This document shows, piece after piece, positions 1 through 64,000 of a stretch of DNA of 64,000 bases. Numbering within the stretch: the stretch's first letter is position 1; each line of letters begins with the position of its first letter. Where the stretch lies: the NCBI RefSeq assembly GCF_016027715.1, contig NZ_CP065691.1, forward strand, positions 682,001-746,000. The letters run 5' to 3'. Under the pieces are notes generated by a model. That model was not told the origin of the DNA. It did not search any database and saw only the letters and a program-made list of their open reading frames with translations. The DNA comes from Lactococcus garvieae. GTDB taxonomy: Bacteria; Bacillota; Bacilli; Lactobacillales; Streptococcaceae. The position numbers and the translations under genes are program-made.

Positions 1-77
1 TCCCAAGCAACAGGCACCACAATGGAAAGTAAAAGGATGTCAAACACTATAAGTATAAATTTCTTTCCAGATGACAC
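1..77 (-). CDS. N-terminus of a membrane protein, probably AmaP (cut by window edge)
   Basis: A GTG start at 77 follows an AGGAGG Shine-Dalgarno (complement of 82-87) and opens a reading frame that leaves the window at base 1. The 25 visible residues begin MSSGKKFILIVFDILLL, a short basic start followed by a hydrophobic stretch, as in the alkaline-shock membrane anchor AmaP. It lies 26 bp downstream of a glsB-type gene on the same strand; in many Firmicutes glsB, amaP and asp23 genes are neighbours. The identity is inferred from this context and the N-terminal hydrophobicity; only a fragment is available. Confidence 0.5.
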   Translation of the reverse strand, partial: MSSGKKFILIVFDILLLSIVVPVAW

Positions 78-103
78 AGGGCCTCCTTTCTAGATTCTTT
101 AAC

Positions 104-346
104 TCAATGATTCATTTTTGCAAGCACGAAGGAAACTACAGCAACGACGATTACTGCCCCAATGATTGAGGGGATAAGTGCCATTCCGGCTAAAGAAGGG
201 CCCCAGCTTCCTAAGAGTGCTTGACCAACTGCAGAACCGACAAGCCCTGCTAAGATGTTCGCGATCCAACCCATTGAACCGCCTTTGTGAGTAATTGCTC
301 CCGCAATCACACCAATAATAGCTCCGACAATTAACGACCAAATCAT
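104..346 (-). CDS. GlsB/YeaQ/YmgE family stress membrane protein, copy 1
   Basis: An 80-residue, almost wholly hydrophobic protein with three predicted membrane segments and the glycine-rich pattern of the transglycosylase-associated (GlsB/YeaQ/YmgE) family, beginning MIWSLIVGAIIGVIAGAITH and containing GWIANILAGLVGS. These small membrane proteins are linked to general stress responses; their biochemical role is unknown. A GAGGTGG ribosome site precedes the ATG. It probably heads an operon with the gene running off the left edge. A close paralogue lies in opposite orientation at 1709-1951, so the two form an inverted gene-sized repeat. Family assignment is firm, function is not. Confidence 0.88.
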   Translation of the reverse strand: MIWSLIVGAIIGVIAGAITHKGGSMGWIANILAGLVGSAVGQALLGSWGPSLAGMALIPSIIGAVIVVAVVSFVLAKMNH

Positions 347-602
347 AAACCACCTCTTTTCTAGTATGCTCTTACATACGCTTCTAATAATAATCTAACA
401 CATCTCGAAAACGCATTCAAATAATTTGTCTTGTTATTTTAGAATAATCAAGGATAAAGCTTATGTTAAAACTATAAGATGGAATGTTCCGAAGATTCGC
501 AAAATAAATTATTAGGATTAAAAAAATAAAAGTGATAGAATAATGTAAGGGTATTCATTTTTTAACAAAAGTCACTCAAGTATTAGAAAGAAGGAGAAAA
601 AT

Positions 603-1532
603 ATGATACTAGGTTTTATTAAAGCAAACTTTCCAGGAGAACGACGTGTTCCATTACTACCAAAAGACATTGTTGATTTTGATAATCAATTGCTAGTTGA
701 AACAGGCTTTGGGAGCTTATTAGACATTGATGATGCTGAATATGAGAAAGCTGGGTGTAAAATTTTATCCCGAGAAGAAGTATTTAAGCAATCAGATGCT
801 ATTTTTTCTTTGAAACTTATCCAGCCAAGCGACTATGATTACATCAAGAAAGGTCAATTAATTATCGGCTGGACGCATCCTTATGGCTCTGGTAAATCAT
901 TTATGAAAGATCAAGCTTACCCTAAAGAGCTTATTGTTGTGGATTTAGATAATCGTTACCCAGCGATTTATTATAAAGATGAGGTTATTAGAACGAATCT
1001 GCCTTCAGGAATACTCGAACGTAATAGTTTTTATGCAGGATATGCGGGCGTTCTCGATGCCTTGCTTAAATTTGGGATTTTGCCTGATGAAAGTACTAAA
1101 ATTGCCGTACTTGGTTCCGGCAATGTTTCGCAAGGTGCGTTTCATGGTATTTCAAAATTTTCTTCAAATGTAAAAATGTACTATAGACGGACATTGCCAG
1201 TATTTAAGGAAAGTTTTTCTTCTTATGACATAATCGTAAACGGGATAGAAATAAGTGCTGGAAGCGAACCAATCTTGTCTTTAGATGATCAAAAGCATCT
1301 CAAAAAAGGTACTTTTATCATAGATACAGCAGCCGATGCAGGGAATACAATCGAAGCCAATCACTTTACCTCAATGGGGGATTCAATATACGAAAAAGAT
1401 GGCATTTATTATTACTGTGTACCAAATACACCCTCAATTGCATACAGAAACGTAAGTGCATTAATAAGCAAACAGCTCAGTAAATATGTTTTTAAAGACA
1501 ATGTGGATGTTTTTAAAAAGGCAATAAAATAA
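603..1532 (+). CDS. ceo: N5-(1-carboxyethyl)-L-ornithine synthase
   Basis: 309 residues, close to the 313 of the enzyme described from Lactococcus lactis, which reductively condenses pyruvate with the side-chain amine of ornithine (or lysine) using NADPH. It belongs to the alanine dehydrogenase/PNT-like dehydrogenases: the N-terminal half has the family's KANFPGERRVPLLP opening, and a Rossmann-type dinucleotide site, VLGSGNVSQGAF, lies near residue 170. A GAAGGAG ribosome site precedes the ATG. It is a single-gene unit between the two inverted glsB copies, so it may have been acquired or inverted with them. Confidence rests on the recognisable family sequence; substrate preference cannot be read. 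Confidence 0.85.
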   Translation: MILGFIKANFPGERRVPLLPKDIVDFDNQLLVETGFGSLLDIDDAEYEKAGCKILSREEVFKQSDAIFSLKLIQPSDYDYIKKGQLIIGWTHPYGSGKSFMKDQAYPKELIVVDLDNRYPAIYYKDEVIRTNLPSGILERNSFYAGYAGVLDALLKFGILPDESTKIAVLGSGNVSQGAFHGISKFSSNVKMYYRRTLPVFKESFSSYDIIVNGIEISAGSEPILSLDDQKHLKKGTFIIDTAADAGNTIEANHFTSMGDSIYEKDGIYYYCVPNTPSIAYRNVSALISKQLSKYVFKDNVDVFKKAIK

Positions 1533-1708
1533 CTCTGTAAACTAAGCAAAACATAATCCAATAGTACAGGTTATCGTACAGAAATATACGCATGAAAATA
1601 TAATTTATTATTTGCTCATAAAATAATAAACAACTTATTTGTAGGAAGATTATGTATTTGTTAAAATGAATATGTTATTAAATTATAATAAAAGAAAGAG
1701 GTATTTTT

Positions 1709-1951
1709 ATGATTTGGTCATTAATTGTCGGAGCTATTATTGGTGTGATTGCAGGAGCTCTCACTCACAAAGGCGGATCTATGGGATGGATCGCAAACAT
1801 CTTGGCAGGGCTTGTTGGTTCTGCGGTTGGTCAAGCACTCTTAGGTAGCTGGGGCCCTTCTTTAGCCGGAATGGCGCTTATCCCCTCAATCATTGGGGCA
1901 GTAATCGTCGTAGTGGTTGTATCTTTCTTCTTAGGAAAAATGAAAGACTAA
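1709..1951 (+). CDS. GlsB/YeaQ/YmgE family stress membrane protein, copy 2
   Basis: An 80-residue paralogue of the protein at 104-346, nearly identical except for the last ten residues (ends FFLGKMKD instead of FVLAKMNH) and a few internal changes. The DNA is also highly similar but with many third-position differences, so the duplication is not recent. AAAGAGG precedes the ATG. It is followed by a strong terminator at 2012-2038, making it a single-gene unit. The same stress-membrane family role is expected, but nothing in the sequence shows how it is induced. Confidence 0.88.
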   Translation: MIWSLIVGAIIGVIAGALTHKGGSMGWIANILAGLVGSAVGQALLGSWGPSLAGMALIPSIIGAVIVVVVVSFFLGKMKD

Positions 1952-2011
1952 AGTTTACTATGTGTCTAGGAACGAAGTTTCTATAGATGATAAGCAGCAA
2001 AACATAATTAT

Positions 2012-2038
2012 AAAGTGCTCCGAAGGAGCGCTTTTTTT
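2012..2038 (+). terminator. Rho-independent terminator after glsB copy 2
   Basis: Ten-base stem (AAAGTGCTCC / GGAGCGCTTT, one T-G pair) with a GAA loop, followed by a run of T. It lies 60 bp after the glsB-type stop codon. Confidence 0.9.
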
Positions 2039-2215
2039 GACAAACTGAGAAGAAAATTTATATAAAAACATGCTATAATCACAATAATATAAGCATTTAT
2101 CAGAAGGAAGAAGAACTGTAACTGAGATACAATCAATTAAAAAAATGCCTTTAAAAGCTAAGTGAGATTTGCGGGAAAGTATTCAATATTTGGTAAATGA
2201 GAGGTTCGTTAATTT

Positions 2216-2809
2216 ATGGAAAATAAAAATTTTTTAGATACAATAAGTAAAAGTACAATTGAGACAGCAAAAAGTCTACTAGGAATGAGACTCTTATGGA
2301 AAAGAGATGGTGAGACTCAAATTCTTGGCAATATTGTCGAAACCGAGGCCTATCTTGGCACTCTCGATAGTGCATGCCATAGTTTTAATGGTAAAAGAAC
2401 ACCTCGAAATGAATCTATGTATCTTTCTTCTGGACACTGGTATGTGTACCAGATTCATGGTCACTTTATGTTAAATCTAGTAACTATGGGGGAAAATGAG
2501 CCAGAGGCCGTTTTAATTCGTGCAGTTCAATCACATATTCCGACAATGGATGTTAGTGGACCTGGAAAATTAACCAAAGCATTTGGAATAACTAAAGCGT
2601 TAGATGGGCAACATTTTACTGACTCAACTTTAACTTTGGAAACAGATAAAATTCCAAAAGAAATAGTAAGCCGAAAGAGGATTGGAATAACCTGTACGGA
2701 TGAATGGAGAGATGAACCCTTGGGGTTTTATGTAAAAGGAAACTCTCAAGTTTCTCGAATCTCAAAAAAAGAAATTCTACAGGATGATTTGAAGACCTGG
2801 AAAGAGTGA
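2216..2809 (+). CDS. 3-methyladenine DNA glycosylase (AAG/MPG type)
   Basis: 197 residues of the AAG/MPG family, which removes alkylated or deaminated purines by base flipping and starts base excision repair. The family core is visible: ETEAYLGTLDSACHSFNGK (the glutamate activates water for glycosidic cleavage), RTPRNESMY, then the NLVT and EAVLIRA strands. Length is typical of bacterial members. The ATG at 2216 has a rather distant GAGAGG upstream. It stands alone between terminators at 2012 and 2955. Confidence 0.88.
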   Translation: MENKNFLDTISKSTIETAKSLLGMRLLWKRDGETQILGNIVETEAYLGTLDSACHSFNGKRTPRNESMYLSSGHWYVYQIHGHFMLNLVTMGENEPEAVLIRAVQSHIPTMDVSGPGKLTKAFGITKALDGQHFTDSTLTLETDKIPKEIVSRKRIGITCTDEWRDEPLGFYVKGNSQVSRISKKEILQDDLKTWKE

Positions 2810-2954
2810 TTAATTTTAGCCAATCTTTCTCCATATTTCAAAATCGTCCCCGAAGCTTTTGGAGTAATAAATAGGAGGTGAAATACCTAAATCTCCTTAA
2901 AGTTGTGTCTCTGCTAGAATAAAACCACATACTATTTTGGAAAAATAAAATCAT

Positions 2955-2990
2955 AAAAAGCTCTCCGCAAACATTGCGGAGAGCTTTTTA
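2955..2990 (+). terminator. Rho-independent terminator after the DNA glycosylase gene
   Basis: Long perfect stem AAAGCTCTCCGCAA / TTGCGGAGAGCTTT with a 3-base loop and a T tract. It isolates the glycosylase gene from the accessory Sec operon downstream. Confidence 0.92.
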
Positions 2991-3073
2991 TGTGTAGATA
3001 AATAGTAGTACCTTTTATACAAAAATAAAAAGGCTAAAATGAGACTAAAAGGTAGTTTAATCTATCAAATGTT

Positions 3074-3104
3074 TGTCAATAAAATTTAGGTTTTTCGGAC
3101 ATAT
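3074..3104 (-). repeat. Left dif-like inverted repeat upstream of secA2
   Basis: Bases 3074-3099 form a 26-bp inverted repeat, with one mismatch, against 3296-3321. Read on the minus strand, the 31-bp window contains TCCGAAAAAC and AATTTTATTGA and matches about 24 of 31 positions of the streptococcal/lactococcal dif consensus as I recall it. It sits between the glycosylase terminator and the adhesin-export operon. It could be a remnant recombination site, one end of an invertible segment, or the end of a small non-autonomous element; there is no obvious target duplication. Confidence 0.55.
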
Positions 3105-3288
3105 CCTAGAGTATTTTATATAGAATACCTGATGTTTTTATACATATTCAATTACTATGTACAAAAAAGAACGTTTCTATAATATACTTATTTAATTTTC
3201 AAGTCAAGTAATTCGACTTATTTTATTTTATCATAAAAAAATAAAATTTTATTCACATATTTAGGGGGAATTAGTAGATGTTTCTCGT

Positions 3289-3294
3289 TATAAT
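3289..3294 (+). promoter_or_regulatory. Candidate -10 box for the secA2 operon
   Basis: A perfect TATAAT lies 46 bp upstream of the secA2 ATG, just inside the right arm of the inverted repeat. No good -35 hexamer is seen at the expected spacing, so the promoter is weak, activator-dependent or elsewhere. If the segment between the repeats inverted, this element would point away from secA2. Confidence 0.4.
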
Positions 3295-3321
3295 CTCCGA
3301 AAAACCTAAATTTTACTGACA
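3291..3321 (+). repeat. Right dif-like inverted repeat upstream of secA2
   Basis: Partner of the repeat at 3074-3104. It carries TCCGAAAAACCTAAATTTT and then ACTGACA, in the same orientation as the true dif at 22379-22409, matching roughly 20-21 of 31 positions. It overlaps the candidate -10 box of secA2. Confidence 0.5.
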
Positions 3322-3339
3322 TATTATAAATAAATAGAA

Positions 3340-5679
3340 ATGAATAAAATGAGATACACTAAAATATTAAAAAAAGTGAATCAACTATCTCCCGTGATGG
3401 CTGGTAAAACAGATAGTCAATTAGAAGAGATTGCTTTGTCAATAAAAAAATCTACTGAATTAAAAGAAAAACGGGATAAAGTAATGATTGAAGCATTTGC
3501 TTTAGTAAGGGAAGTAGATAAAAGAATTTTGGGACTTTATCCAACAAACGAACAAGTTTACGCAGCTATTGCAATTTATTTTGGAAATATAGTTGAGATG
3601 AAAACGGGTGAAGGGAAAAGCTTAGTAGCAACAATGCCCTTGTATTTGAAAGCTCTTTATGAAGGAACTGTATTTTTAATTACTACAAATGATTATTTAG
3701 CTAAACGAGATTTTTTGAAGTTTTGCAAAGTATATGAATACCTTGGTTTAAAGGCGGCGGATGGGACTAATGAGGCTGAAGAAGCAGAATTTAATTTTAC
3801 GAGAAAAAAGCAAATATACTCAGCAGATATTGTATATCTTTCTAACTCAACTTTTGGATTTGACTTTTTGATTAATGGTCTTGTTGAAAGGCAAGAAGAT
3901 ACCTTCCTTCCTGAGCTAAAATTTGCACTTTTAGATGAAGTAGATGAGATTTTATTAGATAGTGCTCAAATGCCTTTAATTATCTCTGGTGCCCCAAAGG
4001 TACAATCAAATTATTTTCAAATTTCTAATGATTTTATAGAGATACTACAAGAAGAAATTGACTATTCTTTAGATGAAGAGTCAACTAATGTATGGCTCAC
4101 AGAAAAAGGAATCGAAAAAGCGAAACACTATTTTTCAATTCCAAATCTGTTAGAAGTAGAAAACTATCAAATATATCAGCATATTATTTTAGCTTTAAAA
4201 GCGCATCGTATTTTAAAAAAAGAGCGAGATTATCTCGTGGAAGATGGAAAAGTAAAGCTCTTAGATAGAAAAGATGGACGGATTTTAAAGGGAACTAACT
4301 TACAGAGTGGTTTACATCAAGCGGTTCAAGCTAAAGAGAGGGTAGAGATTACTCCTGAAACCCAAACGATTTCTTCTATTACATACCAAAATTTATTTAG
4401 ACAATTTAAGCAAATATCAGGTATGTCTGGTACAGCTAAAGTTTCAGAAGGCGAATTTATTGAAACCTATAATTTACCTGTGAAAAAAGTAAATACACAC
4501 AAAAAAAATATAAGAATTGATTATCCTTCTCAAATATATCCCAATTTTAAATCAAAAACTGAAGCTGTTCTTGCGAAAATACAAGAACTTTACAGTGAAG
4601 GACGTCCTGTCTTAGTTATAACAGGTTCTTTGGATGCATCAGAATTGATTTCAACCCATCTATTAAATCTCGGAATTCCCCATAATATACTAAATGCAAA
4701 AAGCAGCGTTAAAGAAGCACAAATTATAAAAGAAGCTGGGAAAATTAATGCAGTCACTGTTTCAACAGCCATGGCAGGCCGAGGAACAGATATACAAATG
4801 ACCTCAGGTGCTATTCAAAGAGGAGGGTTAGCAGTTATAATTAGCGAACGAATGCCTAATAAACGAATAGAAATGCAAGCTAGAGGACGTGCAGGACGTC
4901 AGGGAGAACCAGGATCTAGTTACTCTTTTGAATCGCTAGAAGATGAGATTGTAAAGCTTTATGTACAAGAAAGTGTTCAGCGATATTACGATCATCATTG
5001 GAAGAGCAATAAGCAAATAAAGAGTAGACGCATTAAACGCTATCTGGAACGAGCACAAAAACTGTCTGAAGACAGAGCTTATACTGAGCGGAAGAAGGCT
5101 TTACAATATGATGAAGTATTAAGATTACAAAAAAGGCAGATAGATCAAGCACGAAGAAAAATCATAGAATTAGAGGATGTTTCCACTGCCTTAAGCATAG
5201 TATCAAGGGTACTCGAAATTGTTATTAATAAAAGTATAGTTGAGGAGAAATTAAATACTTATAGAGAAATAAAGCGATTTATCCTAGATAATATTGATTA
5301 TAATTTCAAAGGTGAGAATGAAAAACATACCAGTTCGGTTGAAGAAGTTTCAATAGTTATCAATGAAGTATTTAAAAATAATATTAAGAAAAAGAAAATA
5401 AGAATTAGAGATGATGAAGCTTTTTTGCAATATTTAAAAATTTCAATTTTGAAAGCTATTGATGTTTCATGGAGCCAACAAGTCGATGCGCTCAATCAAT
5501 TACGCTTTATCGTTCAATCTAGAACAAGCGCACAAAAACATCCCATTTTAGAATACGAGCAGGAAGCGATGAGAAGTTATGATTTGATGCGGAATGAAAT
5601 AACCAAGCTGATTTTGAAAAACGTAAGTTTGAGCTTATTAGATATTAAAAATAGTGAATTAGTGGTTACTTTTCCATAG
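3340..5679 (+). CDS. secA2: Accessory Sec ATPase SecA2
   Basis: 779 residues, shorter than a housekeeping SecA and lacking its C-terminal zinc-binding tail, as usual for SecA2 of adhesin loci. Visible motifs are Walker A MKTGEGKS (87-94), Walker B LLDEVDE (about 197-203), AGRGTD (about 478) and the arginine-finger segment QARGRAGRQGEPGSS (about 513). It powers export of the serine-rich repeat glycoprotein through SecY2 with Asp1-3. It is the first gene of the operon, with gtf3 starting 14 bp after its stop. The start has almost no Shine-Dalgarno; a second ATG three codons later is possible. Identity is firm from motifs and context. Confidence 0.95.
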   Translation: MNKMRYTKILKKVNQLSPVMAGKTDSQLEEIALSIKKSTELKEKRDKVMIEAFALVREVDKRILGLYPTNEQVYAAIAIYFGNIVEMKTGEGKSLVATMPLYLKALYEGTVFLITTNDYLAKRDFLKFCKVYEYLGLKAADGTNEAEEAEFNFTRKKQIYSADIVYLSNSTFGFDFLINGLVERQEDTFLPELKFALLDEVDEILLDSAQMPLIISGAPKVQSNYFQISNDFIEILQEEIDYSLDEESTNVWLTEKGIEKAKHYFSIPNLLEVENYQIYQHIILALKAHRILKKERDYLVEDGKVKLLDRKDGRILKGTNLQSGLHQAVQAKERVEITPETQTISSITYQNLFRQFKQISGMSGTAKVSEGEFIETYNLPVKKVNTHKKNIRIDYPSQIYPNFKSKTEAVLAKIQELYSEGRPVLVITGSLDASELISTHLLNLGIPHNILNAKSSVKEAQIIKEAGKINAVTVSTAMAGRGTDIQMTSGAIQRGGLAVIISERMPNKRIEMQARGRAGRQGEPGSSYSFESLEDEIVKLYVQESVQRYYDHHWKSNKQIKSRRIKRYLERAQKLSEDRAYTERKKALQYDEVLRLQKRQIDQARRKIIELEDVSTALSIVSRVLEIVINKSIVEEKLNTYREIKRFILDNIDYNFKGENEKHTSSVEEVSIVINEVFKNNIKKKKIRIRDDEAFLQYLKISILKAIDVSWSQQVDALNQLRFIVQSRTSAQKHPILEYEQEAMRSYDLMRNEITKLILKNVSLSLLDIKNSELVVTFP

Positions 5680-5693
5680 AAAGAGGATTAAGT

Positions 5694-6701
5694 GTGTTGA
5701 AAAAGTATATTACGAATTTGTATGGACAGAGTGAGAGTAGCACAGCGATGCTAGCACAAAATACAGTAACAAAAATTGCGGAAAATGATGGATACTCTGA
5801 GATTCGTATTCAAGCTTATCCAGTGCAAGAAAGTGATACAGAAGTAGAAAAAGAAAAACGTATTGAAGGAATTTTATCAGGTATCCCAAAAGAAAGTTTA
5901 CTTATTGTACAACTGCCTACGTGGAACGGTATTGCTTTTGATGAAGTGTTTTTAAAAAAAGCTAGAGAAAAAACAAATCATCTCGTTATTTTCATCCATG
6001 ATTTTGTCCCACTCATGTTTGTAAATAATGAATATTTATTTGAGCGTTATTTACTTGCTTATAATTTTGCAGATTTAGTGATTGTTCCCTCTAAAAAAAT
6101 GGAAGAAATTCTACGTGGACGAGGGCTTAACACAGTGACAATAATTCAAAGTATTTGGGATCATATTGTTTCTTTACAACTGGATCACTATCCTCAATTT
6201 TACCGTAAGATTAAATTTATTGGGAATAGTTCAAGGTTTCCGTTTGTAGGAAATTGGAAAAGTGATTTAGAACTAGAAGTATTTAGTCAAGGAAATATAA
6301 AAGCAGATGGGTTTTTAACATTGAAAGGATGGTTACCTGATGATCAATTGTTGAGAGAGCTTAATAGAGGTGGTTTTGGCTTAGTATGGAGTGAAAATAT
6401 TGAGAATCAATATGAAAGGGAATATTCTGAAATGAATGTTTCTCATAAATTTAGCACATATCTAGCAGCTGGTTTACCAATCATAGTAAATAAAGGACTT
6501 GCAAAGGAAGAATTTGTAAGGAAGTATGGCTTAGGTTTAGTAGTGGAAAACTTAGAAGAGGCAATAAATCACGTAAAAACTATGACACCAAGAGAATATC
6601 AAGCTTATATAACAAATGTGAGGAAGGTTTCATATTTAATCAAAGAGGGGTACTTTACTAAACAATTACTCCTTGATATTCAGAAAGAGTTATTTCTATA
6701 G
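5694..6701 (+). CDS. gtf3: Gtf3/Nss-like glucosyltransferase of the adhesin locus
   Basis: 335 residues resembling Gtf3 (Nss), the cytosolic enzyme that adds a second sugar (glucose in Streptococcus parasanguinis) to GlcNAc-modified serine-rich adhesins. The N-terminus KKYITNLYGQ and the later FIHDFVPLMF and LAAGLPIIVNKGLA segments fit the GT-B fold of that family; the last resembles the nucleotide-sugar end of the site. The start is GTG with AGAGG seven bases upstream; a TTG follows immediately. It lies between secA2 and gtfA with 11-14 bp gaps, so it is co-transcribed. The sugar it transfers here cannot be deduced. Confidence 0.85.
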   Translation: MLKKYITNLYGQSESSTAMLAQNTVTKIAENDGYSEIRIQAYPVQESDTEVEKEKRIEGILSGIPKESLLIVQLPTWNGIAFDEVFLKKAREKTNHLVIFIHDFVPLMFVNNEYLFERYLLAYNFADLVIVPSKKMEEILRGRGLNTVTIIQSIWDHIVSLQLDHYPQFYRKIKFIGNSSRFPFVGNWKSDLELEVFSQGNIKADGFLTLKGWLPDDQLLRELNRGGFGLVWSENIENQYEREYSEMNVSHKFSTYLAAGLPIIVNKGLAKEEFVRKYGLGLVVENLEEAINHVKTMTPREYQAYITNVRKVSYLIKEGYFTKQLLLDIQKELFL

Positions 6702-6712
6702 GGGAGCAAGTT

Positions 6713-8227
6713 ATGACAATCTATAACTTTAATTTAGGTATTGGCTGGGCAAGCAGTGGAGTTGAGTATGCCCAAGCATACCGTGCCAATATTTTTCGGG
6801 AAAATGGTCAAAAAGCCAAATTTATTTTTATGGATATGTTTCATGAAAATATTGAGCCAATGACAAAAAATATGGGATTCAAAGATGACGAAATCATTTG
6901 GTTTTATCAGTATTTTACTAATATTACCATTGGTCCTAATACATTTAGCATTGAGAAATTAAAAGAAAGTTTTTCTGGGGCTATTTCTCGCGTAGAAAAT
7001 AAGCAATGTGAAATCGTGTATTATTTTGAGAAACCGCATATGCGATTAACTGCTTATTTAGATAAATATAATCCCAAAATGGTTTATAAAACGGAGATGG
7101 TAGTTAATGGCAACTTGATTCAGAAAGATTATTACACTTCTACTAAGGTTTTTACAGAATATTTCAAACCAGTAAATAATCAAGCTAATCTCTATCAAAG
7201 GCGTTTTTTTAATGAAGACGGTTCAATAGCGTATGAGGAGCTTTTGAATGGAAAAGAGAGCTTGTTTATTTTCCCAGATAAGACAATATATTCTAAGGAA
7301 AACTTGCTTTTATATTTTATGCAATTACTTGAATTAAGTGAAAATGATACCGTCATTTTAGACCGTTCTACTCATATAGGACCCGAAATCTTAAAAGAAA
7401 AAGGAAGGGCTAAAATTGGAGTAGTCATCCACGCGGAACATTTTAATGAGTCCCTCACTAATAAAGAGAAGATTCTTTGGAATAATTATTACGAATATCA
7501 GTTTAAAAATGAAACTAGTATTGATTTTTTTGTCGTAGCAACAAATACACAAAAAACTATTTTAGAAGATCAGTTTTCAAAATATAAAAACCGTAAGATA
7601 AATGTTTATGAAATTCCCGTGGGAAGCCTTGATGAGTTGAAAAAGCAAGTAAAGCGTCAAGAGAATTCTTTGATTACTGCTTCACGTTTGGCTGGAGAAA
7701 AGCATCTTGATTGGCTAGTTCAAGCAGTGGTAAACGCAAAAAAATATATACCTAACCTTACATTAGATATCTATGGCCGTGGAGGAGAAGAGCAAAAACT
7801 AAAAGATTTAATTACAGAATTAGGAGCACAAGAATATATTGTACTAAAAGGACAGCAACAACTTAAAGAAGTTTATAAAAACTATACATCGTATGTTTCT
7901 GCATCAACTAGTGAAGGATTTGGGCTTACTCTTCTCGAAGCAGTTGGTTCAGGTTTAGGGATGGTAGGATTTGATGTTCGTTATGGTAATCAAACCTTCA
8001 TAAAAGAAGGTAAGAATGGATATTTAGCTGACTTTGTAAAAAATGACAGAGAACAAAATATCTTAAATTTAACGCGTGCTATAGTCCAACTTCAGAGAAA
8101 AGAAAAGAGGAACTTAGAGACTGTGCAGCACTATTCTTATAAGATTGCTTCTAAATATTTGACAAAGAATATACAACAAAAATGGTTAGAACTTGAAGGA
8201 GACTTGCATCATGATAAATCTATTTGA
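6713..8227 (+). CDS. gtfA: Accessory Sec O-GlcNAc transferase GtfA
   Basis: 504 residues matching GtfA, the catalytic subunit of the GtfA-GtfB complex that attaches GlcNAc to serine and threonine of the adhesin in the cytosol before export. The N-terminus MTIYNFNLGIGWASSGVEYAQAY is typical. A GT4-type EX7E motif is present as SEGFGLTLLEA (E401 and E409), and DIYGRGGEEQKL lies just before it. GGGGAGC precedes the ATG. Its last 17 bases overlap the preferred start of gtfB, consistent with coupled translation of the two subunits. Confidence 0.94.
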   Translation: MTIYNFNLGIGWASSGVEYAQAYRANIFRENGQKAKFIFMDMFHENIEPMTKNMGFKDDEIIWFYQYFTNITIGPNTFSIEKLKESFSGAISRVENKQCEIVYYFEKPHMRLTAYLDKYNPKMVYKTEMVVNGNLIQKDYYTSTKVFTEYFKPVNNQANLYQRRFFNEDGSIAYEELLNGKESLFIFPDKTIYSKENLLLYFMQLLELSENDTVILDRSTHIGPEILKEKGRAKIGVVIHAEHFNESLTNKEKILWNNYYEYQFKNETSIDFFVVATNTQKTILEDQFSKYKNRKINVYEIPVGSLDELKKQVKRQENSLITASRLAGEKHLDWLVQAVVNAKKYIPNLTLDIYGRGGEEQKLKDLITELGAQEYIVLKGQQQLKEVYKNYTSYVSASTSEGFGLTLLEAVGSGLGMVGFDVRYGNQTFIKEGKNGYLADFVKNDREQNILNLTRAIVQLQRKEKRNLETVQHYSYKIASKYLTKNIQQKWLELEGDLHHDKSI

Positions 8228-28554: not shown

Positions 28555-28616
28555 GAAGCCTCCATTTTTTACTGTTTGTTGTATTAGCACGTAAAAAACA
28601 AAAACTTTTCACAAAA

Positions 28617-28637
28617 AAAACCGCATTTCTGCAGTTT
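28617..28637 (-). terminator. Terminator after aldB
   Basis: On the minus strand: AACTGCA, GAAA loop, TGCGGTT followed by a T tract, directly after the aldB stop. Confidence 0.75.
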
Positions 28638-28639
28638 AT

Positions 28640-29338
28640 TTATTCAGCTTGCTCGATATCCTTCTTCAATTGATCAAGGTTAAATTTAGCTTTAAGGAAG
28701 TTTTCTGATTGAGTCGGAAAATTCTGTTCTAGAGCATCAACTTGACCTATCTCTACTTTTCCTGAAAAACCAGAGAAACCTAAAATATGCCCACCAAAAT
28801 CACAACTGTCTGCAAGAAAATGTAGATGATAACCCGCTACACTCACACCGTGAAACATCTTTGGTGTCCAAAAGCCAACCACTGTTCCTTTAACATTTTT
28901 TTCTTCATATTCAGGTTGATTTTTTGCTACTTCAGCAAAAGGTTCCCCTTCACGCGCGCCAGGTGCCATACGCACATGCATTGTGTCAAAACTACCTTCC
29001 ATTTTTACTGTATAGAATGTATTTTCACTCGTAAATTTATTTTCTATTTTTGTAAAAAGCTCCGCACTTGATATTTCTTCCTCTTGTTGGAAAGAAAGTG
29101 ATGCTTTATGATGTGTTACAGCAGCATAAGGTACGGTTTCTTCAGCCTGTACTTTACGAACTTTTTTATCACCAGTTGCAATATAGGCTTCACCATCTAA
29201 AACAATCAGCTCACCGTTAATTCCAGCCAAAGTTCCAATGCCAAAGTTTCCTTTTTCAAGTAAGTCTCCGATGGTTAATGTACCTTCATAAAGACCGGAC
29301 ATCAAAGCAGCAAGTGTGTTGTGTTGAAATAATTTCAT
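28640..29338 (-). CDS. aldB: Alpha-acetolactate decarboxylase
   Basis: 232 residues, standard for the family that decarboxylates alpha-acetolactate to acetoin. The zinc-binding histidines are visible in GYHLHFLADSCDFGGHILGF near residue 190, and the conserved glutamate region in the N-terminal half includes GELIVLDGEAY. It directs surplus pyruvate to acetoin and controls the acetolactate pool shared with valine and leucine synthesis. Here it stands alone, not attached to a leu-ilv operon as in L. lactis, so symbol aldB versus a second paralogue is uncertain. Confidence 0.93.
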   Translation of the reverse strand: MKLFQHNTLAALMSGLYEGTLTIGDLLEKGNFGIGTLAGINGELIVLDGEAYIATGDKKVRKVQAEETVPYAAVTHHKASLSFQQEEEISSAELFTKIENKFTSENTFYTVKMEGSFDTMHVRMAPGAREGEPFAEVAKNQPEYEEKNVKGTVVGFWTPKMFHGVSVAGYHLHFLADSCDFGGHILGFSGFSGKVEIGQVDALEQNFPTQSENFLKAKFNLDQLKKDIEQAE

Positions 29339-29524
29339 AGTTTATTCTTCCCTTTCAAAACTTATCATTTATCAATATTTTAATTTTAACATAATATCAG
29401 CTATGGTATCGAAATACAGATTGTTTTTTAGGGGGGAGTTTCTATACAGCTTCTCCTTGGATTTCTAAAGGGTACTGTATAGAACAATCTTTAGCACTCC
29501 AACTTTCAGATTTATTTTTGACAT

Positions 29525-29557
29525 TAAAAAAGAGCAAGCTCTCACTTGTCTTTTTTA
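29525..29557 (-). terminator. Terminator after busAB
   Basis: Minus-strand stem AAAAAAGACAAG / CTTGCTCTTTTTT with a six-base loop and one bulge, just after the busAB stop. Confidence 0.75.
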
Positions 29558-29562
29558 AGTTA

Positions 29563-31287
29563 TTAATCTTCAAACCATTCATCAACTTGTTCTTTATGTG
29601 TTTTAACCCATGAGTCTGCTGCTTCTTCTGGTGTTTTACCATTTTGAACATCAAGCATTACTGATTCCATGTCTTCTTGTGACCAGTTAAATTTATCGAG
29701 AACTTTGTAGGCTTCAGGATTATCTTCTTTAAGTCCCTTACGTACAATAGTATTAATATCTTCAGCTTTACCCATTGCACCTTTTGGGTCCTCTAAATAC
29801 TTCAAATCGTATTTATTAAACATCCAATGTGGTGACCAGCCTGTAATCACAATATCTTTATGTTGCTTAATAGCTTCACCAAGTGCAACAGTCATCGCAC
29901 CTGAAGAAGATGGCACCAAGTTCCAATCTTTCAAGTTACTATAATCTTTCATAGTATGCTCTGCTGCTGCCATCACGCCTGCACCAGGTTCAATCCCAAT
30001 AATTGATTTATCAGCTTGACTTTTAAGATCTTCAATAGAATTGGCTTTCATATAGCTTGGTACAACAAGGCCCACTTTCGCCCCCTTAAGGTTAGGACCT
30101 AAAAGTTCAACCGAGTTACTGAATTTTTTCCATTGTGTTTCGTGTGTATTAGGCAACCAAGCAGAAACCATGCCATCTGCTTGACCGTTAGCTACGGTTT
30201 GCCAAGCTACAGTATTGTCTAATGCTGTTTTCTTGACGTCGAAACCTCGATCTTCCATTGCTTTACTTAATACATTAATCGATGCTACTTCAGAATCCCA
30301 GTTCATATAAACAAGTTCTACATTTTTATCAGCAACTTTTTTATTGAGTGAAAGACCTGACATTCCTCCAAGAATAAGGACAAGGAGTGCTAAGAGGGCT
30401 CCTCTTTGCTTCCATTTTTTTAATTTTATATTCCCTTGTTTTTCCGTAGGGGCTACATTCAACTTTTGTGTAAAGCGGTCAATGATAATTGCCAAGATAA
30501 CTAAGGCAATACCATTAACAAAACCTTTACCAATATCTGCGGATTGGACAGCGGCCAAAACCCCACGACCTAAACCAGGTGCACCGATCATTGAGGCAAT
30601 AACTACCATTGAAAGAGCAAGCATGGTTGTTTGGTTCACACCTGCAAGGATTGTTCCTTTCGCAAGAGGAAATTCGAGTTTAAATAACTTTTGACGCGGA
30701 GTAGAACCAAAGGAATCCGCTGCTTCTACTAATTCTGTTGATACTTGTCGAATACCGAGGTTTGTCATCCGGACTGTTGGTGGTAAAGCAAAAATAACTG
30801 AGGCAAACACGCCAGGTACCACACCAATACCAAAGAAGGCCACAGCTGGAATCAAATAAACGAAACCAGGCATAGTCTGCATGAAATCAAGTATAGGTTG
30901 GACAATTTTAGCAACAAGCTCAGACTTAGCCATCCATATACCTAAAGGAATACCGATAATAATAGAAACTAAACTAGACAGCAAGACTAATGTTACTGTA
31001 TTCATGAGATCTGCCCATAAGCCTTGATTGGCAATAAGAACTAATCCTAAGAATGTAAAAATAGGAAAGGCGACTTTTCGTCCAGAAACGAGAATAGCTA
31101 AGAAAGTAACAACAACAATCATTAGCCAAAATGGAACAGCTGTTAATCCTGCTGTGACAGTATCCATAATTGCTGTTCCAGATTTTTGTATGATATCAAA
31201 ACCTGCACTTAAATTGCTTGTAATCCAATCTGTAGCAGTCGAAACCCATTCTGCTAAGGGTATTTTACCCATTGCTAACTCAATCAT
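29563..31287 (-). CDS. busAB: Glycine betaine ABC transporter, fused permease and binding protein
   Basis: 574 residues in the OpuABC/BusAB arrangement. An N-terminal membrane part (about 1-305) has a ProW-type permease ([46 protein letters not shown]). The C-terminal extracytoplasmic betaine-binding domain (about 315-574) has its aromatic and ligand loops around [19 protein letters not shown] and GWSPHWMF. Together with BusAA it imports betaine and proline betaine for osmoprotection. The ATG at 31287 follows GGAGG and overlaps the end of busAA by 8 bp. Confidence 0.95.
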
Positions 31288-32482
31288 TATTTACCTCCTC
31301 ATCGTCTATGCTTGCTAAAGCTTCAAGTACTCGTCCACGGATGAGAATACCTTTCAAGAATCCTTCCTCATCAACCACTGCTACTGGCGTTGGGGAATCA
31401 TAGATGATAGGTAAGATTTCACTTACTAATGTTTCCTTACCAACTTGACCCACATCAGTCATCAGAACATCGCGTAATGATTGATTGTTTTGTTTGGCTT
31501 TTACAGCCTCTTCACTGGTAATAACACCACAAAATTGACGCTTCCTGTCCACAGCCATCAAAGAACTTACTTCTTCGTTCTTCATCTTCTTAAGGGCAAC
31601 ACTTGGACCATCAATATCAATATTAGTTGTTAAGGCTGGAATCATAATATTCTCTGCCGTAATAACCTTGGCACGATCAACATCTTCAACGAACGTTTTG
31701 ACATAATCATTAGCTGGATTTGTCAGTATTTCCTCACCTGTACCAATCTGCATGATTTTACCATCTTTCATGATAGCGATGCGATCTCCAATACGGAGGG
31801 CTTCATTTAAATCATGCGAAATAAAGATAATTGTTTTTTGGAATTTTGCTTGAAGTTCCAAAAGTTCATCTTGCATTTCACGACGAATCAATGGGTCTAA
31901 GGCTGAGAAAGCTTCGTCCATCAAAAGGATTTCTGGATCATTTGCTAGAGCGCGTGCTAAACCAACACGTTGTTGCATCCCCCCAGACAATTGATTAGGG
32001 TATTGATCTTTGAAGTCAAGCAGATTTGCATTGTCCAAAGCTTTTTCAGCGCGTTTACGACGCTCGTCTTTGGGGACATTTTGAACTTCTAAGCCATATT
32101 CCGTATTTTCTAAGATGGTTCTATGAGGGAAAAGCCCAAAATTCTGGAAAACCATACTCATGCTTTTCCGACGAACTTTTAGTAAGTCCTCTTTATTTAG
32201 CGTAGCCACATCTTGACCATCGATAAAAATTTTCCCGCTGGTAGGCTCAATCAAACGATTAAGCAAACGTAACAAGGTCGATTTACCAGACCCTGATAAC
32301 CCCATAATAACAAAAATTTCACCTTCGTTTACTTCAAAGTTGGCATCATAAACACCGACACTAGCCCCTGTTTTTCTTAAGATTTCATTTTTTGAATCTC
32401 CCTGCTCAACCATTGCCAAAGCAGTTTTTACACGTTTACCAAATATTTTGGTTAAATGCTCAATTTTAATTTTTACTGGCAA
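31280..32482 (-). CDS. busAA: Glycine betaine ABC transporter ATPase with CBS domains
   Basis: 400 residues: an OpuAA-type ATPase (Walker [11 protein letters not shown]; signature [10 protein letters not shown]; Walker [13 protein letters not shown]) followed by a C-terminal tandem CBS module (about 270-395). In OpuA of L. lactis the CBS pair senses ionic strength and c-di-AMP. The start is TTG at 32482 with GGAG eight bases upstream; no ATG fits better. It is the first gene of the busAA-busAB operon, controlled by the BusR operator at 32539-32572. Confidence 0.95.
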
Positions 32483-32538
32483 AATATTCTCCTTTACTCT
32501 TAATAATTAAATACTATTCATTATTTAATTTCCACAAA

Positions 32539-32572
32539 AGTGACCACTTTATGATAGCAATGTATTGTCACT
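32539..32572. promoter_or_regulatory. BusR operator
   Basis: AGTGAC at 32539-32544 and GTCACT at 32567-32572 are separated by exactly 22 bp. This is the layout I recall for the c-di-AMP receptor BusR, which binds two half-sites as a tetramer. The two arms bracket the -10 hexamer of the busA promoter, so bound BusR would block RNA polymerase. Confidence 0.85.
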
Positions 32573-32579
32573 TTGTCAA
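32551..32579 (-). promoter_or_regulatory. busA promoter
   Basis: On the minus strand TTGACA (32579-32574) and TATCAT (32556-32551) with a 17-bp spacer. The transcript start is expected about 60 bp upstream of the busAA TTG. Confidence 0.85.
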
Positions 32580-32687
32580 ATATGTAAACTTAGAAAACGC
32601 TTAAAATTTTGACATATAAAAAAGAAAACCCTTACCTTAGACATATTGTTCAGAATGTCTAGATAATGGGACTGACGAGTGTTTTAG

Positions 32688-33308
32688 TTAATTTTTGTAA
32701 AAAAAGTTATGAAGAATTTGTAAGGAGTCTGACCCTCCCACAAAATATAATGTATCGTACTGATTCAAAGTTGCATATGGTCCTGGCGAAATAATCAGTT
32801 CATTATTTTGGAGAATGGCAATAACAGTCACACCTGTGTTTTGCCATAGATTCATTTCGCCTATGGTTTTTCCTAAATTTTCAGATGGTTCTTGGAGTTC
32901 AAGTTCGATGGGTGTCATGGGATTGGATTTTTGGAAATGAGCGGTTTGCCCCACTAATTTATCCAAGGTAGAGGAGAAGTTAGCCAGTTCTTTCTGCTGT
33001 CGTGAAACACTTTTTAAAATTTCAGACTGTAAGTCTTGAATTGACTTTACTTCCTGATGCTGAGCTAAATACTCTTGGGCTTTTTGCCGCGAAGCGATAA
33101 AAACACCACTTCCATGAATGGAATCTACAATTCCTAAATCACTTAGAATACTCACAGCTTTTCGAGCAGTTTCTGCTGAAACTCCAAAAGTTGTCGCTAA
33201 TGTTGAACGTGCATAAATCTTTTGTCCTACTTTTAATTCATTACGAACAATGTTTTCAGCTATCAAGACGGCAATTTGCTGATATTTGGGTTGCCTTACC
33301 TCTTTCAC
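32688..33308 (-). CDS. busR: c-di-AMP-responsive repressor BusR
   Basis: 206 residues: an N-terminal GntR-like winged helix (1-72, RSTLATTFGVSAETARKAVS), a short coiled coil (about 85-118), and a C-terminal RCK_C-like domain (about 120-206, GVTVIAILQNNELIISPGP, ending YDTLYFVGG) that binds c-di-AMP in characterised BusR. It represses betaine uptake when c-di-AMP is high. It lies upstream of busAA in the same orientation with its own ribosome site (AAAGGAGG). The gap to busAA holds the operator. Confidence 0.94.
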   Translation of the reverse strand: MKEVRQPKYQQIAVLIAENIVRNELKVGQKIYARSTLATTFGVSAETARKAVSILSDLGIVDSIHGSGVFIASRQKAQEYLAQHQEVKSIQDLQSEILKSVSRQQKELANFSSTLDKLVGQTAHFQKSNPMTPIELELQEPSENLGKTIGEMNLWQNTGVTVIAILQNNELIISPGPYATLNQYDTLYFVGGSDSLQILHNFFYKN

Positions 33309-33538
33309 TGGTTTCCTCCTTTGGTCAAGTTATTTCTTGTGTAAGTTCTACATAAAGATTCATTATGTCTTCTATTTTAATGTAAAAATACAAAAAAAGA
33401 TAGTAAAATTATTTTAGAAAATTTAAATGTCGAATATATCTTAGTTTAGGTTTTATCGACATCTATGATAGATATGTTTCGTGTAAGTAATCTATGATAT
33501 AATAAAGTGATATCTTTTAGAAAATAGAAAGTGGTAAT

Positions 33539-34375
33539 ATGAACTGGATTTTTAGATTAATTAAAGGGATGATTATTGCTCTAGGCTTTATTCTTCCTGG
33601 AGTTTCAGGGGGCGTACTTGCAGCGATACTCGGGATTTATGAACGAATGTTGCATTTTTTGGCTCACATCAGACAAGATTTTAAGAAGAATTTTCTTTTC
33701 TTCCTTCCTGTGGGTATTGGGGGAATATTAGGATTAGTCCTTCTTAGTCAACCTTTGGAATGGCTTCTCGCGCATTATCAAGTTATTGTTTTGTGGGGGT
33801 TTGCTGGTGCTATTTTAGGAACTTTACCTTCTTTATTTAAAGAAAGTACGCGTCAGAAGACAAGAGAAAAAAGCGACTGGTTAGTCCTCCTTCTCACTTT
33901 TATTTTATCTACAGTGATATTATACATGTTGCCTGCAATTGCTGGTACAGTTCCTGCAAACTTCTTCGGTTTCTTCCTTGCGGGTATTTTAATCGCTTTA
34001 GGTGTGCTTGTTCCTGGACTTAGTCCTTCGAATCTTCTTTTGATTTTAGGACTTTTCTCTCCAATGCTTGAAGGTTTTAAAAATCGTGATATACTTGGCG
34101 TTTTTCTTCCTATTGCAATTGGTGGTATATTTGCCCTTGTGAGTTTTTCCAAAATTATGGAAAAACTTCTTCTTACTCAACATTCAAAAGTTTACCACTT
34201 TATCATCGGTTTAGTGCTGTCAAGTACATTACTCATTGTCATTCCAACTCAAAGTGCTGAAGCTATTAGCTATAGTGGGGCCACTATTTCAACCTTCTTA
34301 ATGAGCGCCTTACTTTTTGTTGTAGGCCTGCTCTTAGGACTTTGGATGAGTAAACTGGAAGACAAATATAAATAA
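33539..34375 (+). CDS. DUF368 membrane protein, probable undecaprenyl-phosphate transporter (PopT-like)
   Basis: 278 residues with about eight hydrophobic helices. The two inverted family motifs are visible: GFILPGVSGGVLAAILGIYE near residue 20, and the paired ALGVLVPGLSPSNLLLILG near residue 160. DUF368 proteins were recently assigned as translocases that recycle undecaprenyl phosphate across the membrane. A TATAAT lies about 37 bp upstream of the ATG. It is divergent from busR and followed by its own terminator. Family certain, transport role from recent literature on homologues. Confidence 0.85.
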   Translation: MNWIFRLIKGMIIALGFILPGVSGGVLAAILGIYERMLHFLAHIRQDFKKNFLFFLPVGIGGILGLVLLSQPLEWLLAHYQVIVLWGFAGAILGTLPSLFKESTRQKTREKSDWLVLLLTFILSTVILYMLPAIAGTVPANFFGFFLAGILIALGVLVPGLSPSNLLLILGLFSPMLEGFKNRDILGVFLPIAIGGIFALVSFSKIMEKLLLTQHSKVYHFIIGLVLSSTLLIVIPTQSAEAISYSGATISTFLMSALLFVVGLLLGLWMSKLEDKYK

Positions 34376-34386
34376 TTATTGATTTA

Positions 34387-34413
34387 GAGTATCTATTAAA
34401 AGATACTTTTTTT
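34387..34413 (+). terminator. Terminator after the DUF368 gene
   Basis: Stem AGTATCT / AGATACT with a short A-rich loop and a run of seven T, about 12 bp after the stop. Confidence 0.8.
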
Positions 34414-34428
34414 CTGAAATTTTTTCAG

Positions 34429-34459
34429 TAAAAAACAACTGAATAGATCAGTTGTTTTT
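34429..34459. terminator. Terminator between DUF368 gene and hpf, mainly serving hpf
   Basis: Stem AAAACAACTGA / TCAGTTGTTTT with a short loop; T tracts on both strands, 10 bp from the hpf stop. Confidence 0.85.
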
Positions 34460-34468
34460 CTTATATTC

Positions 34469-35026
34469 TTAGTCTGTTTCGATTAAACCAATATTTCCAT
34501 CTGTACGACGGTAAACAATACTTGTACTTTCTGTATAAGCATCTAAAAAGACATAAAAATCGTGTCCAAGCATATCCATTTGGAGGACAGCTTCTTCTGC
34601 ATCCATTGGTTTAAGATCAATACGTTTTGTACGCACGATTTTAACCTTTTCATCCTCAACTTCATCAGCAGCTGCCAAGGGTGCAAATTCATCACCGAAA
34701 GCCATTCCTGTAGGGACATTCGCTTTCGATTTACGGTTCACCCGTGTCTTATATTTACGAATTTGACGTTCTAACTTTTCTTCAACAAAGTCGATAGAAG
34801 CAAGTATATCCTGTGCCATATTTTCTGCGCGTAACGTAACATTTTTAGCAGGTACTGTAACTTCTACCTTGTATCTTTTATCTGAATAAGATTTAATATT
34901 TACATAAGCCGTTACTTCATGGCCATCGTTGAAATATTTGTTAAGTTTTCCTACTTTGTCTTCAATATATGAGCGAATCGAATCCGTAATTTCTACGTTT
35001 TCAGCACGGATATTAAATTTAATCAT
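34469..35026 (-). CDS. hpf: Long-form ribosome hibernation promoting factor
   Basis: 185 residues, the long HPF form of Firmicutes. The N-terminal S30AE domain (about 1-100: MIKFNIRAENVEITDSIRSYIEDKVGKL) occupies the mRNA channel of stalled ribosomes. The C-terminal domain (about 128-185: RTKRIDLKPMDAEEAVLQMDMLGHDFYVF) dimerises to form 100S particles in stationary phase. It is a single gene with its own terminator. Confidence 0.95.
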   Translation of the reverse strand: MIKFNIRAENVEITDSIRSYIEDKVGKLNKYFNDGHEVTAYVNIKSYSDKRYKVEVTVPAKNVTLRAENMAQDILASIDFVEEKLERQIRKYKTRVNRKSKANVPTGMAFGDEFAPLAAADEVEDEKVKIVRTKRIDLKPMDAEEAVLQMDMLGHDFYVFLDAYTESTSIVYRRTDGNIGLIETD

Positions 35027-35136
35027 AGCGTTTTCCCTTAGTATTTCTTTGTGAAATACTCTTTCTTTATTTGTTTCTTATTTAATTTTAATATAAAATC
35101 AAAAAGGGGTCAAATAATATATGGGATGTCACTCAA

Positions 35137-35754
35137 TTAGAAAGCTTGAGCTGCTGTTTCCACTTTACCAAGAAATTCTGATAAAAATTCATCAGCTTTT
35201 TCAGGCTGATAAGCATGACCTTCTACGCTCAGAGTAGTAAAGTCTGTACCAATAAATTCAAAAATTGTTTTCATGTATTGTGTGCCTGTATCTTGGCCAC
35301 CGTAGAAACCACCGCTAGCTTGTAAGTACAATACTTTTTTATCTGTTGCCAAACCTTTAGGACCTTCTGCTGTATAACGGAAAGTTTTACCCGCTACATT
35401 AACTGTGTCAATCCATTTTTTAAGACTTGCTGGGATCATAAGATTCCATAACGGACTAGCAATAACAACCTTATCCGCTGAAAGGAATTGCTCGGTAAAT
35501 GCTCCGAAGCGTGCGACTTTATCTTGTTGTGTTTCAGATAATGCTGTAAATTCTACACCATTTTGCATCGCGATAAATGCAGAAGCCATATCTTGATCAA
35601 TTTCAGGAATATTAGCTGTGAAAACATCCAATACCTCTACTTCATCTTCAGCGTTTGCACTCTTATAAGAAGACACAAAAGTATCTAGTCCTTTGATTGA
35701 AAAGCTGTCCTCAGCTGTTAAGGGATGCCCTTTTACAACAAGTAATTTAGTCAT
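35137..35754 (-). CDS. azoR: FMN-dependent NADH azoreductase
   Basis: 205 residues with the flavodoxin-like AzoR fold: [17 protein letters not shown] at the N-terminus binds the FMN phosphate, [17 protein letters not shown] is the signature loop, and [11 protein letters not shown] is the second FMN loop. Such enzymes reduce quinones and azo compounds with NADH. A TACATCTGTA element (35786-35795), the lactococcal cop-box consensus, lies just upstream, suggesting induction by copper as for the L. lactis copper-induced nitroreductase. Ribosome site TTGGAGG. Single gene. Confidence 0.92.
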
Positions 35755-35785
35755 TAATTAATCCTCCAAGATTATTTTCTTAATT

Positions 35786-35795
35786 TACATCTGTA
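35786..35795. promoter_or_regulatory. Cop box upstream of the azoreductase gene
   Basis: TACATCTGTA fits TACANNTGTA, the operator of CopY/CopR copper repressors. It lies 32 bp before the start codon in the promoter region. Confidence 0.7.
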
Positions 35796-35886
35796 AACTC
35801 AAGTTTACCTCATTTATTATAGCAAAAAGATTTTCAGAATACTATAATTTTAGTACGTGAACCTTAACACAATCTTTCAGATTTAA

Positions 35887-35919
35887 AAATCATCCTGATT
35901 TAATCAAGATGATTTTTAT
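35887..35919 (-). terminator. Terminator after ahpF
   Basis: Hairpin AAATCATC-C-TGATT / AATCA-A-GATGATTT with T tracts, directly after the ahpF stop. Confidence 0.8.
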
Positions 35920-35920
35920 A

Positions 35921-37450
35921 TTAATGACGAATAAGATAATCAAAAGCACCAAGAGAGGCTGTAGCGCCACTTCCCATCGCAATAATAATTTGCTTGTAAA
36001 CAGAATCTGTACAATCTCCTGCCGCAAAGACTCCGGGTATATTTGTTGCCCCTTGTTTATCAACAATAATTTCTCCACGATTAGTACGTTCAACAACTCC
36101 ATCAAGCCATTCTGTATTGGGTACTAGTCCAATCAAAATGAAAACGCCAGATAGCTCAAGAGTAACTTCTTCCTGTGTTTCACGGTTAACATAGTCTAAA
36201 CTTTCAACTTTTTCTTTACCATGAATGGCTTTTGTTTCAACATTGGTTAAAACACTCACGTTATCTAAAGAATAAAGTTTTTCTTGGAGTACTTTATCTG
36301 CTTTTAATTCTGGTAAAAATTCTAAAACAGTAACATGCTCCACAACACCAGCTAAGTCTATTGCTGCTTCAATTCCAGAGTTTCCTCCTCCAACTACAGC
36401 TACTCTTTGTCCAGCGAATATCGGACCATCACAATGCGGACAATATGCGATACCTTTATTTTTAAATTCTTCCTCTCCTGGAATACCTAATGAGCGCCAG
36501 CGGGCCCCAGTAGATAAAACAACGGTTTTAGACTTCAGAACAGCTCCATTTTCTAAGGTGACTTCGAGCAAATCATTCTTTTCTAATTTGACTGCTTTCT
36601 GCGTTTTCATGATATCAGTAGGATAAGATTTTACATGCTCTTCTAATTGAGCGACGAGCTTAGGCCCCTCTGTATAAGTAGTCCCAATAAAATTTTCAAT
36701 ACCTAGGGTCTCTAAAGGCTGGCCGCCAAACTTTTCAGCTAAGATTCCCGTACGGATACCTTTACGTGCTGCATAGATAGCTGCACTAGCTCCTGCAGGG
36801 CCGCCTCCTACCACAAGTACATCATATGGCTCTTTATTTTCAAACTCTTGGCTACCTGTTTGGCCAATCAACTTATTTAAAATTTCTTCAAGACTCATAC
36901 GACCACTTGAAAATTCTTCACCGTTGACAAAAACAGTAGGTACAGCCATGATACCACGAGATTTAACCTCCTCTTGGAACATTCCGCCTTCAATCATGGT
37001 ATGAGTTATATTTTTGTTAAGGACACTCATAATATTAAGCGCCTGAACGACATCCGGACAATTATGGCAAGTCAAGCTAACATAGCTTTCAAAATGATAC
37101 GGTTTGTCAATAGACTGGATACGTTTTTTAAGATCTTCTTCAATTTTTGGCGCGCGACCACTTACTTGTAAAAGAGCTAAAACTAAGGAATTAAACTCAT
37201 GCCCCAATGGTAATCCAGCAAAAGCAATCCCTCTCATCTCACCCTTACGAACCACGGAAAAACCGGGAGCTTTTACGAGTTTTGCTTCTTCCACACTTAT
37301 TCGCGGGGACATCGATGCAATTTCATTGACAAAATCGCGTACTTTCTTGCCATTTGTATCATTTTCTTCCGCTTTTACTCGTAAAGCAATATCATTTTCC
37401 AAAAGCTCTAAGTATTGTTTTAATTGTGCTTTAAGATTTTCTTCTAACAT
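35921..37450 (-). CDS. ahpF: Alkyl hydroperoxide reductase subunit F
   Basis: 509 residues. The N-terminal thioredoxin-like tandem domain carries CHNC (C128, C131), which passes electrons to AhpC. The C-terminal thioredoxin-reductase-like part has FAD motif VVGGGPAGASAAIYAA, redox pair CPHC and NADH motif VVGGGNSGIEAA. It regenerates AhpC with NADH. It follows ahpC by about 57 bp and shares its promoter, giving an ahpCF operon with a terminator after ahpF. Confidence 0.97.
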   Translation of the reverse strand: MLEENLKAQLKQYLELLENDIALRVKAEENDTNGKKVRDFVNEIASMSPRISVEEAKLVKAPGFSVVRKGEMRGIAFAGLPLGHEFNSLVLALLQVSGRAPKIEEDLKKRIQSIDKPYHFESYVSLTCHNCPDVVQALNIMSVLNKNITHTMIEGGMFQEEVKSRGIMAVPTVFVNGEEFSSGRMSLEEILNKLIGQTGSQEFENKEPYDVLVVGGGPAGASAAIYAARKGIRTGILAEKFGGQPLETLGIENFIGTTYTEGPKLVAQLEEHVKSYPTDIMKTQKAVKLEKNDLLEVTLENGAVLKSKTVVLSTGARWRSLGIPGEEEFKNKGIAYCPHCDGPIFAGQRVAVVGGGNSGIEAAIDLAGVVEHVTVLEFLPELKADKVLQEKLYSLDNVSVLTNVETKAIHGKEKVESLDYVNRETQEEVTLELSGVFILIGLVPNTEWLDGVVERTNRGEIIVDKQGATNIPGVFAAGDCTDSVYKQIIIAMGSGATASLGAFDYLIRH

Positions 37451-37507
37451 TTTATTTTTCCATTCTTTTTAGCTTAAAAAGGTGAGTAAAATACTCCCCT
37501 TATTAAA

Positions 37508-38071
37508 TTAAATCTTACCCACTAAGTCTAAACCAGGAGTCAATGTCTCAGCATCTTCTTTCCATTTGGCAGGGCATACCTCACCGGGATGTTTACGAAT
37601 ATATTGTGCGGCGCGAACTTTATCAACCAACTGGCTGGCATCACGACCGATACCATCTGCAGTGATTTCTACAGCTTGAACAATACCATCTGGATCAATA
37701 ATAAATGAGCCACGTTGTGACAATCCTGAATTTTCATCTAAAACGTCAAAAATACGTGAAATTTTTTGAGATGGGTCAGCAAGCATTGGATATTCCACTT
37801 TCCCGATAGCTTCACTATGTTCATGCCAAGCTGCGTGGACAAAGTGTGTATCCGTTGAACATGAGTACACTTCTACTCCTAAATCTTTAAGAATACTGTA
37901 CTGTTCTTGCAAGTCTTCTAACTCCGTTGGGCAGACAAACGAGAAATCGGCAGGATAGAATACAATAATATTCCATTTTCCTTTAAAATCATCTGAATTG
38001 ACCGTCAAAAATTTTCCATTTTGATAAGCTTCAGTGACGAAATGTTCGACTTCTTTTCCGATGAGTGACAT
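37508..38071 (-). CDS. ahpC: Alkyl hydroperoxide reductase subunit C (peroxiredoxin)
   Basis: 187 residues from ATG 38071 ([11 protein letters not shown]), the standard AhpC length; an in-frame TTG at 38086 overlaps the GGAG ribosome site and is rejected. The peroxidatic cysteine is C47 (FVCPTE), and the resolving cysteine lies in GEVCPAKW near the C-terminus. It reduces hydrogen peroxide and organic peroxides, which matters in catalase-lacking lactococci. A PerR-box-like element overlaps the promoter. Confidence 0.97.
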
Positions 38072-38110
38072 AGATTTTTTCTCCAATTTTCTATTAATTT
38101 TATGCTTCTC

Positions 38111-38144
38111 AAATAATTATTACAAAATGAATATTATTAGTCAA
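38111..38144 (-). promoter_or_regulatory. ahpC promoter with PerR-box-like element
   Basis: On the minus strand TTGACT (38144-38139) and TAATAA or AATAAT near 38122-38116 at 16-17 bp spacing. Bases 38125-38111 read TTGTAATAATTATTT, 12 of 15 positions of the PerR consensus TTATAATNATTATAA, covering the -10 region. Peroxide control is inferred. Confidence 0.6.
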
Positions 38145-38308
38145 CGGATATGTTCATGATTTAAGCCCCCTAAAAAGCGCTTAACACTTCTAAATTATTA
38201 CATTTTCTATTGAGAGTTATTAAAAACAATGCTCTATTTCTGTGATATGCTGCGTTAAGAAATGTAATTATTTTGTAATATTCAACGATAAAAGAGGAGG
38301 AGGCCATC

Positions 38309-38431
38309 GTGACAAATTATTTTTTTAAAGCTTCTCAATTATTGCAGTTATATAAAAAAACCTTGTCACGCAAGGTTTTTTATTTTGCAGTAAAAGCCAA
38401 GGTCTTGTCCAACATAAAAGGACGTAAATAA
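38309..38431 (+). CDS. Possible 40-residue peptide with strong ribosome site
   Basis: GTG at 38309 follows AGAGGAGGAGG by a few bases and opens 40 codons beginning MTNYFFKASQLLQLYKK, basic and partly hydrophobic. It runs through the terminator hairpin of the opposing M24 gene and ends inside that gene, so convergent overlap argues against a conserved protein. It may be a decayed gene start or chance. The rest of the 300-bp gap holds the ahpC promoter. Confidence 0.25.
   Translation: MTNYFFKASQLLQLYKKTLSRKVFYFAVKAKVLSNIKGRK
38354..38380 (-). terminator. Terminator after the M24-family gene
   Basis: Stem AAAAAACCTTG / CAAGGTTTTTT with a five-base loop, overlapping the stop codon region. Confidence 0.85.
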
Positions 38432-39753
38432 GCAGTGGCATTGCTGGTTGGGAGAATTTCTTCTGAAAGGGAAATCCCTAATTCATTCTGAAGATAACTT
38501 CTTCTCGCTTGTATTCTTTCCCAGATTTCAGGATATTCTTTTTGGATATCTTCTCTCAAGTTTTCATCAGCTAAGAAAATACCACTTTCACAACTCACAC
38601 CCCCATATCCGGGTACGGAAGGTATAATATCTATTTGAAAAAGCATCCCACTTTCAATCTTTTCTTTTGATTCTGGATAGATGGGAGAACTCATCCATTC
38701 TTCATCCGCTGTTAGATGACCTGGGTTAAGCGACCACCCATATTTTTCTTTAGGTAGAACTTCTTCTATTTTACTGTATACATCTTGACCAGTCATACCA
38801 ATTTTAATCGTTTCAAGCCACGTTTTAACAGCATTGAAATATGGCTTAGCCACTTCATTCAGATAATTTTTCTCATCTTCTGGTAGTTCGGAATCTTGGC
38901 TTACAGCATAGCCTCCCCGGCTTTGCAAACCACCTTTATAACCGGTAGTCAAAGAAAGTGTATCACCATTTTTTATCTTTTTGTTGCTCGGATAAATATT
39001 TGCTTTTTCAAAGCGTTCACCTGTTGCCATAATGGTGACTACATTGTGCGGTTGGCCTAGAGCGGATAGATTTGCAGCGACTTCCATTTCAGTCTTACCC
39101 ACTTCAATTTGATCCATAGCTTGGAGAATACAACGGCCAGCTAAAGCCGCACCAAATTCATAGTGGGCAAACTCGTTTGCATTATTTCTTGTGCGGACTC
39201 CTTTTTCTCCAATAAGAAGGGAAGTTGCATTTTCCATGTGGGCATTCGGACATAAGTTTTGTAAAGCATGAACTAAATAGTAAGGTAAGTCAAAGAGTTG
39301 GGTATTATATTCGACCGAACTTGTAAAATTTTTCCATCCTACAAGGCCGATTTTATTGGAACTCTTTAGAGCACACTTACTCAAAATGTCCTTTACTGTT
39401 TCTTTGACTTGCATAGGTTGGTTAGGTAAAGAAAAATGTGGCATATGTACTGCCTTAACGGAAAGCCTTGCTTTATCTGCTTTGTTGAGGTTCTCATTTC
39501 CTAAGACAAGATAAGCTTGTTCATTTTTGTGTAAGACTAATAAGGCTTCTTCAAAACGTGGCAAAAAACCAGTCAAATATTCGAAGTTGCTCCCGTGCTC
39601 TAAGTCTGCATAAATCACTAGACTGTCAAAGTCATTTTCACGCATCTTTTTAAGCAGTTTTTCTTTTCTCAGGCGCATCGTTTCATCCGTTAGAGTAACC
39701 GGTTTGAGCTTGTCTTCAATAGCGGGAGGTGTGAACTTTTTAAGTTGAATCAT
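38380..39753 (-). CDS. M24-family (pita-bread) protein lacking canonical metal ligands
   Basis: 457 residues: an N-terminal creatinase/aminopeptidase-P-like domain (about 25-180: DSLVIYADLEHGSNFEYLTGF) and a C-terminal pita-bread domain (about 190-430). In place of the metal-binding aspartates of M24 peptidases the protein has NGDTLSLTTGYKGG (T near 269) and QSRGGY (R279); LFQIDIIPS replaces the usual EPG glutamate segment. The histidine (NPGHLT) and the last glutamate (SCESGIF) remain. It is thus unlikely to be a standard dinuclear Xaa-Pro peptidase and may be inactive or act otherwise. Single gene with terminator. Confidence 0.7.
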   Translation of the reverse strand: MIQLKKFTPPAIEDKLKPVTLTDETMRLRKEKLLKKMRENDFDSLVIYADLEHGSNFEYLTGFLPRFEEALLVLHKNEQAYLVLGNENLNKADKARLSVKAVHMPHFSLPNQPMQVKETVKDILSKCALKSSNKIGLVGWKNFTSSVEYNTQLFDLPYYLVHALQNLCPNAHMENATSLLIGEKGVRTRNNANEFAHYEFGAALAGRCILQAMDQIEVGKTEMEVAANLSALGQPHNVVTIMATGERFEKANIYPSNKKIKNGDTLSLTTGYKGGLQSRGGYAVSQDSELPEDEKNYLNEVAKPYFNAVKTWLETIKIGMTGQDVYSKIEEVLPKEKYGWSLNPGHLTADEEWMSSPIYPESKEKIESGMLFQIDIIPSVPGYGGVSCESGIFLADENLREDIQKEYPEIWERIQARRSYLQNELGISLSEEILPTSNATAYLRPFMLDKTLAFTAK

Positions 39754-39814
39754 TCCTTATTCCTTTAGTTTTACAATAAGAACTGCCCACAAAGCAATTC
39801 TTTATTTATTGATA

Positions 39815-40096
39815 TTAATTTTTTAATTCCTGTAAAACAGATTTCAAATGAGTAAACTGAGAAGGCTCAGAGAGAGAAACAGTCATTTCCCAAGCACGTG
39901 TCCCTTCTTCAACTGCTAAAGACAGAAAAATACGTTGAAAATATGTTAGTTCTTCAGAATAAACTAGATAATCAATATCCTCTTGTGAGAGATAAATCTG
40001 ATCACGCTGAATGGCTTTATTTAAGTAACGAAGCCAGAGTTTTGCATTTCCTCTTGACTTTTTAGCTGCCGCTTCAAAATATTCTATCCAATTCAT
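39815..40096 (-). CDS. Uncharacterised small protein paired with a nucleotidyltransferase
   Basis: 93 residues, soluble, mostly helical (MNWIEYFEAAAKKSRGNAKL, then YLSQEDIDYLVYSEELTYFQ). It starts immediately after the stop of the nucleotidyltransferase-like gene with no gap, so the two are made together. No family is recognised. The pairing resembles two-gene nucleotidyltransferase cassettes but gives no function. Confidence 0.6.
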   Translation of the reverse strand: MNWIEYFEAAAKKSRGNAKLWLRYLNKAIQRDQIYLSQEDIDYLVYSEELTYFQRIFLSLAVEEGTRAWEMTVSLSEPSQFTHLKSVLQELKN

Positions 40097-40645
40097 TTAT
40101 AATAGCCTCAATAGTTCTGGATTTTCTCTTAGGTAATTTTTCAAAGCTTCTTCACCATAAGCTATGCTGTAAGCTTCTAAAACCACGGCTGGATCCGACG
40201 TTCCTTCCGAGTAACTTTCCAATAAACCTAAAAGAACATCTGGACTCTCTATTTTTAATTTTTTCATGATTTGAGCAATATCTGGAATATCTTTTGCTCT
40301 ACCAGCCTGAATCTTATCGATTAAAACAGACTGCAGCGATGAGAGGTAGACTTCAAGGTGACTGTCTGCAAAAATCAAGACTTTATCTTGATCTGAAAGT
40401 GACATGATGCGCCCAATCGAATGGCTCAACCAAGGCTCGTTCATTGTCCCGACATGGTACTCTTGACCAATCTCTGCAATAATCTCTTCCACCTTAGCTG
40501 TAGAATCATAAAAAGCATCAATGTCCTCAGTTGCTTTTAACCCGTGATATTCAAGTACGAAGCCCCCCACACATTGTAGACTTAAATGGATGTCATTTTC
40601 GGACAATTTTTCGTTCAAACGGGTAAACAACTTATCATAATTCAT
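40097..40645 (-). CDS. Nucleotidyltransferase-like protein (DUF6036 type)
   Basis: 182 residues. The N-terminal part has the minimal nucleotidyltransferase pattern: VGGFVLEYHGLKATEDIDAFYD, with GG and the DxD-type aspartates at about residues 27-46, like DUF6036 and AbiEii-type proteins. A helical C-terminal half follows. Substrate unknown; relatives include toxins that modify tRNA as well as harmless enzymes. It is the upstream member of a tight two-gene unit between the M24 gene and metC. Confidence 0.6.
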   Translation of the reverse strand: MNYDKLFTRLNEKLSENDIHLSLQCVGGFVLEYHGLKATEDIDAFYDSTAKVEEIIAEIGQEYHVGTMNEPWLSHSIGRIMSLSDQDKVLIFADSHLEVYLSSLQSVLIDKIQAGRAKDIPDIAQIMKKLKIESPDVLLGLLESYSEGTSDPAVVLEAYSIAYGEEALKNYLRENPELLRLL

Positions 40646-40733
40646 AAATTATATACTTTCTTTTGAAATCTCTCCCTTTGATTATAGCACATGGAAGCCT
40701 ATAAAAAAAGAGTTTTTATCCCCAGAAGGTAAG

Positions 40734-40754
40734 AAAAACACCTCAAGGGTGTTT

Positions 40755-40757
<3 letters not shown>
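40734..40757 (-). terminator. Terminator after metC
   Basis: Stem AAAAACACC / GGTGTTTTT with a short loop at the metC stop. Confidence 0.8.
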
Positions 40758-41912
<1,155 letters not shown>

Positions 41913-42029
41913 TCACCTCTTTTTTAAGTATTTATTTATTATAATCTAGAATAGATACTTTATACTTTGCTTAATCTTATAACGGACTTAAAAAAAACCA
42001 ATGGCAACTCTACTAAAACTTTCCATAAA

Positions 42030-42058
42030 TAAAAAACCCTTGTTTAAAAGGATTTTTT
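42030..42058 (-). terminator. Terminator after the RclA-like gene
   Basis: Minus-strand stem around ATCCTT / AAGGGTT with an A/T-rich loop, followed by six T; it overlaps the stop codon region of the gene at 42044. Confidence 0.6.
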
Positions 42059-43408
42059 AATCTCATTGGCTGCTGAAAACAAATCATTCAGCGCTTCACT
42101 CATGGTTGGATGTGTAAAAATCTGATCGCGCAGCATTGTATAGGGTAACTTAGCTTTTATAGCCAGCGACACAAGATTAATGACTTCATGTGAATCCTCA
42201 GCATAAATTGTTGCGCCCAGTATTTCATCCGTCTCGGGATCAACGAGGGCTTTAAGCAGCCCTTTACTTTGCCCAAGCACAGCAGATTTAGGTATTGCTG
42301 TAGCTTCTAAACGAAACAAACGATAGTTTGTACCTTGTGCTTGAGCTATTGTCTCCGTCAACCCAATATTAGATAGAGTGGGTGTGATAAAGACACTACT
42401 GGCAAGTTCTCCACGATTACTCAGTGTACGGGACTTATCTCCATAAAGCTGACTTTTAATAATACGGAAATCATCTAATGAGGTATAAGTAAACTGTGGT
42501 CCGCCATGTACATCCCCCAGCGCCCATATATTTTCTACTGTAGTTTGTAGTTTTTCATTCACTAAGATATGTCCAGCTTCTCCAACTTTTACTGACGTGT
42601 TTTCTAGCCCTAAACCAGATGTGTTGGGTTTACGACCAGTGGCGAGTAAGATTTTATCTCCTCGGATTTCTTCCGCATGACCGTCAAGCTTTATATTTAG
42701 GATACTCTCTTCTCCACGATCAAAAACGCCATTAATCTCATAACCGAGCTTAAAGACTGCGCCAGCTTCCTCAAGGTCTTTTTTCACACGAGCTGCTACG
42801 TCTCGGTCCTGCTGAGGTAAAAAGATACTATGCTTGTCTATAATCGTCACTTTTGAACCATAAGAGAGAAACATAGAGGCAAATTCGAGACCGATATAAC
42901 CAGATCCAACCACGATTAAATGTTCTGGACGTTCTGGTAGATCCATCAGACCTGTTGAGGTCACAAGATTTTTACTTTCTGACATTCCAAGTATTGAGGG
43001 AAGTATCGCTCGTGCACCAGTATTAATAAAGATACGTTCAGCTTGTAAGATTTGAATAGGTTTTCCTTCTTCAGAAATTTCAATTTCACGATCTGATAAA
43101 AATCTTGCTTTACCATCTATCACGGTTGCAGTTTCTTCATCCGCAACCATATGGTAATTTTTTTTATTTAACTTTGCGACCAGATTAATCTTTTGGAGTG
43201 CAGCATCGGTAAAGTCTTCTCCTTTTTGCCCATTTACAATCAGCGATTTTGAAGGAATACAGCCAATATTAATACAAGTTCCACCATACATCCGTGAAGA
43301 CTGCTCGACAATCGCAACAGACTCGCCCTTAGCAGCCAAGAACTTTGCTAATGTCTTACCGGCTTTCCCAAAACCGATGATAAGATTTTTATATTTTTTT
43401 CTTTCCAT
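42044..43408 (-). CDS. Flavin disulfide reductase, RclA/Har-like (hypothiocyanous acid reductase)
   Basis: 454 residues from ATG 43408, one base after the upstream stop; a start at 43435 inside that gene is less likely. Class I pyridine nucleotide-disulfide oxidoreductase: FAD motif LIIGFGKAGKTLAKFLA, active-site pair C45/C50 in GGTCINIGCIPSK, NAD motif VVGSGYIGLEFASMF and a dimerisation domain ending IFTHPTMSEALN. RclA/Har enzymes reduce hypothiocyanous or hypochlorous-derived oxidants. The TetR-controlled operon fits a host-oxidant response, but other substrates are possible. Confidence 0.8.
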   Translation of the reverse strand: MERKKYKNLIIGFGKAGKTLAKFLAAKGESVAIVEQSSRMYGGTCINIGCIPSKSLIVNGQKGEDFTDAALQKINLVAKLNKKNYHMVADEETATVIDGKARFLSDREIEISEEGKPIQILQAERIFINTGARAILPSILGMSESKNLVTSTGLMDLPERPEHLIVVGSGYIGLEFASMFLSYGSKVTIIDKHSIFLPQQDRDVAARVKKDLEEAGAVFKLGYEINGVFDRGEESILNIKLDGHAEEIRGDKILLATGRKPNTSGLGLENTSVKVGEAGHILVNEKLQTTVENIWALGDVHGGPQFTYTSLDDFRIIKSQLYGDKSRTLSNRGELASSVFITPTLSNIGLTETIAQAQGTNYRLFRLEATAIPKSAVLGQSKGLLKALVDPETDEILGATIYAEDSHEVINLVSLAIKAKLPYTMLRDQIFTHPTMSEALNDLFSAANEIKKSF

Positions 43409-43409
43409 A

Positions 43410-43769
43410 CTACAGCTTGCCTCGATAGTCAACAATGAGTAAATTATGGCTCAAATACTCACCATCTGTCTTCAAGGCAATGAGGTTGTAACTACCTTCG
43501 ACTTTTGCATGCAAATCTTGAGCACTCCAAAACATCTCACCCCATTTTTTGAAATAAACAGGTCCCAACTCTGAATCCAAGTGGGCATCAAAGGCTTCTG
43601 GAAGTTTTCCTTTATCAATAGCAAGGATACGGTAACGAGAAATACCACCGGCACACGCATCAACAGCTTCATTTTTTTCACTTAATTCATGATCAAAATC
43701 CAAAACAAAATCTACGTTTTCAAATTTTGCCAATTTTTCGTTTACTGCTTCGTCAAATATAATTTTCAT
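43410..43769 (-). CDS. HesB/YneR-like small protein
   Basis: 119 residues from ATG 43769, which has AGGAGG seven bases upstream; an earlier in-frame start overlaps tetR. It resembles the HesB-like/YneR (Fe-S biosynthesis-type) fold: MKIIFDEAVNEKLAKF, FVLDFDHELSEKNEAVDACAGG, later YRILAIDKG. Only one cysteine is visible, so it cannot bind clusters like IscA. It is the middle gene of the tetR operon, so an accessory role in redox stress is plausible. Confidence 0.65.
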   Translation of the reverse strand: MKIIFDEAVNEKLAKFENVDFVLDFDHELSEKNEAVDACAGGISRYRILAIDKGKLPEAFDAHLDSELGPVYFKKWGEMFWSAQDLHAKVEGSYNLIALKTDGEYLSHNLLIVDYRGKL

Positions 43770-43788
43770 GCTTGTTTCCTCCTGTGGT

Positions 43789-44286
43789 TTAAGCAAGTGC
43801 TTTAACTTCTTTTCCTAAATTATCCAAACTGTTTTTAAAGACCGACCAATCTTGTGTAAGTTTCAATAACAAGAGACTTCCTTGAATTGTCGAGATGATA
43901 TGTTGAGCTTGTATTCTAGCTTGTTCTTGGTTCCAGTTTGTAATTTCAATAATGCGAGCTTCAATCAAGTCTGTCCACGTTTCCATTAACTGACCTAATA
44001 ATTCACGAAAATCTTTATCTTCACTGGCACCTAGTTCTACAACAAGGTTCCCCACTGCACAACCATAGTGTCTTGTTTCATCTTGATGAACTTGAATTTC
44101 CCAGTCGTGCATATGAGAACGAATAACTTCTAAACATATTTCTTTTTTAGACAGAAAATAATGATAAAGTTGCCCTTTTCCTGTACCCGAGTCTTCTAAA
44201 ATATCTCGAATAGAGGTAGAGGCATAACCTCTTTGACAAAAGAGCTTTTTACTGCTCTCAATAATTTTATCTTTTGCTTCTGACAC
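43789..44286 (-). CDS. TetR-family regulator of the redox operon
   Basis: 165 residues. The N-terminal helix-turn-helix (KIIESSKKLFCQRGYASTSIRDILEDSGTGKGQLYHYF, in separate parts) is typical of TetR/AcrR; the ligand domain has cysteines at about residues 17 and 76 that could sense electrophiles as in NemR-like members. It is the first gene of an operon with the HesB-like and RclA-like genes. A TACC-N4-GGTA palindrome 27 bp upstream is a likely autoregulatory site. Ligand inferred only. Confidence 0.82.
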   Translation of the reverse strand: MSEAKDKIIESSKKLFCQRGYASTSIRDILEDSGTGKGQLYHYFLSKKEICLEVIRSHMHDWEIQVHQDETRHYGCAVGNLVVELGASEDKDFRELLGQLMETWTDLIEARIIEITNWNQEQARIQAQHIISTIQGSLLLLKLTQDWSVFKNSLDNLGKEVKALA

Positions 44287-44312
44287 CTTACACGCTCCAA
44301 TCTGACTTTACC

Positions 44313-44324
44313 TACCGCTTGGTA
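44313..44324. promoter_or_regulatory. Palindrome upstream of tetR, candidate operator
   Basis: TACCGCTTGGTA is an inverted repeat (TACC-N4-GGTA) in the promoter region, a size and place common for TetR-type operators. It is short, so chance cannot be excluded. Confidence 0.45.
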
Positions 44325-44372
44325 CAATACTAATATAACAAAGAAGGAAGCCTTTACCAAATAATTGAACTA

Positions 44373-44400
44373 AAAAAAACAAGAAAGTAATTTCTTGTTT
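44373..44400 (-). terminator. Terminator after uppP
   Basis: Stem AAACAAGAAA / TTTCTTGTTT with a four-base loop and a T tract on the minus strand. Confidence 0.85.
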
Positions 44401-44410
44401 CTAAATATTT

Positions 44411-45250
44411 CTAGATAACTCCAAAAAGGATAAAGGCAATAACGATGATGCCAAGGGCAATACGATACCAGCCAAAAATTTGGAAATCTCGACGTTTAAT
44501 ATAACTCATCAAGAATTTAATAACAAAGATTGAAACCACATAAGCAACTACCATCCCGACGATAAGTGCGATAACTTCTGAAAGGCTAAAGTTAAGTCCA
44601 AACTTCAAGAGTTTGAAAGCTGAAGCCCCAAGCATTGTCGGCACAGCCAGAAAGAACGTAAATTCGGCAGCAACGACACGAGATACCCCAATCAGCAAGG
44701 CTCCAACAATGGTTGCGCCTGAGCGTGAAGTTCCTGGAATCATTGACAAGACCTGGAATAAACCAATAATTAATGCTGTTTGGTAAGTAATTTCCTTCAT
44801 GCTGTTAATTTTGGGCTGGCGTGTTTTATTCCAACGTTCAATCACGATAAAGGCGATACCATAAACAATAAGCATAATCGCAATTGTAAATGGTGTGCCG
44901 AAATTTTCTTCTAAAAAGTCATTAAGGAAGAGCCCAAAAACGGCTGAGGGGAGAAAAGCTACAACAACTTTTACCCACATATTGAAGACTGATCTCTTGA
45001 TACGAACGCCTTTGTTCTCAACCTTAACAAATGGATTCATCTGTGACCAGAATTCCACAATAACGGCAATAATTGCTCCAAGTTGAATAACAACAAAAAA
45101 CATATCTTTAAAGGCTTGAGTCATGTCTGTATGCAGAAATGCATCAACCAATAGCATGTGCCCTGTACTCGATACAGGCAACCACTCCGTAATTCCCTCG
45201 ACAATACCAAGGAAAATAACCTTCAAAAGTTCAATAAAATTTAAATCCAT
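44411..45250 (-). CDS. uppP: Undecaprenyl-diphosphatase UppP (BacA)
   Basis: 279 residues with about seven membrane helices. Family motifs: GIVEGITEWLPVSSTGHMLL near residue 17 (catalytic glutamates and serine) and PGTSRSGATIVGALL near residue 170. It dephosphorylates undecaprenyl diphosphate for cell-wall synthesis and confers bacitracin tolerance. AAGAAAA precedes the ATG weakly. Single gene with its own terminator. Confidence 0.96.
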   Translation of the reverse strand: MDLNFIELLKVIFLGIVEGITEWLPVSSTGHMLLVDAFLHTDMTQAFKDMFFVVIQLGAIIAVIVEFWSQMNPFVKVENKGVRIKRSVFNMWVKVVVAFLPSAVFGLFLNDFLEENFGTPFTIAIMLIVYGIAFIVIERWNKTRQPKINSMKEITYQTALIIGLFQVLSMIPGTSRSGATIVGALLIGVSRVVAAEFTFFLAVPTMLGASAFKLLKFGLNFSLSEVIALIVGMVVAYVVSIFVIKFLMSYIKRRDFQIFGWYRIALGIIVIAFILFGVI

Positions 45251-45263
45251 TTTTTCTTATATC

Positions 45264-45901
45264 CTATTCATTTATAAGGTAGAAACTGCCCTCTGTGACT
45301 TTAACTGTCAAAGCTTTGTCTTGATTCACCCTTTGATAAGGTACTTTTTCTTTGACATGGTTCACTTAAGCATTTTCTGCCTCTACTTTTAAGCCTGGAA
45401 ATTGACTATTTATTAACTTCAACTGTCCATCTCTTAGGTTAATTTGAAAGTTTTCAGCTTTAAAGTCACGTAAGTTTTTTGACCAGATGTACCCTCAATA
45501 ATCATTTTATTCAAATTCATACCGTTAGGGACAGTTACAATTATTTTTTCCTGAACTATTTTACCAAAATTAATGCCTAAATTGAAGTCAAGGGCTCTTA
45601 GTGTTAGTGACCTACTTTCAATATCAAGAATAAATGTAGCATTAGGAGCATCTTTTTCTTCACAACTTACTGATACTTCTGCTTTCATTATACCCGGTTA
45701 ATCAAGTATTGTCCAACTTTATCCAGCAACTTTGATACTTCCTGAATGGAAGGGGCTTTAATCAGTCCCCGTTTATTTGATCAGTCCAGTAACCTTCTCC
45801 AATTTCTATTGTAGGTTCTATATGAGATACTTCCTGAGGCAAGTATTTGTCTCTTTCTTCTGCTCTACTTCCTATAGTTCTAGTTTAATATCGTCCAACA
45901 T
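45264..45901 (-). pseudogene. Decayed gene with DUF4097-type C-terminus
   Basis: Several frames together give a coherent protein broken by stops and frameshifts. From ATG 45901 the frame reads MLDDIKLEL then stops; other frames give ERDKYLPQEVSHIEPTIEIG and IQEVSKLLDKVGQYLINRV. The longest intact piece (45434-45688) encodes beta-repeat sequence (SRSLTLRALDFNLGINFG; VPNGMNLNKMIIEG), and a +1 shift near 45455 continues as ENFQINLRDGQLKLINSQF before TAA at 45366-45368 and TAG at 45264. The pattern is that of DUF4097/LiaX-like surface proteins. The remaining 190 bp up to 46092 shows no intact gene. Confidence 0.6.
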
Positions 45902-46092
45902 AATTTACATTAAAATTTACTAAATCGTCAATATTTGGTTATGTTAATTGAGAGATGTGTCTACATCCAATTCAACCTCTTATTGAAGTGCATAGATAAT
46001 CGCTGTATTCGTTACATACTGATAAATGCCGTCTGATAGAAAACTTTATCTCGTCTATTCACTTGTTTTTAGTACTTTTGTGCTCGTTATTA

Positions 46093-48264
<2,172 letters not shown>

Positions 48265-48542
48265 TCAGGGTTTGAGCAACTAAATTAACTGTTTTTAGAT
48301 TTTTTCTTATTATTGGATATTTTACCATTTAGATTCTCAAAAAACTTAAAATATCAAATAAATGATAAAAAATAACTGGTAATATTATAACAAAAAAAAA
48401 GCATTACTTTACTTTTTTAAAATATTTGTGTAGAGTTGTTCCCCCATAATCCTAATTCATAATACTGGTTATCCAAAAAGACCAAGGCAAAGTAAAACCA
48501 AAGTAACCTATTGGTATCTTCTCGTATGTCTGCAAACAAAAT

Positions 48543-48566
48543 AAAAAAGCTCACTTGAGCTTTTTT
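48543..48566 (-). terminator. Terminator after copB
   Basis: Stem AAAAAAGCTC / GAGCTTTTTT with a four-base loop, overlapping the end of copB. Confidence 0.85.
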
Positions 48567-50601
48567 ATTTTTCTTGAGGTTTTTCATATTTTAGCCCCAG
48601 AGCATTGATAGAAACGATGACTGTGGAGATGCTCATTAATACTGCGGCTGCTAAAGGATCTATGGAAATACCAAATGTTGGATAAAGAATACCAGCAGCG
48701 ACAGGAATGGCTATAATATTGTAACCAGCTCCAAACCATAAGTTCTGTTTCATCTTCCGATTTGAACGTGTAGCAATTTCAATTAACGCCAAGACATCGC
48801 TCGGGTGTGAATTGACTAAGACCACATCTGCTGTATTAATAGCAACTGAAGTACCTCCACCAATAGCAATACCTAAATCACTTGTTGCTAAAGCTGGCGA
48901 GTCGTTAACACCATCCCCAATAAAGAGTACTCCGCCTTTTTCCTGATAGCTTTTGACGAGACTAGCTTTATCTTCAGGTTTCAGCTCTGCTTGATATTCC
49001 GTGATACCCAAATTTTTAGCAACTTTGGCAGCCGTTGATTTATTATCCCCCGTTAACATAACAGGTATAATATCGCGCTTTTTCAGGTCTTCAATGAAGA
49101 ACTTCGCATCTTCTTTCGGAGAGTCGCCCAGAGCGACAAAACCAAGAAGCTTGCGGTCAGAGAGTAAGAAGGACACCGTCAGACCTTGATCAAAGACTTC
49201 TTCAACCTTTTCTTCATCAACAGCAATATCATTTTCACGCAAATATGCATAGGATACAATGCTATAATTTTGGCCTTTAACGGTTCCTTTTAAACCCACA
49301 CCCGGAATATTTTCAATATTTTCGGCTTCAAGTTGTAAATCCTCAGCTGCATTCACAATAGAAAGGGCAATCGGATGGGTAGAACCGCTCTCCAAAGCTG
49401 CCATTATGTGTAAAATATCGATACTTTCATCACCATCAAGTTTTACTACTTGGCGGACGCTAAACTTACCGTCAGTTAAAGTCCCCGTTTTATCCATTAG
49501 AGCATACTTTATTTTTCCAATCGCTTCAAGGGATGTACGATTTTGAATCAATAAACCATTTTTGGCTGAAAGATTTGTCAAACGCGCAACAACAAGAGGG
49601 ACAGCTAAACCAAGAGCATGAGGACAGGCTATAACGAAGACGGATACAGCAGTCATCAGCGCAAAGCTAAGTGTCGAGGTCATTAACCAGATAATGAAAG
49701 AGCCAACACCCACAATTAATGCCGCCCAAAAAAGCCAACCTGCCACTCTATCTGCTAGATTTTCACTCGCTGATTTTTGTTTTTGTGCTTTTTCAACCAG
49801 CTGCGCAATTTGTGAAAGTAGAGAATCCTTTCCTAAAGAAGTGACCTTCATTTCAAAAGGGAGATTTTGGTTCAGAGAACCACCATAAACTGTGTCACCT
49901 GAATCTTTAGAGACCAAACGTGATTCACCTGTAATCATTGACTCATCTATTGACAAGTGTTCGAGTTCTGATGTCACGAGACCATCTGCAGGTATGCGTT
50001 CATTTTCCTTAACGAGAAGTATATCATCTACTTTAAGCTCTGATATGGCGACATCTTCTCCAGTTTTTAGATGAGCTTTTTTGGGAACGAGTGATGCCAA
50101 ATCCTTAAGGGCATCACCTGCGCGACTGACTGCCCTCATCTCAATAATATGACCCGCCAACATAATTACAATCAAGGTTGACAACTCAAACCAGAAGTCC
50201 ATCGCCTCTCCCCCTGTCCATGTCAAGACAGTGGCATAAACTGAGTAAGCATATGCAACAACAATCCCCATCGTAATGAGCATCATCATCGCAGGTTTTC
50301 TTGATTGAAATTCACCTTTTGCTCCACTAAAGAATGGCGTTCCTCCATAAAAGAAGATAATGGAACCAAGAATTAATCTTAAAATTGAATCACCTTGAAA
50401 ACTAATGAGTTGGAACCCTGCAATGCTTGAAATAGCAAGCAAAGGAATCATTAAAACGATACTTACCTTCAGTTTCTTTCCCATGTTGCCCATGTGCATC
50501 ATATGTCCACCGTGATTCATCATATCATGGCCTTCATGATGCTCCATCTCTGACATATCATGCATGTTATGATTCATGTGTTCTGAATGTTCTTTTTCCA
50601 T
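48565..50601 (-). CDS. copB: Copper-exporting P1B-type ATPase CopB
   Basis: 678 residues. The N-terminus is a His/Met-rich metal tail (first 45 residues, many HxxM and MNH repeats) in place of CxxC domains. Transmembrane CPH motif (IACPHALGLAVPL), phosphorylation motif DKTGTLTDG and hinge GDGVNDSPAL are present. CPH with a His-rich tail is diagnostic of the CopB subgroup, which exports copper and possibly silver. An 18-bp cop-box palindrome lies upstream. No CopZ or CopY gene is adjacent, so the repressor must be encoded elsewhere. Confidence 0.94.
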   Translation of the reverse strand: MEKEHSEHMNHNMHDMSEMEHHEGHDMMNHGGHMMHMGNMGKKLKVSIVLMIPLLAISSIAGFQLISFQGDSILRLILGSIIFFYGGTPFFSGAKGEFQSRKPAMMMLITMGIVVAYAYSVYATVLTWTGGEAMDFWFELSTLIVIMLAGHIIEMRAVSRAGDALKDLASLVPKKAHLKTGEDVAISELKVDDILLVKENERIPADGLVTSELEHLSIDESMITGESRLVSKDSGDTVYGGSLNQNLPFEMKVTSLGKDSLLSQIAQLVEKAQKQKSASENLADRVAGWLFWAALIVGVGSFIIWLMTSTLSFALMTAVSVFVIACPHALGLAVPLVVARLTNLSAKNGLLIQNRTSLEAIGKIKYALMDKTGTLTDGKFSVRQVVKLDGDESIDILHIMAALESGSTHPIALSIVNAAEDLQLEAENIENIPGVGLKGTVKGQNYSIVSYAYLRENDIAVDEEKVEEVFDQGLTVSFLLSDRKLLGFVALGDSPKEDAKFFIEDLKKRDIIPVMLTGDNKSTAAKVAKNLGITEYQAELKPEDKASLVKSYQEKGGVLFIGDGVNDSPALATSDLGIAIGGGTSVAINTADVVLVNSHPSDVLALIEIATRSNRKMKQNLWFGAGYNIIAIPVAAGILYPTFGISIDPLAAAVLMSISTVIVSINALGLKYEKPQEK

Positions 50602-50647
50602 ATTATCCTCCTTAAATTTTTAGTTCTTTAAATAACTCTATAACTAT

Positions 50648-50665
50648 AGTTTACATATGTAAACT
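50648..50665. promoter_or_regulatory. Cop box operator of copB
   Basis: AGTTTACATATGTAAACT is a perfect 18-bp palindrome containing TACANNTGTA, the binding site of CopY/CopR repressors, 47 bp before the copB start. Confidence 0.88.
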
Positions 50666-50856
50666 AACAAAGTCAAGTAAAACCTTAAACATTTTGTAAA
50701 ATTAGAAACAGCGTTAAACAATGTTTAATCTCTGTTTCCCTACATATTAAATGTATACACTATAATAAAGAAAATAAGGCACTTCGCCTTATTTTTTGAA
50801 TTGATGTGAAAAAACATAACTGGATACAAGTAGGGTAATGCTACTAATAATTTAGC

Positions 50857-51342
50857 CTAATTCAAGAAAGCCACCGCGATAGTAAGATAAGTCGCAAACA
50901 ATATCCATACAAAGTAAGGGAGGAACAAAATTCCTGACAATTGATTTATTTTGAAAAACTTTCTCATACACAGATATACCACGATATCCAAGACAATTAT
51001 TACAAGTACACCCAGCCAAAAATATCCTTTAAAAAAGATAATACTCCAGATAAAATTCAAGAATAATTGACTAACATAGAAATAAAGTGCAGTTTGTGCT
51101 TCTGTCTTCCTTGTTGGCAAATTTTGAAAGACAAGAAAGCCAGCAACTGCAATTAAAGCATATAAAATGGGCCAAACAATGCCAAATAAATAATCTGGCG
51201 GCGCCAATGGTGGAAGACTTAAACTATTATAAATTGATTTAATATCACCAGCCAGTAGACTTGATAAGCCACCGATTGCTTCTACGGCGATAATAAAAAT
51301 AATAATAAGAAAGAGTGGGTTTAATTTTCTTGTTTTCGACAT
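50857..51342 (-). CDS. TspO/MBR family membrane protein
   Basis: 161 residues with five predicted helices, the family size. The signature PPLAPPDYLFGIVWPILYALI near residue 45 matches the TspO tryptophan-rich region, and YFVWILFATYLT near the C-terminus belongs to helix five. TspO proteins bind tetrapyrroles and sterol-like ligands and may take part in stress signalling; no haem pathway gene is near. AGGAGGAAAATT precedes the ATG. Single gene. Confidence 0.92.
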   Translation of the reverse strand: MSKTRKLNPLFLIIIFIIAVEAIGGLSSLLAGDIKSIYNSLSLPPLAPPDYLFGIVWPILYALIAVAGFLVFQNLPTRKTEAQTALYFYVSQLFLNFIWSIIFFKGYFWLGVLVIIVLDIVVYLCMRKFFKINQLSGILFLPYFVWILFATYLTIAVAFLN

Positions 51343-51518
51343 AATTTTCCTCCTAATTTTCTATCTTTAACTTTTTTCTTAGTGTTTATTTAATTTTAAC
51401 ATAAGAATTTTGGGAAAGTTGTATATTCGTTTGAAAATTTGAAGAGGGTTTGATTGGTTGCGTAATGCTATAAAAATTTTACCCCCCTTGACTTTTAAAA
51501 TTAAAGTTTCCTTTTTAA

Positions 51519-51547
51519 TTGAATAGAAAAATAAAAATTGTTATAAT
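51519..51547 (+). promoter_or_regulatory. Chitinase operon promoter
   Basis: TTGAAT (51519-51524) and TATAAT (51542-51547) with a 17-bp spacer, 55 bp upstream of the chitinase start. Confidence 0.85.
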
Positions 51548-51549
51548 AA

Positions 51550-51563
51550 TTATAGCGCTTACA
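51550..51563. promoter_or_regulatory. CcpA cre site of the chitinase operon
   Basis: TTATAGCGCTTACA matches 12 of 14 positions of a typical cre (TGAAAGCGCTTACA) and covers the expected transcription start, a position for glucose repression. Confidence 0.8.
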
Positions 51564-51602
51564 TGAATTGTCCGGACATATTCTTACCTTACAGGAGGAA
51601 CT

Positions 51603-53084
51603 ATGATCAAAAATGGAAACACACGTTACTTAAAGGTTGCAATGACAACATTCGCCTTAGCTACTGTTGTTTTTGCAGGAAAACATGCTTTAGCTGATGC
51701 AGCAGACGAGATGGTGAACCCCTCTGATAAAGTACTCGTTGGATACTGGCACAATTGGAAGTCAACAGGAAAAGATGGTTATAAACTCGGCACCTCCGCT
51801 GATTTTGACCTCTCCCAAACCCAAGATGGATACAATGTTATTAACGTATCTTTCATGAAAACACCCCAAGGTAGTACTCTTCCTACCTTTAAACCCTATA
51901 ATAAAACGGATGCTGAATTCAGAGCGGAAGTTTCAAAACTCAATGCTGAAGGTAAAACAGTATTGATTGCTTTAGGTGGGGCTGATGCACATATTGAGCT
52001 AACAAAAGCTCAAGAGGATGATTTTGTTAATGAAATCATCCGACTTGTCGACACTTATGGTTTTGATGGCTTAGATATTGATTTGGAGCAGGCCGCGATT
52101 GATGCAGCCGATAATAATACGGTTATTCCAGCAGCTCTACGTAAAGTTAAAGATCACTATCGCCAGCAAGGTAAAAACTTTATGATTACGATGGCACCTG
52201 AGTTTCCTTATCTTACAGCTACAGGTAAATATGTGCCATATATCAAAGGGCTAGAGAATGACTATGATTTCATCAATCCTCAATATTACAATCAGGGTGG
52301 AGATGGTTTCTGGGATTCTGACTTAAATATGTGGATTTCCCAATCCAATGAAGAACAAAAAGAAGCATTCTTATATGGCTTAACCAAGCGCCTTGTCACA
52401 GGTGCCGATAATTTTATAAAAATTCCAGCAGACAAGTTTGTCATTGGACTACCTGCAAATGACGATGCCGCAGCTACAGGATATGTAAAAAATCCTAAGG
52501 ATGTCGAAAATGCTTTGCAACGACTAAAAGATTCAGGAAATGAGATTAAAGGATTGATGACCTGGTCAGTCAATTGGGATGCAGGAAAAAGTGCAGCTGG
52601 TGTAAGTTATAACAACTCTTTCGTCAACACTTACGCACCAATGCTCTTTGGTGACACTGAGGGAGGTAATGAGACAAAGCCGACAGTGCCGTTAATCACG
52701 ATAACTGATATTACAGAGACAGGTGCCACAATTCAAGCAAAATCGACTGATACAACTGGAATAGCAAACTACGAGATTAAGGTTGGGGGACAAGCTTATA
52801 CGAGTAAAAATGGATTACAGACAGTTTCAGGTCTAAAAGCAGCTACACCTTATACAGTTGAGGTCGTATCAATCAATAATAACGGCATACGCTCAAATAG
52901 TGCAACCATGAGCTTTACTACTGCCGGTGACATAGTCACTCCTGAAAATACATGGAAGCAGGACAAGGAATACTGGACGGGCGACCGTGTAATCTATAAT
53001 GGAAAAGAATACGAAGCAAAATGGTGGACCAAGGGAGATCAGCCTGATTTGTCAGGACTATATGGACCTTGGAAAGAAATATGA
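51603..53084 (+). CDS. chiA: Secreted GH18 chitinase with FnIII and chitin-binding modules
   Basis: 493 residues. A signal peptide (about 1-31, ending HALADAAD) is followed by a GH18 barrel (about 38-350) with catalytic DGLDIDLEQ (D158, D160, E162). Then come a fibronectin type III linker (about 355-440) and a C-terminal CBM5/12 chitin-binding domain (TWKQDKEYWTGDRVIYNGKEY onward). It cleaves chitin and related GlcNAc polymers outside the cell. AGGAGG ribosome site. It forms a two-gene unit with the LPMO 31 bp downstream under catabolite control. Confidence 0.96.
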   Translation: MIKNGNTRYLKVAMTTFALATVVFAGKHALADAADEMVNPSDKVLVGYWHNWKSTGKDGYKLGTSADFDLSQTQDGYNVINVSFMKTPQGSTLPTFKPYNKTDAEFRAEVSKLNAEGKTVLIALGGADAHIELTKAQEDDFVNEIIRLVDTYGFDGLDIDLEQAAIDAADNNTVIPAALRKVKDHYRQQGKNFMITMAPEFPYLTATGKYVPYIKGLENDYDFINPQYYNQGGDGFWDSDLNMWISQSNEEQKEAFLYGLTKRLVTGADNFIKIPADKFVIGLPANDDAAATGYVKNPKDVENALQRLKDSGNEIKGLMTWSVNWDAGKSAAGVSYNNSFVNTYAPMLFGDTEGGNETKPTVPLITITDITETGATIQAKSTDTTGIANYEIKVGGQAYTSKNGLQTVSGLKAATPYTVEVVSINNNGIRSNSATMSFTTAGDIVTPENTWKQDKEYWTGDRVIYNGKEYEAKWWTKGDQPDLSGLYGPWKEI

Positions 53085-53115
53085 TGTGCTTTAGAAAGCA
53101 GTAAGGAGCAAAATT

Positions 53116-53778
53116 ATGAAGAAAATGTTTATTGGGTTTTTAATCACTCTGGGGATATTGGGTACTTCAATGGCCTTCCATACTAAAACGGTCTTGGCTC
53201 ACGGTTATGTCAAAAGTCCGCCAGCACGAGGCTATCAAGGACAACTGGACTATGAAAAATACGGCTGGGCGACTGCCTACGATCTTTATGGGAGCGTCAT
53301 CACAAATCCTCAATCACTGGAAGCTCCAAAAGGTTTTCCTGAAAGTGGACCTGTCGATGGGCGTATTGCTTCAGCCAATGGCGGCTTAGGACAAATCGCG
53401 GACTTTGTCCTTGATAATCAGACGAGCGACCGTTGGAAAAAAACAACAATAAACACCGGTGTTAATCAATTCACTTGGAAATATACAGCAGCACACAAAA
53501 CAACAAAATGGCACTATTATATGACAAAAACAGGTTGGGATCAAAATGCCCCACTCAAACTCTCTGAGTTAGAACTCATTGGTACTGTCAATCATGATGG
53601 TACTGAGGCTTCTAACAACTTGACTCACTCCATCACTGTGCCAACTAATCGTTCTGGATATCATGTTATCCTTGCTGTCTGGGATGTTGCTGATACACCA
53701 AATGCATTCTATAATGTTATTGATGTCAATGTTCAAAATAGCAATATGCTCTATGGACCATTTGCTGCGGTTGAATAA
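53116..53778 (+). CDS. AA10 lytic polysaccharide monooxygenase (CBP33 type)
   Basis: 220 residues. Signal peptidase cleavage after residue 28 (VLA) exposes H29 (HGYVKSPPARGY), the amino-terminal copper ligand of LPMOs; the second histidine of the copper brace is H127 in YTAAHKTTKW. It oxidatively cuts crystalline chitin and boosts the neighbouring chitinase. No extra binding module is present. AAGGAG precedes the ATG. It matches the chitinase-CBP33 pair known in L. lactis. Confidence 0.96.
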   Translation: MKKMFIGFLITLGILGTSMAFHTKTVLAHGYVKSPPARGYQGQLDYEKYGWATAYDLYGSVITNPQSLEAPKGFPESGPVDGRIASANGGLGQIADFVLDNQTSDRWKKTTINTGVNQFTWKYTAAHKTTKWHYYMTKTGWDQNAPLKLSELELIGTVNHDGTEASNNLTHSITVPTNRSGYHVILAVWDVADTPNAFYNVIDVNVQNSNMLYGPFAAVE

Positions 53779-53784
53779 TAGAAA

Positions 53785-53817
53785 GAAAAAGAACTCTTTA
53801 TGTAAGAGTTCTTTTTT
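53785..53817. terminator. Terminator between the LPMO gene and the hydrolase gene
   Basis: Stem AAGAACTCTT / AAGAGTTCTT with a five-base loop and flanking A and T tracts, working for both convergent genes. Confidence 0.88.
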
Positions 53818-54538
53818 ATTTTTCGGTTTTTTTAAGCCAATTGATGAGTTCTGTAGCGATTTCTTCTTGCTGTTTCTCGTTAGAGATGTCAGCTTGGTTG
53901 TCTCCTTTTTGGGCACCATAACTGCCAAATCCAGCATGATTCCCACCCTCAATTGTCACATTTACCGTTTGTTGAGGTAAATTTTCCTTGGCTTTCTTAT
54001 AGGATGACCAATTAAGCACACCATCTTTTGATCCCACAATTGATAAAACACTCCCTCTGAAATTTTTCAAACTGCCTTTTTCGTCAGGATAACTTGCGAG
54101 GAAAAAAACACCTTGCAAGTTATCCTGATTCTTTGCCGCAAAACGACTGGCCATTACTCCACCTAGAGAGTGTCCACCCACTACATAATCTGAAATATTT
54201 TCATCTCTGATAATACCTTCAGCTTTATTTGGACTCAGCACGGCAAGATTCAGTGGTTCTTTAAGAAGATAAACAGTATATCCTGCTTTTGCTACTTTAC
54301 TGGCCCAAATGCTGTAGCTGGCATTTTCTACGAATGCACCTTGATAGAAGATTAAGCTTGGCTTGTCTGGGTTTCCTTTGAAAAGTAGGACTCCGTCCTT
54401 CTTCTCTGCTTTCTGAGCTACAGTGTTCGCCCGCTCTGTCGGGTGATAGGTGCTTGACTTAATATAGATGAAGGCAGCTGCGAAGAGGATGAGGAGAATA
54501 CTTGCGACCCATAGTGTTATTTTTTGGAGTTTTTTCAT
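53816..54538 (-). CDS. Membrane-anchored alpha/beta hydrolase
   Basis: 240 residues from ATG 54538 (MKKLQKITLW); a longer frame from 54628 adds 30 basic, atypical residues. An N-terminal helix (9-26) anchors or exports it. The alpha/beta-hydrolase core has nucleophile S124 in GGHSLGG, an acid in VGSKDGVLNW and a histidine in EGGNHAGFGSYG. It resembles the YqjL/Abhydrolase_5 type whose substrate is unknown; a dienelactone-hydrolase-like or lipase role is possible. AGGAAAA precedes the start. Confidence 0.85.
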   Translation of the reverse strand: MKKLQKITLWVASILLILFAAAFIYIKSSTYHPTERANTVAQKAEKKDGVLLFKGNPDKPSLIFYQGAFVENASYSIWASKVAKAGYTVYLLKEPLNLAVLSPNKAEGIIRDENISDYVVGGHSLGGVMASRFAAKNQDNLQGVFFLASYPDEKGSLKNFRGSVLSIVGSKDGVLNWSSYKKAKENLPQQTVNVTIEGGNHAGFGSYGAQKGDNQADISNEKQQEEIATELINWLKKTEK

Positions 54539-54996
54539 TGGGATTTTCCTTTTAAATGTTCTTCTTTTTATTCTAATGATTTTTGTGAAAAAATTCAATT
54601 TATTTTTATCCAAACTAAAAGCCCTCAAAGAAAGGGCTTCTAAACATTATTTAAAATTGCATTGAGGAAAAAGATAAATTAAAAAATATATATAGCTCAT
54701 CAAGAGTGGAACTTGTAAGTGGGAAAGCAGATACAAGTGAGGACAAATTACTCATAACTCTTAATATTTCGTTTATTTACTTTGTCATCAATTCCTTTAT
54801 TATTTTATCATTCTTATTGGTATAATGTTTTAATTCTGTTTATAAATATTTGCAGAAAGAATTTTACATGATTAATCTTTTCAGCTCATATTTAGCCATG
54901 AAAATGCTAATCTTATGTTATTATTATTATATGCCAAAATCATTAAATATAGAGTGATTTTATGAGATAGGGTTATCAAGGAGGAGATATTTTATT

Positions 54997-56235
54997 GTGA
55001 AGAAATATCAAAAAATATTAATGTTGAGCGCAGTCTTTTTATCGTCGACGCAAGGAATAATGGTCAGTGCGAGTGAACTAGTATCAGTAAATAAAGAAAA
55101 TAATGATTCTATAGCTTCTAATGTGGAAGAAAGCAGTACTTCTAGTTCCGCAGATAAGTCGGAAATTTCCAGTGAAAGTCAAAGTACTTCAAGCGTATTA
55201 ACAGAAGAAAACTCTTCTAGTACAAATACTGAAAGTTCTACTGAGAAACAAGATACTGCAGATGCCTCAACGGAATCAATAAGTACAACAGACAGTCCTA
55301 AAATAGAAGTTCGAAGTGCCGTAACTTATCAGCAACCCTTAGAAAAAGGCACTCTTCCAAAAATTCCTGTAACTTTAGGAAAATTACCTGCAAAAAATTC
55401 AGGCAATCCTTTTAAGGACATTTCGCAATCTTTATTCAAAAATCATATTAACTGGATTTACAGTAGAGGGATTACGACAGGCTACACGCCAACAACTTAC
55501 AATCCCAATGCCTATGTTACTCGTGGGGAAATGGCAGTCTTTCTTCATCGTTTAGCAGGAGCTCCAAGTTATAAAGCTCCATTTAATGTCTACACAGATG
55601 TTACTCAATATAAAAACCAGATTCTTTGGCTGACAGCTACAACTATTTCAAGTGGAACTGCACCTCATTATAATCCGAATGGTAATGTCACAAGGGGGCA
55701 AATGGCTGCCTTTCTTCACCGAATGGCAAAAGTTTCAGGTAATGCTCCTACTACAGGGAAATACAGTTCTAACTTTGCGGATGTCAAAAATCATATGTTT
55801 GCAAATGACATTGGTTGGTTAAGTTCCAAAGGGATTACTACAGGATATACAGCCACTTCTTTTAAACCAAATGCCAATGTTACACGGGGAGAAATGGCTG
55901 CCTTCCTTTCTCGTTTCTATAATATCACAACAAATAGACAAAATCCTTACCCAGCAGGACAATGTACAGCGTATGTTTGGGATTATTTCAACGGAAATAT
56001 CCCTACATATGTAGGAAATGCCAAAGAATGGGTTAAGTATGCCAACAGCAAGCCTGCAGCTGGCACCATTGCTGTTTTCCCTCCAGGTAATCAAGGAGCT
56101 GGAAGTCTTGGGCATGTCGCAGTAGTCCTTTCTGTTTCCGGCTCTAAGATGAGAGTGAGCGAAGGAAACTATAACGGCGGATGGGGAACTGAACGTGTTT
56201 GTTCAACAACAGGTGTTAAATTTATTCGCCCTTAA
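54997..56235 (+). CDS. Secreted protein with three SLH-like repeats and a CHAP domain
   Basis: 412 residues, GTG start after AAGGAGGAG. Signal peptide (1-26, ending MVSAS), a Ser/Thr/Glu-rich low-complexity linker (about 35-105), then three SLH-like repeats (about 138-187, 199-245, 260-308) each carrying a VTRGEMAVFLHR-type motif and a GITTGY turn. The C-terminal CHAP amidase/peptidase domain has catalytic C323 (GQCTAYVW) and H373 (SLGHVAVV). It is likely a peptidoglycan hydrolase held at the wall by the repeats. SLH modules are unusual in lactococci, where S-layers are not known. Confidence 0.88.
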   Translation: MKKYQKILMLSAVFLSSTQGIMVSASELVSVNKENNDSIASNVEESSTSSSADKSEISSESQSTSSVLTEENSSSTNTESSTEKQDTADASTESISTTDSPKIEVRSAVTYQQPLEKGTLPKIPVTLGKLPAKNSGNPFKDISQSLFKNHINWIYSRGITTGYTPTTYNPNAYVTRGEMAVFLHRLAGAPSYKAPFNVYTDVTQYKNQILWLTATTISSGTAPHYNPNGNVTRGQMAAFLHRMAKVSGNAPTTGKYSSNFADVKNHMFANDIGWLSSKGITTGYTATSFKPNANVTRGEMAAFLSRFYNITTNRQNPYPAGQCTAYVWDYFNGNIPTYVGNAKEWVKYANSKPAAGTIAVFPPGNQGAGSLGHVAVVLSVSGSKMRVSEGNYNGGWGTERVCSTTGVKFIRP

Positions 56236-56243
56236 AAGCAAGA

Positions 56244-56291
56244 AAAATATAAAAAGTGCCTTGGACATATGTCCAGCACTTTTTATATTTT
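56244..56291. terminator. Terminator between the SLH-CHAP gene and the phzF-like gene
   Basis: Long stem AAAATATAAAAAGTGC / GCACTTTTTATATTTT enclosing a second palindrome (TGGACATATGTCCA), placed between convergent genes. Confidence 0.88.
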
Positions 56292-56297
56292 AATACT

Positions 56298-57092
56298 CTA
56301 TAATTGTGTCAACTTCTTCTTTTCTTCAGCAAGCACCGCCTGACCAGTTATTTTGACTGTTTCATCATCGATTTCACACAGGATTAAACCGCCACGGTCT
56401 GAAAGTTGTTTTGCGATGAGTCTTGTTTGGCCTAATTTTTCTCCCCAAAGCGGGGCTAATCGTGTATGTGAAGAACCTGTCACTGGGTCTTCATCTACGC
56501 CACCATTAGGAGCAAAGTACCGGGATACAAAATCCACTTCTGTCCTTTTTGCTGAAATTGTTACCGCATGTGGAGCAAGAGACTTGACGATATCTAGGTG
56601 AGGTTTTGCTTGTTTTACGGCGTTTTCTGAATCCAACACAAGCACGAGATGATCCTTTTCACGGGAAGTGTAGGCTTCTTTAATTATTGTCTCGGGGAAA
56701 GCTTTTTCCATTCTTTCAGTGACAGACATTGGAAAGAGGGATTGTCGTGGGAAATTTAATATGAATTGTTGCTTATATATTGCGACACTCAATTTCCCAG
56801 ATTTAGATGCAAAACTTAAAAAATCAATATCTTTTTCTATCTTCTGCTTGATGACAAAAGCCGCTGCAATCATGCCATGTCCGCACAATAAAATTTCTCT
56901 TTTAGGACTAAACCATTGGATTTCCCACTCATCCTCTTCGTTTTTGTAGATAAAAGAAGTTTCTGGTAAAGCAATCTCGGAAGCTATGTGTTGCAGCTCG
57001 GCTTTTGGGTACCGTTTGGTTAAAATACAGACTGCCGCAGGATTACCTAAAAGGTGAGTGCCAGTAAAAGCGTTGATGATGTCATAGTGCAT
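56298..57092 (-). CDS. PhzF-family isomerase-like protein
   Basis: 264 residues with the two-halved diaminopimelate-epimerase-like fold of the PhzF family. FTGTHLLGNPAAVC and the catalytic glutamate E44 (ALPETSF) are present, then the second-half loop CGHGMIAAAF and GVDEDPVTGSSHTRLAPLW. Despite the name, most members act in unknown small-molecule isomerisation, and no phenazine genes are nearby. AAGGAG precedes the ATG. Single gene. Confidence 0.92.
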   Translation of the reverse strand: MHYDIINAFTGTHLLGNPAAVCILTKRYPKAELQHIASEIALPETSFIYKNEEDEWEIQWFSPKREILLCGHGMIAAAFVIKQKIEKDIDFLSFASKSGKLSVAIYKQQFILNFPRQSLFPMSVTERMEKAFPETIIKEAYTSREKDHLVLVLDSENAVKQAKPHLDIVKSLAPHAVTISAKRTEVDFVSRYFAPNGGVDEDPVTGSSHTRLAPLWGEKLGQTRLIAKQLSDRGGLILCEIDDETVKITGQAVLAEEKKKLTQL

Positions 57093-57254
57093 AAAATTCT
57101 CCTTGTACTTAAAACCTTTTTATCTGTCCTTTCATTATATACTAAGATAATGTAAAGAGCAGTTTTTAGGTGAGTAAGAGCCAGTTAATTTAAGAAGCTT
57201 CAATCTCTATAATGGTTGGCCCTCTATCTTTGGTACAAGTTTATTCTCCTAGAT

Positions 57255-58343
57255 TCATCCTTTAACTTGGAATTGAAAATTTTCCCAGGGCTGTAAATAG
57301 TCCAAAAGGAATATTTCTTCTTCACGTATTCGTGCAACTACGTTTGTTTTACCCGAATTTTTCATATCCTTAAGTGCTATATTCAACTCTCCTTTATATT
57401 GACCATATGCTTCATTTTCAATGATAATATCCCCACGTTTTATATCCCGTGTATTCCCTTTGGGAAAGGCTTCCGCTTTGTATTTCACGCGTGATTGTGT
57501 TGAACGTATCATGAATTCTGAAATATCCCCCCGATAAAAGTGAGGTTCTTCTTCAACAATCACGCGCTCTAGCTCTGTAATAGTTTCTTCAAGCTCAATA
57601 CCGAAAGTCATCATTTGACGATTGAGAGTAGCAAGCTTTTGTATCTCCCTTTCAGAAGCATAAGCATTACCAATAATGATATCGTCAATCAGCCCAGTTG
57701 CGATTAAATGCTGTGCCTGAACTTCAATAGGTAAGTCACGATGCATCTCTAAAGTTGCTAGACCTTCCATCACAGGCCACGGCCCATAAGTTGCATCATG
57801 TGAATTGACAAAGGCGGCCGTATGAATGTAATTTTCCTTATACATTTTTGAGCATCTGACAAAAAAGTCATAAGAATGTCCCGAAAAACGTTTAGGATAG
57901 AAATTGTGGCATCCCACTAGAAGCTCACGATTTGGTACATGACTTAAAATATTTTCCATATACTTTGTCGCATTAGACATATTGATTTCTATTTTGAGGC
58001 CATGAGGATTATAGGTCATCAAAGCTTCTTCTTTCCCAGTGAAGCCCATATCTAAACGAATACCATGAGCACCCATGTCCGCAAAGAAAGATAAATCATC
58101 ATAAGAAATTCCTAAAATATCAAAAATACGCGGTGCAATGTCAACGGTCACTTCAAAATTTTTACTTCTAGCATAACTTATCGTTTCCTTGAAATTCTGT
58201 AATATCTCTTCTTTGTCACCATTAACGGACAATAAACAAGTGAAGATACGGCTAAAACCATACTTATGTGCAAGGTCAATATAAGCCTTGTCTTGCTTCA
58301 GCGTACTGTGTTCTGGGTATATCGAAATTCCTAATCGTCTCAT
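57255..58343 (-). CDS. mupG: 6-phospho-N-acetylmuramidase MupG (DUF871)
   Basis: 362 residues of the DUF871 family: an N-terminal TIM barrel (about 1-240: MRRLGISIYPEHST, DIAPRIFDILGIS, GIRLDMGFTG) and a C-terminal beta domain (about 250-360). Characterised MupG hydrolyses MurNAc-6-phosphate-GlcNAc imported by a PTS during peptidoglycan recycling. It is the third gene of an operon with a PTS IIC and a small membrane protein, 18 bp after the latter. AAGGAG precedes the ATG. Confidence 0.88.
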   Translation of the reverse strand: MRRLGISIYPEHSTLKQDKAYIDLAHKYGFSRIFTCLLSVNGDKEEILQNFKETISYARSKNFEVTVDIAPRIFDILGISYDDLSFFADMGAHGIRLDMGFTGKEEALMTYNPHGLKIEINMSNATKYMENILSHVPNRELLVGCHNFYPKRFSGHSYDFFVRCSKMYKENYIHTAAFVNSHDATYGPWPVMEGLATLEMHRDLPIEVQAQHLIATGLIDDIIIGNAYASEREIQKLATLNRQMMTFGIELEETITELERVIVEEEPHFYRGDISEFMIRSTQSRVKYKAEAFPKGNTRDIKRGDIIIENEAYGQYKGELNIALKDMKNSGKTNVVARIREEEIFLLDYLQPWENFQFQVKG

Positions 58344-58361
58344 ATATTTCTCCTTGTAAAA

Positions 58362-58697
58362 TTATTTTAAGCTGTTCACTTCATGAATAGCTTTTTTATC
58401 ATATCTATGTACAGTTTTCTTGTTATAGATAATCATAGCGCGTTCTATTGCATGGCGTGTCATTTCGAAGAAAACCATGGCAGCAAATATTGCAAAAATA
58501 ATAAAGGGAATTTTCAGTGGTGCAAGAAAATTTGGGAGCAGTAAAATTCCAGTAGCTAGTGTAAGCATGCTCGTAATTCCCCAAAACCACCTGCTCCTCA
58601 AATATTTATTTTTAAATCTTTCCACTTTTATGGAGAATTTACGTGCAATAATAATCACTACCACTGTAGTAACAAAAAATAGGATTGAATATAACAT
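58362..58697 (-). CDS. Small membrane protein of the PTS/MupG operon
   Basis: 111 residues with three hydrophobic segments (about 3-18, 37-55, 63-82) and a basic C-terminus ending YDKKAIHEVNSLK. No family recognised. It lies between the PTS IIC and mupG genes, with 43 bp and 18 bp gaps, so it may assist the transport of muropeptide-derived sugars; that is context only. Confidence 0.7.
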   Translation of the reverse strand: MLYSILFFVTTVVVIIIARKFSIKVERFKNKYLRSRWFWGITSMLTLATGILLLPNFLAPLKIPFIIFAIFAAMVFFEMTRHAIERAMIIYNKKTVHRYDKKAIHEVNSLK

Positions 58698-58740
58698 AAA
58701 TACACTTTCTATCTGTGAACTTTTATTTAACTAAAGAGCC

Positions 58741-60054
58741 TTAAACCTGTGCTCCTTCAGTTTCTGTAGCAGCTTTCTTTTCTTCCTCTAGCATTTGCTT
58801 GTCATACATTTTTACAAATGGATAATAAATAACTCCTGCAATAAAGAGATTGACTAAAACAAGAATAATCGCACGCCAATCATTACCTGTTGCCATGTAA
58901 GCACCGATTGGTGCAGGAAGAGTCCACGGAACATTGGCGACAAAACCATTGACAAGGCCAAGTCTTACTGCAGTATAGGAAACGATTGTCAAGATAATCG
59001 GATTTAATACAAATGGAATAGTGAATACAGGATTCATCATCAAAGGCATACCAAAGATTAATGGTTCATTGATATTAAATAACCCTGGAACAAATGTCAA
59101 TTTTGCCATATCTCTCAAGTATTTGGCACGACAAGTAAAGAGAAGGAAAACAAGAACTAAAGTTACACCTGCACCACCCATTGTGACAAACCATTGATAG
59201 AATTGTTCTGGTGCGACATAAGGAAGTTGTGTCAGGGGTGTTCCGTCAGCCATTGCAGCCATATTTGCATCAAGCATCATGAGCCACATCGGCCGGACGA
59301 TTGAACCGATAATATTCATACCATGCACTCCGGCTGCCCAAAGTAAATGAATGAAAATCATAGGAAGCAAAGCACCAAACATATTATTCCCCATCAAGTC
59401 GGCAATTGGATTGAAAATACTCATGATAAAAGCATTAATATCAAAATTAAGCATTACACGCACTACCCAAAGGGAAATGATAATAAAGGCACCCGGTAAT
59501 AGGGCCCCAAAGGAACGTCCAACTGCCGGGGGGACACCATCAGGCATTTTGATAGTAATATCACGTTTGATAAAGAAACGATAGATTTCAACGGCAAAAA
59601 TCATTGTTAAAATTGCAGAGAACATCCCCGCACCACCTAAGTATTGCATTGGAAGTACCCAACCAATCGCAGCTTCACCTGCTTCAGTCAACACAGTATC
59701 GACATTTAAAGGGATGGTTAAAGTCAAAAATGCCGCTAATGAAAGAACACCGCCTGTCACGCCATCTAAATCATAAGACTTAGCTAAGGAATCACCCATA
59801 GCAAATGAAGCATAGATTGCCATCAAGCCCATGGTGATTCGGAAAGGAATGGTTAAGTTGGCCGTATGTGGCGCTAACCATTCCGCTACAGCTGGTATCG
59901 GGAAATTGGCGAAAACCATAATGAAAGAGCCAATCAGAATTAAAGATAGCGTTGAGATTACCCCATTACGTATTGCAACCATATGTCGCTGCATACCAAT
60001 TTTGGTCATAGGTGGCATCAATCTTGTTTCGATCCACTTGAGAAATTTTTGCAT
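58741..60054 (-). CDS. PTS EIIC permease, lactose/cellobiose family
   Basis: 437 residues with about ten helices in the EIIC fold. Family motifs: MGDSLAKSYDLDGVTGGVLS near residue 88, HGMNIIGS near residue 248, and FNINEPLIFGMPLMMNP, the typical substrate-site loop. There is no attached EIIA or EIIB domain and none is nearby, so it must borrow them. With mupG downstream, a MurNAc-GlcNAc-type or other beta-linked amino-sugar disaccharide is a reasonable substrate. AAAGGAG precedes the ATG. A CcpA site overlaps the promoter. Confidence 0.85.
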   Translation of the reverse strand: MQKFLKWIETRLMPPMTKIGMQRHMVAIRNGVISTLSLILIGSFIMVFANFPIPAVAEWLAPHTANLTIPFRITMGLMAIYASFAMGDSLAKSYDLDGVTGGVLSLAAFLTLTIPLNVDTVLTEAGEAAIGWVLPMQYLGGAGMFSAILTMIFAVEIYRFFIKRDITIKMPDGVPPAVGRSFGALLPGAFIIISLWVVRVMLNFDINAFIMSIFNPIADLMGNNMFGALLPMIFIHLLWAAGVHGMNIIGSIVRPMWLMMLDANMAAMADGTPLTQLPYVAPEQFYQWFVTMGGAGVTLVLVFLLFTCRAKYLRDMAKLTFVPGLFNINEPLIFGMPLMMNPVFTIPFVLNPIILTIVSYTAVRLGLVNGFVANVPWTLPAPIGAYMATGNDWRAIILVLVNLFIAGVIYYPFVKMYDKQMLEEEKKAATETEGAQV

Positions 60055-60203
60055 GTTTACTCCTTTAAGTAAATTTTATTTCATATCAGCTGCACATACA
60101 GCTAATAGTGATAACAGATTTAAATACAATTGAATAACTGTAGGGATATTAAGTGTCTCTCACAGTTGCAATTACAGAATAATATTTCTTTGAATGCCCT
60201 TTC

Positions 60204-60232
60204 ATTATACATGAATTGAAATTATATTTCAA
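60204..60232 (-). promoter_or_regulatory. Promoter of the PTS IIC-mupG operon
   Basis: On the minus strand TTGAAA (60232-60227) and TATAAT (60209-60204), spacer 17 bp, preceded by TG, about 150 bp upstream of the start codon. Confidence 0.85.
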
Positions 60233-60241
60233 ACGATAACA
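60228..60241. promoter_or_regulatory. CcpA cre site of the PTS-mupG operon
   Basis: TTCAAACGATAACA fits 13 of 14 positions of TGNAARCGNWWWCA and overlaps the -35 hexamer, predicting catabolite repression. Confidence 0.82.
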
Positions 60242-60393
60242 AATGTTTCATTATCATTTGTGTTATATATCCATATCACTAAAAGCATTTCAAAGTGTTA
60301 AATTTCACAAGTTATCTTTAGCCTTCTCTAAGATAAGATACCAAGAATAAAAATTTTAAAAGGATTAAATTTGTGAAAGAACCGACAATTTTT

Positions 60394-60421
60394 TTGCATA
60401 TGGCTTTTTTTATGTTAAAAT
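60394..60421 (+). promoter_or_regulatory. Promoter of the lipoprotein gene
   Basis: TTGCAT (60394-60399) and TAAAAT (60416-60421), spacer 16 bp, 70 bp upstream of the start. Confidence 0.65.
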
Positions 60422-60435
60422 TAAAGTGTCGGGTT

Positions 60436-60449
60436 TGCAAACGATTTCA
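60436..60449. promoter_or_regulatory. CcpA cre site of the lipoprotein gene
   Basis: TGCAAACGATTTCA matches the cre consensus TGNAARCGNWWWCA at all 14 positions and lies just after the expected transcription start; a GGGTTTG/CAAACCC repeat flanks it. Confidence 0.85.
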
Positions 60450-60490
60450 AAAACAAACCCAATTCAAATTTATTATTTAGGAGAAACTAA

Positions 60491-61651
60491 ATGAAAACCA
60501 CTAAATTGGCTTCTATCGTAACTTTGTCAGCAGCTTCAATCTTCTTGCTTGCAGCATGCGGCAACAATAATGAATCAGCAAATGGCAATAACGATGCGAA
60601 AACTGAACAGTCTGACAGCAACAAAACAGCTGACGCATTCACAGGTGCTACCGCTGGTGCTAACAGTTTTGAAGATTTACAAAAAGGACTGTCTAAAAAT
60701 GGTTCATGGTTGGCAGCAATCACCAAAGATATGGATGCTTCAGGCAAAACTTTGACTGTTGAAGGTGTTTATGCAAGCAAAAACCAAATCGCACGTAAAT
60801 TTGCTGCTTATGCGCAAGATGCTGACCACGTTATAACTGATCGTTACACTCTTACTGTTGATAAAGTTGAAGTGAAATCGCCAGGATTCAAACTTTCTAA
60901 TGGTACAATCAAAGGTGACGTAGCTGTCTTCGCACCAGGTTTTGGCGCACAAAACGGTAAAGGTGTTGATGGTAAGGCAACGATTGACGGTAATTTGATT
61001 TTCGCAAGCCAAGATCTCATGGATGCTTACAATAAGCTCGCTGATGATCAAAAACCAACCGTAACAGGTGAAACTAAAGTTGAAGAGGGTGAAGTTCTTG
61101 AATTCCCTATGGGCGCTGTTACTATTGGTGAACATGGTGAAGTAACTCATGAGTTTGAAGGCAATGGCCCAGATACTGAAGCTGGCGCAACAACGGGTAC
61201 CGATGCAGCTGATGTTTTGGCTTCAGGTTTGAGTGCTAAAGGTGCTTGGTTAGTGTCTGGTAACTCAGATATTGATGCGGCTGATAAAGATATCACTGTT
61301 GACGGTATCTTCATGAACGAGAGCGGTCAAATCCAACGTACATTGGCATTAATCGCACAAAATGATCAACACCAAGTAACGGATTCATTTACTTTGACTA
61401 CAAAACGTTTGATTATTAAATCACCTGGCTTTGACCTTGAAGGTGGGAACATTAAAGGTGATGTTTACGTTGCAGAAAATGCATCAATCAAAGCTCGCGA
61501 TATGAAAGGTACAGACGGCAAAACAATTCCATCTGAAATCGACGGTAATCTTTATTTCGCAACTCAAGAACAATTAGATGCATATAAAGAATTGGATGCT
61601 GCCAACCAATTTAAAGTTTCTGGCGACACTGCTGTGAAAACTGCTGAATAA
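60491..61651 (+). CDS. Lipoprotein with two copies of an uncharacterised domain
   Basis: 386 residues. Signal peptide with lipobox LLAAC (lipid-modified C23), then a charged spacer (24-55). Two repeats of about 135 residues follow (roughly 58-190 and 238-375). Matching segments are FEDLQKGLSKNGSWLAAIT against ADVLASGLSAKGAWLVSGN, and VEVKSPGFKLSNGTIKGDVAV against LIIKSPGFDLEGGNIKGDVYV. This arose by internal duplication. No function is known to me; the beta-rich pattern suggests binding of a ligand or polymer outside the membrane. CcpA-repressed by its cre. Confidence 0.85.
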   Translation: MKTTKLASIVTLSAASIFLLAACGNNNESANGNNDAKTEQSDSNKTADAFTGATAGANSFEDLQKGLSKNGSWLAAITKDMDASGKTLTVEGVYASKNQIARKFAAYAQDADHVITDRYTLTVDKVEVKSPGFKLSNGTIKGDVAVFAPGFGAQNGKGVDGKATIDGNLIFASQDLMDAYNKLADDQKPTVTGETKVEEGEVLEFPMGAVTIGEHGEVTHEFEGNGPDTEAGATTGTDAADVLASGLSAKGAWLVSGNSDIDAADKDITVDGIFMNESGQIQRTLALIAQNDQHQVTDSFTLTTKRLIIKSPGFDLEGGNIKGDVYVAENASIKARDMKGTDGKTIPSEIDGNLYFATQEQLDAYKELDAANQFKVSGDTAVKTAE

Positions 61652-61658
61652 TTAAAAA

Positions 61659-61688
61659 TTAAAGATCTCAGTTGAGGTCTTTTTTATT
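61659..61688 (+). terminator. Terminator after the lipoprotein gene
   Basis: Stem AAAGATCTCA / TGAGGTCTTT with a very small loop and a T tract. Confidence 0.85.
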
Positions 61689-61823
61689 TTGCAACCCTTT
61701 CTCAGGATAATAACCGATAAGGGATAAAAGCAGTGCAAACTACTAGCATATTATTAGCTACTTCTTTCACGGATTAGAGAAAACCAAAAAGAAAAGTGCT
61801 TAATAAAATAAGCACCTTTATAT

Positions 61824-62483
61824 TTACTTTCTTTCTGTCAATTTTTTATGCTTTAGCTCCAAGACTACATCTGCTTCTGCTGCGACATCATGATCATGGG
61901 TTACTAAAATAACTGTTTTATCTTGTTCATGGGCCATTTTCTTGAAAAGGGACACAATCGCTGCCGATGTTTCTTCATCTAAATTACCCGTGGGTTCATC
62001 TGCCACAACCAACTTATGCCCAGTTGCCATTGCACGAACGATGGCAACCCGTTGCTGTTGTCCTCCCGACAGCTGAGAAACTTTTTTGTCCTGTAAGCTT
62101 TCGTCAATTCCGACTTCTGTCAATTTTTCACGAACATAGCTTTTAATATTAGGAATTTTATTGCCTGATATTTCAAGAGCAGTTCTTACATTTTGGTAAG
62201 CTGACATATAGGGCAACAAATTGTAAGCTTGAAAGACGATAGACAGGTCTTTTTGTCGAAAGGTGGTCAGATTTTTCGCGGATAAAATTTTATCTTCATA
62301 ACTTATTTCGCCTTTTTTAGCAACATCTAAACCTGAAATTAGTGAGAGAAAAGTTGTTTTCCCACTGCCAGATTTGCCAATAATCGTGTAAAGCTTTCCT
62401 GATTCAAAATCCACACTGATATCTTCAAAAAGCGCATCAGCGGGATCCTTATACCAATAAGCAACATTTTTTACTCTTAACAT
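61824..62483 (-). CDS. ABC transporter ATPase (MacB/LolD type)
   Basis: 219 residues: Walker A GKSGSGKTT (about 36-44), signature LSGGQQQRVAIVRAMA, Walker B VVADEPTGNLDEETS and the H-loop VTHDHDVAAEA. This size and sequence type pairs with FtsX/MacB-like permeases to export peptides or drugs or to sense them. GGGAGG precedes the ATG. It follows the broken permease gene at 62501-63943, so the transporter may not work. Confidence 0.92.
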   Translation of the reverse strand: MLRVKNVAYWYKDPADALFEDISVDFESGKLYTIIGKSGSGKTTFLSLISGLDVAKKGEISYEDKILSAKNLTTFRQKDLSIVFQAYNLLPYMSAYQNVRTALEISGNKIPNIKSYVREKLTEVGIDESLQDKKVSQLSGGQQQRVAIVRAMATGHKLVVADEPTGNLDEETSAAIVSLFKKMAHEQDKTVILVTHDHDVAAEADVVLELKHKKLTERK

Positions 62484-62500
62484 TTTTACTCTTTCCTCCC

Positions 62501-63943
62501 TTAATTCCCTGTTAATACTGCTTTAGGCTGTAATTGTAAAATACCAACAGAGGCAGCAAGGACAGCCAAAACAACGATAGCTAAGGCAATCAAGCCCAAA
62601 ATAACTATGGTGGTCCCATTCATTTTGACGTCCATTGCTTCAATCTACTCAGCTTTTGCTTGACCTGTTAATGGAGAGTTTGAACCTGGACCTCCTGCTT
62701 GCTGACGTATCATTCCGCCTTGCTGTAAGTTTTGCTGACTGGATGCTTCCTCTGCTTCCTGTGTCTGTGCTGTGTTTTGCTGACTTAGAAGCTGATTTCC
62801 TATAGCGTTACCAATGAAGTTCCCTGTTATACTTGCTCCACCAATAGCAAGAACCATAATAATAAGCAGTTCAACAAAAAACTGACCAATAATTTTAGAT
62901 TTACGTTCACCTAAACTCATGAGTACTCCGATCTCATAACGTCGTTCACGAATAGACATAATGACAATCAAGCCTAGAATCAAACTCCCAGCTAGTGCAA
63001 CCAGTACCACAATATTCATCGCAAAACCAGAAACATTGTTGATTGGGCCTAACATTTGTTGGTAAAAAGCATCATTCGTCTGCAAAGCATACGGGCTATC
63101 CGTAGGCAGCTCTTTTTCGGCAGCCGCAACAAACTCGTCCATTTTTTCAGGATTATCAAGGTTGAAGATAGCTTGATCCACTGTATCTTTTTCCCGTTCT
63201 GTGGCTAAACTTTCTGCCAAAGTATAGGGTGCAAAGATATTATTCACTGGATTCATTGAGGGGATACGTGCTGCCATGCCATCGGTACTCGCTGTTGTCT
63301 GATAAATACCTGTAATTTTAACTTTGTGAGCTTTTCCATCAGTGTCCTTGAGTTCAAAAGTATCTCCGACTTTTAAATCATTCTTCTCAGCCAACGTTTG
63401 CTCTATCAAGACATGATTACTGCCTAGATCCTCCTCGGTCAGTCCTTTTCCTTCAACGATTTTAGCAGTTCCATCAGAGAAACTTCCCGCCAAGTCTGTG
63501 GCATTCACCCCTGTCATTCGGAAATCAACTTCTGCCATGTTGCTTCCACCAATATTGGCTTTTATTTCTCCGCCCATAGTGTTGCCTGTTTCCACTTTAA
63601 CAGGCTCGATACCTTGTCCTTTGGTGACAGCTCCGCCTACCGATAACAATGTTGAAGCGACACCTGGCAAGTGACTTATTTTTTCAGCCAGTTCACGGCT
63701 GATAGGACTTGGCATATCACCACCCATCATCTGCCCCTGTTGAGCAAGCTTTTGTCTATCTACAGCAAGTGTTACGATTGCTCCCACAGACTTTTTCGCT
63801 TCCTCAGCTGCCTTAGTGGCTGCACTTCTTATCGTCAAACCAGCCAGGACAAAACTCAAAATAGCCATAAAAACTAAGCCTAGAAGTAATGTCTTGCCTC
63901 GTTTGGAAATAAGATGCAAACCTGCACGTTTAATAAAGTTCAT
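62501..63943 (-). pseudogene. MacB/FtsX-type ABC permease with an in-frame stop
   Basis: The frame from ATG 63943 encodes 432 residues: a first helix (about 17-40), a MacB-like periplasmic domain (about 45-300) and two helices (about 310-390), ending ...LTGQAKAE at TAG 62647-62645. The same frame continues without shift for 47 codons (IEAMDVKMNGTTIVILGLIA, then a hydrophobic helix and LQPKAVLTGN) to TAA at 62503-62501. That supplies the fourth helix a MacB/FtsX permease needs. One base change (for example CAG to TAG) thus truncates it. A sequencing error, suppression, or re-initiation at ATG 62635 are alternatives. Confidence 0.8.
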
Positions 63944-64000
63944 TTAATAATGACTCACTTTCTTTAGGATAGGCATATTTTATAGTTTATTACTTAAAAT

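Follow-up and report, generated by a model that had tools for sequence, protein, structure and literature searches.

Segment 3091–3304 of the stretch analysed here, 64,000 nucleotides of Lactococcus garvieae DNA (the window), is in our judgement probably an inverton that switches the secA2/SRRP operon on and off and is flipped by a tyrosine recombinase, most likely XerS. Inversion at this locus, its effect on expression and XerS as the enzyme are all inferred; directly observed were the repeats, their inverted matched spacers and dif-like arms, the direction of the predicted promoter, a family of such pairs in several genomes and one inverted ortholog. In the proposed mechanism, a tyrosine recombinase, most likely the dimer resolvase XerS, would bind the dif-like arms of two sites, A and B, and cut within their identical, oppositely oriented 6-bp spacers (CCTAAA), whereupon the segment would flip. 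In the sequenced state the predicted promoter would fire leftward, away from secA2 and toward a putative terminator (OFF); after the flip it would lie at about 3188–3216 and face secA2 (ON).

As had been proposed from the DNA letters, secA2 heads the export and glycosylation operon of a large surface adhesin, in which GtfA, SecY2, Asp1, Asp2 and the serine-rich repeat adhesin were identified, and the dif site assigned to 22379 was located there, adjoining xerS. The genes and the dif site are as follows.

3340–5679, plus strand: secA2, first gene of the export operon (NCBIfam secA2, E 1.1e-263; 877 bits, under the 930-bit cut-off)
5694–14558, plus strand: export operon, from the sugar transferase to the Asp3-like gene
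From 5694, plus strand: sugar transferase (model score below cut-off)
From 6713, plus strand: GtfA (model over cut-off)
From 8193, plus strand: GtfB-like (named by position only, no profile scan)
From 9750, plus strand: SecY2 (over the cut-off of TIGR02920)
From 11024, plus strand: Asp1 (model over cut-off)
From 12588, plus strand: Asp2 (model over cut-off)
From 14127, plus strand: Asp3-like (named by position only, no profile scan)
14625–18341, plus strand: serine-rich repeat adhesin with KxYKxGKxW signal and LPXTG anchor
18391–18747, plus strand: small regulator of the Spx/ArsC family (E 1.7e-8, below cut-off), last gene common to the Lactococcus petauri island
22379–22409, plus strand: chromosomal dif site, adjoining xerS
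22442–23503, plus strand: xerS, tyrosine recombinase and leading candidate invertase (XerS model 507.6 bits, cut-off 267)

Inverted arms of 29 nt each, 93% complementary, were found at 3074–3102 and 3293–3321 with 190 nt between them, right before the secA2 start at 3340. The original prediction had described two 26-bp inverted repeats with one mismatch flanking about 200 bp at this place; the 26-nt core with its single mismatch was recovered and the arms extend beyond it. Over the 530-bp intergenic region the best inverted repeat (arms 100–400 apart) had 25 matched positions, and the maximum in 300 dinucleotide shuffles was 15. Each arm can be read as a recombination-like site of the form 11-6-11, and the spacer is identical in A and B in opposite orientation, which satisfies the inverton requirement of inverted sites with an identical crossover region.

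2952–2992, no strand: perfect 19-bp hairpin with A and T runs, likely a two-way terminator (function inferred)
3074–3101, minus strand: left recombination-like site A, read as TGTCCGAAAAA, spacer CCTAAA, TTTTATTGACA
3091–3304, no strand: segment predicted to invert, between the spacers at 3085–3090 and 3305–3310
3179–3207, minus strand: predicted promoter in the segment, −35 TTGACT (3207–3202) and −10 TATTAT (3184–3179), 17 apart
3278–3319, plus strand: 13-codon mini-ORF MFLVIISEKPKFY with AGGGGGA upstream, overlapping site B (read by eye)
3294–3321, plus strand: right recombination-like site B, read as TCTCCGAAAAA, spacer CCTAAA, TTTTACTGACA

Both sites resemble dif, as had been claimed by comparison with a consensus (about 24/31 and 20–21/31 positions). 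Computed against the Lactococcus dif consensus, A matched at 25/31 and B at 22/31; relative to the genome's own dif, the arms of A agreed at 18/22 and those of B at 17/22, with 3/6 spacer positions shared in each case, a degree of spacer identity that should prevent recombination of the switch with dif. When all 31-mers of the window were ranked with a Lactococcus dif matrix, A (25.9 bits) and B (14.1 bits) came second and third after dif itself (47.5 bits), the next reaching 4.8. Of 4.0 million positions in an AT-rich Markov null, 6 reached 13.3 bits and none reached 25 bits. The matrix was built from 13 Lactococcus dif sites, out of 13 xerS-related loci; five of the 18 genomes of the genus (G003, G006, G008, G013 and G015) yielded no dif site by the search expression used. 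A and B lie about 19 kb from xerS and do not meet the expectation that a XerS/dif site adjoins xerS, so they are dif-like rather than dif.

Inside the segment, the best promoter by score (TTGACT-17-TATTAT) is directed away from secA2 (10.3, compared with 5.4 toward it), a value that 2 of 200 shuffles reached; the weights were E. coli-type values. The presence of a promoter within the segment, a further property expected of an inverton, is thus met in silico only, and the window segment apparently stands in the OFF position. The TATAAT reported just inside the right repeat is indeed present (3289–3294), but it lacks a good −35 and the best promoter lies elsewhere, on the minus strand; judged by these motifs, it is probably not the promoter. 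The hairpin at 2952–2992, likely a two-way terminator, would halt leftward transcription in the OFF state. By eye, the mini-ORF has a good ribosome site in the present orientation and secA2 itself has no clear one; inversion would break up the mini-ORF. An Rfam scan of 2400–3900 gave 10 matches, none at the gathering score of its family.

The layout recurs in several Lactococcus genomes as inverted site pairs of the form TTTCCGAAAAA-N6-TTTTTCGGAAA, about 200–470 bp apart with matched spacers, ahead of secA2, WxL, pilus and regulator genes. The arm consensus TTTCCGAAAAA equals the left half of dif; A and B are less symmetric than the palindromic members. A relaxed dif-like pattern was commoner than its reversed control in all Lactococcus genomes except G003, G005 and G013 (15 of 18), and its matches often stood in close inverted pairs among the matches listed, which run to G009. 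With a palindromic pattern that left the spacer free, 48 sites were counted genus-wide, compared with 22 for the reversed control. Seven pairs within 600 bp were present among these 48, counted from the full list, and all seven have inverted matched spacers; they are confined to G001, G007 and G011 and are in part mutually orthologous. Among 34 fetched loci, strict pairs were inverted in 13 cases, with none direct and none unmatched, and looser arms gave 18 inverted, 0 direct and 13 unmatched. The 13/13 is not an unbiased sample, because several of the 34 loci were fetched after two close matches were already known. No two of the six G001 pairs share a spacer. In L127 the sites are 1.1 kb apart, and no pair was found in L207, a guessed ortholog. 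The window's own genome holds a second, weaker pair (C2:59226–59462, spacer CTCAAA) before an Spx-like gene (below cut-off).

Across the family, a stricter palindrome occurred in 70 of 335 genomes and in 3 for the reversed control, mostly once per genome in genus g10 and up to six times in Lactococcus. Many g10 genomes have one palindromic XerS-like site with a recurring spacer such as GACCAA or TAAGTA. An identical 28-mer site, TTTCCGAAAAAGTTTGCTTTTTCTCAAA, single and unpaired, was noted in G000 (on a 26.5-kb contig), G005, G007 and the g10 genome G132 (loci L202, position 3033; L203, position 3164; L204; and L205).

One ortholog pair was found in both orientations. The 400-bp flanks of L170 (G001) and L197 (G011) are collinear, at 90.8 and 92.8% identity, and the interiors are 85.6% identical when one is reversed compared with 60.9% forward; in G011 the interior TTGACA with TATACT is directed at the HTH gene, in G001 away from it. 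Together with the recurrence of the layout across several Lactococcus genomes, this ortholog locus supports the suggestion of an invertible switch. Two other close ortholog pairs share one orientation (97.2 and 91.8%), and for the distant pairs L160/L196 (59.9 vs 50.9%) and L158/L162 (53.8 vs 51.7%) the identities were too close for an orientation call. A comparison of orientation among related genomes had been recommended for the window locus itself; both known copies (2/2) stand the same way and no inversion was seen there. The evidence of both orientations comes from L170/L197.

A clear promoter, with a score that no more than 8 of 200 shuffles attained, was predicted in 15 of 20 interiors; it points away from the operon in 14 and toward it in one, the flipped L197. 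The five without a clear promoter are G004 (its secA2 locus; 92/200 shuffles), L162, L163, L164 and L201; in L161 a toward promoter (9.3) nearly equals the away promoter (10.5). The 20 interiors include four ortholog pairs and represent 16 distinct loci; operon directions were assigned by us from ORF lists, and the L. petauri copies of the two secA2 switches were left out, as were L127 and L126. For 12 of the 14 away-promoter loci ORFs were listed; judged by eye, nine have a convergent gene next to the segment on the side opposite the operon, which leaves the promoter without an evident target as it stands, and in the other three (L160, L196 and L200) a gene does stand in its direction. Read from motifs alone, the predominance of away promoters fits an OFF state. 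This bias, which is unexplained, may reflect laboratory growth.

Genes directly 3′ of the pairs encode SecA2 (L161, over cut-off), WxL and WxLIP proteins, SpaA pilins, an LPXTG protein and HTH regulators. By sequence, L171 and L198 lead into KxYKxGKxW-type adhesins (the Pfam adhesin match of L171 is sub-threshold, and L198 was not scanned), and L201 stands before what we take to be an exopolysaccharide cluster. The HTH genes raise the alternative that A and B are paired operators of a regulator, for example of the XRE type, acting by looping or repression without recombination. Such genes follow the sites in L127 and L170 (over the Pfam cut-off), L196 and L200 (below it), and L164 and L201 (by sequence, no scan), and the L. 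cremoris secA2 locus L126 has a single palindrome, TCCGAAAAATTTAGATTTTTCGGA, just before an HTH gene. Operators, however, need neither mutual inversion nor matched 6-nt spacers that differ between loci, the window operon does not begin with an HTH gene, and the L170/L197 segment is physically inverted between species; we regard this alternative as unlikely.

A second secA2, 62% identical in amino acids to that of the window, occurs in G004 and L. petauri. An inverted dif-like pair (16.1 and 13.4 bits, spacer CCTTAA) lies upstream of it, with arms at −280 and −52, about 200 bp apart, and comprises the best dif-like sites in those loci. Its surroundings are hardly alignable with the window and its two arms face the opposite way to the window's arms; the G004 and L. 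petauri copies share one orientation. A third SRRP operon, on the L. lactis plasmid LB7 unnamed4, has inverted dif-like sites at locus positions 7367 and 8450 (spacer CAAAAG).

Beyond L. garvieae, the segment was found 98% identical and in the same orientation in L. petauri 159469, which carries switch and operon at 98–99% over window 3064–11019; the repeat gene is less well conserved and the right end is 94% identical. Homology begins at 3064, just left of A, at 98.9%, whereas the xerS region is only 81–84% identical between the two; the L. petauri island sits elsewhere, not adjoining xerS, and apparently about 300 kb from it (contig junction inferred). Given this difference in identity and the different place in L. 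petauri, the cassette probably moved horizontally together with its switch, an inference from alignments. The L. petauri island has about 1.6 kb extra between secY2 and asp1 (L046 8007–9630), and past its right end (L059) short plasmid-type repeats and a broken transposase were judged by eye. No phage DNA matched secA2, and a related-loci search seeded with SecA2 returned only two loci. Plasmid records encoding secA2/SecA relatives numbered 134, all below 60% identity, and 32 plasmid records matched the switch region weakly (E up to 10), none over 80% of the region. Plasmid searches for further strains of the invertons and for both orientations within a species gave no match, or only the same record, apart from one 75-base stretch in a Streptococcus plasmid.

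The border at 3064 and the different place of the island would also suit a scar or end of a Xer-mobilised island, with A as the left border of the moved DNA. A and B are inverted, not direct, and could not excise an island, so the directly repeated dif-like ends of a Xer-mobilised element (IMEX) are lacking; the search around the right border (about 18878) turned up no dif-like site, and a pair also precedes the divergent chromosomal secA2. A remnant of dif-mediated integration, one of the alternatives originally offered, likewise leaves unexplained both the matched inverted spacers and the separate pair at the second secA2 locus. We give the island scar very little credence and attribute the border at A to transfer of the operon together with its switch.

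The other alternative originally offered, a dispersed MITE-like element, is suggested by a short segment with terminal inverted repeats and fared worst. The switch region is single copy in its own genome and whole in only 2 of 335 family genomes, both times ahead of the same secA2; the remaining 58 of 60 matching family genomes had short matches only, about 50 bases at most among the matches listed. When 31 sequences, comprising 30 loci and the window's first 6 kb, were compared all against all by blastn (E 1e-8, 60 nt), the interiors of unrelated pairs gave no match to one another. The dispersed copies that define such an element are absent, which excludes it at the sensitivity used and leaves it scarcely credible.

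If the switch is an inverton, as we hold, XerS is the leading candidate enzyme because of the dif-like arms; granting that the switch is real, we lean toward XerS with only modest confidence, by inference and with no binding or deletion data. According to the accessible portion of one report, XerS binds the left half of dif, TTTCCGAAAA, more strongly, and its recombination at dif requires FtsK (PMC5357621). This requirement counts against XerS, set beside the apparent 300 kb or so between the L. petauri copy and xerS. So does the pneumococcal spnIII locus, whose inversions, as far as the accessible text of another report goes, are not driven by XerS (PMC6620402). The window's XerS is 95–96% identical to those of G010 (L. 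petauri 159469) and G004. Alternatively, inversion of the same promoter could be the work not of XerS but of a dedicated tyrosine recombinase (phage-type integrase or XerS paralogue) using dif-like arms, which we consider possible though clearly less favoured. PF00589 matches number 3 to 17 per genome in 10 genomes, and XerS paralogues of 45–66% identity occur in G005, G007, G009, G010 and G012, of which G007 and G009 hold pairs. Against a dedicated enzyme, in G001 and G011, which have the most pairs among the fetched loci as well as the inverted ortholog, no protein other than XerS itself was seen related to it at more than 31% identity (E 1e-3). None of the PF00589 matches has coordinates within a fetched 6-kb locus around a pair; the closest are a XerD-like gene some 4 kb away from the G011 pair and a further match about 5 kb from the G012 pair. 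The XerD-like protein reads GLNFSE by eye where active enzymes carry an arginine. The paralogue loci (L052, L053, L054, L056 and L050) lie beside xerS/dif or on other contigs, some near dif-like sites, and are possibly Xer-encoding mobile elements. The wider proposal that XerS is a master DNA invertase in Lactococcus, with dif half-sites and locus-specific spacers flipping adhesin, WxL, pilus and regulator promoters, possibly tied to FtsK and division, is a conjecture that could fall either way.

The arrangement resembles the invertons of E. coli fimS, Bacteroides and Mycoplasma penetrans in having a promoter between inverted sites ahead of surface genes, and differs in that the Lactococcus sites are dif-like, no invertase gene was found beside the switch and the genus is another. 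The multi-switch enzyme of Clostridioides difficile is RecV, and invertible promoters of that species are not known to employ sites resembling dif. What C. difficile has in common with the Lactococcus family is multiple invertible promoters at separate loci, a single tyrosine recombinase perhaps acting on all of them; pdcB and pdcC are described in the accessible part of a review, which there mentions for Lactococcus only a 600-kb inversion in L. lactis S50 (PMC11868660). Several dispersed loci are likewise reported for Bacteroides and M. penetrans, and a Xer-family enzyme, Xer1, inverts DNA and varies surface proteins at vpma of Mycoplasma agalactiae; unlike the separate promoter switches of Lactococcus, Xer1 is dedicated and rearranges within one gene locus, on the evidence of the accessible text (PMC2268961). 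Compared with XerS/difSL of streptococci and lactococci, as far as the source is accessible (PMC5357621), the family arms match the left half of dif, and in the window the right arm too. The switch sites differ in being paired, inverted, equipped with their own spacers and placed away from xerS before surface operons, with a predicted outcome of inversion, not resolution. No surface-operon promoter inversion in Lactococcus was described in the full-text literature searched; most subscription papers, like the tables of inverton surveys, lay outside reach and may list single loci. If our reading is true, many lactococcal surface operons are switched by DNA inversion, the sampled genomes being mostly OFF, and a housekeeping recombinase may have been co-opted as a switch. 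Dif half-sites with matched inverted spacers offer a simple sequence rule for finding more switches, and the question of XerS acting beyond dif becomes directly testable in laboratory strains.

Around xerS itself, the dif right arm TTGAAA stands 17 nt ahead of TAGAAT (22403–22431) and fits as the −35 of a xerS promoter; TTGAC occupies the position of this TTGAAA in 8 of 13 Lactococcus dif sites. A second inverted pair with a TCCGAAAAAC core (22019–22037 and 22376–22394, 19/19) consists of dif and a partial copy about 360 bp upstream and may regulate xerS; the partial copy at 22019–22037 is conserved ahead of xerS in G004 and L. petauri.
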